Source of the DNA: Pedobacter faecalis
GTDB taxonomy: Bacteria; Bacteroidota; Bacteroidia; Sphingobacteriales; Sphingobacteriaceae
Assembly (NCBI RefSeq): GCF_030182585.1
Contig: NZ_JARXOW010000001.1
Coordinates: 372,001-436,000, forward strand
DNA length: 64,000 bases
Reading direction: 5' to 3'
This document shows, piece by piece, positions 1 through 64,000 of this stretch. The notes beneath the pieces are model-generated. The model was not told the DNA's origin. It did no database searches and saw only the letters and a program-made list of their open reading frames with translations. A program made the translations under genes and the position numbers. The stretch's first letter is position 1; each line of letters starts with the position of its first letter.

Positions 1-477
1 AATCCGGACAATCAGATTCCTGATTTTGACGCCTATTTTAAAATATTCCGTGATTTTCTGGAAGTTCGGCTTAATCAGGAGGTGCATTTTGAACTGGGGA
101 GGGCACTGGTAGGTCAATGCGCATCACTGGTAAGCCGAGTTCTATATGTGAAGAATGGCAAAAAGAAGAATTTTGTCATACTTGATGCTGGTATGACTGA
201 ACTGATGCGTCCGGCACTTTACCAGGCCTATCATCAGATTGAAAATCTGAGCAGGAGAGAGCACGTTCAGCTAGCCAACTTGATAAAATATGATATTGTA
301 GGCCCAATTTGCGAGAGTACTGACTGTTTTGGGAAGGAAGTGGAGCTTCCGGAAACCTTTCGTGGCGATTTCGTTACGCTAAGAAGTGCGGGGGCATATG
401 GAGAAGTAATGGCTTCCAATTACAACCTCAGAAATGAGCTGAGGTCAGTATACACGGTTAATGAGCTCGCGGACTAA
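1..477 (+). CDS. lysA: Diaminopimelate decarboxylase, C-terminal part (5' end outside the window)
   Basis: The reading frame is open from base 1 and ends in TAA at 477, so about the last 158 residues are present. They carry the C-terminal sheet-domain signatures of PLP-dependent meso-diaminopimelate decarboxylase, the last step of lysine synthesis: an ELGRALVG block, DAGMTELMRPALY, the GPICESTDCFGK block with the active-site Cys-Glu-Ser-x-Asp that the dimer partner contributes, and RSAGAYGEVMASNYN with its PLP-contacting tyrosine. The PLP lysine and the rest of the N-terminal barrel lie upstream of the window. Apparent in-frame start codons (for example GTG at 82) are internal and should not be used as the start. 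The gene converges on the minus-strand SRPBCC gene only 9 bases away, with no clear hairpin between them. Identification by family motifs is strong. Confidence 0.95.
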   Translation, partial: NPDNQIPDFDAYFKIFRDFLEVRLNQEVHFELGRALVGQCASLVSRVLYVKNGKKKNFVILDAGMTELMRPALYQAYHQIENLSRREHVQLANLIKYDIVGPICESTDCFGKEVELPETFRGDFVTLRSAGAYGEVMASNYNLRNELRSVYTVNELAD

Positions 478-486
478 ACGCGAGCT

Positions 487-867
487 CTATTCTTCAAAGA
501 AATCAAGTAGTCCGCCAATGAAATATTCATTCAATCCTTCGGTAAAGTCAGCATAATCTTGGTCTGGGATATTCGTCTGAACAAATTCCATCGAAGTTCC
601 CTTCTTATCCTCATGAAGTTTTATGGTAACAATTGATGCTTCCTCCTGGTCGCCGAAGTACCACTGCTGAACGATTTTTTTGCCATATTCAAAATCGAGG
701 TTTTTGCCGCTTATGTCTCCATCCCACAAGGAAAATTCTGTGTCAGGGGCATCCGTAAACACAACTTCTGCTCCTGTCCATAGTTGTATGCTTTGTGCCT
801 TGGTTAATGCCAGGTACACTTCCTCCGGTGAAGCGGTTATGTAGGTATATCTCTTAAATGTTCTCAT
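487..867 (-). CDS. SRPBCC / AHSA1-like domain protein
   Basis: A 126-residue soluble protein made of a single START/Bet v1-type (SRPBCC, AHSA1 'activator of Hsp90 ATPase homologue 1-like') domain: an N-terminal strand with the ASPEEVYLALTKAQSIQLWTG block typical of the family, a central WDGDISG turn, and a long C-terminal amphipathic helix ending LLDFFEE. Members bind hydrophobic ligands, and several act as stress or co-chaperone-like proteins; the ligand here cannot be read from the sequence. Its ATG overlaps the last 14 bases of the upstream transglutaminase-domain gene on the same strand, so the two are probably co-transcribed and translationally coupled. No signal peptide is visible. Confidence 0.85.
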   Translation of the reverse strand: MRTFKRYTYITASPEEVYLALTKAQSIQLWTGAEVVFTDAPDTEFSLWDGDISGKNLDFEYGKKIVQQWYFGDQEEASIVTIKLHEDKKGTSMEFVQTNIPDQDYADFTEGLNEYFIGGLLDFFEE

Positions 868-3538
868 GTTCTATTTCAGTAGCTTTTATCTCTACCTGAG
901 GTTTCTGCTCATAAAGGTTTGTATAATATACACCGAGTGCCGACTGCCATGCAAATTTAGGATATGTGAACACAAATGTATCCCTGACTCGTTCAGATTT
1001 TAACAAATATAAAATCCAGGCAAAGCTGTAAAGAGTACCAAAGATCACCTGAACTACCGCTTCGGGTGTTGTAAAAGATACGTTTTGAGATCTGTTGATC
1101 AGCCCGCCTACCAAAAAGTCCGACAGCAAGAGTACTATATTGATCGCTGTCAGAATGATGAAATGTTTCGGAAATTCTCTCCTGCGCTGAAAGAAAATCA
1201 CCATGCAAAATATACTGTACGTAAAGAGGATTGAAAACAGAATTGTTTCAAGCAGGAAATAAGATTTGAGTGGAAGAGCCCAACTACCAAAGCTTGTGAT
1301 GTTCATCCATACTGTCTTGTTGAATACACCCGAGTTCAAAACTCCATGTATCAGTAGAATTGGGAGAACTACGATACGTATTGCAAGCAATATTAACCAG
1401 CCTTTGATCTCTGTTGCATTCGCAATAGCGTTTACATTAAAAGTGCTCGGTGTTTTAAACAGCCGGAAAAAGATAAAACCCGAGACCGCGGCAGCAAGCA
1501 TATACGTGATCGCGGTAAATTGATTCGGGCCAGTCGCTGTTTCAGCGTTTATGCTTCGTCTGACGTAATGAGTCAGATATTCGTCGATCTTTTTCACATC
1601 TTTTGCGTATGCTCTGGCTTTATCGGAAGCTAAAAAAGAAGACATGTTTCGATAAGTATAACTAAATCTTAATTCCCGGTCTCGCTGACTGGTGTAAATA
1701 TCAAAATGGTAGTCGCCGGTTTCAACCTGAAAACTGTCTTCAGATGGACTGACATCGTAAGGCATATCTACAAAGATATTCTGCTCCACATTCAAGTCTT
1801 CATCTAGCAAAACGGGCGACAATCTGGCGCTTATCGGGATCTTCCGAAGATTAGCGTTGATAATATCACCATAGAAATAAACCACCTTGTCTTTTATTTC
1901 GTCGTTGTCTGCCCAGATATTCTTGATTTCATACGATTCAGTAACTTCGATGGTATTCGATTCTTCATGATCTTCTACTTTTAGCGATTCTGCGACTGAA
2001 ATGTCTGGATACATATTCTCGAAGTATTCAAAGAAATTTTTCTCCATGCCGTCAAGACCAGATTCGGCCAACTGCTCACGAAATGTGTCGGCGTAATTGC
2101 TCGTATATATACTGGTTACAACCAGGTTAGTTGTTGCGTTAGTGGTAGTGTCTGCCAAATTAAAGCGCAAATTACTGGTTAATTTCCCGAGAGTTTTTCT
2201 TTCAATCAAATCCAGCTTATTATTTCCTTTTTTCAGGACCAGGACATATCCATAGGGCGGCGGATAGAAGTCGTCGAATCCGCCACGTTGGTAACTCATT
2301 GTCGGATCAATCCATGTGTAATAATTATCAAGGTTAACTACTACAATGACATGGTTAAAGGCAAATGGGCTGGGTAATGATTCATTGGTCTTAACTGTGG
2401 TATAAGTATTTGCATATACCAGGCTGGCATCAATTCCCTTGGCTTTCAGCAGTTCTACCAGGAGGAGTGACTTATCCTTACAATCGCCATAGCGCTGGGT
2501 AAGGATCTTTTCCGGTGGGTTTGGCTTGTGCGAATAGATTCCTGTTTCTATACCCATGTATCTGATCTCATCCTGCACAAATCGGGTAGCAAGTGTGATG
2601 TACTTCTTCTTATCATCGCCGGCCAGATCAGACAAATCTTTAACCTTCGTTTTCAACAGTATCGAATTACTTTCTGGATAATGACTTACATTCAAACCCC
2701 ACTCTACCACTTCTGACCAGTTTTTATACTCCGATACTGCTGTCCGGCTAATGGGGTTATACCAGGACGGTTCATAATCCACCGTTCGATGAGTTTTTGT
2801 TAGCGTACTTTCCCATTCATAGATACGCATGCCTGCTTTTTGTGAAACGCGTCCAGGCGTCTTATTTCCAAAGTCTTTTAACTTTATTGCTCTTTTGTTT
2901 GAAAAAATTATATTGGTATAAAGATGGCCAATGCTACTTCCGCCCTCAAAATATAAGGTGTTAGCGTACTTCTTTCCATATATTGGATTTGTACCTTTCA
3001 ATGTATATGCAAATTCAATACGGTCGCCCTTTCTTACATCTTCTATGAGAAAAAAAGCGTCATATGTGCCACTATATATAAATCTGGAAAGTTCCTTTTC
3101 CGTCTGAAGCACCTTAAAATTAGCTTTGTTTAGTTTGTCGAAAGCCTTGCCTCCTCTCCACAAAATGACTTTGTGGAAAATCAACTTCTGAAAGCTCGGG
3201 TCGTATTCAACGCTTATCTGGGAGCCATACTGAACCCCTGCATCCGAGACGATTTCACGAATGACACGACTGTACTCTTCGTGAAGTTCGGCATGATTCT
3301 GATTTTCAACGAACGATAAAAAATACCCATCCGATATATCTTTAGAAGCCGGCCTGGTGTTTTTTGGTTCAACCTTGACAAGCCATGTGGGAAACTCGCG
3401 GTCGATTGAAAAGTTCTTCTTCTGTGCCACAGAAGAAAGACCAGGAAGTAGTAGAAATATTAGGACAACGGCGAATAAATTCCGGATGAGGAAATTCAGC
3501 AGGCATCTGTTGCAAGATGAGAACGTTATTAAAAGCAT
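854..3538 (-). CDS. DUF3857 / transglutaminase-like protein with C-terminal membrane domain
   Basis: An 894-residue envelope protein. Residues 15-39 form a signal peptide or anchor. Residues about 60-250 match DUF3857, and about 290-420 a transglutaminase-like domain with a plausible Cys-His-Asp triad: C353 in RYGDCKDKS, H396 in FNHVIVV and D411 in WIDPT. The C-terminal third (from about residue 680) has four or more hydrophobic helices resembling DUF2569. DUF3857-transglutaminase proteins are common in Bacteroidota and are presumed periplasmic, with unknown substrates; the attached membrane domain makes this one larger than the basic two-domain form. The only methionine near the signal sequence is the first one, hence this start. 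The downstream SRPBCC gene overlaps its end by 14 bases. Catalytic activity is inferred from motif conservation only. Confidence 0.85.
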   Translation of the reverse strand: MLLITFSSCNRCLLNFLIRNLFAVVLIFLLLPGLSSVAQKKNFSIDREFPTWLVKVEPKNTRPASKDISDGYFLSFVENQNHAELHEEYSRVIREIVSDAGVQYGSQISVEYDPSFQKLIFHKVILWRGGKAFDKLNKANFKVLQTEKELSRFIYSGTYDAFFLIEDVRKGDRIEFAYTLKGTNPIYGKKYANTLYFEGGSSIGHLYTNIIFSNKRAIKLKDFGNKTPGRVSQKAGMRIYEWESTLTKTHRTVDYEPSWYNPISRTAVSEYKNWSEVVEWGLNVSHYPESNSILLKTKVKDLSDLAGDDKKKYITLATRFVQDEIRYMGIETGIYSHKPNPPEKILTQRYGDCKDKSLLLVELLKAKGIDASLVYANTYTTVKTNESLPSPFAFNHVIVVVNLDNYYTWIDPTMSYQRGGFDDFYPPPYGYVLVLKKGNNKLDLIERKTLGKLTSNLRFNLADTTTNATTNLVVTSIYTSNYADTFREQLAESGLDGMEKNFFEYFENMYPDISVAESLKVEDHEESNTIEVTESYEIKNIWADNDEIKDKVVYFYGDIINANLRKIPISARLSPVLLDEDLNVEQNIFVDMPYDVSPSEDSFQVETGDYHFDIYTSQRDRELRFSYTYRNMSSFLASDKARAYAKDVKKIDEYLTHYVRRSINAETATGPNQFTAITYMLAAAVSGFIFFRLFKTPSTFNVNAIANATEIKGWLILLAIRIVVLPILLIHGVLNSGVFNKTVWMNITSFGSWALPLKSYFLLETILFSILFTYSIFCMVIFFQRRREFPKHFIILTAINIVLLLSDFLVGGLINRSQNVSFTTPEAVVQVIFGTLYSFAWILYLLKSERVRDTFVFTYPKFAWQSALGVYYTNLYEQKPQVEIKATEIEHENI

Positions 3539-3566
3539 ATAAATCAGAAATTGCTAATTTAATAAA

Positions 3567-4757
3567 TTACTTGAAAGCGTTCAATCCTGTAATATCCATT
3601 CCCGTAATTAACAGATGAATATCGTGTGTGCCTTCGTAAGTAACAACTGACTCGAGGTTCATCATGTGACGCATCACCGAGAACTCACCCGTGATCCCCA
3701 TCCCGCCCAGGATCTGTCTGGCATTTCTGGCGACGTCAAGCGCCATTTCCACACTGTTACGTTTTGCCATCGATATTTGTTCAGGAGTGGCGCGCCCTTC
3801 GTTTTTTAAAATCCCGAGCCGCCAAACCATAAGCTGGGCTTTAGTGATTTCGGTGATCATCTTGGCAAGTTTCCTTTGCTGCAATTGAAAGCTACCTATA
3901 GGGCGGCCAAACTGCAGGCGTTCCTTCGCATATCTCAAAGCGGTATCATAGCAATCCATTGCAGCACCTATGGCACCCCAGGCGATTCCAAAGCGGGCTT
4001 GGTTTAGACAGTCGAGCGGACCCTTCAAACCGATGGTGTCGGGGAGTATATTTTCTTTTGGAACCCGGACCTGATCAAAAACCAATTCACCTGTAGCTGA
4101 AGCGCGCAAACTCCATTTGCCATGAGTTTCTGGTGTGGAAAATCCTTGCATGCCACGCTCCAGTATCATTCCTCTAACTTTTCCTTGTTCGTCTTTCGCC
4201 CATACAACCGCAATATCGGCAAACGGAGCGTTAGAGATCCACATCTTCGCACCATTGAGAAGATAATAGTCTCCCTGATCTGTAATCCGGCTGATCATTC
4301 CGCCAGGGTTAGATCCATGATCAGGCTCGGTTAGCCCAAAACAGCCCATTAGCTTTCCGCTGGCAAGTGCCGGAAGGTATTTCCTGCGCTGCTTTTCTGT
4401 ACCATACCTGAATATCGGATACATCACAAGAGAGCCCTGCACGGAGGCTGTCGACCGTATGCCTGAGTCACCCCGCTCGATCTCCTGCATCAAAATCCCG
4501 TACGATATATAGTCAAGTTCTGCTCCGCCGTATTCGGCGGGTATTGTTGGCCCAAATGCTCCAAGATCTGCCAGACCATTAATCAGTTGCTTTGGGAATT
4601 CCGCACGCTGGGCATAATCTTCAATTATGGGGCTGAGTGCTTTTTTTACCCATTCACGTGCTGAGGATCTTACCATTTTATGTTCCTGGGATAGTAGATC
4701 ATCGAGAGCATAGTAATCGGGCGATTCGTACAGGTCTTTTTTTGTGTGAATGTTCAT
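3567..4757 (-). CDS. Acyl-CoA dehydrogenase, glutaryl-CoA dehydrogenase-like
   Basis: A 396-residue flavoenzyme of the acyl-CoA dehydrogenase family, of usual length. Features that point to the glutaryl-CoA dehydrogenase branch are RSTASVQGSLVMYPI near residue 100, GCFGLTEPDHGSNP (FAD/substrate block), the C-terminal block QILGGMGITGEFSVMRHMMNLE, and VVTYEGTHDIH with the putative catalytic base E375. Such enzymes oxidise and decarboxylate glutaryl-CoA to crotonyl-CoA in lysine and tryptophan breakdown; substrate specificity here is an inference from these blocks, and a short-chain acyl-CoA dehydrogenase is the alternative. It is transcribed away from folB across a 40-base gap that holds interleaved promoter boxes and a dyad. 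No signal peptide; cytoplasmic. Confidence 0.87.
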   Translation of the reverse strand: MNIHTKKDLYESPDYYALDDLLSQEHKMVRSSAREWVKKALSPIIEDYAQRAEFPKQLINGLADLGAFGPTIPAEYGGAELDYISYGILMQEIERGDSGIRSTASVQGSLVMYPIFRYGTEKQRRKYLPALASGKLMGCFGLTEPDHGSNPGGMISRITDQGDYYLLNGAKMWISNAPFADIAVVWAKDEQGKVRGMILERGMQGFSTPETHGKWSLRASATGELVFDQVRVPKENILPDTIGLKGPLDCLNQARFGIAWGAIGAAMDCYDTALRYAKERLQFGRPIGSFQLQQRKLAKMITEITKAQLMVWRLGILKNEGRATPEQISMAKRNSVEMALDVARNARQILGGMGITGEFSVMRHMMNLESVVTYEGTHDIHLLITGMDITGLNAFK

Positions 4758-4822
4758 TTTTAAGCTATATTTGGCTGGTCGGTACCAGCCAAAGTTAATG
4801 AATTCGCAAAATTTTACCCAAA
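4741..4822. promoter_or_regulatory. Interleaved divergent promoters and a 10-bp dyad between the acyl-CoA dehydrogenase gene and folB
   Basis: Plus strand: TTTG (4741-4744), 21 bases, TATATTTG (4766-4773), reading into folB. Minus strand: TTTG (complement of 4819-4822), 21 bases, TAACTTTG (complement of 4790-4797), reading into the dehydrogenase gene. Both match the Bacteroidota pattern. Between the -7 boxes lies a perfect inverted repeat, TTTGGCTGGT (4770-4779) and ACCAGCCAAA (4784-4793), with a 4-base centre. Each promoter's -33 box lies inside the other gene's coding start, so the predicted transcripts overlap by a few bases and the two promoters may exclude one another. A regulator binding the dyad is inference. 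Confidence 0.6.
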
Positions 4823-5175
4823 CTGTCGCCCTGCGCGACGTAAAGTGTTATGCCTATCACGGCTTTTATCCTGAGGAACAGCTTACGGGGATCTATTTCA
4901 GTGTCGACATAGTGGTCAATTTTGTCCCTAACGGCGACACAGAGGATATAGAGCAGACTGTAAACTATGAGGTTCTTAATAATATTATTATTGAAGAGAT
5001 GCAGCGGACTCAGAAGATGCTTGAGACCGTTGTACGCAGGATTATAGATCGTGTAATCTCTGGTTATCCCTTTTTACGCACTGCTGAAGTCAGTATTAAA
5101 AAGCTGAGTCCGCCGATGCCAGGGCAGGTTGGACACTCTTTCGTACAATTAAAATACTGTTCAGACAACAACTGA
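4798..5175 (+). CDS. folB: Dihydroneopterin aldolase
   Basis: A 125-residue protein of the folate pathway that splits 7,8-dihydroneopterin into 6-hydroxymethyl-dihydropterin and glycolaldehyde. Family marks are the opening VALRDVKCYAYHGFYPEEQ, with the pterin-contacting glutamate at about residues 26-27, and the C-terminal SIKKLSPPMPG with the catalytic lysine at 101-102, followed by VGHSFVQLKY. Length fits the family. The frame is open further upstream to 4750, but the MNSQNF start at 4798 is chosen because it aligns with the family N-terminus and lies downstream of the predicted promoter box at 4766-4773. The glycolate-oxidase-like gene follows 5 bases later, probably in the same transcript. 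Confidence 0.92.
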   Translation: MNSQNFTQTVALRDVKCYAYHGFYPEEQLTGIYFSVDIVVNFVPNGDTEDIEQTVNYEVLNNIIIEEMQRTQKMLETVVRRIIDRVISGYPFLRTAEVSIKKLSPPMPGQVGHSFVQLKYCSDNN

Positions 5176-5180
5176 ATATC

Positions 5181-6578
5181 ATGCTATACAACTCCGTCAC
5201 CGAGGAAATTCTTGAAAAGATTCGTCATACTGCAGGAACTGCCAATGTCTTTGTAGATGATGAATCACTTGAAAAATATGCACAGGATGAAACAGAAGAT
5301 CTGAAATATCGTCCGGAAGTAGTGGTGAAGGCTGAAACTCCTGACGTGATTGCCGCTTTACTCAAACTATGTAATCTTTACAACATTCCTCTGACCCCGA
5401 GAGGGGGAGGTACAGGACTGAGTGGCGGCGCTTTGCCGATACATGGCGGTATCCTGCTTTCTATGGAGCGCTTTACAAATATCATAAATATAGATACGGC
5501 AAATCTGCAAGCTGTTGTTGAACCGGGCGTTATCACCGAAGAATTTATAAATGCAGTAGGGGAGCACGGTTTGCTTTATCCTGTAGACCCGTCCAGTAAA
5601 GGGTCCTGCTTCATAGGTGGAAACGTGGCGCATTGTTCCGGTGGACCGCGCGTGGTAAAATATGGCACTATCCGGGAGTATATTCTGAATCTGGAGGTCG
5701 TACTGCCTTCGGGGGAGATTATCTGGACCGGGGCCAATACGCTGAAGTATGCTTCGGGATATAATCTTACACAATTAATGATCGGATCGGAAGGCACATT
5801 GGGTATAGTAACGAAGATTGTGACCAAACTGATTCCGAAGCATCAGCATAGCGTGCTCATGCTCGCAGAATTCTCCGGGAACGAAACGGCGTGTGCGGCA
5901 GTTTCGGCGATATTCAGAGCTGGTGTGACCCCTTCGGCGCTAGAATTCATGGAGCGAAAAGGGGTTGAATGGGTGATCCGCTACGACGATATCCGCTTTG
6001 ACGTTAACCCCGGGGTGGAAGCTTATTTACTTATAGAGCTGGATGGTGACAATATGGACAACATCTTTCAAGATTGTGACAGGGTAAACGAGGTGCTCGA
6101 AGCATTTGGCTGCAGTAACGTGTTATTCGCAGATACTGCTATGCAAAAAGAGGAGTTGTGGCGTATGCGCCGTACGATGGCTGAATCAGTCAAATCCAAC
6201 TCCGTTTACAAAGAAGAGGATACTGTGGTGCCTCGGGCAGCTCTTCCCGAACTTATTAAGGGAATAAAGGAAACGGGCAGTCGATATGGATTCGATAGTA
6301 TTTGTTACGGACATGCCGGCGACGGAAATCTGCATGTAAATATTATCAAGGCTGGCATGAGTGATTCCGACTGGAAGGAGAAATTAAAAGATGGTATCGC
6401 AGAGATTTTTAAACTCACAACGGCATTAGGCGGAACGATATCCGGCGAGCATGGTATCGGGCTTGTTCAAAAAGAATATATGCCGATCAAATACTCTGAA
6501 GTACACCTCGGAATTATGAGGGCTATTAAGAGCGTATTCGATCCTAATCATATCCTTAACCCGGGAAAGATCTTTTAA
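5181..6578 (+). CDS. FAD-linked oxidase, GlcD / D-lactate dehydrogenase type
   Basis: A 465-residue flavoprotein of the FAD_binding_4 plus FAD-oxidase_C architecture. The N-terminal half has the PP-loop-like PLTPRGGGTGLSGGALP block (residues 70-86) and SEGTLGIVTKI for FAD binding; the C-terminal half has YGHAGDGNLHVNI and GEHGIGLVQKEYM, whose histidines belong to the substrate/metal site. Relatives oxidise 2-hydroxyacids such as glycolate or D-lactate and pass electrons to quinone or a partner protein. No separate GlcE or GlcF (iron-sulfur) gene lies beside it, so it is probably a single-subunit enzyme; the substrate is not determinable. It follows folB by 5 bases, and its stop overlaps that of the convergent thioesterase gene. 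Confidence 0.9.
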   Translation: MLYNSVTEEILEKIRHTAGTANVFVDDESLEKYAQDETEDLKYRPEVVVKAETPDVIAALLKLCNLYNIPLTPRGGGTGLSGGALPIHGGILLSMERFTNIINIDTANLQAVVEPGVITEEFINAVGEHGLLYPVDPSSKGSCFIGGNVAHCSGGPRVVKYGTIREYILNLEVVLPSGEIIWTGANTLKYASGYNLTQLMIGSEGTLGIVTKIVTKLIPKHQHSVLMLAEFSGNETACAAVSAIFRAGVTPSALEFMERKGVEWVIRYDDIRFDVNPGVEAYLLIELDGDNMDNIFQDCDRVNEVLEAFGCSNVLFADTAMQKEELWRMRRTMAESVKSNSVYKEEDTVVPRAALPELIKGIKETGSRYGFDSICYGHAGDGNLHVNIIKAGMSDSDWKEKLKDGIAEIFKLTTALGGTISGEHGIGLVQKEYMPIKYSEVHLGIMRAIKSVFDPNHILNPGKIF

Positions 6579-7072
6579 TGTTCGTTTAGCTGCTCAAAAA
6601 TCAGCATCTTATTTCTTTCGTTATGAGGTATTTGCACTGGTGCGTTCTGCACATAGCTGAAGGCTACACAGACGGTTTTTCCTTTACTGCATATGACCTC
6701 ATCGTTGTTCTTCTGCTTTACGAAGAGGTATTCTAACTCAAAACTTGTATTTCCTATTTTCGATGTGCGCACATATATGCTGATCTTGTCGTCAGGCAGA
6801 ATTGGAACAATATAATCGAGGCTTGCCCGGGCTATAATAACCCCTGTCTTTTTCCAATCCCATTGTATGGCCTGTTTCCAATATTTGCTTCGGGCGATTT
6901 CCATGAAAGTGAAATACGCGGCGTTATTTACATGCCCCATCATATCAAAATCCGCAAACCGGGTTTCTATCGTAGTCTTATACTTGAATGTGTCTACATC
7001 GATCTCCGTACTTTCTTCTGTCGTTTTGTCTTGTTGTTTTTGTTTTTTACGCCAAAATGTCTCAAAAATCAT
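6575..7072 (-). CDS. Acyl-CoA thioesterase, 4HBT (hotdog) family
   Basis: A 165-residue single hotdog-fold protein. The family motif TRFADFDMMGHVNNAAYFTFMEIAR (residues 38-61; D43 the probable catalytic acid, GHVNN in the active-site loop) is followed by the long hotdog helix and strands ending KGKTVCVAFSYV. Such enzymes hydrolyse acyl-CoA or acyl-ACP thioesters; the chain length acted on cannot be told. The first 30 residues are a charged Lys/Gln/Thr-rich extension not needed for the fold, so a shorter start is possible, although the Met at 7072 is the natural one. It is divergent from hsp20 and convergent with the GlcD-type gene (4-base stop overlap). Confidence 0.88.
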   Translation of the reverse strand: MIFETFWRKKQKQQDKTTEESTEIDVDTFKYKTTIETRFADFDMMGHVNNAAYFTFMEIARSKYWKQAIQWDWKKTGVIIARASLDYIVPILPDDKISIYVRTSKIGNTSFELEYLFVKQKNNDEVICSKGKTVCVAFSYVQNAPVQIPHNERNKMLIFEQLNEH

Positions 7073-7148
7073 AGAAAAGCTTGTTGGTATAAGAGTTGAC
7101 TAACGTTGTTAGGTAGATAATAAAATTGAAACTTAATAAGAATAAACA

Positions 7149-7580
7149 ATGACACTAGTAAAATTTAACAACCGTACCAGAAACACCGCACCTTATTTCA
7201 ACAATGTATTCGATTCTTTGTTTAGCGAAGCGATAAATAAAAATCTGACCGTAAATAAAGTGCCTGGCGTAAACATTCTGGAAGATGAGCAAGGTTATAA
7301 AATTGAACTTGCAGCTCCGGGTATCGGGAAAGAAGATTTTCAGATCAACCTTGTCAAGAATACGTTGACGATATCGTCAGATAAAAAACAGGGCGAGACA
7401 GAAGAAAAGAAGAATTTCACCCGGAAAGAATTTGAGTATACCTCATTTTCAAGATCTTTTGTGTTACCTGAAAGCGTAAATACGGACAGTATCGAAGCCC
7501 ATTATCAGGATGGTATACTCCGTATTTCTATTGGCAAAGAAAACAGTCAGTCACAGGTGCGGGATATTAAGGTTTCTTAA
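7149..7580 (+). CDS. Small heat-shock protein, Hsp20 / alpha-crystallin family
   Basis: A 143-residue holdase chaperone. The alpha-crystallin domain spans residues about 38-143: PGVNILEDEQGYKIELAAPGIGKEDF, LTISSDKK, the hallmark FTRKEFEYTSFSRSFVLPESV and YQDGILRISIGK. It keeps unfolded proteins soluble during stress and acts in the cytoplasm as an oligomer. The C-terminal tail ends in IKV, which could act as a minimal I-x-V anchor. Its ATG follows an AT-rich leader (AATAAGAATAAACA) with no Shine-Dalgarno, usual in Bacteroidota. A strong hairpin terminator follows the stop codon by 16 bases, so it is probably a single-gene transcript. No CIRCE-like element is visible upstream. Confidence 0.93.
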   Translation: MTLVKFNNRTRNTAPYFNNVFDSLFSEAINKNLTVNKVPGVNILEDEQGYKIELAAPGIGKEDFQINLVKNTLTISSDKKQGETEEKKNFTRKEFEYTSFSRSFVLPESVNTDSIEAHYQDGILRISIGKENSQSQVRDIKVS

Positions 7581-7596
7581 AAACCAGCTTGACATA

Positions 7597-7627
7597 AAAG
7601 GCAGCACCTTAGGTGCTGCCTTTTTTT
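7597..7627. terminator. Bidirectional rho-independent terminator after hsp20
   Basis: A perfect stem, GGCAGCACCT paired with AGGTGCTGCC around one central base, extended by A-T pairs on both sides and followed on the plus strand by seven T. It sits between the convergent ends of hsp20 and the anti-sigma-like gene, and its T-tract overlaps the latter's stop codon. It is better as a plus-strand terminator (four T on the other side). Confidence 0.9.
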
Positions 7628-8129
7628 ATTTCTGTTCCATTCGAAGCAGTTCCTGTTTTAATTCCTGCACACGTTGCTCGTATTGTCTGCTCTCCAGATA
7701 AAAATATATCGCAAAAGCCAGGAATATCTTGCCTAGCAAAAAAACAATGAGGAACAGCCAGCGCCAAATTTTATGCACACGCATATGACTGGAGTTGCCT
7801 TCAACCTCAATATAGTTCTCCCTGGAATTCGTGTTGCTCCTGCGGTCTTTACTCCGACCGTCAGGATATGGGCTGAATGGAGTCTGAATAAGTTCATTAA
7901 CGCGGTCTTCAATTTTATTGAAGGTAGACGGAGGCGGAGGTACTCCCAAATTCATAGTAATATGACTTATATCTGCTTCAATCTCCTCCATAGCCAAAGC
8001 TACTTGAGGGAATCTTTCCTTAAGATGCATCAATTCCTCAATCTCCTTGTCGGATGCCGAACCAAGTAAGTAACTTTCAATTACTCCACTCTCTATATAC
8101 TTATCAATCTCCACAGTTTTAAGAAGCAC
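7626..8129 (-). CDS. Anti-sigma-factor-like membrane protein (zinc-finger-less)
   Basis: A 167-residue protein with an N-terminal module (VEIDKYIESGVIESYLLGSASDKEIEELMHL..., residues about 6-55) like the opening of Bacteroidota RskA-type anti-sigma factors. A charged linker (about 85-120) follows, then one transmembrane helix (about 121-145, WRWLFLIVFLLGKIFLAFAIYFYL) and a short coiled-coil tail QRVQELKQELLRMEQK. It lacks the usual large periplasmic anti-sigma domain, and no sigma gene is adjacent, so the role is uncertain: an orphan or truncated anti-sigma factor, or a membrane scaffold using the same N-terminal fold. It converges on hsp20 across a shared terminator. Confidence 0.6.
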   Translation of the reverse strand: MLLKTVEIDKYIESGVIESYLLGSASDKEIEELMHLKERFPQVALAMEEIEADISHITMNLGVPPPPSTFNKIEDRVNELIQTPFSPYPDGRSKDRRSNTNSRENYIEVEGNSSHMRVHKIWRWLFLIVFLLGKIFLAFAIYFYLESRQYEQRVQELKQELLRMEQK

Positions 8130-8219
8130 ATGCTACACGCCTAAAGTACGGTCTTTTATCGAACCCGGCAAAACATAAATTGAATCTCCGGGTGGATGCT
8201 AATCTACATACTTAATGTT

Positions 8220-8227
8220 TAACTTTG
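8220..8227 (+). promoter_or_regulatory. TANNTTTG -7 box just before the 8232 gene
   Basis: TAACTTTG lies 4 bases before the ATG at 8232. It matches the Bacteroidota -7 consensus, but no TTG is placed at the usual distance upstream. If used, the message would have almost no leader. Confidence 0.4.
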
Positions 8228-8231
8228 AGTG

Positions 8232-8759
8232 ATGAAATGTTTTTTGTTCCACATACTTCTTTTGATATTTACTACAACCGGATTTGCACAGGTTAGCTAC
8301 ACTAGTGCCATACTCGATCAGGAACCATATTTTGCCAGGTACGCTGCCAAGCCCTCAGATTCCCTGTTTCAGAAAGATATACAGATCATACGTGGTTCTG
8401 TAAAACTCGATAGTATTGATGCTGAAATACTAAAAGCACCGGTTTTGGCTGCACTGCTTGTTGAGCAGGTGCGGAAAGGCAAGCCTGCGACATACCGCAC
8501 TATTATAGAGTTTATCACTTTGTTCAAAACAACGCCTGCGTACCAAGATTTTCGCACAGGTGTTCTCCTCTATAAGAAGTTAGAAGCCATAAAGGTAAAC
8601 CTGGATCATTGGGATGATGATAAAATGCTATTTGTGAGGCTTGGCTGGACTGAGAACGACCTTGAGGATTTTAAGAGTTTTATAGAGAAACAGCAACCAA
8701 AACAAATGACCTACAAGGATGCCTATGTCCAATACATGAAAGAAATTGAATCTCTATAA
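8232..8759 (+). CDS. Exported protein of unknown function
   Basis: About 175 residues with an N-terminal signal peptide (MKCFLFHILLLIFTTTGFAQ, cleavage after AQ expected). The mature part is acidic and helical, with no motif I recognise; it ends in a lysine/glutamine-rich helix (KQQPKQMTYKDAYVQYMKEIESL). The ATG at 8232 is preferred to the GTG three bases upstream. It is a stand-alone plus-strand gene bounded by the divergent anti-sigma-like gene and by a terminator shared with the GH97 gene. The periplasm is the likely location. I cannot assign a function. Confidence 0.7.
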   Translation: MKCFLFHILLLIFTTTGFAQVSYTSAILDQEPYFARYAAKPSDSLFQKDIQIIRGSVKLDSIDAEILKAPVLAALLVEQVRKGKPATYRTIIEFITLFKTTPAYQDFRTGVLLYKKLEAIKVNLDHWDDDKMLFVRLGWTENDLEDFKSFIEKQQPKQMTYKDAYVQYMKEIESL

Positions 8760-8764
8760 ATAAA

Positions 8765-8788
8765 GAAGGCCCCGTTTCAGGGGCCTTC
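8765..8788. terminator. Hairpin between convergent genes 8232-8759 and GH97
   Basis: GAAGGCCCC and GGGGCCTTC form a perfect 9-bp stem around GTTTCA, a few bases after the plus-strand stop and just outside the GH97 stop. Short T-rich stretches follow on the plus strand (GTTTCTTTT). It can serve both genes. Confidence 0.8.
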
Positions 8789-8805
8789 CAGAGAGTTTCT
8801 TTTAC

Positions 8806-10770
8806 TTAATTGATTACAGCAGCAAAACCACCATTACGAACCATCTTCACAGGTATCGAGTCGCCGGCTTTAACCTGTATTGTTTTCTTTCTATAATCCA
8901 TGGCCTGTCTGCCGGCATTAATTCCGTCCTCAAAGTACGTCATCGTGTACGTACGTCCCTTTTCCAGGAAGTCGAGCGCTACCGATATATTTCGCTCCTC
9001 TTTCTTGCCATTCGTCATACCGCCAATGTACCATTTGTCCCCTTTGCGTTTTGCTACAACAGCGACTTCACCTACCGTAGCTTCAAGAGCTTTTGTTTCA
9101 TCCCAAGTAGTCGGCACTTGAGTGATAAACTCAGTACATTCCTGGTTTTTATAATACAATGTCGGATTATCCGCGAGCATTTGCAATCCACTCTCAAAAA
9201 TCACGAACAATGCAAGCTGATAAGCCCTTGTGCCAATACTGGCGGCATTCGGCCGTTCGGCACGATAGACATTCGGCTGCATGCTGATCATTGCGCCCGG
9301 TGTGTAATCCATTGGGCCGACCGCATTTCGCATGAATGGAAGGAAAATACTGTTGTCAGGATAGCAGCCACCCATCTGCTCCATACCCCGCACACCTTCG
9401 TAAGAAATCACATTCGGGTATTTATATTCCAATCCCGCGGGTTTAAAGGAGCCGTGGAAATCAACAAATAGTTCATGTTTAGCGGCTTCTTTTGCAACAT
9501 TTTCATAGTAATTAACCATCCACTGATCGCTGCGATCCATAAAATCGATTTTGACACCCTTAACTCCCCAGTCTTTAAAGGTCTTAAACAAATCCATGTT
9601 GTTGTGAACAGTAAGCCATGTAAGCCACAAAACGACGCCGACATTTTTTTCTTTTCCGTAGCGGATGAGCTCATGAACATCAACTTTCGGATTTGGCGTG
9701 TAAGGATCACGCGTGCTGTTGGCCCATCCTTCATCCATGATGATGTATTTCATGCCGAACTTTGCAGCAAAATCAATATAATATTTATAAGTCTCAAGGT
9801 TGTAACCGGCAACAAAGTTTACATCCGGGCCGTAAGGGGAGGCGTCATTCCACCATTCCCAGCTCACCTGACCTGGCTTCACCCAGCTAGGGTCTTTGAT
9901 CACACTTTTCGAAGCGAGCTTCAGTGTCATGGTGTTTTCCAACAACTGCTTATCCTCTTTTGTAATCACAAAGTACCGCCACGGGAAAGTCCTTGATCCG
10001 GTTGTTTTCGCAATATAGTCGGCCTCTTTCAAGATCTTAACACTACGGTCGCCATCATCACCGAACTCAAGCGGAACTTTAGGAAAAGTTGCGGCCATGC
10101 CGTTATCACCTGTACCCTTTAAAAACATACAAGGATAGTCAGACAAATCAGATTCGCTGATCAGTACCTTATATTTCTTTTTCGTGTCAATAAGAACAGG
10201 AAGCGTAGACATCTTATTTTCCGGCTTCCAATCTTTAGAGGCCAAATGTGTGTATATCTCTTCGTAAGCTGTCTTAAACCCGCCAGCCTGTTGAAGGTGT
10301 AAGGCATACTCGCCAGGGAAATTTACAGAGAAGTCTTCGTTTAATATTTCTATCGAGCCTTTCTTCTTAGTTATAAAACGGTATGCTACACCCTCATCGA
10401 AGGCGCGGAACTCTACCGCGTAATCTCCTTTGAAATTCAGTAGCAAAGAGTTGTAGTCGTTCTTTACGGAAGCATATTTTAGCGCAATATAGGGTTTCAA
10501 AACCTCATTACCCTTAAGCCTTTTCGCGCTCAACAGTCTGGGGTTACTGCCCAGCGTTTCGTTTTTTAAATCCAGCGCAAGATGGTTTTTTTCAAGAAGA
10601 GTTTCGCCGTCGCAGGAAACCGTGTAATAAATCCTGTCGGCTATGTTGAGGGATACCTTAATTTCTCCATTCGGCGAAGACAACTCCTGTGTCTTGCTCT
10701 GGGCTTGTAAGCCCGTACAAATACCTGCAACAGCGATCAGCAGCAGTAACAATTTTTTGTTAAAATTCAT
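8806..10770 (-). CDS. Glycoside hydrolase family 97, retaining type (alpha-galactosidase-like)
   Basis: A 654-residue secreted or periplasmic enzyme with signal peptide (residues 1-24, ...CTGLQAQ). GH97 order: N-terminal beta-sandwich (about 27-290), catalytic barrel (about 290-570; SWEWWNDASPYG, YIIMDEGWA) and a C-terminal sheet domain. GH97 contains inverting alpha-glucosidases (SusB) and retaining alpha-galactosidases. Here GVKGVKIDFMDRSDQ supplies an aspartate (D409) at the nucleophile position of the retaining branch, and E464 in EGVRGME, 55 residues on, is placed like its acid/base. So alpha-galactosidase-type retaining activity is the better guess; the substrate is not proven. It is divergent from the PhoPQ-related hydrolase gene, with no SusC/D pair beside it. 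Confidence 0.9.
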   Translation of the reverse strand: MNFNKKLLLLLIAVAGICTGLQAQSKTQELSSPNGEIKVSLNIADRIYYTVSCDGETLLEKNHLALDLKNETLGSNPRLLSAKRLKGNEVLKPYIALKYASVKNDYNSLLLNFKGDYAVEFRAFDEGVAYRFITKKKGSIEILNEDFSVNFPGEYALHLQQAGGFKTAYEEIYTHLASKDWKPENKMSTLPVLIDTKKKYKVLISESDLSDYPCMFLKGTGDNGMAATFPKVPLEFGDDGDRSVKILKEADYIAKTTGSRTFPWRYFVITKEDKQLLENTMTLKLASKSVIKDPSWVKPGQVSWEWWNDASPYGPDVNFVAGYNLETYKYYIDFAAKFGMKYIIMDEGWANSTRDPYTPNPKVDVHELIRYGKEKNVGVVLWLTWLTVHNNMDLFKTFKDWGVKGVKIDFMDRSDQWMVNYYENVAKEAAKHELFVDFHGSFKPAGLEYKYPNVISYEGVRGMEQMGGCYPDNSIFLPFMRNAVGPMDYTPGAMISMQPNVYRAERPNAASIGTRAYQLALFVIFESGLQMLADNPTLYYKNQECTEFITQVPTTWDETKALEATVGEVAVVAKRKGDKWYIGGMTNGKKEERNISVALDFLEKGRTYTMTYFEDGINAGRQAMDYRKKTIQVKAGDSIPVKMVRNGGFAAVIN

Positions 10771-10880
10771 TTTGTGTTTATTGGTTGGTTAATAGATGCA
10801 TAGATATGCACGGCCTTAAAGGTAGCAATTCATTTTTATTATTCTTAAATTACCCTTCTATTAGCCCCATTAGTTTTGTT

Positions 10881-12239
10881 ATGAAACTCCATCTCCGTAC
10901 CATACGCCTGCTTTGTTTGTTTCTGCTCGGTGTTTGCCAGGCTGCCTTCACTCAGCCATCTGTTACGCCTTCCACGGCCTTAAGTCATTATGTGAACAAG
11001 GCCGACAACGCTTATCAGTGGCAGATGCGCGACAGTTACGAGGTAGGCGGCGTCAGGGCGTATCGCATACTTCTCACTTCCCAGCAGTGGCGCTCACTAA
11101 CCTGGAAGCACGAACTTATAGTTTTAGTGCCTCCTGGTAAAATAAAAGAGGATGCTCTGCTGTTCATAAGCGGTGGCAGCGTCGGAAAGGAGGGTTTGCC
11201 TAACTGGTCATCTTCAGGTGACGCTGCACTAAAGATGTTTGCAGGTATTGCCAGCCAAAACGGGGCTATTGTTTCTATGCTCAAACAAACGCCCAATCAG
11301 CCACTTTTTAACGGATTGTATGAAGATGCATTGATCTCTTATACGCTGCATCGTTACAAATCCGACAACGATTACACATGGCCTTTGCTCTTTCCCATGG
11401 TTAAGTCGGCCTGCCGTGCCATGGATGCGGTACAGGAATTTTCGAAATCTGAGCTTCAGCATTCTCTCAAGGGATTTGTCGTATCCGGGGCATCAAAGAG
11501 GGGCTGGACCACATGGCTGACCGCTGCCACGGATAGCCGCGTAAAAGGCATAGTACCAATGGTGATTGACATGCTCAACATACCTGTTAGCATGAAATAC
11601 CAAATTACCAATTGGAACGATTATAGTCCACAGATCCAGGATTATGTAAAACTAGGCCTGGTGCAGGACATGGGTTCGGGATTAAGTAATGACCTGGTAC
11701 AAATGATCGATCCCTACAGCTACAGGAAGGTCTTGACAATGCCTAAATTAATGATCATGGGAACCAACGACGAGTACTGGACCGTTGACAATGTGAAAAA
11801 CTATTTCAATGAACTTTCCGGCAACAAACAGCTTAAATACGTAGCCAATGTCGGCCATAACCTTGGTGATTTTCAGGAAGCCGCGGATGCGCTCAGCGCC
11901 TTCTTCGGATATACAGTTGACCATAAGGACTATCCGGTTTGCAGCTGGAAGTTGGCCGTGTCGCAGTCGTCCTTAAAACTCGACGTGGCCAATAGCGGCG
12001 GTAAAGTCACAGAGGTTACGTTGTGGGAGGCCAGTTCGCCCGATCGCGATTTCAGAAACGACAGATGGAGCAGCAGACCTCTTAAAATCGCTGGTGCGAA
12101 GCGGTTTATCGTCAGCGAAACCTTGCCGTCGAAAGGTTATAAGGCTTTTTATCTGGACCTGAAATATATTAATGAACAGGGGCGTGCTTACAGGCAAAGT
12201 ACCAGGGTGTTTCTGCTCGGCAGCAGCGGTGTTTTATAG
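10881..12239 (+). CDS. PhoPQ-activated pathogenicity-related (PqaA-like) alpha/beta hydrolase
   Basis: A secreted protein of about 452 residues. The start at 10881 (MKLHLRTIRLLCLFLLGV) gives a clean signal peptide ending near AFTQ; the frame is open upstream to 10785 but that extension is not signal-like. The body matches the PhoPQ_related family: WKHELIVLVPPGKIKEDALLFISGGS, then VVSGASKRGWTTWLTAATD (serine nucleophile elbow G-A-S-K-R-G), MIMGTNDEYW (acid region) and NVGHNLGDFQ (histidine). The family name comes from Salmonella pqaA; nothing here suggests pathogenicity, and an exported esterase or peptidase role is the safe reading. A TAGTTTTG box lies 2 bases before the ATG. It is divergent from GH97, with which it may share a polysaccharide-related role. 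Confidence 0.85.
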   Translation: MKLHLRTIRLLCLFLLGVCQAAFTQPSVTPSTALSHYVNKADNAYQWQMRDSYEVGGVRAYRILLTSQQWRSLTWKHELIVLVPPGKIKEDALLFISGGSVGKEGLPNWSSSGDAALKMFAGIASQNGAIVSMLKQTPNQPLFNGLYEDALISYTLHRYKSDNDYTWPLLFPMVKSACRAMDAVQEFSKSELQHSLKGFVVSGASKRGWTTWLTAATDSRVKGIVPMVIDMLNIPVSMKYQITNWNDYSPQIQDYVKLGLVQDMGSGLSNDLVQMIDPYSYRKVLTMPKLMIMGTNDEYWTVDNVKNYFNELSGNKQLKYVANVGHNLGDFQEAADALSAFFGYTVDHKDYPVCSWKLAVSQSSLKLDVANSGGKVTEVTLWEASSPDRDFRNDRWSSRPLKIAGAKRFIVSETLPSKGYKAFYLDLKYINEQGRAYRQSTRVFLLGSSGVL

Positions 12240-12289
12240 TATTCTATATAAAATCCTATATTTAGCGAATAACCAAAACCTAAATTTGA

Positions 12290-13513
12290 ATGAAAAAGTC
12301 AACCCTGACCATGTTTTCGGCATGCCTCATGATCTCTGCCTGCCTGAGTTTCAGCTGTAGTAAAAAAGAAAAGCCTACTCCCACCGAACCAGAACCAGAA
12401 AAGCCCATCAAAGAAGAGCCAAAGCCTTTGATCGAAGAAAAGGACATCACGAGTCTCGCTACTTTATTTGTCAGCACAGAAAACCAGTTCGGCAAGGCGT
12501 CCAAGGAAGGGTCGCCTAAATTGATTGATAATGATAAAGCGACAAAGTATCTTATACAATCTTACACCCCTGCATTTTACATTCAGTTTTCATTTGCTGA
12601 GCCAAAACTTATTGCGTCGTACGCATTCACGTCCGGCGATGACGCCGATGGGAGGGATCCCGAAAACTGGACCGTTACAGGTTCGCTCGATGGAAGCACC
12701 TGGGTACAGTTGGATAAGCAGGACTATGAATTCTTTCCCGAGCGTACGCAAACAAAGCGGTATTATTTTGTTAATCCTACGGCTTACAAATATTACCGGG
12801 TAAACATAACAGGAATTCGGGGAGGGGGCCTGTTCCAACTATCGGAACTCCGACTTTTCCAGATGCCATCGAACCTCCAGAAGGTGTTGCCATTCAGTAC
12901 CACGGAAACGATTACAGCGGGCAAGAACACGCTGATATTTGTTAATAAATCAAATCTTCTTACGCTTCCGGTCAAAAACGGCCTCATTAACGTTTTCAAA
13001 GAGAACTATCAGCGTATGGCCGACCTTTATAATCCTGACGCTAAAACGAAAGTGGTATTTGTCGTAGATGCGGCATACGAAGGCGTAGCCGCTGCTTTCG
13101 GTGGGGCAGTGATCCGTTACGACCCCGACTGGTTCGTAAGTAATCCGACAGACCTTGATGTAGCTACACATGAGCTAATGCATGTGGTACAGTCCTATCC
13201 CTACGTAGCCGATGCAGGCTGGGTAACTGAAGGTATCGCCGACTATGTTCGTTTTACGCATGGACTTACAAATCCGGTCGCTAAATGGACGCTGCCTGCA
13301 TTTTCAAGCAATCAGTCTTACAAAGATGCTTACCGGGTAACTGCAAGATTTTTTCTATGGCTGGAAAAAAATGGATACGAGGGCATTGTTATAAAGCTCG
13401 ATAAAAGTATGCGTACTGCAGCCTACACCACAGCAACGTTCTGGCCTGCAAATACAGGGAAGACGATCGACCAGCTTTGGGCCGATTATGCCGCTAATCC
13501 GAACCAGATTTAG
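12290..13513 (+). CDS. Lipoprotein with F5/8C carbohydrate-binding and BSP-type metallopeptidase domains
   Basis: A 407-residue lipoprotein: signal with lipobox LSFSC (lipidated C23), then a Lys/Pro/Glu linker (24-45). Residues about 55-190 form an F5/8-type C (discoidin, CBM32-like) domain (SPKLIDNDKATKYL, DPENWTVTGSLDGSTW, YKYYRVNITGIRGGGLFQLSELRLF). Residues about 200-407 match the plant-like basic secretory protein (BSP) peptidase family with the zinc motif HELMHVVQSY and a following WVTEGIADYVR glutamate. It is a likely surface metallopeptidase, perhaps directed to glycoproteins by the F5/8C module. A TAAATTTG box ends one base before the ATG. Its 3' end overlaps the convergent cytochrome gene by 20 bases. 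Confidence 0.88.
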   Translation: MKKSTLTMFSACLMISACLSFSCSKKEKPTPTEPEPEKPIKEEPKPLIEEKDITSLATLFVSTENQFGKASKEGSPKLIDNDKATKYLIQSYTPAFYIQFSFAEPKLIASYAFTSGDDADGRDPENWTVTGSLDGSTWVQLDKQDYEFFPERTQTKRYYFVNPTAYKYYRVNITGIRGGGLFQLSELRLFQMPSNLQKVLPFSTTETITAGKNTLIFVNKSNLLTLPVKNGLINVFKENYQRMADLYNPDAKTKVVFVVDAAYEGVAAAFGGAVIRYDPDWFVSNPTDLDVATHELMHVVQSYPYVADAGWVTEGIADYVRFTHGLTNPVAKWTLPAFSSNQSYKDAYRVTARFFLWLEKNGYEGIVIKLDKSMRTAAYTTATFWPANTGKTIDQLWADYAANPNQI

Positions 13514-13901
13514 TCAGATCAGATGCAACCTGCTCGGGTGTGTACATCCCTTGTTTATTGCCAAAACTATTGGTGATAAAAACAACCACCTGAGCGATGT
13601 CAATATTGGCCATATCCTCTGCTGCCGGCATTTCATTCTTACCATGTTTGATCAGTGCCGGCAGCTGATGTTTGTTAGACTTCATCCAGACGGTGTCCGT
13701 AAGCGGAGGATACAAATCAGCCAAACCCTCGCCCTTTGATCCATGGCAGTTCTGGCACTTTTTTATATAAAGGTCGCGGCCGTTGGTATAATAGATGTCC
13801 TGCTGTAATTGCTCCGTACTCTGGCAGGAGGCTGCAATGAGACAAAAAGTAAGGCAACCTCCAAGTACGCCCGCAGTCCTGAATTTAAGCCTCAGATGCA
13901 T
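13494..13901 (-). CDS. Monohaem c-type cytochrome, lipoprotein
   Basis: A 135-residue class I cytochrome c. An N-terminal signal with lipobox IAASC (C26) anchors it to a membrane; haem attaches at CQNCH (C49, C52, H53), followed by GSKGEGLADLYPPL. M91 or M97 in EMPAAEDM can be the distal ligand, and the C-terminal helix VVVFITNSFG is typical. It carries electrons in the periplasm. The SCO1-type gene lies immediately upstream on the same strand (5-base gap), a pairing that suggests a link to terminal oxidase assembly or copper. The last 20 bases overlap the 3' end of the convergent metallopeptidase gene. Confidence 0.9.
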   Translation of the reverse strand: MHLRLKFRTAGVLGGCLTFCLIAASCQSTEQLQQDIYYTNGRDLYIKKCQNCHGSKGEGLADLYPPLTDTVWMKSNKHQLPALIKHGKNEMPAAEDMANIDIAQVVVFITNSFGNKQGMYTPEQVASDLTKSGSD

Positions 13902-13906
13902 GATCG

Positions 13907-14503
13907 TTAATTCTTAACTTCTTTCAGTAAAACCGGAATATCCTTCCTTAGCTGCGCTACCTGTTTGTCATCCGTGCCGTCGTACACGCCTCTGATCTGT
14001 CTCTTGCCGTCTATCAGCACAAAGTACCCCGCATGCACGTAATTTTCTTTAGCAGTACTGTCTTCCATCACAGTAACCAGGTAGTCCTTTTCTGCAATGG
14101 TGTAAACACTGTCTTTACTGCCATACACAAACTGCCAGCGACCATCATCAACGCCGAGTTTTTTTGCGTAACGCTTCAGTGCAGAAGGCTTATCATATTT
14201 GAAATCAATAGTATGGGATAAGAACATCAGCTCAGGTCTGTCCTGAAAGTCCTCATATAGATCCTTCATATTGCGGTGCATGATCGGACATATGGTGGTG
14301 CAGGACGTGAAAAAGAAATCAGCAATGTAAATCTTGTTCCCGAAGGTTTTGTTCGTAATGGCTACACTATCCTGATTCAGGAAACTGAAGTCGGAAATCG
14401 GCTTCTGGCCTAGTACCGGCAGAGGCTTTTCTTCTTTGCACGATGGCAAAAGGATTGGGGAAGCGAGGATCAGAAGGCAGGCAAGGAAGTTAAATAATTT
14501 CAT
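13907..14503 (-). CDS. SCO1/SenC family copper chaperone, lipoprotein
   Basis: A protein of about 198 residues from the chosen start at 14503 (MKLFNFLACLLILASPILLPSC, lipobox cysteine C22); the frame extends 11 codons further upstream without signal character. The thioredoxin-like SCO domain has the copper-binding CTTIC motif (C68, C72) and the distal histidine H157 in NYVHAGYF, both intact. Also present are DFFFTSC and SHTIDFKYDKP, family blocks. SCO proteins deliver copper to, or reduce, the CuA site of cytochrome oxidase. It forms a two-gene unit with the cytochrome c gene; no oxidase subunits lie in the window. It is divergent from fabH. Confidence 0.92.
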   Translation of the reverse strand: MKLFNFLACLLILASPILLPSCKEEKPLPVLGQKPISDFSFLNQDSVAITNKTFGNKIYIADFFFTSCTTICPIMHRNMKDLYEDFQDRPELMFLSHTIDFKYDKPSALKRYAKKLGVDDGRWQFVYGSKDSVYTIAEKDYLVTVMEDSTAKENYVHAGYFVLIDGKRQIRGVYDGTDDKQVAQLRKDIPVLLKEVKN

Positions 14504-14576
14504 ATGATGTGATTTCAAAGTAAGAGAGACGCACAAATGTAGTTTGTTTTCTACAATTTAAAGTCAAGGAGTGCGT

Positions 14577-14624
14577 TACTTTTGTACCTTTGCACAAAAT
14601 TTCTGGGCAGTTGGCTAACTGCCC
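14577..14624 (+). promoter_or_regulatory. fabH promoter boxes and leader hairpin
   Basis: Two overlapping -7 type boxes, TACTTTTG (14577-14584) and TACCTTTG (14585-14592), lie upstream of fabH; no good -33 TTG sits at 19-21 bases. Downstream, GGGCAGTT (14605-14612) and AACTGCCC (14617-14624) make a perfect 8-bp hairpin in the leader without a U-tract, so it is not an obvious terminator. The ATG is at 14650. Confidence 0.5.
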
Positions 14625-14649
14625 GATTATTCATAGATACACACACTGA

Positions 14650-15666
14650 ATGAGAATAAGGAAAAACGCAGTGATTACTGCTGTTGGTGGTTACGTTCCA
14701 GATACAGTTTTGAGCAATCATGACCTTGAAAAAATGGTGGATACCAATAATGAATGGATTGTTGCGCGCACGGGGATTAAAGAAAGAAGGATTGTGAACG
14801 ATCCTGAAATTGCCACTTCAGATATGGCAGTCAAGGCTCTGAATCGGTTGATGGAGGAAGGCAATGTGTCTCCCGACGAGATAGACTGCGTTATTGTCTC
14901 CACTTCTACACCTGATTATGTGATGGTTTCTACGGGTAGCATGGTATGTGAAAAGGCCGGGCTCAAGAACGCCTGGGGTATAGATACTAACGCGGCTTGC
15001 AGCGGATTCCTTTACGCACTTACGTTGGGGGCGAGTATGATAGAAAGTGGTCGCTGTAAAAAGGTCGTGGTTATCGGTGCCGATAAAAACAGCGCAATTG
15101 TAAACTATACCGACCGCAACACTTGTATTCTCTTCGGAGATGGTGCCGGCGCAGTATTGCTTGAGCAAACAGAAGAACCCGTAGGTCTTATGGATAGCTT
15201 CTTTCGTACGGATGGGTCTGGCAAGGAAAATTTGATCGTCTCAGCTGGCGGCTCAAGGTTCCCTGCTTCACAGCAGACCCTTGACGATAAGTTACATTAC
15301 GTACGCCAGGATGGCCGGGTCGTATTCAAAGCAGCCATTCAGGGGATGACCGACACTTGTAATGAAGTGCTGAAAGCCAATGATCTTGTAAGCGCTCAGA
15401 TCAACTATCTTATACCTCATCAGGCTAACCTGCGTATTATTCAGTCGGTGGGTGAGTACCTTGGTCTGTCTGGCGATCAGGTTAAAGTAAATATAGACCG
15501 CTACGGCAACACCACAGCGGCAACAATTCCGCTTGTTCTTTGGGATTACAGAAACGATTTTAAGTATGGAGACAAGATGATCCTGACCGCCTTTGGTGCG
15601 GGATTCTCATGGGGAGCTACCTATTTGAAGTGGGGCCGGTTAAGAAGTTCGAATTCTGCGCAGTAG
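14650..15666 (+). CDS. fabH: 3-oxoacyl-[acyl-carrier-protein] synthase III (KAS III)
   Basis: A 338-residue enzyme that condenses an acyl-CoA primer with malonyl-ACP to start fatty-acid synthesis. The Cys-His-Asn triad is intact: C117 in NAACSGFLYAL, H257 in PHQANLRI and N287 in YGNTTAATIP. The family N-terminus AVGGYVPDTVLSN and GFGAGFSWGA glycine-rich end are present, and the length is standard. In this phylum primers are often branched. It stands alone here; the usual plsX or acpP neighbours are absent, so it may be a second KAS III copy rather than the housekeeping one. Upstream lie -7 type boxes and a leader hairpin. Confidence 0.94.
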   Translation: MRIRKNAVITAVGGYVPDTVLSNHDLEKMVDTNNEWIVARTGIKERRIVNDPEIATSDMAVKALNRLMEEGNVSPDEIDCVIVSTSTPDYVMVSTGSMVCEKAGLKNAWGIDTNAACSGFLYALTLGASMIESGRCKKVVVIGADKNSAIVNYTDRNTCILFGDGAGAVLLEQTEEPVGLMDSFFRTDGSGKENLIVSAGGSRFPASQQTLDDKLHYVRQDGRVVFKAAIQGMTDTCNEVLKANDLVSAQINYLIPHQANLRIIQSVGEYLGLSGDQVKVNIDRYGNTTAATIPLVLWDYRNDFKYGDKMILTAFGAGFSWGATYLKWGRLRSSNSAQ

Positions 15667-15680
15667 AATAGGTAAATCTC

Positions 15681-15710
15681 TTGTCCGAAAAATAAATCTC
15701 TCTATCTTTG
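15681..15710 (+). promoter_or_regulatory. Promoter of the small Cys protein / TonB receptor run
   Basis: TTG (15681-15683), exactly 19 bases, then TATCTTTG (15703-15710): a full match to the Bacteroidota consensus. The ATG at 15716 is only 5 bases further, about where transcription should begin, so the message would be leaderless or nearly so. Confidence 0.7.
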
Positions 15711-15715
15711 CGCAG

Positions 15716-16087
15716 ATGTTTCTAAAGCCGGTTTCCATTCTGCTGCTTATGAGTTTGCTAAGTGCGAACTTCTCGGGTTTGTGGATTTGCCTGGGCTTCA
15801 GTATGAGCCAGAAATACATCGCCCGGGAACTTTGTGTTAACAAAGACAGACCTCAGCTCCATTGCGAAGGAAAGTGCTACTTAATGAAAAAACTCAAGCA
15901 GGCTGAAGAAAAGGAACAAAAGCAGGAACGTCAGTCGCAAAAAACGCAGCTTGTCCAGGATGCAGTGATAGTGACGCAACTCAATTTCAAGCAATATTCT
16001 TTGGCGGAGCTTGATGCACACGTGCCGCCTTCTATGGGTATGCCGAGTAGTATTAAAAATTCGATATTTCATCCACCACAAGGGTGA
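15716..16087 (+). CDS. Small membrane-anchored cysteine-motif protein, possible metal binder
   Basis: A 123-residue protein: one hydrophobic N-terminal segment (residues 6-30), then the motif C40-x8-H49-C50-x3-C54 in ELCVNKDRPQLHCEGKCYL, followed by a Lys/Glu/Gln-rich helix (58-80) and a C-terminal part with scattered His. Cys/His spacing of this sort can bind a metal ion, but I know no characterised family member. It is first in a run with the TonB receptor at 16153 and the CxCC lipoprotein at 18441, and near SCO1, which makes transition-metal handling (copper is the first candidate) a reasonable but unproven idea. The start abuts a consensus promoter; the next Met (15749) would destroy most of the membrane segment. 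Confidence 0.7.
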   Translation: MFLKPVSILLLMSLLSANFSGLWICLGFSMSQKYIARELCVNKDRPQLHCEGKCYLMKKLKQAEEKEQKQERQSQKTQLVQDAVIVTQLNFKQYSLAELDAHVPPSMGMPSSIKNSIFHPPQG

Positions 16088-16102
16088 TTAACATGCTAAA
16101 GC

Positions 16103-16119
16103 GTGCCTTTTGAAGGCAC
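16103..16119. other. Intercistronic hairpin before the TonB receptor gene
   Basis: GTGCCTT and AAGGCAC pair perfectly over 7 bp around TTG in the 65-base gap between the small Cys protein and the receptor gene. No T-tract follows directly, so it is more likely an mRNA processing or stability hairpin than a terminator. Confidence 0.45.
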
Positions 16120-16152
16120 TGACAATGTTTCGAATTTTTTAATATCCTTTTC

Positions 16153-18444
16153 ATGAACCAGATCAGATTTTTAGGTCTATGTGTGGTATTTATGCTCATT
16201 TTCGAGCAGTCACATGCCCAGACCTATACCATAACGGGTTATATTTATGACTCTCAAACACAACAGCCGTTGGCTGGCGTAAACATCGATAGCTTAGGCG
16301 TAACCGATAGAAACGGTCACTTCGAGTTTACGATTGGTGCAACACAAACATTTCGCGTTTCTCTCGTCGGCTATAAAACACAGCTTATCAAGGTAGTACA
16401 GTCGCAGAGAAATTACAATATTCAGTTAGAAGCAGACGCAGTTCGTTTGAACGAAGTTCGTGTTGCCGGCGCCAACAACGGCAATACGATTCGTGAAACG
16501 CCGGGTGCGGTATCTGTTGTAACCGCAACAGAAATTAACCGTGGAAACGGCGTGTCTCTACAACAGGCATTTAACGGCATTCCCGGCGTCCGAATGGATC
16601 AGAGCACGCTGTCGGAGGCTCGGATTTCTATCCGGGGGAATGGCATACGAGCTTCGTTCGGTAACAGAAACATCCGGATTTACGTCAACGAAATTCCGGT
16701 TACAGAAGCAGATGGTACTACCCGGATAGAGGCCCTCGACGTAAACAGTATAGGCAGGGCAGAAGTTATCCGCGGACCCGGATCAAGTGTATACGGTGCC
16801 GGAACGGGAGGAGTTATTAACTTTCAGCTTCAGCGCTCCCCTTATCAGGAACAGAGCATAGAGGGGTCTACTTTATTTGGCGACAACGGGCTGAGGCGTA
16901 TAGCATCTGCTTATCGTAGCGGGGGCGACAAAATGAACGGCTATGTATCATACGGATGGCAGGAATATGACGGTTACCGCAGTCATAGTTCAGATATGCG
17001 GAGGTTCCTTACAGGTAATTTCCAGTTGTTTCCCGACAATGAGCGACTAGTCACGCTATTGATTAACCGCACCACGCAGTATTCACAAATACCGGGGGCG
17101 CTGACTGCCGCTCAGGTGTCCGAAGATCCGAGACAGGCCAACCTCACGAATGTTGAGAAACAGGCCGGGCGATATCAGAACTGGACACGAGTCGGGTTAG
17201 GACAGAAATACCTTTTCAGTGATCGTCTCAGCAATTCCAGCAGCGTCTATACTTATTTTTATGATCTAAACCATCCGTTGGCTTTTGCCTACATACGAAA
17301 CTTTTACCAGAGTTACGGTGGTCGTACCCGCTTTAATTACGAGGCTGATTTTCCAGTGTTACCCACCAGGTTCACCATCGGCGCAGAGTTTAATGAAGGA
17401 CTTACCAAAGGCAGTCAATATGTAAACAACAATGGCACAGAGGGTGCGCTAAATACGCAGATTGACTATAGAAACCTACAGTACGCAATCTTTTATCAGT
17501 CGGAGACCATGCTTAGCCGCCGCACGGCTTTAACGATCGGGATGAGCTATAACAAACTCAGTTATGACGTTTCAGACTACCTTAAACCAACGCAGAGCGG
17601 CGTTAAAGCCTTTGAGCCTCAATTTAGCCCACGCCTCGCCTTAAGTCACACTTTCGGAGAAGCTCTTAGTCTGCATGCAAGTCTCAGTTCTGGCTTTTCC
17701 CCGCCCACCGGATCGGAGATCAGAAATGCAGATGGTTCTATCAACGGTGCTTTGAAAGCAGAACGAGGTATGAATTATGAGATTAATGCTAAAGGTAACT
17801 TAGGTGCAAGCAGGGTGGCATACGACCTCGCTTTGTTTATGATGAACCTGAAAGGAGAATTGATTGGTCAGACGATCTCACAGGGTATCACCGTGTATAA
17901 CAATGCCGGTAAGACAGATCATGATGGCATCGAGCTTTCCTTGTCGTACCAGTTGCTGCGCGAAGAGGACAATAGCCCGATCATGAACCTGCGTCCTTAT
18001 GCGGCAGTTACTTACGCTGATTTTAAATTCCGTGACTATAAAGTTATTAACGCCCAAAATGTGGTAACGGCCACTTACGACGGGAATAAGTTAACCGGAG
18101 TTTCTCCATGGGTCATTGATGGCGGGGTAGATCTTGAAATGCGCAACGGCTTCTATATGTATGGAAGCTGTTTTTATAGCGATAGGCTGCCGGTTAACGA
18201 CGCAAATACAAACTTCAATGGTGCTTACACAGTTCTTAGTGCACGACTAGGTTACAAGAAGCGCTTCGCCAGGCACTTTGAAGCCAATATTTACGGCGGA
18301 GTAGATAACCTGCTTAATAGGAATTACAGTTCCATTTTTGCACTAAATGCGGCTGGCTTTGGGGGTTCGGCACCAGCATACTACAATCCCTCACCGTTAA
18401 GGGCTGGGTATGGCGGGTTAAATCTTAAATATAATATGAGATGA
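16153..18444 (+). CDS. TonB-dependent outer-membrane receptor
   Basis: A 763-residue receptor with signal peptide (MNQIRFLGLCVVFMLIFEQSHAQ), an N-terminal carboxypeptidase-regulatory-like domain (about 25-95: TITGYIYDSQTQQPLAGVNI), the plug domain (about 105-225: RETPGAVSVVTATEINR, IRGNGIRASFG, GPGSSVYGAGTGGVINF) and a C-terminal beta-barrel ending LNLKYNMR. It moves a substrate across the outer membrane using TonB energy. There is no SusD partner, so a metal chelate or other small ligand is likelier than a glycan. Its stop overlaps the ATG of the BNR-repeat lipoprotein by 4 bases, so they are surely co-expressed. The Cys/His-rich neighbours suggest a metal; this is inference. Confidence 0.92.
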   Translation: MNQIRFLGLCVVFMLIFEQSHAQTYTITGYIYDSQTQQPLAGVNIDSLGVTDRNGHFEFTIGATQTFRVSLVGYKTQLIKVVQSQRNYNIQLEADAVRLNEVRVAGANNGNTIRETPGAVSVVTATEINRGNGVSLQQAFNGIPGVRMDQSTLSEARISIRGNGIRASFGNRNIRIYVNEIPVTEADGTTRIEALDVNSIGRAEVIRGPGSSVYGAGTGGVINFQLQRSPYQEQSIEGSTLFGDNGLRRIASAYRSGGDKMNGYVSYGWQEYDGYRSHSSDMRRFLTGNFQLFPDNERLVTLLINRTTQYSQIPGALTAAQVSEDPRQANLTNVEKQAGRYQNWTRVGLGQKYLFSDRLSNSSSVYTYFYDLNHPLAFAYIRNFYQSYGGRTRFNYEADFPVLPTRFTIGAEFNEGLTKGSQYVNNNGTEGALNTQIDYRNLQYAIFYQSETMLSRRTALTIGMSYNKLSYDVSDYLKPTQSGVKAFEPQFSPRLALSHTFGEALSLHASLSSGFSPPTGSEIRNADGSINGALKAERGMNYEINAKGNLGASRVAYDLALFMMNLKGELIGQTISQGITVYNNAGKTDHDGIELSLSYQLLREEDNSPIMNLRPYAAVTYADFKFRDYKVINAQNVVTATYDGNKLTGVSPWVIDGGVDLEMRNGFYMYGSCFYSDRLPVNDANTNFNGAYTVLSARLGYKKRFARHFEANIYGGVDNLLNRNYSSIFALNAAGFGGSAPAYYNPSPLRAGYGGLNLKYNMR

Positions 18445-19721
18445 GAAAAGTTCAAGTAATTTTTGGAACAGTAGCCCTGCTGATCCTGCAGGCATGTTCC
18501 GCTCATAAAAGCGAAGAGCAGGAAGCAGCCGCTATTCAGCTTCCGGTAAATGGTATTGCAAGAGGCGCGTATCTTACTAAGAATCAACATGGCGAGGCAG
18601 TGTTATGCTGGACAGAGTTAGACACGGCCGACTCCCTCAATTGCCTTAAGTACGCCGTGTATGATTCCATTAAAAATGTTTTTGGGCAGGCCATAACGGT
18701 ATACAGCTCCAGAGGATGCGGCGCATCAGCGGAAAGTATGGCTAAGGTGGCCTTTAAAGCCGACGGCGCCATAATCGCAGTGTTTGCAAAGCCGTTTCCA
18801 AAAGAAAAGAATCGCTTTGCCGGGGCAATCTACTACAGCATGTCAGCAGATCAGGGCAAAAGCTGGTTGCCCGCGGCTTTTCTGCACTCCGATACAAGTC
18901 ATGCCTATGGACGTAACTTTTTTGACATCACTACCTTAAATGATGGAGAAGTAGCGGCCATCTGGCTCGACGGGCGTTTTGGCAAAACGATCAAGGGATC
19001 TGCCCTGTATTTTAGCCGCACACAAAAGCAGGGCGGCTTCGGTAGGGAAGCCTGCCTGTTGAAAGGCACCTGCGAATGCTGCCGGACCGAGTTGTTGCAG
19101 GACAGTCAGGGAACCGTACATTTGGCCCTTCGCGACATTATGGAAGTTGGCCAACTACAGGACAATGCGAAACAAGTGAGAGACATGATCTATATGCGGT
19201 CGACCAGCGGTGGAAATGGTTTTGCGGCGCCCGAGGTAGTCAGCTCTGATAATTGGGAAGTTTCCGGTTGTCCGCATTCAGGACCTTCACTTGCTGTGGC
19301 CGGCAACCGCGTCCATGCCGTATGGTTTACTGCAGGTGGCGCCCCTGGTGTTTATTATACTTCGCGAGAACGGAACAGCGGGAAATTCAGACCGCGTACA
19401 CTTGTAAGCAGCAAAGGCAGGCATCCGCAGATGGTCGCATTACCGAACGGAGTACAGGCCATCGTTTGCGAAGAAACGGAAGCTGCGGTGGAACACCATA
19501 CCCATGGCCATCAGGCGGAGCAGACAGAAGGCTCAAGCATTGTGTTGCGGTATCTCAGCCACGGACAAATCCAGGCAAAATCGTTAATCACAAATGGTCA
19601 GTTTGCTGACAGCCATGCTGTGCTGCTCCCTTTGTCAGGAAGGATTCTCCTCGCATGGGAACGGAAGGAGCCATCCGGAACCAAAATATATTACCAACTT
19701 ACCAACAGTAAAATATACTAG
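18441..19721 (+). CDS. BNR/sialidase-fold lipoprotein with CxCC and His-rich motifs
   Basis: A 426-residue lipoprotein (lipobox LQAC, C19) with a beta-propeller look: repeated blocks such as YSMSADQGKSW (131-141), YFSRTQKQGGF and VYYTSRERNSGKF resemble BNR/Asp-box repeats, hence 'sialidase-like'. The catalytic pattern of true sialidases (Arg triad, Tyr-Glu) is not evident. Unusual features are CECC at 211-214, further cysteines at 93, 205 and 277 (SGCPHSGP) and HHTHGH at 352-357, all good metal ligands. The gene starts within the stop of the TonB receptor gene (ATGA overlap). A surface or periplasmic protein that captures or presents a metal for the receptor is my reading; a glycan-binding propeller is the alternative. 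Confidence 0.75.
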   Translation: MRKVQVIFGTVALLILQACSAHKSEEQEAAAIQLPVNGIARGAYLTKNQHGEAVLCWTELDTADSLNCLKYAVYDSIKNVFGQAITVYSSRGCGASAESMAKVAFKADGAIIAVFAKPFPKEKNRFAGAIYYSMSADQGKSWLPAAFLHSDTSHAYGRNFFDITTLNDGEVAAIWLDGRFGKTIKGSALYFSRTQKQGGFGREACLLKGTCECCRTELLQDSQGTVHLALRDIMEVGQLQDNAKQVRDMIYMRSTSGGNGFAAPEVVSSDNWEVSGCPHSGPSLAVAGNRVHAVWFTAGGAPGVYYTSRERNSGKFRPRTLVSSKGRHPQMVALPNGVQAIVCEETEAAVEHHTHGHQAEQTEGSSIVLRYLSHGQIQAKSLITNGQFADSHAVLLPLSGRILLAWERKEPSGTKIYYQLTNSKIY

Positions 19722-19735
19722 TTAAATATTTCATC

Positions 19736-20179
19736 ATGTATTTCATTAAAATTATGACAGCTATTGTGCTCGTCGCCGCGATTTCAGCTTGCGGGAGCCA
19801 GGAAGGAGACTACAAAGCAGAACGTCAAAAGGTAATCGAATATCACGATATCGTGATGGCTGACCACGGAAAAGTAGTGGGCAATCAACGCAAAATACAG
19901 GCCTTACTTAGTGATCTTAAATCGTTAAAAGCCAGCCATCCGATGCTCGACACCATCAAAGAAAAGGACAGCATGGACCTTATCCTGCAACACCTGCTGG
20001 ATGCCGAAGAAAGTATGAATGACTGGATGCATGAATTTCAGGCCGACATCACAGGAAAGTCGAACGCGGAAGCCATACGGTATTTTCAGGCCGAACAACG
20101 AAAGGTCGCAAAAATTGACAGCCTGTTTAAAATGCACTTAAAAAATTCGGATGCATACCTTTCGCGGTTCGGTAAATAG
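19736..20179 (+). CDS. Small helical lipoprotein of unknown function
   Basis: A 147-residue lipoprotein (MYFIKIMTAIVLVAAISAC, lipidated C19). The rest is almost wholly helical and charged (KAERQKVIEYHDIVMADHGKV..., MLDTIKEKDSMDLILQHLLDAEESMNDWMHEF), likely a helical bundle. H and M residues are frequent (HD, DHGK, MNDWMHEF, MHLK), compatible with metal binding but not proof. It lies 14 bases after the BNR-like lipoprotein gene and ends the four-gene run. I recognise no characterised family. Confidence 0.65.
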   Translation: MYFIKIMTAIVLVAAISACGSQEGDYKAERQKVIEYHDIVMADHGKVVGNQRKIQALLSDLKSLKASHPMLDTIKEKDSMDLILQHLLDAEESMNDWMHEFQADITGKSNAEAIRYFQAEQRKVAKIDSLFKMHLKNSDAYLSRFGK

Positions 20180-20204
20180 CAGCCCTGCGTCCGTAATAAT
20201 CAGT

Positions 20205-20212
20205 TATATTTG
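20205..20212 (+). promoter_or_regulatory. -7 type promoter box before the SNF2 helicase gene
   Basis: TATATTTG, followed by GC, lies 25 bases before the ATG at 20238. It matches the -7 consensus, but no TTG is found at the normal spacing. Confidence 0.45.
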
Positions 20213-20237
20213 CGCTTCAGCGCTATGCTGATGATAG

Positions 20238-23189
20238 ATGAACCAAGAGGACAGCCAAAAGAAATACGATTTCGGCCTGCTTAAAAAGGCAATAGCTACA
20301 GCCAGATCGGCCGCTATGCCGCGTTCTTTGCAGAAGGAAGGTCATATTACGGTGCTGATATTCAGTCAGCACCGTTTCTACCGGAATTTGGTGATTGAAT
20401 TGGCTGAAGCGCCGGTTTCGCAGACAGGCAAACTCAAAAATCCCCTTATAATCCTCGATCCGCTGGATAGTGTATGGAAAACGCAGCAGCCAGCCGAACT
20501 CAAATTCTATAGTGGCGTCTCTAGGTTCCGAAATAATTATGCAGAAGGCCGGGCAGAAGCTGATTTGGAAGCACTAAAGGCGGTAGCCGCCAATCCTTTG
20601 TCTTTGCCGGTTTACCTCCACGATGCCAATAAGTCGTCGTCTATTACATCAAGCTCCATCGTTGCAGCCCGGTTGAGTATTCTCAAACCTGATCTCCGGA
20701 TCACAGTCAATCAAAAGAATGAAGATTTTGAGATATCAGGCAGGATAAAAGTGGGACAAACACTTTATATGCTGTCAGATATTCAATTAAAATACAGCTA
20801 TTTTATACAAGTCGATAATCATCTTTATCTGGTTGATAACCCGTATGTGTTAAGCATTATCGATTTCTTTAAAAACCAGGGTAGTTCCATTATCATAGGT
20901 GGGGATGAATATGAGGTGTTTCAGCAAAGCGTGCTGTCGCCCATGGAGGAAAAAGTCCGGGTCGACTATTCCTATCTTAAACGTGCTACCAAAATGCAGA
21001 TCGAAGAGCAAGGTTTTGATCTTGAAAACGAACAGATCATTTACCTGTCTGAATCAGAAGATTTTGTTCTGCTCACCCCGGTTATGAAGTATGGCTCCCT
21101 GGAAATCCCCGTGTTATCCAGAAAACAAATCCGTTCTAAAGATAAGTTTGGTAAGGCCTTCACCTTAAAACGTGATGAAGACCGCGAATTGCAGTTCCTG
21201 GCCAACATCATGCATGCACATCCTTATTTTCAGGAACAGGTAAACCAGTTCGACGACCAAAATGTATTCATTTCCGACTGTTTCTACATGCACCGCAAGC
21301 ATTTTCTGGATGCCGACTGGTTCCTCGAGGCCTTTGTTGCCTGGCGCAGCCGGGGCATAGCTATCCTTGGTTTCAATGAGCTGAAGGGTAACAAGCTAAG
21401 TCAGTACAAGCCGGAGATCGACATTAAAGTAAATAGTGGTATGGATTGGTTCGAAACTGCTGTCAAAGTTAAATTCAACAAGCAGACCGTTGCACTAAAG
21501 CACCTGCATAAATCTATACGCAACAAGAGCCATTTTGTGCAGCTCGACGATGGTACCATGGGTATTCTGCCGTCCGAGTGGATTAGGCGGTTTGAAGACT
21601 ATTTCGGCGCCGGGGAAGTGTCAGAGGATGTAATCCGTACAGCCCGCGTCAATTATCTTTCCGTGCACGAACTTTATGAGGATCATATGCTCGACGAGCA
21701 AGCGCGCCAGGATCTATCGGTGCTTAGAACCAGGCTCGCAAATTTCGAGGCTATAAGCCCGGTACCTGTGCCGTCCGGGTTGCAGGCCAAGCTCAGGGCC
21801 TATCAGCAGGAGGGGCTCAACTGGTTAAATTTTCTGGACGACTTCAATTTCGGCGCTTGTCTGGCCGACGATATGGGACTTGGAAAAACGATACAGGTCA
21901 TTGCCTTTATACTGTCGCAGGGCGAAAAGATCAGCGCTCAGGGACTCGGTCACCCAAATACCAACCTAATTGTTGTCCCGGCATCGCTTATCTTTAACTG
22001 GCAGCAGGAGCTTCGTAAGTTTGGCCCTGCACTGAAAGTTTACACGCACTACGGCGCTGGGAGAGCGAAGCAAACGAATCACTTTGATCAGTGCGAAGTA
22101 ATTCTCACCAGCTACGGAACACTGTTATCCGATATCAGCTATTTAAAAACATACCGCTTCAATTATATTTTTCTCGACGAATCTCAGACCATCAAGAACC
22201 CCGACTCGCAGCGATATAAAGCGGCTCGCTTACTCCAGTCGCGAAACAAAGTGGTACTGACAGGTACGCCTGTTGAGAACAATACCTTTGATTTGTACGG
22301 TCAGCTATCGTTCGCTTGCCCTGGTTTGCTTGGTTCCAAAATGCATTTTAAACAGCTTTATTCTGTGCCTATCGACCAGTTTAAGGACAGCAGACGCGCT
22401 AAAGAACTGCAGCACCGCATCAAGCCCTTCATCTTACGGCGTACGAAAGAACAAGTAGCGCGGGAATTACCGGAAAAGACAGAGATGATCATTTACTGTG
22501 AGATGGGCGCACAGCAGCGAGAGATATACGACGCTGCCAGGGAAGAGATACGGGAGTACCTGATGGGCCGCTCGGAAGATGAATTGCTTAAAAGCAGTAT
22601 GCATGTGCTTCAGGGTATCACCAGGTTGCGGCAGATATGTAATTCGCCGGCCTTACTAGCCAAAGACAAATACTATGGGGACGCTTCAGCAAAGATGGAT
22701 GTTTTGCTGGAGCAGATTGAAAATAAATCGCCTGAACATAAAATACTTGTCTTTTCGCAGTTTGTTACCATGCTCGATTTGATCAAAGTACGGTTAGAAA
22801 GCCGGCAGGTTGGTTACGCGTATCTTACAGGACAAACACGCGACCGCGAAGCTGCTGTATCCTTGTTTCAGGATGACCCCAAAGTCCGGGTGTTCCTCAT
22901 AAGCCTGAAAGCCGGAGGTGTCGGACTTAACCTTACACGTGCTGATTATGTGTATCTCGTAGATCCGTGGTGGAATCCTGCGGTCGAAAATCAAGCGATT
23001 GACCGCGCATACCGGATAGGTCAGGATAAGCATGTCATGGCCATTCGCCTCATTTGTCCAGATACGGTAGAAGAAAAGATCATGACCATGCAGCAACATA
23101 AAAGAAATTTAGCAGACAACCTGATCCGCACCGAAGAATCCATCTTTAAGTCGCTCACAAAAGATGATTTGCTAAACCTGCTTTCGTAA
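20238..23189 (+). CDS. SNF2-family DNA-dependent ATPase / helicase
   Basis: A 983-residue protein. Residues about 1-510 form an N-terminal region without a motif I can name. The SNF2 ATPase domain follows: Walker A LADDMGLGKTIQV near 543-552, motif II FLDESQTIKNP near 646 (DESQ in place of DEAH, as in several bacterial SNF2 proteins), and VVLTGTPVENN (motif III). The C-terminal helicase lobe holds LVFSQFVTMLDL, SLKAGGVGLNLTRADYV and the arginine-finger motif AIDRAYRIGQ near 922. Such enzymes remodel protein-DNA complexes or recycle RNA polymerase (RapA-like) and have no strand-separating activity. It looks monocistronic; no restriction or defence genes are adjacent, so a housekeeping role is likelier. 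Confidence 0.92.
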   Translation: MNQEDSQKKYDFGLLKKAIATARSAAMPRSLQKEGHITVLIFSQHRFYRNLVIELAEAPVSQTGKLKNPLIILDPLDSVWKTQQPAELKFYSGVSRFRNNYAEGRAEADLEALKAVAANPLSLPVYLHDANKSSSITSSSIVAARLSILKPDLRITVNQKNEDFEISGRIKVGQTLYMLSDIQLKYSYFIQVDNHLYLVDNPYVLSIIDFFKNQGSSIIIGGDEYEVFQQSVLSPMEEKVRVDYSYLKRATKMQIEEQGFDLENEQIIYLSESEDFVLLTPVMKYGSLEIPVLSRKQIRSKDKFGKAFTLKRDEDRELQFLANIMHAHPYFQEQVNQFDDQNVFISDCFYMHRKHFLDADWFLEAFVAWRSRGIAILGFNELKGNKLSQYKPEIDIKVNSGMDWFETAVKVKFNKQTVALKHLHKSIRNKSHFVQLDDGTMGILPSEWIRRFEDYFGAGEVSEDVIRTARVNYLSVHELYEDHMLDEQARQDLSVLRTRLANFEAISPVPVPSGLQAKLRAYQQEGLNWLNFLDDFNFGACLADDMGLGKTIQVIAFILSQGEKISAQGLGHPNTNLIVVPASLIFNWQQELRKFGPALKVYTHYGAGRAKQTNHFDQCEVILTSYGTLLSDISYLKTYRFNYIFLDESQTIKNPDSQRYKAARLLQSRNKVVLTGTPVENNTFDLYGQLSFACPGLLGSKMHFKQLYSVPIDQFKDSRRAKELQHRIKPFILRRTKEQVARELPEKTEMIIYCEMGAQQREIYDAAREEIREYLMGRSEDELLKSSMHVLQGITRLRQICNSPALLAKDKYYGDASAKMDVLLEQIENKSPEHKILVFSQFVTMLDLIKVRLESRQVGYAYLTGQTRDREAAVSLFQDDPKVRVFLISLKAGGVGLNLTRADYVYLVDPWWNPAVENQAIDRAYRIGQDKHVMAIRLICPDTVEEKIMTMQQHKRNLADNLIRTEESIFKSLTKDDLLNLLS

Positions 23190-23232
23190 AATATCATTAT
23201 TATTGGTGCTATATAACCATTTAGCACATTGT

Positions 23233-24324
23233 ATGAAACCAAATATTGTGAAGCTTAGCCTAGCTTTTCTTCTTGCCGCGCCCCTATTCAGTGCAGCGCA
23301 GCAATTGGGCAACCTCAAGAAGGTCTTGAAACCTGTAAATGTGATACGTGTTGCCCGCCTTACCGGCAATAGCCTGCCTGGTGAAGACCTTCCCAATGCC
23401 AACGAGACGGTAAAAAAATACGATATCGGCGGCACCGATCTAGGTATAGCATGGCGCATGGGCAATGGTAAAACCGGCTTCTGGTTTGGAGATACCTATG
23501 GCGCTGACTGGAAGCCGACTCCAGAAGGCGGACCTGGCCCGGCAGGCCACTGGCGCTCCAACGTAGTGGGTATATCGACTGATGAGCACCTCGGTGATGG
23601 CGTCACTTTTGATCACATGGTTGCCAAAGAAATCATCCCTAGTCCGCATATCACCGATGGTACCGGCAACCACACAACGATACCGACAGCAGCCATACAC
23701 GCTAATGGGAAAGATTATGTTCATTATATGGAGGTCCGGAAATGGGGGCCTCCGGGAACTTGGACCACCAACAAATCTGGCTTATATAAGTCGGCCGACA
23801 ATGCACTCACATGGACAGAATGCAAGACTGTAGTGTTTAGCCGGACGAGCAATTTTGCCCAGGCTGCATATGCAAAAAAGGATGGTTACGTGTATATGAT
23901 GGGCACCGTTTCGGGCAGGCAGGGAGCTATTCACCTAAGCCGGGTAAAGGAGCGCGATATGGAACATAAATCGGCTTACGACTATTGGAACGGGGTAAAA
24001 TGGCTGAGAAATCAGGAATCATCAGCAACACCGATCATTCCAGCGCCAGCTGGAGAACTGTCACTCGCCTGGCACCAAAGGTATAAGCGCTGGGTTGTTG
24101 TCTACCTTGATGAAAAACGGCATGAACTGGTACTGCGGTCGGCTGCTTCAATTACGGGGCCCTGGACTGAGGCACAATCATTGGTTAAGTCTGCCGACTA
24201 CCCGGCGCTTTACGGCGGTTTTATCCATCCCTCATCAACCAACGGTAGCGAACTATATTTCCTGATGTCAATGTGGCATCCTTACAATGTTTTTCTTATG
24301 AAAGCCGATTTGAAGGCAGAATAA
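23233..24324 (+). CDS. Secreted DUF4185-domain protein (five-bladed-propeller glycosidase-like)
   Basis: A protein of about 363 residues from the chosen ATG at 23233, which gives a normal signal peptide (MKPNIVKLSLAFLLAAPLFSAAQ); the frame runs 10 codons further upstream. The mature part matches DUF4185: GGTDLGIAWRMGNGKTGFWFGDTYG, repeated bladed strands with YKSADNALTW and MGTVSGRQGAIHLSRV, and W-rich ends (SMWHPYNVFLMK). Relatives have a beta-propeller fold like GH43/GH117 enzymes, and some are arabinan-degrading; no catalytic assignment is possible here. It stands alone, 43 bases after the helicase gene with no terminator between them, so read-through is possible. Confidence 0.8.
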   Translation: MKPNIVKLSLAFLLAAPLFSAAQQLGNLKKVLKPVNVIRVARLTGNSLPGEDLPNANETVKKYDIGGTDLGIAWRMGNGKTGFWFGDTYGADWKPTPEGGPGPAGHWRSNVVGISTDEHLGDGVTFDHMVAKEIIPSPHITDGTGNHTTIPTAAIHANGKDYVHYMEVRKWGPPGTWTTNKSGLYKSADNALTWTECKTVVFSRTSNFAQAAYAKKDGYVYMMGTVSGRQGAIHLSRVKERDMEHKSAYDYWNGVKWLRNQESSATPIIPAPAGELSLAWHQRYKRWVVVYLDEKRHELVLRSAASITGPWTEAQSLVKSADYPALYGGFIHPSSTNGSELYFLMSMWHPYNVFLMKADLKAE

Positions 24325-24350
24325 CTAATATTTGCTATCTATACCAAAAT

Positions 24351-24381
24351 TTTGCGTGAAAATTCAATATTCTTAAATTTG
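24351..24381 (+). promoter_or_regulatory. Consensus promoter for the CoiA-like gene
   Basis: TTTG (24351-24354), 19 bases, TAAATTTG (24374-24381): both boxes and the spacing match the Bacteroidota consensus. The ATG at 24391 is 9 bases after the -7 box, so a 5' leader of only a few bases is predicted. Confidence 0.7.
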
Positions 24382-24390
24382 AATTTCACT

Positions 24391-24996
24391 ATGGTTGGTA
24401 AGAAAAAGCCCCTTATAAGGGGCGAAAGTGCGTGGCACAAGGGATGGAAAGATCTTTTTCCTGAATCATACCGTGAGGTAAGCTTTCCCGATAAGCTTCT
24501 CGGGGACTTACACCGGGCAGATATATTCACATCATGCGGAACGACCTTGGAATTTCAAAATTCACCGATCAGTCTGGACGAACTGCGAAGCCGGGAAGCT
24601 TTTTATCCCAAATTGGTATGGGTGCTGAACGGAAAGAAATTTAAGGGCTTCAAGATATTAAAGCATTTACCCGACGTGGATGATCCGCGCCTGGATCCGT
24701 ATGATTTTTGCCTTGGTGAGCATTTATCTGTCTACCGGCGGGCCGAGCTGCATTCGGGCGCAGCTCGGCGGCTTAACTTTTATCATCCTGAATTAAAAAA
24801 CATACCCTTTACTAGTTACTATTATTCTTTTTGCTGGAAGCAGCCTCATCGTGTATGGTACGAGGCGACCTGTCCTATTATTGTTGACCTTGGCGGGCAT
24901 TTTCTTTATCAGCTCAAACAGCGTCCGCAGTTGGGTGAAAGTTATCCATACCTGCACATGATCACGAAGAAAGCTTTTGTCAGTCAATATCTGTAG
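24391..24996 (+). CDS. CoiA-like competence nuclease domain protein, short form
   Basis: About 201 residues. It matches the nuclease core of the competence protein CoiA family: ESAWHKGWKDLFP, then HRADI and LEFQNSPISLDELRSREAFYPKLVWVLNG, the D...ExQ pair of a PD-(D/E)xK-type site. The N-terminal zinc-ribbon part of classical CoiA is missing and no cysteine pair of that kind is encoded upstream in frame. CoiA takes part in recombination of incoming DNA during transformation; the role in Bacteroidota is not established. The chosen ATG lies just after a consensus promoter; a longer frame upstream (24352) starts inside that promoter and is unlikely. Neighbouring genes are unrelated. Confidence 0.75.
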   Translation: MVGKKKPLIRGESAWHKGWKDLFPESYREVSFPDKLLGDLHRADIFTSCGTTLEFQNSPISLDELRSREAFYPKLVWVLNGKKFKGFKILKHLPDVDDPRLDPYDFCLGEHLSVYRRAELHSGAARRLNFYHPELKNIPFTSYYYSFCWKQPHRVWYEATCPIIVDLGGHFLYQLKQRPQLGESYPYLHMITKKAFVSQYL

Positions 24997-25022
24997 CCGG
25001 CCAAAACGTTGGGCGGTCGGCT
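24995..25022. other. Weak hairpin after the CoiA-like gene
   Basis: AGCCGGCC and GGTCGGCT can pair (one G-U) around a 12-base loop at the stop codon. No T-tract follows, so termination is uncertain. Confidence 0.35.
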
Positions 25023-25074
25023 TATGCCCGCAACTTTGACGTAATCGGCCCTTTCTACATGTAGCCCTGAAACT

Positions 25075-25082
25075 TATCTTTG
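25075..25082 (+). promoter_or_regulatory. -7 type box before the NTF2-like gene
   Basis: TATCTTTG, 30 bases before the ATG at 25113; the -33 element is not clear. Confidence 0.45.
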
Positions 25083-25112
25083 GTTATATACTAATAAACA
25101 AAACAGATTGTT

Positions 25113-25469
25113 ATGGCAACTACAAAAGAACTGATCGAAGAAATTAACGCCATGTTTACCAGCGGCGAAATGGAGAAATTTCTGGACTATATGGCCGAAG
25201 ATATCGTTTGGGAGATGTATTCGTCGACTAGTGGTCACAAGAAATTCAATGGCAAGGCCGAACTGGCCGGTATGGACGACGGCAGCATGCCTGTAGAAAT
25301 GCATTTCAAGTTCGGGCAAATCACTATTGAGGGTAACGTTGCGGCCGTTGAAGGCACTGCTACCGGAAAAAGAGCTGATGGTAGCCCATACGAATCCGGG
25401 TTTTGTGATGTGTATCATTTTAGCAATGATAAAATTGTCAAGATGACTTCGTATGTCATAGAATACTAA
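25113..25469 (+). CDS. NTF2-like / SnoaL-like protein
   Basis: A 118-residue protein with the cone-shaped NTF2-like fold: N-terminal helix ATTKELIEEINAMFTSGEMEKFLDYMAEDIVWEMY, then a run of strands (MHFKFGQITIEGNVAAVEGTATGKRADG) ending GFCDVYHFSNDKIVKMTSYVIEY, the usual closing strand of the SnoaL/ketosteroid-isomerase group. Members are enzymes or ligand binders; the active-site set is too variable to name a reaction. The pirin gene follows after 2 bases, so they form an operon, probably related to small-molecule or oxidative stress. No signal peptide; cytoplasmic. Confidence 0.82.
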   Translation: MATTKELIEEINAMFTSGEMEKFLDYMAEDIVWEMYSSTSGHKKFNGKAELAGMDDGSMPVEMHFKFGQITIEGNVAAVEGTATGKRADGSPYESGFCDVYHFSNDKIVKMTSYVIEY

Positions 25470-25471
25470 GT

Positions 25472-26386
25472 ATGCTCGATATTGTTATACCATCTCGACA
25501 GGCGCAAATCACGGAAGGTTTTGCTGTAAAGCGTATCCTACCTTATCAACTGCGACGGATGGTGGGGCCTTTTATATTTGTAGACCACGGGGGACCGGTA
25601 AACATGCCTGCGTCAATCGGCAGCGAACTCGATGTCCTGCCGCACCCGCATATCGGCTTGTCGACCGTCAGTTATTTGTTCAGTGGCGAGGTGACTCACC
25701 GGGATTCACTTGGTGTAGAGCAGGTGATCAAACCGGGTGAGGTAAACTGGATGACAGCCGGAAAAGGCATCGCACATAGTGAAAGGTTCGAAGACCCGGC
25801 AATAAGGGCAGGAGGTAAACTGGAGATGATCCAGACCTGGGTAGCCCTACCTGAAAAGGATGAAGAGGCAGAACCTTCTTTCAGAAATTTTACGGCCGAC
25901 CAGCTCCCTGTGTTTACCGACAGCGGCATATGGCTGCGGCTTATCGCCGGCGATGCGTTTGGGTTAAAAAGTGCTGTAGAAACCACTTCGCCATTGTTCT
26001 ATTTGCATGTTGTATTAGAACCCGGCGCCAGATTCGGTATACCATCTGGATACGGCGAAAGAGGCGTGTATATTGCGCACGGCAGTCTCATCGTTAACGG
26101 GATGCAATATCCGGAGGGGCAACTGCTCGTGTTCAGCAAGGGTGTAGACCCTGTCCTGATCGCTGCTGAACATACCACCCTGATGATGTTAGGTGGAGAA
26201 CATCTTGGCGACAGATACATCTGGTGGAACTTTGTCTCTAGTCGCAAAGAAAGAATTGAACAGGCCAAGGAAGACTGGAAACAGGGGCGGATACTTTTAC
26301 CGCCTACAGATAATTCAGAGTTTATCCCTTTGCCCATCACACAGTCTAGACCTGCAGGAGGTCCTGCTCCTAATGCCTTGTCATAA
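25472..26386 (+). CDS. Pirin family bicupin protein
   Basis: A 304-residue bicupin. The N-terminal cupin holds the four metal ligands of pirins: H58 and H60 (LPHPHIGLSTVSYLFSGEVTHRDSLG), H102 and E104 (GKGIAHSERFED), so iron binding is likely. Residues about 170-300 form the C-terminal cupin with an extra tail rich in charged residues (SRKERIEQAKEDWKQGR). Bacterial pirins act as quercetinases or as regulators of redox enzymes. It follows the NTF2-like gene by 2 bases; a gap of 67 bases with its own promoter separates it from the MarR gene. Confidence 0.9.
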   Translation: MLDIVIPSRQAQITEGFAVKRILPYQLRRMVGPFIFVDHGGPVNMPASIGSELDVLPHPHIGLSTVSYLFSGEVTHRDSLGVEQVIKPGEVNWMTAGKGIAHSERFEDPAIRAGGKLEMIQTWVALPEKDEEAEPSFRNFTADQLPVFTDSGIWLRLIAGDAFGLKSAVETTSPLFYLHVVLEPGARFGIPSGYGERGVYIAHGSLIVNGMQYPEGQLLVFSKGVDPVLIAAEHTTLMMLGGEHLGDRYIWWNFVSSRKERIEQAKEDWKQGRILLPPTDNSEFIPLPITQSRPAGGPAPNALS

Positions 26387-26404
26387 ATAAAAATCAAGAC
26401 GCTA

Positions 26405-26454
26405 TTTGTATTTATATAAGTGCTTATATATATTTGTATAAGCACTTATATAAA
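26405..26454. promoter_or_regulatory. marR-hut promoter inside an 18-bp-arm inverted repeat
   Basis: TTTATATAAGTGCTTATA (26411-26428) and its exact reverse complement (26437-26454) flank TATATTTG (26429-26436), a consensus -7 box. TTTG at 26405-26408 stands 20 bases before it as the -33 element. Each arm is itself a near-dyad, TATAAG-TG-CTTATA, so there are two operator-sized sites 26 bp apart. The right site runs up to the start codon (ATG 26454). This is the expected picture of an autoregulated MarR-family gene in which bound dimers cover both the spacer and the transcription start. Binding by the MarR protein is inference. Confidence 0.8.
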
Positions 26455-26954
26455 TGGATAACTTTTACCAATCGCTCGGTTACCTCATCCTCGGCAGCAG
26501 GCTCAAAAGGCTGAGTGAATATTTTCTTTCAGAAATTAATGCGGTCTATAAGCAGCAGGACATAGAATTTGATGCCAGCTGGTTTCCCGCATTCTATTTA
26601 CTCTCACAACACCAACCGGTCTCCATTCAGGAATTGTCGGAGACGATGATGGTTTCACATTCTGCTTCAAGTCAACTGGTTAGCACGCTCCAAAAGAAGG
26701 GTTTGGTGATCTCAGAAAAGAGCAAAGATGATGCGCGTAAGCAACAGATCAGACTCACCGCAAACGGCGAACAGCTGCTCCAAAAGCTCATTCCAATATG
26801 GGATGCCATCGTTCAGGTTCTCCAGGGTAGGATCGAGAACGATCCAGCTAGCAAAGCCCTGCTGCAGATTCTCACGGCTGCAGAGGAAAAACTCACAGCA
26901 ACACCTTTGGCGCAAGACATTGTTAGCCATCTTAGTCATGATAACCAGAAATAA
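26454..26954 (+). CDS. MarR-family transcriptional regulator, first gene of the hut operon
   Basis: A 166-residue winged-helix protein. Helices LILGSRLKRLSEYFLSEINAVY form the dimer part. SIQELSETMMVSHSASSQLVSTLQKKGLVISEKSKDDARKQQIRLTANGEQLLQKL (about 60-115) is the helix-turn-helix and wing with the D-x-R motif of MarR proteins. Its stop is 5 bases before hutH, so it is co-transcribed with the histidine-utilisation genes, and a large palindrome overlaps its promoter. It is the natural candidate for the hut regulator, with urocanate or another pathway intermediate as inducer; in other bacteria this job is done by HutC (GntR) or HutP. The role is inferred from position. Confidence 0.88.
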   Translation: MDNFYQSLGYLILGSRLKRLSEYFLSEINAVYKQQDIEFDASWFPAFYLLSQHQPVSIQELSETMMVSHSASSQLVSTLQKKGLVISEKSKDDARKQQIRLTANGEQLLQKLIPIWDAIVQVLQGRIENDPASKALLQILTAAEEKLTATPLAQDIVSHLSHDNQK

Positions 26955-26959
26955 AACTT

Positions 26960-28519
26960 ATGAACAACGAATTCCAATACGGAACATCTACGCTCACAGC
27001 TAGTATTGCGCTAGCGATCGCCGACGGGCAGCGTCGTGGTATCCTTTCGGCCGAGGCGATCGCTAAGGTGAAACAGTCGCGCGCTTACGTTACCGACATT
27101 GTCAGCAAGCATAATATTGTGTATGGCATCAACACCGGTTTCGGACCGCTTTGCGACACGCGCATTTCAGAAGAGGACACCCGGCAGCTTCAGTACAACA
27201 TTTTGCAGAGCCACAGCGTCGGTGTAGGTGAACCCATCGCGCCGAAGCTAGCCAAACTTATGCTCATCACCAAAGTACATGCGCTTGCTATGGGATTTTC
27301 GGGCGTGTCACTTGAAACGCTCCAGCGCATCATCTGGCATATTGAGCAAAACGTGATACCCGTTGTTCCTGAAAAAGGTTCCGTCGGCGCCTCGGGCGAC
27401 CTGGCGCCTTTAAGCCATCTTTTTCTGCCTTTGATCGGTTTGGGAGAGGTATGGGATAAAGGTCGGCGAATACCCTCGGCAGAGGCACTTCAGAAGCATC
27501 AGCTAAAACCTATAGTGCTCGGACCTAAAGAGGGCCTGGCCCTGATCAATGGCACACAGCTTATCCTTGCCTTCGCTACGAGTGCCGTGCAGCGAATGCA
27601 TCAGGCATTGGACGCGGCCGACTTGATAGGTGCACTTTCGCTTGAAGGCCTGATGGGCTCTTCGCGGCCGTTCGATCCGAGACTGCATCAGTTGCGGCCT
27701 TTTCCGGGTTGTTTATACGTAGCGGGCCGCCTTCAGTATTTGCTTAAAGGCTCGGCAATTGGCGATGCGCATGCCGACTGCGACCGCGTGCAGGATCCTT
27801 ATTCCCTGCGCTGTATGCCACAGGTACACGGGGCTTCGCGCCAGGCTTGGGCGCATTTGCGCGACGCCGTTGCCCTCGAGCTCAATTCAGTTACGGATAA
27901 TCCCATCATCTTCAATGCAGAAGAGACCATCAGCGGGGGCAACTTCCACGGACAGCCCCTGGCTCTGCCGCTCGACTATGCGGCACTAGCCAGCGCTGAA
28001 CTTGGGAATATCGCCGACCGCCGCTGCTACCTCATGCTGGAGGGGCGTTACGGACTTCCAAAACTGCTGATCGATGACGCGGGATTAAACTCTGGCTTTA
28101 TGATTCCTCAATATACTTCAGCCGCATTGGTCACCGAAAACAAGACGCTTTGCTTTCCGGCCAGTGCAGACAGTGTGCCTACATCACTAGGCCAGGAAGA
28201 TCATGTTTCAATGGGTTCTATCAGCGGAAGAAAACTTCACCAGGTGATCGAAAATCTCGAATACATCCAGGCGATAGAATTGCTTTATGCGGCGCAAGCC
28301 ATTGAATTCAGACGGCCGCTCCGGTCTACGCCGGTCCTGGAAGCCTGCCATGCCTTTGTCAGAAAGCAAGTGTCCTTCGCTAAGAGCGACCGCATCTTTG
28401 GCACCGACATCAAGGCACTTCATCAGCTCATAGCCAACGGATCTCTGTTGAGGGTTGCCCGGGAGGCTGGCGACCAAAACCTAAATCTTTTACATCATGA
28501 CACATTCGGAATTTATTAA
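26960..28519 (+). CDS. hutH: Histidine ammonia-lyase (histidase)
   Basis: A 519-residue enzyme that removes ammonia from L-histidine to give urocanate, the first step of histidine breakdown. The self-processing MIO cofactor is formed from A144-S145-G146 in [15 protein letters not shown]55 of [10 protein letters not shown] is the catalytic tyrosine; [43 protein letters not shown] and SISGRKL-type blocks are all present. Length and motifs fit HAL rather than phenylalanine ammonia-lyase. ATG 26960 lies 5 bases after the MarR stop; hutU begins 23 bases before its end. Cytoplasmic homotetramer. Confidence 0.96.
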
Positions 28520-30170
28520 ACAATATGCGGCGCATCCGCGGTACCGTTCGCCCAAAGGAAGTACGCTTCATACCAAAAGCTGGGCCACAGAAGCACCGCT
28601 CAGGATGCTGCTTAACAACCTCGACCAGCAAGTTGCTGAAAATCCTAACGAGCTGGTCGTATACGGTGGCATAGGTCAAGCCGCACGCAATAAGGAATCC
28701 TTACAAAAAATCATAGAAATACTGCTTCAGCTTGATGAAGAGCACTCCCTGCTGGTGCAGTCAGGCAAACCAGTGGGTATTATCCGGAGTCATCCGCAGG
28801 CGCCGCGCGTGCTTATTGCTAACAGCAATCTGGTGCCAGCGTGGTCTACCTGGGACCATTTCAATGATCTGCGCGAGCGTGGACTCATGATGTACGGACA
28901 AATGACGGCGGGAAGCTGGATCTATATCGGCTCACTAGGCATTTTACAAGGTACTTATGAGACGTTTATGGAATGCGGTCGACAGCACTTTAACGGTGAT
29001 TTGCGCGGGCGCCTCATTGTGAGTGCTGGGCTTGGTGGAATGGGCGGTGCGCAACCACTCGCCGCTACCATGGCTGGCGCTGTATTTCTGGGTGCAGATG
29101 TAGACGCGTCCAGGATACAGAAGCGGCTGGATACAGGGTATATCGATCGAATGACAGAAGATTACGCAGAGGCGATACGCTGGATACAGGAGGCAAGAAC
29201 CTCCCGTAATCCGCTTTCGGTGGGCTTGGTCAGCGATGCAGGAGATATGCTGGAGCGATTGATTGCCGACGGACTTATTCCGGACATCCTTACTGATCAA
29301 ACTTCAGCACACGATCCCATCAATGGATACATTCCCAATGGGTTATCGTTGCCAGAGGCTCAGGCACTGAGGCACTCGGACCCTAAAGCCTATGAAACCA
29401 AATCCATTCAAAGCATGGCTCGACACGTGAATCTTATGCTGCAGCATCAGCAGGCAGGGGCGGTCACGTTCGATTATGGAAATAACATCCGGGAGTTTGC
29501 CCGGCAGGGCGGGGAGAAGAACGCATTCAACTTTCCAGGTTTTACGCCGGCGTACATTCGTCCCCTTTTTTGCGAAGGCAAGGGGCCTTTCCGTTGGGTG
29601 GCTTTATCGGGCGACCCCGAGGATATCTACACGACCGACGAGGCCTTGATAGAGGCTTTTCCTGAAAATTTGGCGTTGGCCAACTGGCTTCGACAGGCGC
29701 GAGAAAAAATCAGTTTCCAGGGACTACCAGCCAGGATTTGCTGGCTGGGCATGGGCGAGCGTGAAAAAGCGGGACTGCTGTTCAATGAACTGGTACGTTC
29801 CGGCAAAGTTAAGGCTCCGATAGTGATCGGTCGCGACCACCTAGATTGCGGTTCAGTAGCCTCGCCAAACCGCGAAACGGAGGCTATGCTCGATGGTTCT
29901 GATGCGGTATCTGACTGGCCACTGCTCAATTTAATGGCGAACGCCTCCGGCGGTGCTACCTGGGTTTCGTTCCATCACGGCGGTGGCGTAGGCATAGGTT
30001 ATTCGCAGCACGCGGGCATGGTGGTGGTTGCCGATGGTACAGACCGGGCAGCGGAATGCCTGAAGCGCGTATTGCATAATGACCCGGCCATGGGTATTTT
30101 TCGACATGCCGATGCAGGCTATGAAAAAGCCAATACCTGGGCCAAAGAATTTGATCTTAAAGTATGGTAA
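28497..30170 (+). CDS. hutU: Urocanate hydratase (urocanase)
   Basis: A 557-residue NAD+-dependent enzyme that turns urocanate into 4-imidazolone-5-propionate. Seen blocks: [20 protein letters not shown] (N-terminus), GGIGQAARN, the NAD-binding [17 protein letters not shown] near 177-195, [25 protein letters not shown], and near the C-terminus the conserved [17 protein letters not shown]. It uses NAD+ as an electrophilic catalyst, not as an oxidant. Its start overlaps hutH by 23 bases, and hutI begins about 17 bases after its stop. Cytoplasmic; function is secure from motifs and context. Confidence 0.96.
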
Positions 30171-30187
30171 CAACTCCGGATAAGGCA

Positions 30188-31408
30188 ATGAAACTGATTG
30201 GTCCCTTTAAGCAAATGCTAACCCTGGCAAACTTACCGCTAAAAGGCGCCTTGCTGGACGATCAGTTGGAGATCGTTCCAGACGGTGGCGTACTCGTCCA
30301 AAATGGACGTATCGTCGATGTCGGGCATTTTCAGCGGTTACGGCTGAGGTACCCGGATGCTGCGGTTGAGGCTGTCGAAAACCCGATGGTATTGCTGCCT
30401 GGATTTGTCGATTGTCATACCCACCTGTGTTTCGCCGGAAGTAGGGCAAAGGATTATGCGATGCGCATCTCGGGGCGTACTTACCTGGAGATTGCCGCCT
30501 CAGGCGGGGGAATATGGGATTCCGTAACCCAAACACGCGGGGCCTCTGCGGCTGAACTCGAGCAGCTTATCTGTGTTCGGGCTGCACGGCATTTCCAGGA
30601 GGGGGTAACCACCATCGAAGTCAAGACTGGTTATGGACTTAACCCGGACGAGGAGCACCGGCAACTGGAGGCGATACATGCAGCTTCAAAAAGGAGTGTG
30701 GCAGAACTGGTTCCCACCTGTCTGGCCGCACATATCAAACCAAAGGACTTTGACGGATCGGCATCCGCCTATCTGGAGCATGTAGTGCGGGACCTCTTGC
30801 CGCTGGTACGCCAGCGGAATTTAGCATCGCGGGTCGATATCTTTGTAGAAACGGGTGCCTTTACACCTGAAGAAGCAGCAAGCTATTTAGATCAGACCAT
30901 CAGGATGGGCTTCAGGCATACGGTGCATGCCGACCAGTTTAGCGTCGGGGGGACTGCGGTAGCTGTGAAGACTGGTGCTGTCTCTGCGGATCATCTGGAA
31001 GCCTGCGGCGATGCGGAAATTGCGTTGCTTGCAGGTTCGCTGACGGTAGCTGTCGCGCTGCCCGGTGCGTCACTTGGTCTGGGTATGGGCTACGCTCCGG
31101 CCAGGAAGTTGCTGGATGCGGGGGCAGCCCTGGCTATTGCCAGTGATTGGAATCCGGGTTCTGCACCTATGGGCGACTTGCTTGCTCAGGCAGCAGTCAT
31201 GGGGGCAGCTGAAAAGCTGACCACCGCGGAAACTTTCGCTGGGCTGACCTCTAGAGCTGCACATGCACTTAGCCTGTCTGACAGGGGTCGGATAGCACCC
31301 GGGCAACTGGCCGATTTGCAGGCTTATGCTTGCGACGACTACCGGGAGATATTGTATCATCAAGGTAAATTAAAACCAACCTGCGTATGGAAAAGCGGAA
31401 ACAAGTAA
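30188..31408 (+). CDS. hutI: Imidazolonepropionase
   Basis: A metal-dependent amidohydrolase of about 406 residues that opens the imidazolone ring to N-formimino-L-glutamate. The metal-binding HxH of the fold is in PGFVDCHTHLCFAG; further family blocks are SGRTYLEIAASGGGI, EVKTGYGLNPDEEHRQL, CLAAHIKPKDFDG, FRHTVHADQF (His ligand), GAVSADHLEAC and IASDWNPGSAP (aspartate ligand). The Met at 30188 is chosen: it starts at the family N-terminus (MKLIGPF) and AAGG lies a few bases upstream. An ATG at 30164, overlapping the hutU stop, is an alternative that adds 8 residues. It ends in a TAATG overlap with hutG. Confidence 0.95.
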   Translation: MKLIGPFKQMLTLANLPLKGALLDDQLEIVPDGGVLVQNGRIVDVGHFQRLRLRYPDAAVEAVENPMVLLPGFVDCHTHLCFAGSRAKDYAMRISGRTYLEIAASGGGIWDSVTQTRGASAAELEQLICVRAARHFQEGVTTIEVKTGYGLNPDEEHRQLEAIHAASKRSVAELVPTCLAAHIKPKDFDGSASAYLEHVVRDLLPLVRQRNLASRVDIFVETGAFTPEEAASYLDQTIRMGFRHTVHADQFSVGGTAVAVKTGAVSADHLEACGDAEIALLAGSLTVAVALPGASLGLGMGYAPARKLLDAGAALAIASDWNPGSAPMGDLLAQAAVMGAAEKLTTAETFAGLTSRAAHALSLSDRGRIAPGQLADLQAYACDDYREILYHQGKLKPTCVWKSGNK

Positions 31409-32403
31409 TGCCCTTTTATGAGCCCGCGGATGGCAGGCTCTGGCAGGGTCGGGTAGATGGCGATACCTGGGAGTCCAGGCGCTGGCACCAGTGCGTTGAA
31501 CTGTTCAACGTCTTGGTCCATCCGGATAAGGAGGTTGCCATGCCCGCATTGCTGGCCGGACAAAAAGGCTTTGCCTTCATTGGCTTTTGTTGTGACGAAG
31601 GCGTCGTCCGTAACCAGGGCCGCCCGGGCGCGGGCTTTGCACCCGGGCAGCTCAGGAAAGCCTGTGCATCACTTCCAGTACACTTCGAACCAGGCACGCG
31701 CCTGGTCGACCTCGGCGATATTGTGTGCCGCGATCACGACCTGGAAGGCGCACAACTGGCACTGGGCATACTGGTTGAATTGGCTATTACCTATGGCTTT
31801 CGTCCAATTGTGCTCGGGGGCGGGCATGAAGTTGTCTACGGCCACTACACTGGCTTCACTGCCCTGGCTCAAAAGATCGGTATCATCAATTTTGATGCAC
31901 ACTTTGACCTCCGCATTCCCGCTGCAGCGGGACCGTCATCGGGTACCGGATTCTGGCAAATTGCGGAAGATTGCAAAGCTTCCGGGCGGTCGTTCCATTA
32001 TCTGCCTATTGGCATACAGCAGCACGCAAACACTCGTGAATTGTATAACATAGCAGCGCAAATGGGAGTTAAACCTATTCATGCCAACGAATTTATACCG
32101 GCAAACGAGACCGGTATTATTCAGGCTATAAACGAGTTCATCGAAGTTACAGACCACGTGTACCTAACCATCGATCTCGATGTGTTTGCCGCTGCTTACG
32201 CTCCAGGCGTAAGTGCTGTTGATCCGACTGGCCTGATACCGGATGCGTTTTTTGAACGAATCCTGGCACATGTCATCCGACGGGGGAAAGTGATCAGTTT
32301 TGATGTTGCAGAACTAAATCCAACCTTCGACCTAGACAATCGCACAGCAAAACTGGGCGCATGGCTAATCTTTAATCTGGTCTCCTTACATCCTAACAGG
32401 TAA
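31408..32403 (+). CDS. hutG: Formimidoylglutamase (arginase family)
   Basis: About 331 residues. It splits N-formimino-glutamate to glutamate and formamide, ending the pathway without a formyl-tetrahydrofolate step. The ureohydrolase fold shows the binuclear manganese ligands: GGGHEVVYGH (His; GGGH rather than the GGDH of arginase, as in other HutG), NFDAHFDLR (D-x-H-x-x-D) and TIDLDVF (D-x-D). GRPGAGFAPGQLR and SAVDPTGL also fit. ATG 31408 overlaps the hutI stop in TAATG and is preferred; an in-frame ATG at 31387 would add 7 residues. It is the last gene of the operon; no clear terminator follows before the convergent msrA. Confidence 0.93.
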   Translation: MPFYEPADGRLWQGRVDGDTWESRRWHQCVELFNVLVHPDKEVAMPALLAGQKGFAFIGFCCDEGVVRNQGRPGAGFAPGQLRKACASLPVHFEPGTRLVDLGDIVCRDHDLEGAQLALGILVELAITYGFRPIVLGGGHEVVYGHYTGFTALAQKIGIINFDAHFDLRIPAAAGPSSGTGFWQIAEDCKASGRSFHYLPIGIQQHANTRELYNIAAQMGVKPIHANEFIPANETGIIQAINEFIEVTDHVYLTIDLDVFAAAYAPGVSAVDPTGLIPDAFFERILAHVIRRGKVISFDVAELNPTFDLDNRTAKLGAWLIFNLVSLHPNR

Positions 32404-32431
32404 GCAAAAGGGCGTCGCCAACCTAGCTATT

Positions 32432-33091
32432 CTAATCCAGATATTCATTTTTTATCAGTTCAGGCAGAGCTTTTCTCAACTTCAGCACTTTAGGTTTCGA
32501 TACGTTCCTGATATAGCCGTCAAATTTGTGACGTACATAATAATCCTGGTGTTCTGCTTCTGCAGGATAGAATACGCTGAAGGCTGTGATTTCCGTAGCA
32601 AGCGGCATGGTGTATCTTTGGGCTGAGTCAAGCTGATTCATAACCTTTATGATGGTTTTACGTTCATCAGCAGTACGGAAAAAGGCAATCGACCGGTAGT
32701 CAGACCCAACATCCGGGCCTTGACGGTTGATCTGCGTGGGGTCATGAGCATTAAAAAAAGCCGTTGTCAGTTGTTCAAAGCTGATCTGCCGGGGGTCATA
32801 GTATACTTGTACCGACTCTGCGTGGCCAGTTTTACCAGTTAGCACCGTCTCGTAATCAGGATTGGTTGTTGTGCCGCCTGAGTATCCGCTTACTACGGTG
32901 GTCACGCCTTTAAGTTCCAGCATGCATTCCTGCATTGCCCAAAAGCATCCACCCGCAAATGTCGCGATCTCTTCTTGCGGTTTCTTAGTGGGCAAAACTG
33001 TGAAGCCGTTTTTGCTTTCCAGGTTTTGGCCTCCGCATGCTGCAAGAAAAAGCGTTACGAGCAACAGGCTGGCTAATAGTACAATTCTCAT
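32432..33091 (-). CDS. msrA: Peptide-methionine (S)-S-oxide reductase, lipoprotein
   Basis: About 219 residues from the ATG at 33091, which gives a lipoprotein signal (MRIVLLASLLLVTLFLAAC, lipidated C19). The catalytic cysteine is C49 in FAGGCFWAMQECM; GVTTVVSGYSGGTTTNPDYETVLTG, GHAESVQVYYDP and QINRQGPDVGSDYRSIAFF are MsrA hallmarks. It repairs oxidised methionine in envelope proteins. No MsrB domain is fused. The frame extends 22 codons upstream, but that stretch lacks signal character. It converges on hutG with a 28-base gap. Confidence 0.94.
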   Translation of the reverse strand: MRIVLLASLLLVTLFLAACGGQNLESKNGFTVLPTKKPQEEIATFAGGCFWAMQECMLELKGVTTVVSGYSGGTTTNPDYETVLTGKTGHAESVQVYYDPRQISFEQLTTAFFNAHDPTQINRQGPDVGSDYRSIAFFRTADERKTIIKVMNQLDSAQRYTMPLATEITAFSVFYPAEAEHQDYYVRHKFDGYIRNVSKPKVLKLRKALPELIKNEYLD

Positions 33092-33333
33092 CTTTTTACG
33101 AACGACCGAACGATTAGTGATATTGTAGTGCCCCCGGTAATTTCCGGTCAAGACCAACCTGTTCTGCGGCCATCGGACTTTCTTTTCTTCGGATATAGGT
33201 ATATAATAATTAGGTATTAAATAGATAGTAAGTAGGGGGGTTGGTATATCAAGGATATATTAAATATATTTTAATTATGTACTTATTATTTATTTATGTC
33301 CTAGTTAATACTTACTTATATGATACGTAGTAC
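33092..33333. other. AT-rich gap without a gene, possible weak promoter
   Basis: No coding region supported. The part from about 33180 to 33330 is very AT-rich. TTG at 33241-33243, 21 bases, TATATTTT (33265-33272) is one base from a consensus promoter reading right toward the hairpin at 33334-33380. A short RNA is conceivable; nothing else is visible. Confidence 0.3.
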
Positions 33334-33380
33334 AGAAAGCAGGGCTGCAATCCATCTGGTTGCAACCCCGTTTCTTTTTT
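33334..33380. terminator. Hairpin terminator downstream of the Sus/Gld operon
   Basis: AGAAA-GC-AGGGCTGCAA (33334-33350) pairs with TTGCAACCCC-G-TTTCT (33360-33375), with two wobble pairs. On the plus strand five further T follow. It lies 13 bases beyond the stop of the last operon gene (minus strand), so it can end that operon, although its T-tract is better placed for a plus-strand transcript. Confidence 0.6.
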
Positions 33381-33392
33381 AAGGGCAGAGTG

Positions 33393-35582
33393 TTATTTTC
33401 TTTTCCGGCGTACTAGTGTAGTGGCACCGGTAACGGCTATCAGCAGTGGCAGTACGCCCAAAAAGAGGGCTTTTTGCTGGTTTACGCCGCTGCGGCTAAT
33501 GGTGATCTTAGTGTCGGTACCTTTTGGCCTTGATGGCGAAACGGGGAACTCCCCATTGCTGAACCATCGGAAGGCCCGGGTCGTGAACAGAACGTTGACC
33601 GTATTAGGTGTATTCCGGCTCATCTCTACATTACTCATAAAGTCGGCATCGCCCATTACAATGATGCGCTGTTCACGCTTTCCTACGTTGCGGGTTAGCG
33701 CAAATCCCACGGGCTCTTTGCTGCGGTTTATCAGCAAAGGTATTTTCCGGTACTCTCCTCCGGACTCGCTGGTCAAAGCTGTTGCGCCATTTAGGGTGAC
33801 AACTGCATCGTCATAAAACTTCATTCCTAAAGGTTCGGCAGCGGCCTCTGGTGTAAGCTTCGCCTGGATCAGTTCAGGCTCGAAGTTTTCCGTTTTTTCC
33901 TGCAACGTTCCAGCGTTCATGCTTACTCCAAGGGCTGACAATATCGGATTGACGTGTTTTTCCTTGCCCGGTTCGCCGGCAATGAGCATGTTTCCACCCT
34001 GTTGCAGGTATGCGATGATTTTTTGTTGCTGTTCTGCGGGATAGGTTTGCGCAGGATCGGCAAGGACAAGGACGCTCAGACTATCAGGGATGGGTTCTCC
34101 CTTGCTTAAATCGATGTTTTGGGTCACAAATCCCTGATTGATAAGCGCACTGCGTACACCGAGTCCTTTGGTAATGGCTTTATATTCTCTATCGCCATAC
34201 TTATCTGTGCTCCGTTCCTCGTTTCCGGTAATAAAGCCTACACGCGCCGGGTCGTCTAGCAATCGTTTCAGCGCTGCTGTGATCTCCGACTCAAAAGGAT
34301 AAACAAACATGTCATCGAACATGCGAAGGGGCACGCTCTTGCCTTTGTAGGTGACCATACGAACGAAACGGCGGTCTTCTGCGGAGAGGTCTACCATTTT
34401 CCGGATCTCTTCCGGCTTGAGCAACTTGTTAAAGTTAAAACCTAATGCCTCAGAAGATCGCTTGGCGCGTTCCACAAGTGTTTTGGTGGTATCGTTAAAG
34501 TCGAGCGGCTCGTCGTAATAAGCCACATACTCCATTTTAAGTCCCGGCATAAAGCGCTGGTACTTTTCAAACTGACCCATATCGCCAATGCGGTTTTTAG
34601 GTGCGCCAAAGCCTGCGGTGTAATGGGCCACATTGGTGTATGCGGTGATGGTTACCGGTTCGGTAAACCTGCTGGTGTACGACTGGCTAAATTCCGTAAG
34701 GGTACGGTTTTTGAAACGTGTGGTATCCAGATAGCCGGTAAGTGCCGGCAAAGAGGTTATGTAACCTACGGCGATAACGCTAATCAGCAAGGCTCCGTAG
34801 CGCAGCACGCGTACACCAAAGCTCCGCTTCTGACGGCCTGCTGCAAGTTTCATCATGGTCAGGATCAGAAACAGCATGATGAAGAGCAAAAAGTAGATCA
34901 CGTCTCTGCTGATGATGAGTCCGTTTACCATCTTTTCTGTACGGCCGGCCATAGACAACCAATAAGTGATATCACGAATAAGGTCGTACTGCTGTCCGAT
35001 TTCCCCTATAAAGTTAAGCGCGGCCAGAATGGCCAATGTACTGATTGCCGCAACAACCTGGTAATTGGTTAAGCTCGACATAAATAGTCCGATAGCAGCG
35101 TAGGCAAGAATAAGCAAATACAATCCGAATATCCCGCCAAGCACAATGGGAAGATCAAAGTTTTCTACCGAAAGATATGCGGCGCTGGCGTAGCCAAACA
35201 TCATGAAGGCCAGAAGCAGTGCATAAATCATAATGGTCAGGAATTTTCCCAATACAATCTGCGCCACAGTAATGGGTGAGGAGAGCAGGAGTTTGATGGA
35301 TCCGCTGCTTGTTTCCCTGCTGAATAGGCCCATGGTGAGCAGAGGTATATAAAGGTACAGGTTGTCCTGAATGCTTTTAAACATACCGTTGTCGCCGCCA
35401 AACAGCACTAACGTAAGGGAGGATAGCGGACGCTCCAACTGCTGCTGGGTTTCCTGGTTGTACAATTGTTCGGTATATGTGATTCCCGCCTGAATCATAA
35501 AGACGATAAGCACGAGCCAGGCTATGGGCGAATAGAACAGAATACTCAGTTCCAGTCTTGCCAGTCGAATAATTTTCTTCAT
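33393..35582 (-). CDS. GldF-GldG fusion protein (ABC-2 permease plus auxiliary domain), copy 1
   Basis: A 729-residue membrane protein. Residues 1-240 form an ABC-2-type permease with six helices (LARLELSILFYSPIAWLVLIVFMIQ; SSGSIKLLLSSPITVAQIVLGKF; YQVVAAISTLAILAALNFIGEIGQQYDLIRDITYWLSMAGR), as in GldF. Residues about 250-700 carry a GldG-type ABC_transp_aux region (RRFVRMVTYKG, AALKRLLDDPARVGFITGNEERS, IIVMGDADFMSNVEMS) and a last helix at about 700-722. GldA/F/G form an ABC transporter needed for gliding in Flavobacterium; here permease and auxiliary halves are one chain. It follows the ATPase gene by 2 bases and is a tandem paralogue of 36543-38729. It is the last gene of the operon. Confidence 0.85.
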   Translation of the reverse strand: MKKIIRLARLELSILFYSPIAWLVLIVFMIQAGITYTEQLYNQETQQQLERPLSSLTLVLFGGDNGMFKSIQDNLYLYIPLLTMGLFSRETSSGSIKLLLSSPITVAQIVLGKFLTIMIYALLLAFMMFGYASAAYLSVENFDLPIVLGGIFGLYLLILAYAAIGLFMSSLTNYQVVAAISTLAILAALNFIGEIGQQYDLIRDITYWLSMAGRTEKMVNGLIISRDVIYFLLFIMLFLILTMMKLAAGRQKRSFGVRVLRYGALLISVIAVGYITSLPALTGYLDTTRFKNRTLTEFSQSYTSRFTEPVTITAYTNVAHYTAGFGAPKNRIGDMGQFEKYQRFMPGLKMEYVAYYDEPLDFNDTTKTLVERAKRSSEALGFNFNKLLKPEEIRKMVDLSAEDRRFVRMVTYKGKSVPLRMFDDMFVYPFESEITAALKRLLDDPARVGFITGNEERSTDKYGDREYKAITKGLGVRSALINQGFVTQNIDLSKGEPIPDSLSVLVLADPAQTYPAEQQQKIIAYLQQGGNMLIAGEPGKEKHVNPILSALGVSMNAGTLQEKTENFEPELIQAKLTPEAAAEPLGMKFYDDAVVTLNGATALTSESGGEYRKIPLLINRSKEPVGFALTRNVGKREQRIIVMGDADFMSNVEMSRNTPNTVNVLFTTRAFRWFSNGEFPVSPSRPKGTDTKITISRSGVNQQKALFLGVLPLLIAVTGATTLVRRKRK

Positions 35583-35584
35583 GA

Positions 35585-36517
35585 TCAGTTGACTCCTGCT
35601 TTTTTCGATAACTGCGCAAAAATGCCGTCTAGTGAACTTTTCTCGAGGTAGATCTCCGATAGCGACCAGCCTTTCTGTGCACAGGTCTGAATGATGGTTT
35701 TGGTAATAGCCGGACCGCTGTTAAAGTGGATGCGAATCTGTCCGCCGTGGATCGCCTCTGCTTTGGTCACTCCCGGAATTTGCTCCAGCTCTGACGGTGC
35801 AGGCGGATTGTCGATCATAACGATCAGGGAATCTGGTTCGATATAATTATTGAACGCGTGCATGGTATCTGCAAAAACAATATTGCCGTGCTCAATCATG
35901 ATAATGTTGTCGCACGTTGCCTGTACTTCCGATAAAATATGAGTGGAAAGGATTACGGACCGGTCTTCGGCGATCTCCTTGATCAGTTTTCTGACCTCGA
36001 GGATCTGGTTAGGATCTAGTCCGTTGGTTGGCTCATCCAGCACCACCAGTTTAGGGTTGTGGATAATGGCCTGCGCAATGCCCACGCGTTGCTGATATCC
36101 GCCTGAAAGATTACTCAGCACGCGTTTGCTGAAATGGCTAATGCCACATTTTGCTTTGGCTACTTCCAGGGCATGTTTGATTTCGCTTTCGGGTATAGAA
36201 CGCATATAGGCGCAATGGGTGAGGTATTCGTCGACCGTAAGCTCCAGGTGGAGCGGCGCTTTTTGCGGTAAGAATCCGATAAGTCTTTTCGCCTCGACCG
36301 GGTTTGTGCGAACGTTGATGCCGTCGATAAATACGTCGCCTTCGGTTTGATTAATAACACCGCATAGGATATTCATGGTGGTCGATTTTCCGGCGCCGTT
36401 GGAGCCTAGAAGTCCGAGGATCCCTTTTTCGGTAATTTCGAAGGTAATGTCTTTTATGGCCCAGTCGCGGCTGTAGCGGTGGGAGAGGTGTTGTATTTTT
36501 GCTATGCTTTGATTCAT
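35585..36517 (-). CDS. ABC transporter ATPase, GldA-like
   Basis: A 310-residue ATP-binding subunit: Walker A GSNGAGKST (38-46), Q-loop FLPQKAP, signature LSGGYQQ (137-143), Walker B LVVLDEP (157-163) with the catalytic glutamate, and the switch histidine in STHILSEV. The C-terminal 80 residues are the extension typical of this subgroup (EIYLEKSSLDGIFAQL). It should power the two GldF-GldG fusion proteins encoded on either side, 2 bases downstream and 25 bases upstream. Whether this transporter serves gliding or export linked to the SusC/D genes is open; the genomic setting supports the second. Confidence 0.9.
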   Translation of the reverse strand: MNQSIAKIQHLSHRYSRDWAIKDITFEITEKGILGLLGSNGAGKSTTMNILCGVINQTEGDVFIDGINVRTNPVEAKRLIGFLPQKAPLHLELTVDEYLTHCAYMRSIPESEIKHALEVAKAKCGISHFSKRVLSNLSGGYQQRVGIAQAIIHNPKLVVLDEPTNGLDPNQILEVRKLIKEIAEDRSVILSTHILSEVQATCDNIIMIEHGNIVFADTMHAFNNYIEPDSLIVMIDNPPAPSELEQIPGVTKAEAIHGGQIRIHFNSGPAITKTIIQTCAQKGWSLSEIYLEKSSLDGIFAQLSKKAGVN

Positions 36518-36542
36518 GTCTGTTTTCTTATTCGGGTTCTCT

Positions 36543-38729
36543 TTAGTTTCTTTTTCTGCTGATTAGACTGTATGCGCCTGCAAGGAGGAGTAATCCGGGA
36601 ATTATACCCAGGAGGATGATTTTCATCCATCCGATTTGTTCTCGCGTGACCTGTATTTTGTTATCAATAGATTTGGGCCGCGTGGTGTCGACCGGGAATT
36701 GGCCATTAGTAAACCAGCGAAACAGGTTTGTCGCGAACGTGGTGTTGTAGGCTTTTACATTGTATCGCGATAACTCCGCGTTGCTCATGAAATCTGCATC
36801 GCCGGAGATCAGAATGCGTTGTTCTTTTTCGCCGAGCTTCCTGGTGATGGCCAACGCCACTGGCTGCTGCATTTTTGTGAATAGAAGCGGGGTGTATTGA
36901 TAACCGGGTATTGCGGCATAAGAGATTTCAGACGCGGTGGGCAGCGTAATCAGGGTTTCTTTTGGATAGCTGAACCCTATTTTTGCTGCTAAGGGACCGA
37001 ATGTCGTGATCATGAGTTCAGGTTCCAGATCCTTGTTTGGTATTCTGAGGGTATCGGAAGCTACCTTAACGCCGAGGGGCGATATTATTTTCTCGATGCC
37101 GTTTTGTCGGCCGGGCTCTGTACTGATCATGAGGTTTCCGCCTTTGGAAATATAGTCTGATATCTTCGAGATCTGGGTTTCCGTATATTGGGTGCGCGGA
37201 TCTGCGACGATAAGCACAGTTAGACCAGAAGGAATGTTTGTGGTATCATTAAGCTCAATGGCTTTTACATCGAAACCCTGGTTGATCATGGAATTCCGTA
37301 CGGTAAGCGTATTCAGCAGGCTTTTGTAGGCCTTGTCGCCTGTTTTGTTAATACTGCGCTCCTCGTTTCCTGAAAGAATACCAATCACCGGCGTACCGAT
37401 GAGCAGTCTTTTAAGTGCTGCGGATATCTCGGCTTCCTGCGGGTAGTAGATCATATCGAAATACATCCTTAGAAAGGTCTCTTTCCCGTCGTAACTGATG
37501 GTCCGGGTAAACCGGTTCTCTTCGGGAATCAGGTTGATCACTTTTTTAATTTCTTTTGGCGTGAGTAGTTCTGTAAAGTCAAACCCATTGGCCGTAGCTG
37601 CGCGCATAGCACGATCTTCCAAAGGTTTGTTTTGAGGTACGTCGTTCACCAGTGTATCGTAAAACGCTACATACTCAAACTCAATACCGGGCAGATAGCG
37701 TGTGTACTGTTCAAATTGTTTAATCTCAAATTTGCGCCATTTTGGTGCACCCATACGGCCGAAGGCATTATCGACCACATTGGCATAGGTGGTAATTTTC
37801 ACCGGCTTTTGGAGCTGCCTGATGATTTCTTTACTACTTTCGGTCAGCGTATTGGTTTTGAAACGAGTGGTGTCGTAATACGCCGTAAATTGAGGCATGG
37901 AGCTTACCACGCCCAGCAGGATAACAGCACCTACGAGCAGACTGTAACGCAGGGCTGCGGTAGCCTGACTGCGGATTTCCCGGCCGGCGTTCAGCTTCAT
38001 GATACTGAGGCTCAGAAACAGCATAATAACCAGGAGGAAGTAGATCACATCGCTGCTGGTGATTAATCCGTTGATGAAGTTATCGGCCCTTCCGGCAATG
38101 GACAACCAATAAGTGATGTCGCGTATGAAATCTGTTCCCTGGCCAACTTTATTAACAAAGTTCAGGGCCGCAAGCACCGCCAGGGTACTTATGGCCGCTA
38201 CCACTTGGTAGGCCGTAAGTGAAGACATGTACAGTCCGATTGCGGCGTATGCGCAGATAAGCAAGTACAGGCCGAGCATACCGCCGAGTACGTACTGAAC
38301 GTCAAGGGCCTCGACAGCGACTACGCCGGATAACATGATGCCGCAAAGGACAAGCATCAGTATGGCGCCGTAGCCCATCATCGATACAAATTTGCCAAGA
38401 ATAATCTGGGTGCTGGTGAGAGGCGACGATAACAATAGTTTGATGGAACCGCTGCTGATTTCACGGCTCATCAGGCCCATGGTGAGCAACGGGATATACA
38501 GGTAAAGCTTTTTCTGCACCGCGGTGAAAAAGCCGTCTGACCCGCTGAAGAGGTTGCGTGACAGAAATTCGAATGTATTGCCCATCTGTTGACTCGTTTC
38601 CTTGTCGTACAGCAGGCCGGTGAAGGTAATGCCGCACTGTACAATGAAAATGATGAGCACCAGCCATGCAATGGGCGAATAGAATAAAATATTCAGCTCG
38701 AGGCGGGCTATCTTGATGATTTTCTTCAT
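36543..38729 (-). CDS. GldF-GldG fusion protein (ABC-2 permease plus auxiliary domain), copy 2
   Basis: A 728-residue paralogue of the protein at 33393-35582, with the same order: permease helices (IARLELNILFYSPIAWLVLIIFIVQ; SSGSIKLLLSSPLTSTQIILGKF; YQVVAAISTLAVLAALNFVNKVGQ) and a GldG-like auxiliary region (NRFTRTISYDG, AALKRLLIGTPVIGILSGNEERS, ILISGDADFMSNAELS) ending in a helix and SRKRN. The N-terminal 240 residues are clearly closer to the other copy than the C-terminal parts are. Two such half-transporters around one ATPase suggest a heterodimeric membrane unit. It follows the PKD-like lipoprotein gene by 54 bases that hold a strong hairpin. Confidence 0.85.
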   Translation of the reverse strand: MKKIIKIARLELNILFYSPIAWLVLIIFIVQCGITFTGLLYDKETSQQMGNTFEFLSRNLFSGSDGFFTAVQKKLYLYIPLLTMGLMSREISSGSIKLLLSSPLTSTQIILGKFVSMMGYGAILMLVLCGIMLSGVVAVEALDVQYVLGGMLGLYLLICAYAAIGLYMSSLTAYQVVAAISTLAVLAALNFVNKVGQGTDFIRDITYWLSIAGRADNFINGLITSSDVIYFLLVIMLFLSLSIMKLNAGREIRSQATAALRYSLLVGAVILLGVVSSMPQFTAYYDTTRFKTNTLTESSKEIIRQLQKPVKITTYANVVDNAFGRMGAPKWRKFEIKQFEQYTRYLPGIEFEYVAFYDTLVNDVPQNKPLEDRAMRAATANGFDFTELLTPKEIKKVINLIPEENRFTRTISYDGKETFLRMYFDMIYYPQEAEISAALKRLLIGTPVIGILSGNEERSINKTGDKAYKSLLNTLTVRNSMINQGFDVKAIELNDTTNIPSGLTVLIVADPRTQYTETQISKISDYISKGGNLMISTEPGRQNGIEKIISPLGVKVASDTLRIPNKDLEPELMITTFGPLAAKIGFSYPKETLITLPTASEISYAAIPGYQYTPLLFTKMQQPVALAITRKLGEKEQRILISGDADFMSNAELSRYNVKAYNTTFATNLFRWFTNGQFPVDTTRPKSIDNKIQVTREQIGWMKIILLGIIPGLLLLAGAYSLISRKRN

Positions 38730-38741
38730 TTGGTCGATTTA

Positions 38742-38776
38742 ATAAGCTCTGGAAGCGAGTACGTTCCAGAGCTTAT
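38742..38776. other. Intercistronic hairpin between the Sus block and the Gld block
   Basis: ATAAGCTCTGGAA (38742-38754) and its exact reverse complement TTCCAGAGCTTAT (38764-38776) form a 13-bp stem with a 9-base loop. It sits just after the PKD-like lipoprotein stop on the transcribed strand. The sequence after it (TAAATCG) is not U-rich, so it is a partial terminator or an mRNA 3' stabiliser that would lower expression of the downstream transporter. Confidence 0.65.
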
Positions 38777-38783
38777 GCTGTGT

Positions 38784-40337
38784 TTACTTTTGTGTGGTTA
38801 TTGCTGTAATCCGGTTAAAGCCGGTAAAAGTTTTGATGTTTGCCTGGTCTATATTACCCAGGCCGAGATTAACCATTGGCAGGATATATACCTTGCCAGT
38901 GCCCGCTGCGCCGCCATAAGTAGACATGATCAATTGCTTGTTGTTGGTCGGCAGGAAACTTGTACCCCAAGGGTAATTGCTTTGCTGATAAACCTGTAAT
39001 GTGGTCATGGTTTCGCCGGCTGGCACAGTATAACGCTCCTCCACCACAGCTGTACTGCTTCCGTAAAGTACAGCGTATATTTTAGTTGAGGTAGCATAGT
39101 ACATCACGCGCTGATTATCAAGAACCAGGAACTGGGTAGCTTCATTGATGCCAGGCGCGCTGGAGATATCGAACGTTGCCTTTGGTGCCGGGGGGATGAC
39201 AACGAAATTGTCATAGTCGAACCCGCCTTTGTCAAAAACATACATGTTGATCTTTCCGCTGGTCTTGTCTTTAAGCACATGTACAAACTCATCTTCAGCA
39301 CCTAAGCCTGCGCCCAGGTTGGTTTTGTTTGGCAGGCTTCCCGGGTTGAAGACAGCTGCTGGCTGGCTGGCATAGGCGTAAGCCTTATGGTCGCTAAAGG
39401 CCAGCGTATTTACCGACGGGATGTACATGAACTTGCCCGACACTTCCTCATAGAAGTTAAACGCTACATCAGGGTTGTCCATACGATTGATGGCAAAGAT
39501 GGATGGTATACGAACGGTGATGTCGTACGGCAGGCCGATCTTAGCGGTAATACCTAAATATGCAGAGGTAAGCTTCCCGTTCTCAATGAACAAGTCGCCC
39601 TGGTTACGGCCAGACAGCGCCTGGAAACTATAGGTGCCAGAGGGACTATAGAAAAGATCGTCGTTACGTCCGCCGAAGGTATAATCGAGCGTTTTCACTT
39701 TTGTGAGACTATTGTCCGTTATAGCAAATAGCGTGTTTCCTGTCGTTGTGCCGGTAAAACGCATTTGCTTTACGATACCCGGAATGGTTTCTTTGTTTAT
39801 GGCCGAATACACATTTCTTTTGATGCTTTCAGCATTGTATTGAGGCGTGACAAGCGGCGACATGATGTGGCTTAGGTCGGTATTGATACCTTCAGCGGTC
39901 TCCGCAATAACCAGTCCTTCGCCTATGCTGTTGCGTACGGTAAGCCTCCAGTTTGTGATATACTGCAACCCATTTTCTTTATCTGTAGCGGTAAACACCA
40001 ATGTATGGTATTGGTTTGTCAGATTGGGCTTGACCCGAATCTCTGCATTAAGATTCTTGCTGTTGCTCAATACTACGGACGCGGTATCGTTATACGCAAG
40101 GTTCATTTTCCATTGATAGGTAAACCTGCTTTCATCTGCGCCGTTAAAGCTTAGCTTAGGGTTAATAATTAGGTTCTCAAACTGGAATACGGCTAGCGTG
40201 TGCATTCCGGTGGTGTCAATAGATACGCCCGGAACAGGATTGGTATCGTAGGTGCTCAAGTCTTTCCGGCACGATATGAAGGCGGACATACCGACCAAAA
40301 CCGCGGCCATCCAGAGTATATTTTTAAAATTCTTCAT
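38784..40337 (-). CDS. PKD-like family lipoprotein, SusD-linked
   Basis: About 517 residues from the ATG at 40337 (MKNFKNILWMAAVLVGMSAFISC, lipobox C23). The frame continues 22 codons upstream into the previous gene and is not used. Residues about 25-135 look like Ig/PKD-type strands (SFNGADESRFTYQWKMNL..., HTLVFTATDKENGLQYITNWRLTVRN); the rest is beta-rich with SGRNQGDLFIENGKL and C-terminal propeller-like repeats. Such proteins accompany SusC/D pairs with a DUF4843 lipoprotein, probably as surface ligand-binding subunits comparable to SusE/F. The ligand is unknown. It begins 1 base after the DUF4843 stop, so translation is coupled. Confidence 0.78.
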   Translation of the reverse strand: MKNFKNILWMAAVLVGMSAFISCRKDLSTYDTNPVPGVSIDTTGMHTLAVFQFENLIINPKLSFNGADESRFTYQWKMNLAYNDTASVVLSNSKNLNAEIRVKPNLTNQYHTLVFTATDKENGLQYITNWRLTVRNSIGEGLVIAETAEGINTDLSHIMSPLVTPQYNAESIKRNVYSAINKETIPGIVKQMRFTGTTTGNTLFAITDNSLTKVKTLDYTFGGRNDDLFYSPSGTYSFQALSGRNQGDLFIENGKLTSAYLGITAKIGLPYDITVRIPSIFAINRMDNPDVAFNFYEEVSGKFMYIPSVNTLAFSDHKAYAYASQPAAVFNPGSLPNKTNLGAGLGAEDEFVHVLKDKTSGKINMYVFDKGGFDYDNFVVIPPAPKATFDISSAPGINEATQFLVLDNQRVMYYATSTKIYAVLYGSSTAVVEERYTVPAGETMTTLQVYQQSNYPWGTSFLPTNNKQLIMSTYGGAAGTGKVYILPMVNLGLGNIDQANIKTFTGFNRITAITTQK

Positions 40338-40338
40338 G

Positions 40339-41076
40339 TTAGTCGTATTTTGAACGTGTGTAATAAAGTGGGGTGATCTCCTGTCCGGCAAGCTGACCGT
40401 CATCGTGCTTAAGTTTATCGTTAGGATGATCCAGGTTCCATTGCTTTACATAATCACCGAACTTTGTACCCATAGCTATAGCCCCTGCTTCACCAACTGC
40501 ACGGTACTCTGTTAGGGTAAACTTGGTCAGCCCGGTAGTTTGCAGGATGATCCTGTAGGCCTGCGTGCTGCCTCTCGTGGTAAAGAAATACTGGAAATAG
40601 CTCCAAGGGTTAGGTACAAGGATCTGGTTGGTCCAGCCCAGCACAAGTGTAGAGGTTTCTATGTTGCCCGCTTTGAAATCGCCTGCATCGACCAGTTTAA
40701 GCTTAACGGCGACCTTTTTGGTGGCCAGCTCCGGACTATTTTTCAATTTAACAGAAAGCTTTCCAGTGAACATTCCGGCCTTAACTACACCACCCAGGAT
40801 TTCATATTGATTCGGGGAGGCAGTTGTAGATTCATCTTTTACCACTTCCGCAGAGAAGGTACGGTCGTGATCTGCCTTGTTACCGATAATCTTTACTTCA
40901 AGTTCCTGTATATATTCGTTTTCAGGGTTTGTCATAAACGAATACTCCGCGATAGGCGAGGCAAAGTTCACCGCTGCATTGGCTTTAAAACCACCTACTT
41001 CATCTTTTTTGCAGCCCTGGAATAAAATGGCCAGCGCTATCAGCATCAGACTGATGTTTGATTGATTTTTTTTCAT
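40339..41076 (-). CDS. DUF4843-type lipoprotein
   Basis: A 245-residue lipoprotein (MKKNQSNISLMLIALAILFQGC, lipidated C22). The mature chain matches the DUF4843 pattern: VNFASPIAEYSFMTNPENEYIQELEVKIIGNKADHDRTFSAEVV, QYEILGGVVKAGMFTGKLSVKLKNSPEL and a C-terminal YFQYFFTTRGSTQAYRII. These are strand-rich and resemble Calx-beta or Ig-like domains. It lies 11 bases after SusD and 1 base before the PKD-like gene, in the same transcript. A surface-exposed accessory subunit of the SusCD complex is inferred; no enzyme activity is suggested. Confidence 0.8.
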   Translation of the reverse strand: MKKNQSNISLMLIALAILFQGCKKDEVGGFKANAAVNFASPIAEYSFMTNPENEYIQELEVKIIGNKADHDRTFSAEVVKDESTTASPNQYEILGGVVKAGMFTGKLSVKLKNSPELATKKVAVKLKLVDAGDFKAGNIETSTLVLGWTNQILVPNPWSYFQYFFTTRGSTQAYRIILQTTGLTKFTLTEYRAVGEAGAIAMGTKFGDYVKQWNLDHPNDKLKHDDGQLAGQEITPLYYTRSKYD

Positions 41077-41087
41077 GGTGTTGAATG

Positions 41088-42554
41088 TTATTGTACTCTA
41101 TTTCCAAATTCTATTTCTGATTGTGGGTATGGCAATACATAGACATTATCGCCCACGGTACCCGTATATCCTGGTACTGTAGTTAGACCCAACCGTTTGT
41201 AAAAGAAAAACAATTGACCCTCACTCACATATTCTTTGCGGTATTCTTTCATAATCTCCTCGTTTACCTGCTCGGGAGTTGCCGTAGCTGCGATATTTTG
41301 TGCGATGCCGCGGCTTGCACGAACTTTGTTCAGATATTCAATTGCCTTAGGAAGGTTTGCTGATACGTATTGTTCGGCCGCGATATAATACATTTCGGGT
41401 AGCTTAATCAGAGGCACAATATTATAGTAAGACGGGCGGTTTAGCTGTCTCAACTTAATGCTTACAAGTCCGCGTGTTTGTGAACTCAGTAAAGTATTGT
41501 AACGGATATCTGCAGCACCGATCGCAGGAATCTGTGTTTCATAAACGCTTTGCGCAAACTGTGGTGCCATAAACAGAGCAAACGTATTTGCTGCGTTACT
41601 TGCATCGAGATACGAATTGATAATGTCTGCAAATCCCGCTACATTTAAATTGAAGAGGTGCTCAGGGTACAAAACAGGGTCTGACGCAGCTTCGGTAGAA
41701 ACGATAAGACGTGCAGGGCTGTCTTTAATGACCTCCTCCGAAGCAACAGCAGCAGCCGCGGCATTTTGCGTTCCACCAACCCAGCGCAACACCCTGGCCT
41801 GAAGCGCTTTTACGGCGTAGTAGTTCATGCGCTGTTCCCGATTATTAAAAAAACCGTCGCGGTTAACATTTGCGTAATAACTTGCCGGTTTCTTAGGGTT
41901 ACTATAAGCTGGATCTTCTTTCAGAAGTTCGGAGGCCGCTTGTAAATCTGCCAAAAGCAGCGATAACGTTTGCTGATACGATACCTGAGGCGTAAGATCT
42001 TTGGTAAACTCCGTCACATATGGAATGGTAAGTTTGGTAGCCAAATCCGTCCGCGCAGCAAGATTACCGTGCCCATATACCCGCATCAGATCGAAGTGCA
42101 TAAATGCGCGCAGACCAAGCAATTCGCCTTTAATGATGGAATGGCTGATCGGATTGAGTACACTTTTGTTTTTATCAATATTGTTAAGCGCATTGTTTAT
42201 GTTTGCGATAACGTTATAACCTTTATTCCATATGCCGTCTACCACTGGTATAGAGCGTATAGTGCGGTACGAATTGTTCTGTAGATCGGCATATGCAGCG
42301 TTGGCAGGCAGCGCTGCATATTGATGCGAAAGAAGATCCATGGCGCTCCAGGTCATTTCCTTCGCATACAGTCCAGGATCTGTCATTCCGATATATACCC
42401 CGATAAGAGCATCCTTGAAACCGGACTCGGTCTTAAACTGATCGTCTGACCGAATTTCCGTATTAGATGTTACATCGAGCCAACCTTTCTTGCATGAAGT
42501 AGCACATGCCGCTACGGTAAGCAATGCAATGATATATTTATAGTTAGGTTTCAT
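41088..42554 (-). CDS. SusD/RagB family outer-membrane lipoprotein
   Basis: A 488-residue surface lipoprotein (lipobox ATSC, C21) that works as the lid of the SusC transporter encoded just upstream. Seen family features: KKGWLDVTSNTEIRSDDQFKTESGFKDALIGVYIGM, WNKGYNVIANINNALNNI, KGELLGLRAFMHFDLMRVYGHG (TPR-like helix with the conserved RA/YF block), YYAVKALQARVLRW, and a C-terminal LPEMYYIAAEQ, LNKVRASRGI, EYRKEYVSEGQLFFFYKRLG and YPQSEIEFG. The preferred substrate is not evident; there is no glycosidase in the operon, which speaks against a simple polysaccharide role. A 9-base gap follows SusC. Confidence 0.92.
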   Translation of the reverse strand: MKPNYKYIIALLTVAACATSCKKGWLDVTSNTEIRSDDQFKTESGFKDALIGVYIGMTDPGLYAKEMTWSAMDLLSHQYAALPANAAYADLQNNSYRTIRSIPVVDGIWNKGYNVIANINNALNNIDKNKSVLNPISHSIIKGELLGLRAFMHFDLMRVYGHGNLAARTDLATKLTIPYVTEFTKDLTPQVSYQQTLSLLLADLQAASELLKEDPAYSNPKKPASYYANVNRDGFFNNREQRMNYYAVKALQARVLRWVGGTQNAAAAAVASEEVIKDSPARLIVSTEAASDPVLYPEHLFNLNVAGFADIINSYLDASNAANTFALFMAPQFAQSVYETQIPAIGAADIRYNTLLSSQTRGLVSIKLRQLNRPSYYNIVPLIKLPEMYYIAAEQYVSANLPKAIEYLNKVRASRGIAQNIAATATPEQVNEEIMKEYRKEYVSEGQLFFFYKRLGLTTVPGYTGTVGDNVYVLPYPQSEIEFGNRVQ

Positions 42555-42563
42555 AGTAATTTT

Positions 42564-45500
42564 TTAAAATGTTGCAGACAAATTGAAGGACAGTGTCCTG
42601 GCGAACGGATATTGTGTTCCGCGTTCTAAACCTATGGTAGAGAATGTGGCCAGTTCGTTCATGTTAAATCCTACTTTCAGGCGCTCAATACCCATGCGTT
42701 TCGAAAACTGGTTGTCGAACAGGTAGTAAAGATTTACAGCAGAAATGGTGATCTCGTTGCGGTCTTGTACAAAGCGGGTGGTCGACCGTGTAAGTTCACG
42801 TGCGCTGGTAGTGCTTGTTCCGTCAGCCGTTGGTATGCTGTAAGTGCCAAGACGCTTATAAAGCGCGTTTTGTCCGGGTACCGACCATCTGCCGGTCAGC
42901 ACCCGGCGGTCTACATTGTAGTCCATAACAACGTTCTCAACGCGGTCTACCAAAGTCTGGTTGTAAAGCTGGCCACCGCCGAGGTAACGCGCAACGACAT
43001 TTAGTCCAATTCCCTTGTATTCTCCGGAAAAGCCCATGGTTCCCTGATATTCCGGGTTCGATTGTCCGGCTACGATCTGGTCGGCCGCGTCCCATTCATA
43101 TGTCGTACTGCCGTTCTTTTTTAAGTATATCTCCCGGCCTGTTGCTGGATCGATTCCAAGTGAAGGAACTGCCCAGATGGCGTTCATAGACAGGCCATCC
43201 TCATAACGCTTAACCGGTACGCTATTTCCTCTGTCGGCCGCAATTTTGTCCATCCGCTCATTGAAGGATCTCATGGCACTAGAAAGGCTGATAATTTTGT
43301 TCTTGTTGGTCTCCAAACCGAAATTGAGGTTAAGGAAGTTATTGCCGCGGCTAAGCAGCGTGTATGACGTATAAAGTTCTATACCACTGTTCTTAACCTT
43401 TCCAAGGTTTTCCTTTACCACGTTAAAGCCTGTGGAGTTTGGTCGGGTGATGTCGGCAATAAGGTTCTCGGTAAATGCTTGATAGTAATCAAAACGCACA
43501 TTCAGGCCACCTACGGTAATATCCGCACCGGCATTATAGTCGAACTTACTCTCCCATTGAAGGTCTACATTGGAGAGGTTTGCTAAATATGATCCCGGAA
43601 AGCCTTGATAGTAGGCATTTTGGTAATATTTGTAAGTTGAAACGGATGAATTGGTTGGGAAGTTTGAATTTCCTGTTGATCCAAGCGATCCGCGTACCTT
43701 GAACAATTTAAACACGTCCATGTTTTTAAGAAAAGCTTCGTTATGCAAGTTCCATCCCAGTCCAAGGCTCCAGAAATTTGCCCATCTTTTGTTTGAGCCA
43801 AATTGTGAAGATGCGTTCGTGCGGAAAGTAAAGTCAGACAGGAAGCGGTTATCGTACATATAGGAAAAGGACCCTAGAAAACCAAGTTCCCTGCGAACCG
43901 AATTAAGACCAGTAGGTGTAGATTCAAAGCGATAGTTACGGCCAAATGTAATGTCGTCGAGCCTGTCGTTCGGGAACCCTTCCACAAAGTGAACAACCTC
44001 CATAGAGTTTCTTTCACTGACGTTAAAACCAGCATTACCAAACAGGAAATGCTTATTGATTTCTTTGGAATAGGTCAGGTTGAAGTCGCCCGACAAATAT
44101 TGCTGCTTGCCGGTGTTGGCCTGATAAGATCCTTTTCTCAGTATATCATCGCCAAAGTAGTTTTCAAATCTTGTATGTGCCGCTGGATAAAACTCGTCAG
44201 CATTGCTGTTTTGGACATCAATCCCCAAACGGGTTGTTGCCCGCAGCCCGGGTATCATGGTCCACTCCAGATAGAAATTATTAATAAAGTTGAAATAATC
44301 TGTGCTGTTTTTTGAGTTTATTGTCGAGTTGTACAGCGGGTTAACGAACTGAGTACCGTTTGACGAGACCTCGGCATAATAGGGAATAGTGCCGTCGGCA
44401 TTTTCTGCACGCCAGTAGGGATTCATTTGAGCATATTCGCTGAATGTTCCGTAAGGCGATTCAATGGCTCTGTTGTCGATGGCAGACATGATATTGCGGA
44501 AAAGGAGGTTTTTCACACGGTAGGAGGTGCTGATATTTCCGGAAATGTTTTCACGGTTAGAACCAATCATGGCCCCGGTAACGTCACGATAGGCTACATC
44601 GGCTATAATGTTCAGACTTGGTCCGCCCAGCTCTACAGAAAGCGCATGTTTATGACCTACACCACTTTGCAGCGGCTTGGCAAGCCAATAGGTGTCAAGC
44701 CCTTCCAATACCTGCTTCCTTCTGAAGTTGTACAACTGCTGGCCGGCTACATGCGTTTCGGGAGAACTCGAACCAAGCGGTACATAGTAGCCGTCGATAC
44801 GCTCTGCTTCCAGTTTTTCCGTCGAATTGGTGAGGTTATAGCTTGTAAGATCGGGCAGTTCGAGGTCTAAGCTGCTGTTGTACGATACACGCGCTCTTCC
44901 AGCCGTCAGTTTCTTTGTTTCAATAACGATGACGCCGTTGGCCGCCTTGGCACCATACAGGGCTTTTGAAGCAGCATCTTTCAAAATGGTGACACTCTCA
45001 ATGCGGTTCATGTCTAAATCAAAAATCCGCTCCGCAGTACTTTCAAAGCCATCCAGTATAAACAGAGGCTCATTGGGGTTTTTGATATAGTTTCCTTTCA
45101 GGTTTCCAGTCACCTCATCTGACGCAAGGGGGAAGGTAGAAGTTCCCCTTAGTTGTATGTCGGGAAGTGCATTCGGATTGGATCCGTTGGTGAAGTTATC
45201 AAGCACCATGGAAGGCGAGATATTCTTTAGCGCTTGAAAGAAGTTGGCATTACCCACTTTTTTCAGGTCTTCACCTTTAATAACGAGTGTTGAACCGGTA
45301 AAGCTCTCTGCTTTACGTGTATAAATACCTGTATTGATCACTACTTCCTTCAAGCCAATGGTGCTTTGCCTGAGGATAACATTAATGGTTTGATTTGCGG
45401 GGCGGCCAGCAAAATCAAATGGGATTTCCCTGGTGATATAGCCCAGCATGGAAACACTGAGCGATCCCGCGGCGTTCCTGGATTCGATCCGGTAATTCCC

Positions 45501-45983
45501 ACTGCCATCAGTTGTCGCAAAAGTTGTCCCGGCCAGGCTTATGGTAACGCCAGGTATGGAGGCGCCGGTGGTATCGGTCACCTTACCCTGAATCACATAG
45601 GATTGCTGCGTTACATCAGCGTTTCGCCTTTTAGTTAGGGCAATGTTGTTGTTGATGATTTGGAATGAGATACCGGTTCCTGTAAAGCACTTGGTAAGCA
45701 CTTCATCGATAGTGGCGTTTTTAACCTGGATCGAGATACGCTGATCCTGCAATTGATTTTCATTGTAAAGGAACACATATCCTGATTGCTTTTCGATAGA
45801 TTCAATGATACTGGGCAAGGATGCATTCCTTTTATTCAGTGTGATTTGGCTGTATCCACGTGCTGCGACGTGCAGAAACGATACCATCACTATCAGGACT
45901 GTTAGCTTCATAGCCAGAAAAAGTTTGTTGACCGGCCGTTTTCCGCGCATGCGGTGGCCGTTAGTAATCGTACTAAAATTCAT
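42564..45983 (-). CDS. SusC-type TonB-dependent transporter with STN signalling domain, system 1
   Basis: About 1139 residues from the ATG at 45983. This start is supported by alignment with the second SusC gene: both begin in a GTAATGAA context. An ATG at 46034 would add 17 residues. After a signal segment (LFLAMKLTVLIVMVSFLHVAARGYSQ) comes a secretin-type STN domain (about 45-115, LPSIIESIEKQSGYVFLYNENQLQD) used to signal to the FecR/sigma pair upstream. Then come a carboxypeptidase-like domain (VIQGKVTDTTGASIPGVTISLAG), the plug (NPNALPDIQLRG, DPLFIL-like NEPLFILDGFES, ILKDAASKALYGAKAANGVIVIETKK) and the barrel. The barrel, with the SusD lid, imports a nutrient of unknown kind. Confidence 0.93.
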   Translation of the reverse strand: MNFSTITNGHRMRGKRPVNKLFLAMKLTVLIVMVSFLHVAARGYSQITLNKRNASLPSIIESIEKQSGYVFLYNENQLQDQRISIQVKNATIDEVLTKCFTGTGISFQIINNNIALTKRRNADVTQQSYVIQGKVTDTTGASIPGVTISLAGTTFATTDGSGNYRIESRNAAGSLSVSMLGYITREIPFDFAGRPANQTINVILRQSTIGLKEVVINTGIYTRKAESFTGSTLVIKGEDLKKVGNANFFQALKNISPSMVLDNFTNGSNPNALPDIQLRGTSTFPLASDEVTGNLKGNYIKNPNEPLFILDGFESTAERIFDLDMNRIESVTILKDAASKALYGAKAANGVIVIETKKLTAGRARVSYNSSLDLELPDLTSYNLTNSTEKLEAERIDGYYVPLGSSSPETHVAGQQLYNFRRKQVLEGLDTYWLAKPLQSGVGHKHALSVELGGPSLNIIADVAYRDVTGAMIGSNRENISGNISTSYRVKNLLFRNIMSAIDNRAIESPYGTFSEYAQMNPYWRAENADGTIPYYAEVSSNGTQFVNPLYNSTINSKNSTDYFNFINNFYLEWTMIPGLRATTRLGIDVQNSNADEFYPAAHTRFENYFGDDILRKGSYQANTGKQQYLSGDFNLTYSKEINKHFLFGNAGFNVSERNSMEVVHFVEGFPNDRLDDITFGRNYRFESTPTGLNSVRRELGFLGSFSYMYDNRFLSDFTFRTNASSQFGSNKRWANFWSLGLGWNLHNEAFLKNMDVFKLFKVRGSLGSTGNSNFPTNSSVSTYKYYQNAYYQGFPGSYLANLSNVDLQWESKFDYNAGADITVGGLNVRFDYYQAFTENLIADITRPNSTGFNVVKENLGKVKNSGIELYTSYTLLSRGNNFLNLNFGLETNKNKIISLSSAMRSFNERMDKIAADRGNSVPVKRYEDGLSMNAIWAVPSLGIDPATGREIYLKKNGSTTYEWDAADQIVAGQSNPEYQGTMGFSGEYKGIGLNVVARYLGGGQLYNQTLVDRVENVVMDYNVDRRVLTGRWSVPGQNALYKRLGTYSIPTADGTSTTSARELTRSTTRFVQDRNEITISAVNLYYLFDNQFSKRMGIERLKVGFNMNELATFSTIGLERGTQYPFARTLSFNLSATF

Positions 45984-46023
45984 TACATTTGTTTGTTGGG
46001 TTAAACTGAAGAATCGGATTTTT

Positions 46024-46141
46024 TTCCGGAGCATATGCCGGAAAGGTTAACTCAATAATTTGCACGGGAGTGTTGGCGCACTTCCGTGTACTATTTTATA
46101 ACCTTCTTGCCTTAGCGTTGCTGTCGTAAATGTCTTTTCAT
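46024..46141 (-). promoter_or_regulatory. Structured leader of susC system 1 (short ORF plus nested hairpins)
   Basis: Between fecR and susC on the minus strand, in order: a 9-codon ORF (46141 to 46112, MKRHLRQQR); AAGGTTA (complement of 46099-46105), which can pair with TAACCTT (complement of 46043-46049); inside it a hairpin, CACGGAAGTG / CACTCCCGTG around six bases (46063-46088, one mismatch); and, abutting the closing arm, a hairpin TTTCCGG / CCGGAAA (46023-46044). The same order and spacing recur before the second susC (51182-51314). Function is unknown; conservation of shape with different sequence suggests an RNA element. Confidence 0.55.
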
Positions 46142-46177
46142 GTGTGGTTGTTTAGTGTGTTCGGTTTGTTGATTATT

Positions 46178-47308
46178 TTATTGTAGTTCAGATTCGATGA
46201 AGACAGTGTTGCCTTTTACTTTGTATTTAACGCCGAGAAAACCTATGGTTTTGAGGGCTTGCTGCAGCGTGAGTGTTTTCGGTATTTTTCCGGTGAAAGA
46301 TACTTCCGGGATGGTTCGCTGGTATCTGAATTCGACGTTATACCAGCGTGACATCGGGCGCAGTACTGTCTCTAGGTCGGCCCGTTTAAAGCTGAAAAGC
46401 CCGTTTTTCCAGGCAATCGCCTGGTCGGTGTTTACATTTTTTACATCAAGCAGAACACCGTTGTTGGTATATGACTGCTGACCTGGCTTAAGAATTTGGG
46501 TAAACCTATCGCCGTAAACTCTGATACTTCCTTCAACAAGTGTGGTAAGCGTTCCGTGCTCATTGGCATAGCAGTTTATATTAAAGTGCGTACCAAGAAC
46601 TTCAATTTCCTGACTGCCAGTTTGAACTATGAAAGGCATTACGGGATCTTTTTCCACTTCGAAGTAGCCTTCACCTTTTAGCGTAACTAAACGCTTTTCC
46701 CCGCCTTTGAAACTTACCGGGTAGGTGAGTGAGGAACCCGAATTAAGCCATACCAAGGTTCCGTCTGGAAGTGTGACACGAAACTGTCCGCCTGTGGGCA
46801 CCTCTATGGTATTGGAGACGTTGTTATGCTCGCTGGTATTTGCCTGACTGTAGGTGATCTGCCCGTCGCGTGTTTTATAGATGGTGATGCCCGCCAGTAC
46901 ACTAAGGGTACCATTGGTTTCATCACTTAAGTCTATCCTTTTTCCGTTGCCAAGGATCAGAACAGCTTTGTTGCCGCCCGGCGCCACATCTTCTAATTTC
47001 TCGGTTGCATTTGCGGCAAGTTTTTTCACGGGACTGTCAGTTTGCATATGGTAAAGAAATATTCCCGCAACCAGCAGCAACACAGCGGCAGCAGCATAGG
47101 GTGCCCAGTTTAACCGCCTTGTGCGTGGTCGTATGGTTTCGAGCAACTTAACGCGTGCGATGCGTTGGTCCGCAATAATTTGAACTGGATCTGGCAGGTC
47201 GCCCTTGGACGACTCCATGTACCAGCGCTCCACAAGTGCTTTTTCCTGCTCAGTGGCCTGTCCGTTATGATATCTGTCAAGAAGGTCTTTTGCGTTGGTG
47301 GTTCCCAT
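46178..47308 (-). CDS. FecR-type anti-sigma factor, system 1
   Basis: A 376-residue inner-membrane protein: an N-terminal cytoplasmic sigma-binding part (about 1-75, LLDRYHNGQATEQEKALVERWYMES), one transmembrane helix (about 76-98, WAPYAAAAVLLLVAGIFLY), then the periplasmic FecR domain (TIEVPTGGQFRVTLPDGTLVWLNSGSSLTYPVSFKG, RLVTLKGEGYFEVEKDP, FIVQTGSQEIEVLGTHFNINCYANE) and the C-terminal DUF4974 / STN-like part (FKRADLETVLRPMSRWYNVEFRY, TLQQALKTIGF) that contacts the SusC STN domain. It relays occupancy of the transporter to the sigma factor. It lies 53 bases after the sigma gene. Confidence 0.94.
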   Translation of the reverse strand: MGTTNAKDLLDRYHNGQATEQEKALVERWYMESSKGDLPDPVQIIADQRIARVKLLETIRPRTRRLNWAPYAAAAVLLLVAGIFLYHMQTDSPVKKLAANATEKLEDVAPGGNKAVLILGNGKRIDLSDETNGTLSVLAGITIYKTRDGQITYSQANTSEHNNVSNTIEVPTGGQFRVTLPDGTLVWLNSGSSLTYPVSFKGGEKRLVTLKGEGYFEVEKDPVMPFIVQTGSQEIEVLGTHFNINCYANEHGTLTTLVEGSIRVYGDRFTQILKPGQQSYTNNGVLLDVKNVNTDQAIAWKNGLFSFKRADLETVLRPMSRWYNVEFRYQRTIPEVSFTGKIPKTLTLQQALKTIGFLGVKYKVKGNTVFIESELQ

Positions 47309-47361
47309 AAAAGTTTGTTAGGCTTATACAGATAAGTACCCTAACCAAGGCCTATGGGGTA

Positions 47362-47928
47362 TTACAAAAGAAAAAAAATATTTGCCCCTAGTTTTGACCG
47401 CAGGATTCTGAGTGCGTTACGTACTTGGGTACGCACTGTTTGGGGACTAATATTCAATCTTTCGGCGATCTCTTTGTGGCTTAATTCGTCCGTTCTGCTT
47501 AACTCGAATATGATGCGCATTTGCGGTGGCAAGGCGGCGATTTCGGCCTCAATGAGCAGGAGAAGCTCTTTCTCTCTAATTTTTTCGTAGGTGGTATTGG
47601 CACCCTGATCTATAAAGACCTGCAAAGAATTGATATAGTCGGTTCTAACCTTGTTGTGTCGGTAAAGTTTTAGCAGACTCTTTCGCACAGCCCCATACAG
47701 GTAAACCTGTAAATTAACTGATATGGAGAGCGTTTCGCGATTGTTCCAGAGCGCAACGAATATCTCCTGGAGCAAATCAAGAATTTCTTCCCTGTGAGGA
47801 AATCGTTTATATGCATGAATGTACAGTGCTGCATAGTAACGGGAGTGGATTTCCGTAAGCGCAGTGGTATTGTCCAGGCTTAGCTCCCGGATTAACTCTA
47901 AATCAGAATACGCACTATAATCTTCCAT
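47362..47928 (-). CDS. ECF sigma factor (RpoE-like), system 1
   Basis: About 188 residues from the ATG at 47928, preceded by GGGGG; the frame extends 29 codons upstream through sequence that is not sigma-like. Region 2: LIRELSLDNTTALTEIHSRYYAALYIHAYKRFPHREEILDLLQEIFVALWNNRETL. Region 4: LIEAEIAALPPQMRIIFELSRTDELSHKEIAERLNISPQTVRTQVRNALRILRSKLG, a helix-turn-helix. It should direct RNA polymerase to the susC operon when FecR releases it. Only 144 bases separate it from the SDR gene on the same strand; I see no clear housekeeping promoter there. Confidence 0.93.
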   Translation of the reverse strand: MEDYSAYSDLELIRELSLDNTTALTEIHSRYYAALYIHAYKRFPHREEILDLLQEIFVALWNNRETLSISVNLQVYLYGAVRKSLLKLYRHNKVRTDYINSLQVFIDQGANTTYEKIREKELLLLIEAEIAALPPQMRIIFELSRTDELSHKEIAERLNISPQTVRTQVRNALRILRSKLGANIFFLL

Positions 47929-48072
47929 ACCCCCGGGGAAGCAGTTACTTGTTACCGTCGCACTAAAGTTAGCTTTTTTGTGAGATATTGTCCGGCAATT
48001 TGAACTTTTATGCACTTTTTTTTGCAGGAAGCCGGCTCAAGTAACTGCTATTTCCCGTTATGGGGTTAAAAT

Positions 48073-48813
48073 TTACTTCAATCCATAGGTTAAATAACCT
48101 CCATCAGCAACAATTTCCGTTCCTGTGATAAAACTCGCGGCATCAGAAGCCAGAAACAGTACGGTGCTGGCGATTTCTTCTGGGCGACCTAAACGCTGAA
48201 GGGCAGTTGCAGCAGCGAGGTATGATTTAGCTTCTGAGGCAACTGATTCTAGCCCTGGTGTAAGTACTGGTCCGGGACTTACAATGTTTACCCTTATTTT
48301 GCGGTCGACCAATTCATTCGCTGCAATCTGTGCGATCTTATTAAGCGCACCTTTGGTAGAGGAGTATACGCTCGTACCCACGTTAGTAGCCGTTGCAACC
48401 GTAGAAGAAGTGAAGATAACAGATGCACCATCTGCAAGATGTGGCATTAGCTTTTGAAGTGTAAAATAGTGACCCTTCACATTAGTGTTAAACTGCGCAT
48501 CGAAGTCGGCTTCCGTGGTTTGCGCAATAGGTGTAAACACAGCAATACCCGCATTGAGGAACAGCACGTCCAGGTTCTGTCGGCTTTCAGCAAAAGTTTT
48601 TTCCAGGAGGTCGATATCCGGCATTTTTGACGTATCTGCCACGAGTGTGTGCAGGTTCGGACTATTGATCTCTGCACGTGCCTTGTCTAGGTTCGCTTCA
48701 TTTCTGCCGGTAATCCATACGTTAGCGCCGGCACCTATGAAGGCATGTGCGGTCGCCAGGCCGATACCTGTGGTACCTCCGGTTATAATCAAATTTTTTC
48801 CTGTAAAGTCCAT
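48073..48813 (-). CDS. Short-chain dehydrogenase/reductase (SDR)
   Basis: A 246-residue NAD(P)-dependent oxidoreductase of the classical SDR type: glycine motif TGGTTGIG (11-18), NAG at 87-89, the catalytic serine in FTSSTVA (about 136-137), Y150-x3-K154 (VYSSTKGAL), and the end FLASDAASFITGTEIVADGGYLTYG. R37 after the second strand (ITGRNEAN) suggests NADPH. The substrate is not readable. It is divergent from an HxlR-type regulator gene; six GTAAC copies lie in the shared 113-base gap, the typical arrangement for an aldehyde/quinone- or stress-inducible reductase controlled by its neighbour. Length is standard. Confidence 0.9.
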   Translation of the reverse strand: MDFTGKNLIITGGTTGIGLATAHAFIGAGANVWITGRNEANLDKARAEINSPNLHTLVADTSKMPDIDLLEKTFAESRQNLDVLFLNAGIAVFTPIAQTTEADFDAQFNTNVKGHYFTLQKLMPHLADGASVIFTSSTVATATNVGTSVYSSTKGALNKIAQIAANELVDRKIRVNIVSPGPVLTPGLESVASEAKSYLAAATALQRLGRPEEIASTVLFLASDAASFITGTEIVADGGYLTYGLK

Positions 48814-48876
48814 TGTAAAGTGTTTAAAAGTGTTTAATAATTATGATGCAAAACTAGTGTGAGTAAATTAATTATG

Positions 48877-48924
48877 GTAACTTTGTAACCAAAAGTAACA
48901 GTAACATTTGAGTAACCAGGTAAC
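48877..48924. promoter_or_regulatory. Cluster of six GTAAC copies, candidate HxlR operator, with two -7 boxes
   Basis: GTAAC begins at 48877, 48885, 48895, 48901, 48912 and 48920, all on the plus strand. TAACTTTG (48878-48885) is a -7 box for the HxlR gene; TACTTTTG on the minus strand (complement of 48890-48897) is one for the SDR gene. Both lie inside the cluster, so a protein bound to the repeats would block both promoters. Copies 17-19 bases apart could be read by a dimer on one face. Binding by HxlR is inference. Confidence 0.6.
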
Positions 48925-48926
48925 TT

Positions 48927-49271
48927 ATGACAGAAAATATTTGCCACAAACCAGAGATTATGGCCGTTCACGACGCCATGGACGTGCTTAACGGAAAATG
49001 GAAGGTTTCCATAGTTTCGTCGATCTGCTATTATAACAAAAGAAGGTTTTCGGATATCCTGAATGATGTAGAGGGTATATCCAATAAAATGCTAAGCAAA
49101 GAACTGAAGGAACTTGAAATGAACAAGCTGATTAACCGTACGGTTCATAATACGCAGCCCGTTACTGTTGAGTATAGCCTGACGGAATATGGCAGAACCC
49201 TGCAGTCTATTATCGACGACCTGGCCAGGTGGGGAAAACAGCACCGAAAGGTGATTACTGGGAAGGGGTAG
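48927..49271 (+). CDS. HxlR-family transcriptional regulator
   Basis: A 114-residue winged-helix protein of HxlR type: MDVLNGKWKVSIVSSICYYNKRRFSDILNDVEGISNKMLSKELKELEMNKLINRTVHNTQPVTVEYSLTEYGRTLQSIIDDLARWGKQH, matching the family from end to end. C6 and C34 could serve as thiol sensors, as in some relatives that sense quinones or aldehydes. It is divergent from the SDR gene and likely represses or activates it through the intergenic GTAAC cluster. It is followed by the second ECF sigma gene, 75 bases on. Confidence 0.92.
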   Translation: MTENICHKPEIMAVHDAMDVLNGKWKVSIVSSICYYNKRRFSDILNDVEGISNKMLSKELKELEMNKLINRTVHNTQPVTVEYSLTEYGRTLQSIIDDLARWGKQHRKVITGKG

Positions 49272-49346
49272 TTTCATGTTCAAGCTCTCGGCTTTGCATA
49301 CAGATTACTGTTTGCTGGAAGCCGGAAATACAGTACATTGGCACCA

Positions 49347-49913
49347 ATGCAGCACTGGGATCAAGCAACCGACGAAGAATTGATCGTTTTACTCGCTCAG
49401 GAGGATAAACAGGCCTTCGGGGAAATTTACCGCAGGTATAAGGCTGCGTTGATATTACACGCCTTTAAGAAACTGGGCGACTTTGAGCAGGCTAAGGATG
49501 TGGTGCAGGAAGTTTTTTCGACGTTGTGGCATAATCGCATTTCGCTGAGTGCGGTCAACAGTTTGCCCGCCTATTTGTATGTCCTGGTGCAGCGCCGGGT
49601 CTTAAACGTGGTAAAACACCATGCTGTGGCCAATCGGTACCTGGCCTCGTTTAATGAGTATCTGGCCGAAAACCCGCATACTCCTGACCAGGTTTTCAGG
49701 GAAAAGGAACTCGCTGCACTGATAGACAAGGAGATAGCCAGTCTGCCCGACAGAATGAGAGAGGTCTTGATACTTAGCCGAAAGGAGCATCTAAAGCACC
49801 GGGAGATTGCCGAGCGTCTCGGTATATCTGAGTTTACGGTTAAGAATCATATGAAGGCAGCTTTAAAGGTGCTTCGCAGAAACCTCGGAAACGCACTCTT
49901 CTTATTTTGCTGA
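49347..49913 (+). CDS. ECF sigma factor (RpoE-like), system 2
   Basis: About 188 residues from the ATG at 49347 (a TTG at 49338 is the only upstream alternative). Region 2: LIVLLAQEDKQAFGEIYRRYKAALILHAFKKLGDFEQAKDVVQEVFSTLWHNR. Region 4: LIDKEIASLPDRMREVLILSRKEHLKHREIAERLGISEFTVKNHMKAALKVLRRNLG. It has the same layout as the system 1 sigma but is clearly diverged, so the two systems probably recognise different promoters. Stop TGA is followed at once by a run of ten T, which might aid pausing. FecR follows after 86 bases. Confidence 0.93.
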   Translation: MQHWDQATDEELIVLLAQEDKQAFGEIYRRYKAALILHAFKKLGDFEQAKDVVQEVFSTLWHNRISLSAVNSLPAYLYVLVQRRVLNVVKHHAVANRYLASFNEYLAENPHTPDQVFREKELAALIDKEIASLPDRMREVLILSRKEHLKHREIAERLGISEFTVKNHMKAALKVLRRNLGNALFLFC

Positions 49914-49999
49914 TTTTTTTTTTAATCTTACTAGCCCTGTTTGTTTTCCTGGTTGTCTTATCTCTAAAACATCATCATTAGAGATCAGGACTACGGGAT

Positions 50000-51151
50000 A
50001 TGGATAAACAAGGGTTTGAAAAACTAATAGACCGCTTTTTGGATGGCGAGGCGACTGAGGCCGAGCAGGCGCTTTTACAGTCCTGGTATCATGGTCTTGA
50101 AATAGCAGATGCTGAGGGGCTTTCTGACAAGCAATTGCTCGACATTCTGGCACTGAAGCATGAATATATGATGGATGAACCGCAGAGTTTCCGGCTCTCT
50201 TATCGCTGGATAGCTGTAGCTGCGTTGTTACTGATGGTGCTTTCTGTGGGCATTTACACTTTGATTTTAAATCCTGGTGGAGGCTCCGCAGAACCGGTGC
50301 GGTCAGCGATCACAATCCCACCCGGCGGTAATAAAGCTATTCTAACGCTGGCGGATGGTAGCCGGGTATTGCTCGGTACCACTGCCGGGTCTGGTAAAGT
50401 CAAAGAGCAGGGCGGGGTCAGACTTGTTGAGCAAGGGAATGGTAAGCTTGCTTACCTGATCGACGGAAACAGCGCTTCGTCTGACGGTGAAAAACTGATG
50501 AACAACATCCGGACACCGCGTGGCGGACAATATCAAGTGACACTTTCTGATGGCACGCGGGTATGGCTAAATTCGGCCTCCTCGATTTCCTATCCCGCTG
50601 ATTTTCCTGCAGGCGAGCGCCGGGTTGAGATTAGCGGAGAGGTGTATATGGAAGTCGCCCACGATGAGACCAGGCCTTTCCGTGTGGTTTCTGGACAGCA
50701 AACCGTGGAAGTGTTGGGTACCATGTTTAATATAAATATATATCCTGACGAACCAGCTGTCCGGACTACACTGTTGGAAGGCAGCGTTCGCGTAATCCCC
50801 GGCTCTAATGTCTCCACTACTTCTATAGCTGTTTTAAAGCCGGGTCAGCAGTCCATCCTGGCTGGAGGAAGTGTAAAGATCGCTTCTGCCGATGTAGAAC
50901 CGGTTATTGCCTGGAAGAACGGGATATTTAAGTTCAATAAGACGAGTCTGCGTGAGGTAACCCGACAGCTTTCCCGCTGGTACGATGTGGATTTTACCTA
51001 TGCGGCCGGGATGAGTGACCGTAGTTTCTCCGGCGAACTTGCCCGAAATTCAAACATTTCTGAGATCCTTGACATGCTGAGTTTTCTTGATGTCAATTTT
51101 AAACTGACGCAGCAGGATGGCCGGAAGGTAATACATATTCAACAAAAATAA
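50000..51151 (+). CDS. FecR-type anti-sigma factor, system 2
   Basis: A 383-residue protein with the same order as the system 1 FecR: sigma-binding N-terminus (FEKLIDRFLDGEATEAEQALLQSWYHGLE), a transmembrane helix at about 70-90 (WIAVAALLLMVLSVGIYTLIL), periplasmic FecR domain (TPRGGQYQVTLSDGTRVWLNSASSISYPADFPAGERRVEISGEVYMEVAHDETRPFRVV, VEVLGTMFNINIY) and C-terminal DUF4974 part (FNKTSLREVTRQLSRWYDVDF, ISEILDMLSFLDVNF). It transmits the signal from the SusC STN domain to the sigma factor. A 182-base structured leader separates it from susC. Confidence 0.94.
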   Translation: MDKQGFEKLIDRFLDGEATEAEQALLQSWYHGLEIADAEGLSDKQLLDILALKHEYMMDEPQSFRLSYRWIAVAALLLMVLSVGIYTLILNPGGGSAEPVRSAITIPPGGNKAILTLADGSRVLLGTTAGSGKVKEQGGVRLVEQGNGKLAYLIDGNSASSDGEKLMNNIRTPRGGQYQVTLSDGTRVWLNSASSISYPADFPAGERRVEISGEVYMEVAHDETRPFRVVSGQQTVEVLGTMFNINIYPDEPAVRTTLLEGSVRVIPGSNVSTTSIAVLKPGQQSILAGGSVKIASADVEPVIAWKNGIFKFNKTSLREVTRQLSRWYDVDFTYAAGMSDRSFSGELARNSNISEILDMLSFLDVNFKLTQQDGRKVIHIQQK

Positions 51152-51181
51152 ACTGAACCAAAAACCAACAAACCCAACACG

Positions 51182-51314
51182 ATGAAAAAATGGCTGCCAT
51201 GATGTAAACGAAGGTTTCCCGGAATAAAAAATGCAGGAGTGTGACAGCACCCCTGCGTTAAGCTGGCTTAACCTTGCCTGAGGGCAAACGATGAAAAGTG
51301 ATTCAATCAATTAA
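51182..51314 (+). promoter_or_regulatory. Structured leader of susC system 2 (short ORFs plus nested hairpins)
   Basis: In order: a 6-codon ORF (51182-51202, MKKWLP); AAGGTT (51211-51216), which can pair with AACCTT (51270-51275); inside it a hairpin GCAGGAGTG / CACCCCTGC around TGACAG (51233-51256, one mismatch); a local GTTAAGC / GCTTAAC hairpin (51257-51272) that would compete with the closing pair; a hairpin TTGCC / GGCAA (51274-51287); and a second short ORF (51291-51314, MKSDSIN). It parallels the system 1 leader at 46024-46141. Function unknown. Confidence 0.55.
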
Positions 51315-51333
51315 ACCAAACTGTACAAAAGTA

Positions 51334-54300
51334 ATGAAATTCAATTCTATTGCTGTGCCGGAGGCATGGCATTTAAAAAAAATCCTAATGGTTTTAAAAC
51401 TAACCACATGTATACTATTTATTGCTTTGCTCCAGGTAAGTGCTGCCGGCTATGGACAGGTGAGCCTGAATGAAAGCAATGTGCCTCTTGAAAAGGTACT
51501 GAAGCTGATTAACAAGCAAACGGGGTATCATTTTTTTTATGATTCGGAAGACCTGGACAAAAAGGTCGTCTCTGTGAATGTAAAAAATGTGACTGTTGAG
51601 ACAGCTCTGAAGACCTGCCTGGATAACTTGCCGCTCACTTATAAGATTGTTGGACGCAATATTGTTCTAAAGCAGTTGGAGCAATCTGTACCCATGTCTC
51701 CGGCAGTATCTAATGTTGCCACCCAGGTAACCGTGGGCGGGAAGGTGACCGACGAAACGGGCGGACCAATGTCGGGCGTAGGGATTATGAACAAGCGTTC
51801 AAAAAAGGTGGCCGTGACGGATAAGGATGGTTCCTATGCTATTGCGGCTGAACGTGCTGACGTACTGGTGTTTTCCTACATTGGGTATAAGACCACCGAT
51901 GTAACCGTTGGCAATTCTACGGTTTACAATGTAAAGCTTGAACCAGTTACTTCCGGTTTGGAGCAGGTGGTTGTGGTAGGGTACGGAACAGTGAAACGTA
52001 AAGATCTGACCGGGTCAGTAGCTTCTGTCAGCGTAGACGAGATCAAGGACATACCCTTCATGAGTGTAGACCAGGCGTTATCGGGTAAAGCAGCCGGTGT
52101 CCAGGTAGTGCAGGGCGACGGCTCACCGGGGGGTGTTGCCAGTATCAGGGTTCGCGGCGGAACTTCGATAATGGGCGGAAATGATCCGCTCTATATTATT
52201 GACGGCGTGCAGATTACACCTCAAAACAGATACATCAGTACTCCCGGCGAACTGGTAGATCCTGTTGCACGCGCATCGAGCGATTCTTCACCAGCGCTAG
52301 CCGGGGCTTTTGCCAGGGGATTGAATAGTCTGGCCGGTTTGAACATCAATGATATCGAAACTATCGATATATTAAAAGATGCTTCAGGTACGGCGATTTA
52401 TGGTTCGAAAGCGGCCAATGGGGTGGTAATCATCACCACTAAAAAAGGCAGGCGTGATCAGAAGCCGGTTGTAGAACTAAACAATTATACCGGCTTTTCT
52501 AATCCGATAAAAGCGGAGTTGCTGAATGCCGATGAATACCGGACGATCATGAAGGAAGCAGCGCAGAACTTGCTGAACGAACAGGCTGCGCTAGGGGAGC
52601 CCTTAAGTGCAAGGGCCAGTAGCATCGTTAATACGCCTGACTTTCTTGGTGCAGATAACACAGACTGGCTGGATCTGGTGTTGCGTACGGGTTTAACTCA
52701 AAATACCGACCTGTCGGTTCGCGGCGGCGGAAAGGCCTCTCGGTATTATACTTCATTATCGTACAGCAAGCAGAGCGGGGTAATTGAGGGGACAGACTTT
52801 TCGCGTCTTTCGGGTAAGGTGAACTTCGATAACGAGGTGACCAGCAAGTTTAAAGTGATCACCAATATCAACTATGGCTTTACCACCAACAATATTACCA
52901 ACGGCGCATACTCGCAGGCGCTTTATGCACCGCCTACACGGAGTCCTTATAATGCAGATGGTTCGCTGACAAACCTGAGTGCCGGGGCTATTGGAAGCGA
53001 TGCTTATCTAGGTTTGCAGAACCCATTGTTGTTGCTGAAGGGTATAAACCGAGGCAAGAACGCCATGTTCCTGGGCTCCCTTACGCTGGAATACGATATC
53101 CTTAAAAACCTGAAATTCCGTAGCCAGTCGTCTGTAAACTATAACAATTACCAGCAGCGAAACTTCACGCCATCGTCTACACTAGTCGCTTCGGGTAGTA
53201 CCAATGCAGTCGACTCTAAAGGAGGTGTAGGTTCATTGGGCCAGTCAGAAAACGTGAGTTATCTTTACGAAAACACCTTAAATTACAATACACAGTTTGC
53301 TGAGCATCGCTTAGATTTCGTGGCGGGTACTTCCTGGCAGTTGAGTAAGTCGTCCTCTTTCCAGGCATCGGGCCAGACCTTCCCGGATGACGTTGTACTG
53401 AACCACCTTGGTTCTGCGGCAGTAACCCTTCCGAACGTTTCGTCATTTGGTCAGAATTCACTCTTAAGTTTTTATGCAAGAGGTAACTATGCTTATCAGG
53501 ATAAATACTTGCTTACCGTTACAGCACGTTCTGATGCTTCTTCCAAATTTTCTAATACCAACCGGATCGGCTATTTTCCTTCTGCTGGTGTAGCCTGGCG
53601 GTTATCAGAGGAAAATTTCATGAAGGATATAAGTTGGATAGATGATATTAAACTGCGCGCCAGTGCCGGTTATACGGGTACGCAGAATATCGGCGATTAT
53701 TTGTACCGCACTCTGTATACTCCAGCCACCTATAATGGTGCAAATGCCGTTATACCCAGTCAGCTCGGCAATAATGCCATCAAGTGGGAGTCAACTTTAC
53801 AAAAGGATGCTGGAATTGACCTTTCATTGTTCGATTCAAGATTATCGGCAAGTATAGGTCTTTACGAGAAGAAGTCGTCGGGTCTGCTGTTTACCCTTCC
53901 GCTTGCACCAAGTTCTTCGTTCAGTAATTTAACGGCCAATCTGGCCGATATACGCAACCGCGGTTTGGAAATTGGTCTGCAAGGCGAGATTTTACGCGCT
54001 AAGTCTTTTACCTGGAGGAGTGATCTGAATGTGTCGTTCAACAGAAGTCTGGTTACCGGGCTTAATATGGACTATGCCGATCCTAAGCATGGAAGTGTAA
54101 ACAGCAACAACGGACAAAGTTATATCATGTCGAACACCGTGCTGCGAACCGGCATGGCAGTAGGGCAGTTTGTTGGTGCCCAGTACGCAGGCATTATCCA
54201 AAACACGGAGCAATTGGAGGCCTATAAAGCACAGCAGCCCTTTTATATGTTCTTTAATCCATACCTGAACATCGGCGATGCTATGTATCAGATCGGTAGC

Positions 54301-54846
54301 GGTCCGCTGGAAGGATTTGTGGATACCTACAGACTTATTGGAAGTGCCGCGCCTAAATTTTATGGGGGCTGGACGAACACGTTAATCTTCAGTAACTTTT
54401 CACTGGTGAGTCTGCTTAACTATTCTTACGGGGGCCAAATACTCTACCTGGCCGATATCCGTGACAATTTTATTTATGACATGGCCAACAAAGGAAGGGT
54501 GGTACTTGGCCGCTGGACGCCGGAAAACACGAATACCGATCGTCCGCGACTGGTATACGGGCAGAATTCTATCGGCACAACCAGCAGCAGTATTTACAGT
54601 TCGTCATACATCAAACTGAAATCGCTGACATTGAACTATCAGCTGCCACAAACCCTGCTCCAGCGCCTTAAGGTCGCCAACCTATCGGTGTATGTTTCAG
54701 GCACCAATCTGTTTACCATATCAAAATATCCTGGTCAGGACCCCGAGGTAAGCAACGATCCTTACAGCTTGGTTGATGGCTATACAGATTCCAACGCTTA
54801 TCCTACGATAAGACAGTATGTATTGGGTGCAAGGCTAAGTTTTTAA
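51334..54846 (+). CDS. SusC-type TonB-dependent transporter with STN signalling domain, system 2
   Basis: About 1170 residues from the ATG at 51334, whose GTAATGAA context matches the first SusC gene; the frame is open to 51298. Signal segment (ILMVLKLTTCILFIALLQVSAAGYGQ), STN domain (about 50-120: VPLEKVLKLINKQTGYHFFYDSEDL), carboxypeptidase-like domain (VTVGGKVTDETGGPMSGVGI), then the plug with hallmark SusC motifs (VVVGYGTVKRKDLTGSVASV, ASIRVRGGTSIMGGNDPLYIIDGVQI, IDILKDASGTAIYGSKAANGVVIITTKKG) and a barrel ending VLGARLSF. With SusD (next gene) it imports a nutrient; the TlpA-type partner hints at a redox-active or peptide-like substrate, but this is weak. Confidence 0.94.
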   Translation: MKFNSIAVPEAWHLKKILMVLKLTTCILFIALLQVSAAGYGQVSLNESNVPLEKVLKLINKQTGYHFFYDSEDLDKKVVSVNVKNVTVETALKTCLDNLPLTYKIVGRNIVLKQLEQSVPMSPAVSNVATQVTVGGKVTDETGGPMSGVGIMNKRSKKVAVTDKDGSYAIAAERADVLVFSYIGYKTTDVTVGNSTVYNVKLEPVTSGLEQVVVVGYGTVKRKDLTGSVASVSVDEIKDIPFMSVDQALSGKAAGVQVVQGDGSPGGVASIRVRGGTSIMGGNDPLYIIDGVQITPQNRYISTPGELVDPVARASSDSSPALAGAFARGLNSLAGLNINDIETIDILKDASGTAIYGSKAANGVVIITTKKGRRDQKPVVELNNYTGFSNPIKAELLNADEYRTIMKEAAQNLLNEQAALGEPLSARASSIVNTPDFLGADNTDWLDLVLRTGLTQNTDLSVRGGGKASRYYTSLSYSKQSGVIEGTDFSRLSGKVNFDNEVTSKFKVITNINYGFTTNNITNGAYSQALYAPPTRSPYNADGSLTNLSAGAIGSDAYLGLQNPLLLLKGINRGKNAMFLGSLTLEYDILKNLKFRSQSSVNYNNYQQRNFTPSSTLVASGSTNAVDSKGGVGSLGQSENVSYLYENTLNYNTQFAEHRLDFVAGTSWQLSKSSSFQASGQTFPDDVVLNHLGSAAVTLPNVSSFGQNSLLSFYARGNYAYQDKYLLTVTARSDASSKFSNTNRIGYFPSAGVAWRLSEENFMKDISWIDDIKLRASAGYTGTQNIGDYLYRTLYTPATYNGANAVIPSQLGNNAIKWESTLQKDAGIDLSLFDSRLSASIGLYEKKSSGLLFTLPLAPSSSFSNLTANLADIRNRGLEIGLQGEILRAKSFTWRSDLNVSFNRSLVTGLNMDYADPKHGSVNSNNGQSYIMSNTVLRTGMAVGQFVGAQYAGIIQNTEQLEAYKAQQPFYMFFNPYLNIGDAMYQIGSGPLEGFVDTYRLIGSAAPKFYGGWTNTLIFSNFSLVSLLNYSYGGQILYLADIRDNFIYDMANKGRVVLGRWTPENTNTDRPRLVYGQNSIGTTSSSIYSSSYIKLKSLTLNYQLPQTLLQRLKVANLSVYVSGTNLFTISKYPGQDPEVSNDPYSLVDGYTDSNAYPTIRQYVLGARLSF

Positions 54847-54867
54847 CAGATAATAATTGATAAGATC

Positions 54868-56277
54868 ATGAAACACAAGATATTGATGGCGATAGTGGGA
54901 CTTACCTTGTTATCGCAATATGGATGTAAGAAAGAATTGGATGCGCTGCCCGAAAATGCGCTTGTAGAGGGTAACGCGATTGTAAATCAGCAAACAGCTG
55001 CAACGGCTTTAAATGGGGTATATTACCGGTTCGCTAATGCTACGGTAACGAATACCAACTGGCTAAGCAACCAGATAAACGGCGGAATCCTGACCGGTTA
55101 TCTGGACGATGGCAACAATACTTTAAATGAGGCCAAAAACCTGCTGGGTACTAGTCCGATGAACAGCGAATGGCGTACACAATACACATTAATCAATGCG
55201 GCAAACGGTGTTATTGAAGGCTTAAACAAGCTGGGCAGCGCTGCCATCGCTGATGATGTAAAACTTCGAATGCTTGCAGAAGCCCGGTTTTTACGCGCCT
55301 ACGGCCACTTCAAATTGCTACTTTGGTTTGGTCAGTGGTGGGATTTGAACAGCGCGTACGGTGTGATGCTACGCGAGAAGTTTATTACCTCGACAAATAT
55401 TTCGCAGGCCAGGGCATCGGTAAAAGACAGTTATGCTTTTATACTGGAAGATCTGAACTTTTCGATAGCGGCCGATGTTCCGGCAACAACAAATGTATAT
55501 GCGAATAAGTGGACCGCAATGGCCCTTAAAATGCGGGTACTAATGAGTCGCGGACAGGGAAGTGACTATGCCGATTGCGCCCAGCTTGGAAATACGATAA
55601 TCACCACCGGCCCGTATGTGCTCGAAAACAATCCGAGGGATATATTCTACACTAAGGGCTTAACCAGCACCGAGGTGATTATGGGTGTTAAACCTCAGGC
55701 CAATCAGGAGAACTACTACTATAACACAAGTGGAAATTACGTTTCCAGAAACTCCTATTATGTGGCTACCGCTGCTTTGAATACGCTGCTAACCAATGAT
55801 CCTCGCAAGTCATGGATGATCGGGAATGCCGGGAGAAGGGGCAAAGGGTACTATTTTATCAAATATGTGCAGCCTGCCCTGGCCACGACGATGGTATCTG
55901 AAGTTGCATATGCCTTCAGACTATCGGAGATCTACCTGATGCAGTCGGAGGCGATTGCGCGCTCAGGCGGTGACCTCAACCTGGCCAAAACACAGTTAAA
56001 AGCAGTAATGACCCGCGCCGGGGTGACGAACTTTAGTGCTGTAGACGGCTCCGGCACAGCCAACGAACTTTGTAAGGAGATTTACTATGAATATGTCAGG
56101 AGCCTTATCGGTGAAGATGGACAAGCTTATTGGGCGCTGCTTCGTTTTCCTTTGGCTAAGGTGACTGAACTGCGCCCGACAATAACAAGTGTGAATCAAT
56201 ATATTTTACCGATACCGAAAACGGAGTTTGTAAGTAACCCGGCTATTGGCGATCAAAACCCAGGATATTCTAAGTAA
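54868..56277 (+). CDS. SusD/RagB family outer-membrane lipoprotein, system 2
   Basis: A 469-residue lipoprotein (lipobox QYGC, C20) and the lid partner of the preceding SusC. Family features: KKELDALPENALVEGNAIVNQQTAATALNGVYYRFAN, WRTQYTLINAANGVIEGLNKLG, RMLAEARFLRAYGHFKLLLWFGQWWD, and a C-terminal RLSEIYLMQSEAIARSGGDLNLAKTQLKAVMTRAGV, EIYYEYVRSLIGEDGQAYWALLRFP and YILPIPKTEFVSNP. The substrate is not known. It lies 21 bases after SusC and 21 bases before the TlpA-like gene, in one transcript. Confidence 0.93.
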   Translation: MKHKILMAIVGLTLLSQYGCKKELDALPENALVEGNAIVNQQTAATALNGVYYRFANATVTNTNWLSNQINGGILTGYLDDGNNTLNEAKNLLGTSPMNSEWRTQYTLINAANGVIEGLNKLGSAAIADDVKLRMLAEARFLRAYGHFKLLLWFGQWWDLNSAYGVMLREKFITSTNISQARASVKDSYAFILEDLNFSIAADVPATTNVYANKWTAMALKMRVLMSRGQGSDYADCAQLGNTIITTGPYVLENNPRDIFYTKGLTSTEVIMGVKPQANQENYYYNTSGNYVSRNSYYVATAALNTLLTNDPRKSWMIGNAGRRGKGYYFIKYVQPALATTMVSEVAYAFRLSEIYLMQSEAIARSGGDLNLAKTQLKAVMTRAGVTNFSAVDGSGTANELCKEIYYEYVRSLIGEDGQAYWALLRFPLAKVTELRPTITSVNQYILPIPKTEFVSNPAIGDQNPGYSK

Positions 56278-56298
56278 GATTTACTAAACATTTGATAT

Positions 56299-56892
56299 AT
56301 GAAAGCAATCAAAATATTAGGATGCGCGCTGCTGGTAAGCTTCTGTATAAACGTTAACGCACAGGAACAAAAAGTTACTTCACCCGCGAATATGGATCAG
56401 ATGTTGGCTTCGCTGGTATCTGAGCTTCAAAATAAACTGGTAGGCAAGAAAGCGCCCAATTTTATTACCAAGGACGTCAACGGCAGAAAACTGTCGCTTG
56501 AAAGTTTTAAGGGTAAGTATGTAATCCTCGACTTTTGGGCCACCTGGTGTAAACCATGCAGACAGAGTCACCCGCATCTCATCTCCCTTTACAAAAAGTA
56601 CCATGATAAAGGTCTTGAAATTATTGGCATAGCAGATGATGATCCGCGACCTGAAGCCTGGCGTGAGGCCATTGCGGCCGACAACATCACCATGTTTCAC
56701 CACGCGTTGGCAGGTTCAGATCCCAAAAAACGTATGAAGGGTGAGGAGAATCCCGCCGATATTATGGCCATGTACAGCGTTCCGGCGTTGCCCACCAAGT
56801 TTGTGATCGACAAAGCAGGTAAGGTTGTGGCGGCTTACGTTGGCGATAGCGATAAGATTGACGGTAAACTAAAAGAGCTCTTTGGGTTCTAG
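56299..56892 (+). CDS. TlpA-like periplasmic thioredoxin-fold protein
   Basis: A 197-residue secreted protein (signal peptide MKAIKILGCALLVSFCINVNAQ). The AhpC/TSA-Redoxin type domain starts near KKAPNFITKDVNGRKLSLESFKGKYVILDFWATWCKPCRQSHPHL. The redox motif W83-C84-K85-P86-C87 is intact, and the cis-proline region is at PALPTKFVIDKAG. Such proteins keep envelope cysteines reduced or act in maturation of secreted proteins, and commonly end SusCD operons of this kind. A strong terminator follows its stop. Confidence 0.92.
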   Translation: MKAIKILGCALLVSFCINVNAQEQKVTSPANMDQMLASLVSELQNKLVGKKAPNFITKDVNGRKLSLESFKGKYVILDFWATWCKPCRQSHPHLISLYKKYHDKGLEIIGIADDDPRPEAWREAIAADNITMFHHALAGSDPKKRMKGEENPADIMAMYSVPALPTKFVIDKAGKVVAAYVGDSDKIDGKLKELFGF

Positions 56893-56921
56893 CGGCCCTC
56901 AGATCGAAACTTCGTTCCATT

Positions 56922-56965
56922 AAAAGATCAGTATCCTTAAAATGCGGGATACTGATCTTTTTTAT
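56922..56965 (+). terminator. Rho-independent terminator of the system 2 operon
   Basis: AAAAGATCAGTATCC (56922-56936) pairs perfectly with GGATACTGATCTTTT (56947-56961) over 15 bp, and more T follow. It lies 29 bases after the TlpA-like stop codon. Confidence 0.92.
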
Positions 56966-57063
56966 TTTTATCCTAGCCAAGTCTTTGTGGGCTTTATAGC
57001 TCAGTTCCTAATCTCGAGCTCAGGTGGCCTCTTGCAGGTTTTTGGTAGTCTATGTAATGCTTG

Positions 57064-57128
57064 TTTAGAATTTGTATAAATAATTTGAGACTTTATTTGG
57101 AATAATTCTAAACATACTTCTATATTTG
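57064..57128 (+). promoter_or_regulatory. Promoter and Fur-like operators of the first TonB/DUF4374 operon
   Basis: Promoter: TTTG (57096-57099), 21 bases, TATATTTG (57121-57128). TTTGGAATAATTCTAAA (57096-57112) is a near-palindrome overlapping the -33 box and spacer; a second, looser TTTAGAA...TATAAAT element lies at 57064-57081. A 38-base stretch (57092-57129) is identical at 35 positions to 60922-60959 before the next receptor operon. Shape and gene content suggest Fur-type iron control; the regulator is inferred. Confidence 0.7.
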
Positions 57129-57129
57129 C

Positions 57130-57196
57130 TGGCATAAAAAAAATGCCACACGGTTTCGGACCCGTGTGGCGACCGGCAAAGCCGGGTTACCTTTAA
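57130..57196 (+). promoter_or_regulatory. Structured 5' leader with a 17-codon upstream ORF
   Basis: TGGCAT (57130-57135) can pair with ATGCCA (57143-57148), or the latter's GCCA can join GCCACACGG (57145-57153) pairing with CCGTGTGGC (57162-57170); both cannot form at once. A third hairpin, CCGGC-AAA-GCCGG, spans 57173-57185. An ORF from 57143 to 57196 reads MPHGFGPVWRPAKPGYL and ends 15 bases before the receptor start. No U-tract follows, so this is not a plain terminator. Whether the peptide is made is unknown. Confidence 0.45.
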
Positions 57197-57211
57197 TCTC
57201 AGTTAAAAGCC

Positions 57212-59593
57212 ATGCAAATTAGTAAATTTTTGCTATTGGGTATATTATGTACCTGCGTATTTTTTTCACAAGCCCAAACCGGGCCAAGCAGCCTGAAGGG
57301 GAGGCTTACCAGCAGCACCGGAGAATCGGTACCTTCAGCAACCATCAAACTTCAAAATTCCGCTTACGGCGCCGTTTCTGACGAGAATGGTTATTATCAG
57401 TTCAGTAACGTTGCCGCGGGCAGTTATAGTATTCTTGTTTCTGCTATCGGGTTCCATCCTGAGAAAAAGAATGTCAAAATTGAGACCGGTAAACAGCTGA
57501 CGCTCAACTTTACCCTCGCCGAGGATAGCCGGAATATGGAGACGGTAAACGTGATTGGCCGTACTAAAGCACAGGAGGTAAACCGGCAGGCTTTCAATGT
57601 GACAGCGGTTGATGCGACGAAATTGTACAATACGACACTGGATATTTCGGGCGCGTTAGACCGCGTAGCTGGTGTCAGGGTAAGGGAATCTGGTGGTGTG
57701 GGTTCTAATTTTGATATTTCGCTAAATGGCTTTTCCGGCCGGCATATTCGGTATTTTATTGATGGAATACCTATGGACAATTTTGGATCTTCTTTTCAGG
57801 CCAATAATATTCCTATCAATGTTGCGGAGCGGGTTGAAGTCTACAAGGGTGTGGTGCCGATTTGGCTGGGATCTGATGCGCTGGGTGGAGCGATAAATAT
57901 TGTAACAGGCAACAAGCACCGGAACTATGTGGATGCCTCGTATTCTTATGGCTCCTTTAATACACACAGAAGTGTGATTAACGCCGCTGCGACATCGAAA
58001 AACGGGTTCACTGTTCAGATGAGCGCTTTCCAAAATTATTCGGATAATAATTATAAAATTCAGATTGAACAGTTACTTCAAAATAACATGCTACCGGATA
58101 GGAGATCTGAGACGGTGAGGAGGTTTCATGATGTTTATCACAACGAGACGTTGATTGGTAACGTCGGTGTTATTAATAAATCCTGGGCCGACAACTTGCT
58201 GATTGGATTGACGCTGGGTCAGAATTATAAGGAAATTCAAACCGCAGCGAGACCGATCGCTGTATATGGACAGTTGCACAGGCGTGGAAATATTCTGATG
58301 CCATCATTAAAATATAAAAAGACCGATTTAATACCTGGGTTGGAAGTGACTGTTAATGCAAATTATAATCTGGGCTATGAAACAACCATAGATACTGCGA
58401 AAGCAGACTACGATTGGGATGGAATACGGGATTCTAAGACTTCAATGGGCGAGAATGAGAACGGGCAACATAGGAAATATTGGAATAACAACGGCTTGGC
58501 TACAGCGATGGTAAGTTATAAACTTGCTGAGCATCACGGTATAGCGCTAAATAACCTATTCTCTACGTTCGACAGGAAGCAAAAAGATGTTTTATTTCCG
58601 GAACTGGACGCACAAAATGTTCCAAAAAAAATGGACAAGAACGTGCTGGGATTTGGCTACTCCTACGATGTTGCAAACAAGTGGAGCCTGAATTTTTTCG
58701 GTAAATACATCTTGCTTAAGAATGTTGTTAACAGCTATAGTCAGAAAAGTACAGACCAAAAATTCGGATATGGTACTGCTCTTGCTTACTACATTACACC
58801 GAATCTTCAGATCCGCGCTTCGTATGAGCTTGCCAACAGGATACCTGAAGCCAACGAAATTTTTGGTAACCTTGAAAGTTTCAAAGGCAATCCTTCTCTT
58901 AAACCCGAACAAAGCGATAACCTTAATTTAGGCGTCGTATATGGATTTCAAATAAATGAAGTAAACCGCTTTTCTGTTACTGCTAACGCTATATACAGAA
59001 ATGCTTCCGATTATATCTATTCTCATTTGGTAGGAGGGACGAGCCAGCAAAGAGATTGGTCAACAGTAAGCAACCGGGATGGCGTACGCACTACTGGTAT
59101 TGACGCGGAAATAAGGTACTCTTATAAGGGATGGTTAAGTGCCGGCACAACCCTAACCTATCAGAACATTATCAATATGCAGAAGCATGACTGGGACCCA
59201 AATGCTGGAAGGTACTACGATGAGATAAGCTGGGCTTATTTAGACCAAATGCCCAATATCCCGTATTTCTTTGGCAACGGCGATCTCTCCGCGTCTTTTA
59301 AAAATGTTTTTCGCAAGGGAAACAATCTTACTCTCGGATATAATGTATTGTTTGTAGATCGCTTTTGGCTCGACTGGCCTAGTTACGGCAATCCATCCGA
59401 TGAGGATAAATTTTCCACAAAAGTTCAGTTAAGTCACGACGTAAACTTCGTTTACAGTATGAAAAACGGCCGCTATAATATTTCCATGGAGGCCAGGAAC
59501 ATCGCGGACAAACCTGTATTCGACAATTACGCATTACAAAAGCCAGGACGTGCCTTCTACCTGAATTTCAGGTACTTTATAAATAAACCATAG
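57212..59593 (+). CDS. TonB-dependent receptor, iron-type locus 1
   Basis: A 793-residue receptor with signal peptide (MQISKFLLLGILCTCVFFSQAQ), a carboxypeptidase-regulatory-like domain (about 26-105: SLKGRLTSSTGESVPSATIKLQNSAYGAVSDENGYYQFSNVAAG), the plug (about 115-230: NRQAFNVTAVDATKLYNTTLDISGALDRVAGVRV, VVPIWLGSDALGGAINIVTG) and a barrel ending AFYLNFRYFIN. There is no SusD partner. The DUF4374 lipoprotein gene follows 26 bases later, and the Fur-like promoter is shared with the siderophore receptor operon. Import of an iron chelate or haem is therefore likely; the ligand is inferred, not seen. Confidence 0.92.
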   Translation: MQISKFLLLGILCTCVFFSQAQTGPSSLKGRLTSSTGESVPSATIKLQNSAYGAVSDENGYYQFSNVAAGSYSILVSAIGFHPEKKNVKIETGKQLTLNFTLAEDSRNMETVNVIGRTKAQEVNRQAFNVTAVDATKLYNTTLDISGALDRVAGVRVRESGGVGSNFDISLNGFSGRHIRYFIDGIPMDNFGSSFQANNIPINVAERVEVYKGVVPIWLGSDALGGAINIVTGNKHRNYVDASYSYGSFNTHRSVINAAATSKNGFTVQMSAFQNYSDNNYKIQIEQLLQNNMLPDRRSETVRRFHDVYHNETLIGNVGVINKSWADNLLIGLTLGQNYKEIQTAARPIAVYGQLHRRGNILMPSLKYKKTDLIPGLEVTVNANYNLGYETTIDTAKADYDWDGIRDSKTSMGENENGQHRKYWNNNGLATAMVSYKLAEHHGIALNNLFSTFDRKQKDVLFPELDAQNVPKKMDKNVLGFGYSYDVANKWSLNFFGKYILLKNVVNSYSQKSTDQKFGYGTALAYYITPNLQIRASYELANRIPEANEIFGNLESFKGNPSLKPEQSDNLNLGVVYGFQINEVNRFSVTANAIYRNASDYIYSHLVGGTSQQRDWSTVSNRDGVRTTGIDAEIRYSYKGWLSAGTTLTYQNIINMQKHDWDPNAGRYYDEISWAYLDQMPNIPYFFGNGDLSASFKNVFRKGNNLTLGYNVLFVDRFWLDWPSYGNPSDEDKFSTKVQLSHDVNFVYSMKNGRYNISMEARNIADKPVFDNYALQKPGRAFYLNFRYFINKP

Positions 59594-59619
59594 TAGTCAA
59601 TATTAATTTTAATAACAAC

Positions 59620-60870
59620 ATGAAAACAACTATTACCAAAGCTCTTGTTGCCCTTGCTTTTGCTGGCGCTTTAAGTTCTTGCGAGAAAAAACCGGATAGG
59701 GAAATAATTCCTGAAAACCCCGGAAACTATATCATAGCGGTATCGCCGACTGCCATCGCGAGTAAAGCTGATTACCTTGTAACTGCCAGTAACCTGGAAA
59801 GTGGTGCTGTGTCTATCATTGGTAACGGTACTGAGCAGGCTGGTTTGTACAGATACTATGTCACTGCTAACAATAAGCTCTTTAGTATGTTATATGGTCA
59901 GGGTAGTCCCGGAGCCGTAACGGTTTATGGCATAAACGAAGGCAAACTAAAGAAACTTAATGATTTTACTTCTGCAACTGTACACGCTTTTGCCCCGGTA
60001 AACGATGATATTCTTAGCATAAGGGTTCCAAGAAGGATGGCTGCAGCGGGTTCGCCGACGGTATACGAATGGTACCGCGTAAGTACAACAACGAATGAGG
60101 AAGTTGCTAAGGGCACTGCTGATGCTATAGTACCTAGTGGAAACGGCGAGATCGCACACCTGAGCTGGATCAAGCAAGTTGGTAATAAGGTGTTCGCTCC
60201 ATATTTCAGTATTTACAACAGTTTCTTTACAAAATATCCTGATCAGGCTGGAATTGCTGTATTCTCTTATCCTGGAATGCAATATGAAAAAACTATAAGG
60301 GATACCAGGACAAGTTTTATTGGCAGATATTTTACTGACGGTTTAGGCGTTGTGGAAAATGGCGATTGCTATGCGTTTTCATCATCAGTGGCTGCAGATG
60401 ATGATCCGGCGACCACTGCGGTAGATGCTAAAATGACTTCCACAAAACCTTCCGCAATCACCCGTATAAAAGCCGGTACTACGGAATTCGACCTCGATTA
60501 CTTCTTCAATTTCGAACAAGCGTCTAACGGATATGTAATCACTAACTGGCTGTATGTGGGTCAGAACAAGTTTATAGCCAACATAGAGCCGGTTGCAACC
60601 AAAGGTCAGTACGTTGTTGGTAAACGCTTAGCGATTGTTGACGTGGTGGCTAAAACCGTTAAGGCAGTTACAGGTTTTCCTGAAGTAAGCCAGATCTCTA
60701 GTGTGACGACCACAAATTATAGTCCTAAGGATGGCAAAACTGGTTACATCGGCGTAAACCTGGTTAGTGGTGCGACTTATATTTACAAAATTGACGCATC
60801 TACTGCTACCGCTACTCAAGGTATCAAAGTAGAAGGCGGTACGATCACGGCAATTCAGCACCTGCAATAA
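59620..60870 (+). CDS. DUF4374 lipoprotein
   Basis: A 416-residue lipoprotein (MKTTITKALVALAFAGALSSC, lipidated C21) matching DUF4374: NYIIAVSPTAIASKADYLVTASNLESGAVSIIGNGTEQAG, LFSMLYGQGSPGAVTVYGI, then repeated strand blocks that look like a seven-bladed propeller. Such lipoproteins accompany TonB receptors and PepSY proteins in iron-regulated loci of Bacteroidota and are thought to bind the ligand outside the receptor; no activity is proven. It lies between the two receptor genes and ends 24 bases before the second operator module. Confidence 0.82.
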   Translation: MKTTITKALVALAFAGALSSCEKKPDREIIPENPGNYIIAVSPTAIASKADYLVTASNLESGAVSIIGNGTEQAGLYRYYVTANNKLFSMLYGQGSPGAVTVYGINEGKLKKLNDFTSATVHAFAPVNDDILSIRVPRRMAAAGSPTVYEWYRVSTTTNEEVAKGTADAIVPSGNGEIAHLSWIKQVGNKVFAPYFSIYNSFFTKYPDQAGIAVFSYPGMQYEKTIRDTRTSFIGRYFTDGLGVVENGDCYAFSSSVAADDDPATTAVDAKMTSTKPSAITRIKAGTTEFDLDYFFNFEQASNGYVITNWLYVGQNKFIANIEPVATKGQYVVGKRLAIVDVVAKTVKAVTGFPEVSQISSVTTTNYSPKDGKTGYIGVNLVSGATYIYKIDASTATATQGIKVEGGTITAIQHLQ

Positions 60871-60894
60871 CATATTGTTTGATATAGGGCTATG

Positions 60895-60958
60895 TTTAGA
60901 TTAATTATAAATAATATGTGTTTTATTTGGATTAATTCTAAACGTAGTTCTATATTTG
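60895..60958 (+). promoter_or_regulatory. Promoter and Fur-like operators of the second TonB/PepSY operon
   Basis: Promoter: TTTG (60926-60929), 21 bases, TATATTTG (60951-60958). Operators: TTTAGATTAATTATAAAT (60895-60912) and TTTGGATTAATTCTAAA (60926-60942), the second overlapping the -33 box. Start codon at 60982. Same architecture and spacing as 57064-57128. Confidence 0.72.
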
Positions 60959-60981
60959 CCGCATAAATGTTATAAAAAATT

Positions 60982-63456
60982 ATGCATATCAAATCAATTG
61001 TGCTCTCAGGCATGTTATGTGCCTCTATTTTTTCAGCAAGCTCGCAAGAAAAATTTGTAGCCTCTGCCGCCGGGGCGGGTAATCAACCGGCCCCTTCCCG
61101 TGGTGTAGAACAGCAGTACGGTATTATCAAAGGCCGCATAACTACATCAGACGGCAGCATTGCTCCGTTTGTAAGTGTTTCTTTGAGAGGAACTCCGTAT
61201 GGAGCGATGACTAACGAAGATGGAGAGTACCAAATAAGAAGAGTCCCTGCAGGACAGTACACACTTGTGGTATCTGCAGTTGGTCTTTATCCAAAGGAGA
61301 AAGAAGTTACGGTTAATGCGAAGTCGACCGTAGTTGTTGATTTCTCGCTGAATGAAAACCTTTCTGAACTTGAAATGGTAGAGATTGATGGTCACAGAAA
61401 GAGATATAAAGTCGAGAAGGTTTCTCCATCACTACGCCTTCAATCGCCTCTGCTTGAAGTGCCTCAAAACATCAAGGTGGTGACCAGCGCTGTCATGGCT
61501 GACCAGCAAGTTTTTGACATTGTCGATGGAGTTACCAGGAATGTTTCAGGTACCACCAGGACCGGACACTGGGATGCGCAATATGCAAATATTTCTACCC
61601 GGGGAACAACCATTCCGGCGTTCCGTAACGGGATGAACTTAAAAATGCCTTGGGGACCTCTGGCGGATGATGCAGCGACCATCGACCGGATTGAATTTGT
61701 TAAAGGCCCTTCAGGCTTTATGATGGCTAATGGTGAACCAGGAGGTATCTATAATATTGTAACTAAAAAGCCTACGGGTCAGAACCGCAGTTCAGTAAGT
61801 CTTGGCGGCGGAGGCTTTAATCTTGGCCGTGCAGCTATCGACCTCGATGGGAAACTATCCGGTGATGGACGTTTGTTGTTTCGTTTCAATGCAGCAGCTC
61901 AAACGAAGGGGAGTTATAATAAGTATAATTACACCGATAAATATGTACTTGCACCTGTTGTGAGCTACCAGATTGATTCAAACACATTAATAACTGCTGA
62001 ATATACCACCCAGCGCGTAGAAGCACAAGCATTAGGTACTTACGGTTTTTCTCCAAAAGGTCTGGCTGATACCGATCCAAGTTTTTTTATTGGTGATCCG
62101 GCGCTTGATCCGGTGAAGTTATGGGATCATAATGCTACTTTATATTTTACCCATAAGTTTGACGAAAACTGGAAGGTGAACGGACAGGCTGCTTATATAA
62201 AATATGGTATGTTTGGAGGTACACCGTGGCCGTCTATGATTGCACCTAATGGTGACATGAGGAGATACCTGAATATTAGTGAAGAACTGGCTATAAGCAA
62301 AAATGCACAATTGAGCATTCAGGGAGACTTGATTGCAGGTTCTGTAATTCACCGTTTAATGGGTGGTATAGATATGGGTAACCTGAAAACCTGGGGCGAT
62401 TTTTCCAGTGTAACTCATGGTGATCTTCAGTTGTCCGGTAATGCGCCGTTTAATATATATGACCCGACATACGGAATCCCGATGGCAAATATTCCGGTGT
62501 TTGACCGTTCAAGAAGTATACAGGTCCGTTCAGGCTCAAATACATATGCAACTAATCTCACCTACACCGGTGCATACTTACAGGATGAAATCAGGATGCT
62601 GGAAGAAAAGTTGCGTCTAACCCTTGCGGGAAGATTTACTCATGCAGTTACTGTTGGAAAGAAGAATTCATTGCAGGTGTCTGACAATGTGTTTAGTCCG
62701 CGTATAGGCTTAAGCTATTCAGTTACTAAGGACTTTTCTGCATATACTTTATATGATCAGAGTTTCTTACCTCAGTCGGGACAGGATTTCTTCGGCAATT
62801 CCTTTAAAGCAGTTCGCGGAGATAACATCGAATTTGGCGTTAAGAAAGATTGGTTTGACGGGAAGTGGAACGCGACGGCCGCCGTATACAGAATAACAAA
62901 ATCTAATGTCTTGGTTGCTGACCTTGACCACCCCGGAGCTAATTGGAGAACTCAGTTGGGCGAAATCCGCTCGGATGGTGTAGAGTTAGATATTTCCGGT
63001 GAAATCATGAGTGGATTGAATGTTATCTTAAATTATGCATTTACTAACGCAAGAGTAACCGAAGATACGAATCCTGTTTTTATAGGTAGGCCCTCACCTA
63101 ATTCTGTGAAACATATAACAAACGGATGGCTAACATATCGTCATAGAAAGCCTGGTTCTATTCTAAATGGTTTTGGCCTGAGCGGCGGCTATCAGATTCA
63201 ACTGGACAGGTATGCTGGTTCTACATCGCTGCCGTTTATGATTCCAAACTATTATCGCTTCGATGCTGGTGCTTCTTATGAGAAAGGCAAATTCACTATC
63301 TCAGCGGTTGTAAATAACTTGCTAGACAGAAGGTTGTTAACGCAGGGATCTTACACTAGCGTTGCTAGCCCGACGCCTACCAGCGTATCATACTACACTT
63401 ACATTTATGAAGTGCCGCGCAACGGGAGGGTAACCTTAACCTACCGATTTAAATAA
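60982..63456 (+). CDS. TonB-dependent siderophore-type receptor
   Basis: An 824-residue receptor: signal peptide (MHIKSIVLSGMLCASIFSASSQ), carboxypeptidase-like domain (about 48-130: IIKGRITTSDGSIAPFVSVSLRGTPYGAMTNEDGEYQIRRVPAGQ), then a plug of the siderophore class (LQSPLLEVPQNIKVVTSAVMADQQVFDIVDGVTRNVSG, DRIEFVKGPSGFMMANGEPGGIYNIVTKKP, where the last block is highly characteristic of FhuA/FpvA-type receptors) and a barrel ending VPRNGRVTLTYRFK. It should import an iron-siderophore. The PepSY-helix protein starts 24 bases downstream, which may reduce or release the iron. Confidence 0.93.
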   Translation: MHIKSIVLSGMLCASIFSASSQEKFVASAAGAGNQPAPSRGVEQQYGIIKGRITTSDGSIAPFVSVSLRGTPYGAMTNEDGEYQIRRVPAGQYTLVVSAVGLYPKEKEVTVNAKSTVVVDFSLNENLSELEMVEIDGHRKRYKVEKVSPSLRLQSPLLEVPQNIKVVTSAVMADQQVFDIVDGVTRNVSGTTRTGHWDAQYANISTRGTTIPAFRNGMNLKMPWGPLADDAATIDRIEFVKGPSGFMMANGEPGGIYNIVTKKPTGQNRSSVSLGGGGFNLGRAAIDLDGKLSGDGRLLFRFNAAAQTKGSYNKYNYTDKYVLAPVVSYQIDSNTLITAEYTTQRVEAQALGTYGFSPKGLADTDPSFFIGDPALDPVKLWDHNATLYFTHKFDENWKVNGQAAYIKYGMFGGTPWPSMIAPNGDMRRYLNISEELAISKNAQLSIQGDLIAGSVIHRLMGGIDMGNLKTWGDFSSVTHGDLQLSGNAPFNIYDPTYGIPMANIPVFDRSRSIQVRSGSNTYATNLTYTGAYLQDEIRMLEEKLRLTLAGRFTHAVTVGKKNSLQVSDNVFSPRIGLSYSVTKDFSAYTLYDQSFLPQSGQDFFGNSFKAVRGDNIEFGVKKDWFDGKWNATAAVYRITKSNVLVADLDHPGANWRTQLGEIRSDGVELDISGEIMSGLNVILNYAFTNARVTEDTNPVFIGRPSPNSVKHITNGWLTYRHRKPGSILNGFGLSGGYQIQLDRYAGSTSLPFMIPNYYRFDAGASYEKGKFTISAVVNNLLDRRLLTQGSYTSVASPTPTSVSYYTYIYEVPRNGRVTLTYRFK

Positions 63457-63479
63457 TTCAACAAGCTAACAATAAAACG

Positions 63480-64000
63480 ATGATGACAGACAGGAATTCC
63501 ACACAGAAAAAAAAGCAAAAGGACTCGCTTTTTAAGAGGGTAAACAACTGGCTCCATCTGTGGATGGGTCTTATATCTGGCGTCATTGTTTTCGTTGTCT
63601 GCATCACAGGCTGCATATGGGCATTCCAGGAAGAAATTACAGCCCTGGTAGAGCCGGAACTAAACGTGGAGTGGCAGGATAAGCCTGTGATTACGCCGTC
63701 TGCTATTGCCACTGTGGCCTCGGAGCGTTTTCCTGATAAGGTGGCGGCATCTGCTTATTATTTACAAGGCCGTGCTGTGCAGGTTACATTAAGGTCACCT
63801 GAAGAGGTTGGCCGCCGAGGTGCTGGTGTTACGCTCAACCTGAATCCTTATACGGGTGAGGTAATGAAGGAGCAGGTGCGGAAAAAAGGTGAGGTTGATT
63901 TCTTCAGGTTTATCCTGAACGGTCACCGCTTTTTATGGATGCCTCCGGCAATAGGCAGGCCTATTGTTAATTACGGTACGCTGGTATTTGTGGTATTGTT
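63480..64000 (+). CDS. PepSY-associated transmembrane protein, N-terminal part (3' end outside the window)
   Basis: The frame starts with ATGATG at 63480 and stays open to the window end, about 173 residues. LFKRVNNWLHLWMGLISGVIVFVVCITGCIWAFQEEI is the first PepSY_TM helix with its WLHLWMG block (histidine near the membrane edge). TPSAIATVASERFPDKV and NLNPYTGEVMKEQ are PepSY repeats, and FFRFILNGHRFLWMPPAIGRPIVNYGTLVFVVL begins the next helix with another conserved His. Relatives (COG3182) work with siderophore receptors, probably in ferric-siderophore reduction at the inner membrane. It lies 23 bases after the receptor gene, in the same transcript. Confidence 0.9.
   Translation, partial: MMTDRNSTQKKKQKDSLFKRVNNWLHLWMGLISGVIVFVVCITGCIWAFQEEITALVEPELNVEWQDKPVITPSAIATVASERFPDKVAASAYYLQGRAVQVTLRSPEEVGRRGAGVTLNLNPYTGEVMKEQVRKKGEVDFFRFILNGHRFLWMPPAIGRPIVNYGTLVFVVL

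Follow-up and report, generated by a model that had tools for sequence, protein, structure and literature searches.

Each of the two susC leaders described here very probably encodes a cis-antisense RNA of the DonS type, predicted from sequence to be about 100 nt long and to lie opposite susC. The leaders are situated in a 64,000-nucleotide stretch of the Pedobacter faecalis genome (the window) and are members of a large family of fecR-susC gaps. Such predicted RNAs occur in Pedobacter and its relatives, with a large set in the present genome. The prediction is based on the strand of the terminator, a -7 box at susC starts, a helix (P1) with locus-specific pairing on the antisense strand only, and model matches. 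An earlier sequence-only reading had described one shared layout for both leaders, and every element that it named was found, including the GTTAAGC/GCTTAAC pair in leader 2; the structure is real, while the strand to which it was assigned was probably wrong. The position of the leaders between fecR and susC was confirmed by Pfam. The genes and predicted elements, in window coordinates, are as follows.

42564..46034, minus strand: susC 1, longest ORF (Pfam and ORF reading)
46178..47308, minus strand: fecR 1, anti-sigma (Pfam)
47362-48015, minus strand: ECF sigma beside fecR 1 (Pfam)
46112..46141, minus strand: short ORF 1, MKRHLRQQR, stop 21 nt upstream of the hairpin
45984..45991, plus strand: predicted -7 promoter box of antisense RNA 1, TACATTTG (exact TAnnTTTG match; class enrichment)
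45996..46098, plus strand: predicted cis-antisense RNA 1, about 103 nt, opposite the leader of the minus-strand susC
45998..46053, plus strand: 5' domain of antisense RNA 1 (predicted fold and P1 class test)
46061..46090, plus strand: predicted intrinsic terminator of antisense RNA 1, a hairpin with CTATTTTATA after it; the GTG-N6-CAC hairpin of the earlier reading, on the other strand
49338-49913, plus strand: ECF sigma beside fecR 2 (Pfam)
50000..51151, plus strand: fecR 2, anti-sigma (Pfam)
51334..54846, plus strand: susC 2 (Pfam)
51182..51202, plus strand: short ORF 2, MKKWLP, stop 27 nt upstream of the hairpin
51326..51333, minus strand: predicted -7 promoter box of antisense RNA 2, TACTTTTG (exact TAnnTTTG match)
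51224..51321, minus strand: predicted cis-antisense RNA 2, about 98 nt, opposite the leader of the plus-strand susC
51263..51319, minus strand: 5' domain of antisense RNA 2, P1 of 51319-51310 with 51272-51263 around inner hairpins (predicted fold)
51233..51256, minus strand: predicted intrinsic terminator of antisense RNA 2, a hairpin with ATTTTTTATT after it, within the plus-strand hairpin 51230-51259

Both ends of each antisense RNA are predicted, the start from the box-to-start spacing of the flavobacterial consensus and the end from the terminator. For susC 1, the ATG at 45983 suits the family context better than the ATG at 46034, and the box TACATTTG adjoins this start context and is reverse-complementary to it. 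The predicted fold of antisense RNA 1 has a P1 closing helix (45998-46004 with 46047-46053) with inner hairpins within, and P2 at 46021-46046. The leader 1 hairpin (46061-46090) has a fold energy of -19.2 kcal/mol on the antisense strand versus -12.0 on the sense strand; the 30-nt stretch 51230-51259 of leader 2 folds near-equally on the two strands (-16.0 and -15.9). A model built from 48 sequences from outside the present genome gave 17 matches within it. Fifteen were antisense in fecR-susC gaps, the two window leaders among them (G000:C1:418045-418097, plus strand, window 46045-46097; C1:423223-423273, minus strand, window 51223-51273, E 0.0065), and the remaining two were at 3' ends of same-strand ORFs, as for terminators. 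This model (R1) used 48 of 64 eligible sequences, and its source alignment, A3, had a few hairpins misplaced. Rfam gave no match in the window at the gathering threshold; four matches were obtained at E<=5, none overlapping either leader.

For the class-level counts, removal of 8 near-duplicates reduced 247 loci to 239. Rows with no long downstream ORF were dropped (L047, L097, L108, L167, L170, L197, L218 and L255), 19 short-gap loci were counted separately, and L280-L299 lie outside all counts. The susC identity of the downstream ORF was assumed per locus, and L142 was kept though not susC-like. For L006, L016, L022 and L052 the start was placed manually, and L003 and L027 are kept rows with wrong starts. 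From the relatives, 30 loci and 80 more were read among the matches listed, with the own-genome repeats L037, L048 and L062 omitted.

The hairpin is much more frequent than chance would give: a score of at least 18 was reached in 95/117 leaders compared with 30/585 dinucleotide shuffles. Its strand is indicated by pairing type and tail. On the sense strand, the stems of 143 terminators contain 141 A.C plus C.A pairs and 11 G.U pairs, and these sense A.C 'mismatches' become G.U wobbles in the antisense RNA. A strand-neutral finder gave A.C-type against G.U pairs as 113 to 12 in hairpins and 146 to 77 in shuffles, and the antisense fold was the stronger by a mean of 3.9 kcal/mol in 95 hairpins (0.9 in shuffles). 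Stem cells of 12 ortholog groups had 55 A.C and 3 G.U, with compensatory change at 14 pairs, in a test which kept near-duplicates and included the poorly aligned groups of L005, L075 and L141. Hairpins scoring at least 18 with at least 5 A in the preceding 9 nt of the sense strand were present in 143/232 leaders, while those with at least 5 T after them on the sense side were present in just 9/232. With its U-tract on the antisense side and its A.C mismatches on the sense side, the hairpin therefore looks like an antisense intrinsic terminator. It offers a clean illustration of how a structure can be assigned to the wrong strand, with repeated A.C 'mismatches' betraying G.U pairs on the other one. 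The distance from hairpin end to susC start codon has a median of 74 nt (quartiles 69-92, 5-95% range 58-123 nt), from which a class-wide RNA length of roughly 80-145 nt follows by arithmetic.

The start context GTAATGAA noted earlier is present, and it doubles as the reverse complement of the antisense -7 box TAnnTTTG. Exact CAAANNTA, the reverse complement of this Bacteroidota box, was found at 143/232 susC starts, compared with 2/78 fecR starts, 1/72 short-ORF starts and 1/19 susC starts preceded by a gap of less than 60 nt. Allowing one mismatch made the box less telling (205/232 susC, 20/78 fecR and 32/72 short-ORF starts). No clear peak for the -33 box (TTTG) was seen across 143 aligned sites; for F. 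johnsoniae, too, this box is reported as not found. Box and terminator, the latter called by a crude finder, were scored over 239 loci: in 40 the exact box was present with no terminator called, in another 40 a terminator was called but no exact box was present, and 56 had neither of the two. In one genome, 20/28 long fecR-susC gaps possess both a terminator and a box within one mismatch.

Ahead of the terminator, a box with the loose consensus YTGRGTTAACC pairs, in the predicted fold, with the 5' end of the antisense RNA, forming the second helix, P1. P1 pairing within loci exceeded pairing across loci on the antisense strand (P 3.6e-7) and not on the sense strand (P 0.80; n=129, related loci treated as independent). 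The arms enclosing the hairpin also paired better within than between loci (sense P 2e-5, antisense P 0.006, related loci treated as independent) with no strand preference (P 0.2), and the sense RNA may thus hold regulatory structure as well. Arms as such are borne out at class level; the particular AAGGTT/AACCTT pair is no fixed motif, AAGGTT being found up to 60 nt before the hairpin in 2/143 leaders and AACCTT after it in 4/143. The AACCTT closing arm lies on the sense side of the YTGRGTTAACC box. A bipartite sense ECF promoter beside this box was also considered and rejected, as no second conserved block was present in the 70/129 leaders with a good box.

Short upstream ORFs recur as the sequence-only reading had claimed. 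They were found in 55/76 long leaders, where shuffles gave a mean of 9.8 and a maximum of 20. The ORF is of 8-9 codons with its stop about 28 nt ahead of the terminator hairpin, and start, stop, length and initiation context are all conserved, as in a leader peptide. It is a real and separate feature of the sense transcript. It would bring a ribosome as near as about 30 nt to the hairpin, and the fecR stop would do likewise where the hairpin closely follows fecR. In the 67 leaders where no more than 60 nt separate the fecR stop from the hairpin, no recurrent short ORF was seen by eye. YTACRA as a promoter element in the short ORFs was rejected (16/68, shuffles 2.3; leaders without the ORF 7/67, shuffles 4.8).

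Transcription of the antisense RNA would be driven by a sigma-A-type -7 box overlapping or abutting the susC start codon, run back across the susC translation-initiation region and the leader, and end at the terminator hairpin. The RNA is predicted to fold into a closed 5' domain, with P1 around inner hairpins, and the terminator. Since the U-tract, and usually the better pairing too, is on the antisense side only, antisense transcription should stop there and fecR-to-susC transcription should read through. When made, the RNA may pair with the susC mRNA leader or collide with its transcription, and by analogy with Bacteroides, SusC/SusD synthesis would be held down.

A conserved structured RNA element that accompanies short upstream ORFs in ECF/FecR-type SusCD operons is thus supported, while its description as a cis-acting riboregulator of the sense leader is unsupported in that form, given the A.C mismatches, the A-tract tail, a P1 which is locus-specific on the antisense strand only and a start context which doubles as the antisense box. 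A structured sense leader, in which leader peptide and alternative hairpins regulate susC by attenuation or translation control, is accordingly unlikely: the short ORFs are real, the enclosing arms pair above chance on the sense strand and alternative pairings are possible in leader 2, but the antisense strand is favoured by the pairing of both hairpin and P1, by the wobble type and by the tail, the sense-side T-tract is rare, and the leaders with the hairpin near the fecR stop show no recurrent ORF by eye. The location between fecR and susC, and the two model matches at ORF ends outside such gaps, would also suit a terminator working in both directions, which would end fecIR transcription and keep it insulated from susC. 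The scarcity of sense T-tracts and the weaker sense fold make this highly improbable, and insulation explains neither the P1 helix nor the presence of a promoter box where susC starts. It is very unlikely, too, that CAAANNTA is a mere translation-initiation context and that the terminators stop unrelated antisense noise. Translation-initiation regions here are A-rich, the one-mismatch box is frequent at short-ORF starts and the -33 box is missing; yet the short-ORF starts share a similar A-rich context and nearly always lack the exact box, fecR starts seldom have it, and the distance from hairpin end to start codon is fairly tight.

DonS and other cis-antisense RNAs of polysaccharide utilization loci (PULs) in Bacteroides fragilis and B. 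thetaiotaomicron (Cao et al. 2016) are described in sections of PMC7366714, PMC10994844 and PMC11697453. According to these sections, DonS-type RNAs lie opposite susC homologues of PULs and are 78-128 nt long, with 32 annotated in B. thetaiotaomicron, where 52% of cis-antisense RNA candidates have a canonical sigma-ABfr promoter; positive correlations are seen besides repression, and the mechanism is given there as unknown. The predicted genes resemble them in facing, from the other strand, the 5' region of a PUL's susC homologue, in length (98-103 nt) and in having their own predicted -7 TAnnTTTG box and intrinsic terminator, and the likeness rests on these features of position, size, promoter and terminator. 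Unlike DonS of Bacteroides, the present set belongs to Pedobacter and relatives and has a -7 box that merges with the start of susC; beyond DonS, its members share a layout of P1, inner hairpin and G.U-containing terminator, and many are accompanied by a conserved ORF of 8-9 codons. The set would supply a common structure, promoter position and companion ORF for PUL antisense RNAs, with predicted equivalents in Pedobacter, Mucilaginibacter, Chitinophaga and Flavobacterium.

It is a tentative and rather doubtful suggestion that short ORF and antisense RNA form one device repeated genome-wide, in which a ribosome ending about 30 nt before the hairpin gates antisense pairing with the nascent susC leader. 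Replication control in plasmid R1 (CopA/CopT with tap) likewise unites, within a single mRNA leader, a very short ORF and a structured antisense RNA. Here, unlike in R1, the ORF is outside the antisense region, upstream of the antisense 3' end, and the genes are unrelated. If true, the device would be a chromosomal counterpart of the antisense/leader-ORF switches of plasmids, tying importer synthesis to translation state. For B. thetaiotaomicron, PMC7366714 likewise gives predicted candidates for leader-peptide sORFs, located in mRNAs with long 5' UTRs; unlike those, the present ORFs are found repeatedly, and at a constant distance, across dozens of gaps between fecR and susC. In the coupled device the ribosome would end either on fecR or on the short ORF, in some cases at rare CTA/CGA codons of the latter.

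All the elements which the sequence-only reading had listed in the two fecR-susC gaps, leader 1 (near 46024-46141, minus strand) and leader 2 (near 51182-51314, plus strand), were found there. The genes on either side were assigned by Pfam to FecR and SusC, and ECF sigma and SusD genes adjoin them. The P. faecalis genome (3.63 Mb) possesses 32 FecR matches, and inspection of the sequences of the 32 gaps downstream of them showed that the same layout recurs many times. The layout is a family, not a lone pair. A leader set of 247 loci was collected from the genus, family, phylum and named genomes, of which 239 were left without near-duplicates and 232 of these had gaps of 60 nt or more; the downstream ORF was assumed to be susC at each of these loci, without a domain search per locus. 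In one other Pedobacter genome 123 FecR_C matches were counted; dozens of such units could therefore be present there.

The two leaders had been proposed as a possible cis-regulatory RNA, read on the sense (susC) strand. On that strand, the stems of the hairpin, which in leaders 1 and 2 carries GTG-N6-CAC at its top, showed recurrent A.C oppositions and few G.U pairs across the leader set. Where one strand opposes A and C, the RNA of the other strand pairs G with U. With a finder weighting both equally, 113 A.C and 12 G.U were counted in 103 hairpins from 117 leaders, compared to 146 A.C and 77 G.U for shuffled sequence (166 hairpins, 585 leaders), and the 143 terminators of a larger set had 141 and 11. 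Across 12 groups of orthologous leaders, 55 A.C and 3 G.U cells were counted in the stems; 14 pairs had changed on both sides with pairing kept, 73 were invariant and 36 unclassed. The antisense fold was on average 3.9 kcal/mol stronger in 95 hairpins (0.9 in shuffles), and where the difference exceeded 0.5 kcal/mol, 80 of these preferred the antisense and 8 the sense strand. On the antisense strand the hairpin is read as an intrinsic terminator. A hairpin scoring at least 18 with an A-rich stretch on its 5' side, that is, a U-rich tail on the antisense strand, was present in 143 of 232 leaders, while a T-rich stretch 3' of such a hairpin on the sense strand was present in 9 of 232. When the 7 kb surrounding the leaders were separately scanned for terminators, 10 candidates were obtained, compared to 7.7 in shuffles (sd 2.8), so the count alone is no excess; the top two candidates, richest in G-C pairs, were the hairpins of leaders 1 and 2, each opposite its own susC.

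The GTAATGAA start context, reported to match between the two leaders, is indeed present, and it includes CAAANNTA, the reverse complement of TAnnTTTG, which is described as the -7 box of the Bacteroidota primary sigma factor in PMC7366714 and PMC9723704. In the first 117 leaders, exact copies fell in two main registers, -7 (38) and -3 (29). The exact box was found at 143/232 susC starts, compared to 2/78 fecR starts, 1/72 short-ORF starts and 1/19 starts lying <60 nt after fecR; with one mismatch allowed the contrast was smaller (205/232, 20/78, 32/72 and 3/19, respectively). No -33 box was seen at the leaders, and PMC7366714 likewise describes none as identifiable in F. johnsoniae. Terminator and box (at most one mismatch) co-occurred in 131 loci, the ATG lying a median of 74 nt away from the end of the hairpin (5-95%, 58-123). 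This spacing predicts antisense RNAs of roughly 80-145 nt. The predicted RNAs of the window, and the box pairing with their 5' ends in the helix P1, are as follows.

Opposite leader 1: predicted cis-antisense RNA 1, about 103 nt
Opposite leader 2: predicted cis-antisense RNA 2, about 98 nt
46055-46045, minus strand: loose YTGRGTTAACC box, supplying the 3' arm of P1 in predicted RNA 1
51263-51273, plus strand: loose YTGRGTTAACC box, supplying the 3' arm of P1 in predicted RNA 2

In many SusC proteins behind predicted antisense units, a second in-frame ATG (MKLT...) at the signal peptide is preceded by about 20-25 residues; the susC starts concerned in the window are 46034-45983 (minus) and 51334 (plus). 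By eye, this extension is apparently absent in P. faecalis susC genes directly behind fecR (L007, L013). The predicted antisense promoter box runs into the first ATG, so the annotated susC starts may be wrong.

Folding of both predicted RNAs revealed a common plan, in which P1 joins the 5' end to the box just before the terminator and encloses inner hairpins, among them the further hairpins of the sequence-only reading. On the sense strand, the box was recovered by expectation maximisation as a loose YTGRGTTAACC (log-likelihood 134, compared to 28-41 in shuffles), and in 72 of 129 leaders its best position was 4-8 nt past the hairpin. It is degenerate, just 12/143 leaders having an exact TTAACC no more than 30 nt from the hairpin, and may also have a sense-strand role, e.g. 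as an ECF promoter element. In 129 loci, P1 pairing within a locus exceeded that between loci by a mean of 1.87 kcal/mol on the antisense strand (P 3.6e-7), compared to 0.18 kcal/mol on the sense strand (P 0.80; paired difference P 3e-7). The RNA body without terminator folded more stably on the antisense strand (z -1.55) than on the sense strand (z -0.72; P 5e-5, first 60 of the 129 loci); these P1 and body-fold P values count related loci as independent. Pairing of the enclosing arms (AAGGTT/AACCTT in leaders 1 and 2) was upheld: pairing of the hairpin flanks exceeded the cross-locus expectation on both strands (sense P 2e-5, antisense P 0.006) and favoured neither of them (P 0.2), while in a control segment farther out it was not above this expectation but slightly below. 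Thus the sense strand may have structure of its own in addition to the predicted antisense gene. A second, GCAG...CTGC-like complementary pair was seen by eye shortly before the susC start at seven P. faecalis loci (L002, L008, L012, L015, L018, L021, L030); such pairs are perhaps inner stems of the respective antisense RNAs.

A covariance model trained on 48 terminators from other genomes was searched against the P. faecalis genome (E<=10; 150 of 454 first-look candidates scored). The element recurs in fecR-susC gaps (15 of 17 matches), always opposite susC. Leader 1 was the best match (E 3e-6), and leader 2 had E 0.0065. The remaining two (L278:2295-2344 and L279:2323-2374) each sit at the 3' end of an ORF on their own strand (698 and 435 aa), a place proper to terminators; they are probably ordinary terminators of like shape. 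Among 28 long gaps of this genome, 21 had the terminator, 25 the box (at most one mismatch) and 20 both. In 78 named loci, both features were found in Pedobacter (28/50), Mucilaginibacter (6/10), Chitinophaga (4/4), Flavobacterium (3/3), Parapedobacter (1/1), Paraflavitalea (1/1), Lacibacter (1/2) and unclassified MAGs (3/4); they did not occur together at the single loci of Dyadobacter, Solitalea and Pseudoflavitalea. Further loci of other families had both features in some cases and not in others.

DonS is described as a member of a family of cis-antisense RNAs, 78-128 nt long and encoded opposite susC homologues, whose expression they lower (PMC7366714); their mechanism is called unknown in PMC11697453. 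In B. thetaiotaomicron, 32 such RNAs are annotated, and anti-correlation as well as positive correlation with their PULs is reported (PMC10994844). Judged by anatomy, the leader units are probably of the same kind and would work like DonS. What is new compared to DonS is the short ORF, together with the two-domain structure that the units share; among the best 7-20 literature matches per search, neither such RNAs in Pedobacter nor a companion short ORF was found, a result of little weight for subscription journals.

The 143 terminator leaders were split at 60 nt between fecR stop and hairpin. In the 67 shorter ones, a listing read by eye gave scattered ATGs and no recurrent ORF. The short upstream ORFs proposed earlier were borne out in the 76 longer ones: in 55 an ATG 40-70 nt 5' of the hairpin opens an ORF of 4-11 codons, compared to a mean of 9.8 and a maximum of 20 in 200 dinucleotide-shuffle sets, and 33 had such an ORF with 8 or 9 codons (shuffles mean 2.3, maximum 7). 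Their residues vary while length and position are kept (MKRHLRQQR, MKRHLRQRS, MKKDLRKLP, MKRLYKNDP), and the starts have an A-rich context. The short-ORF stop lies a median of 27.5 nt 5' of the hairpin (quartiles 22.75-33, 72 leaders), and the fecR stop of the shorter class, limited to <=60 nt by definition, 31 nt (26-37); thus a stop codon tends to sit about 30 nt before the terminator in both classes. Leucine is encoded by CTA in 39% of short-ORF cases (n=46), compared to 8% in neighbouring genes and 20% in first susC codons, and arginine by CGA in 29% (n=52), compared to 8% and 10%. Stop position and codon use are read as selection for a ribosome near a hairpin-proximal point, where it could serve leader accessibility to the antisense RNA, Rho protection or a peptide signal. 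An in-frame YTA CGA CAG (Leu-Arg-Gln), using codons rare in neighbouring genes, recurs at codons 5-7 in the short ORFs of L016, L032, L025, L057, L229 and L247.
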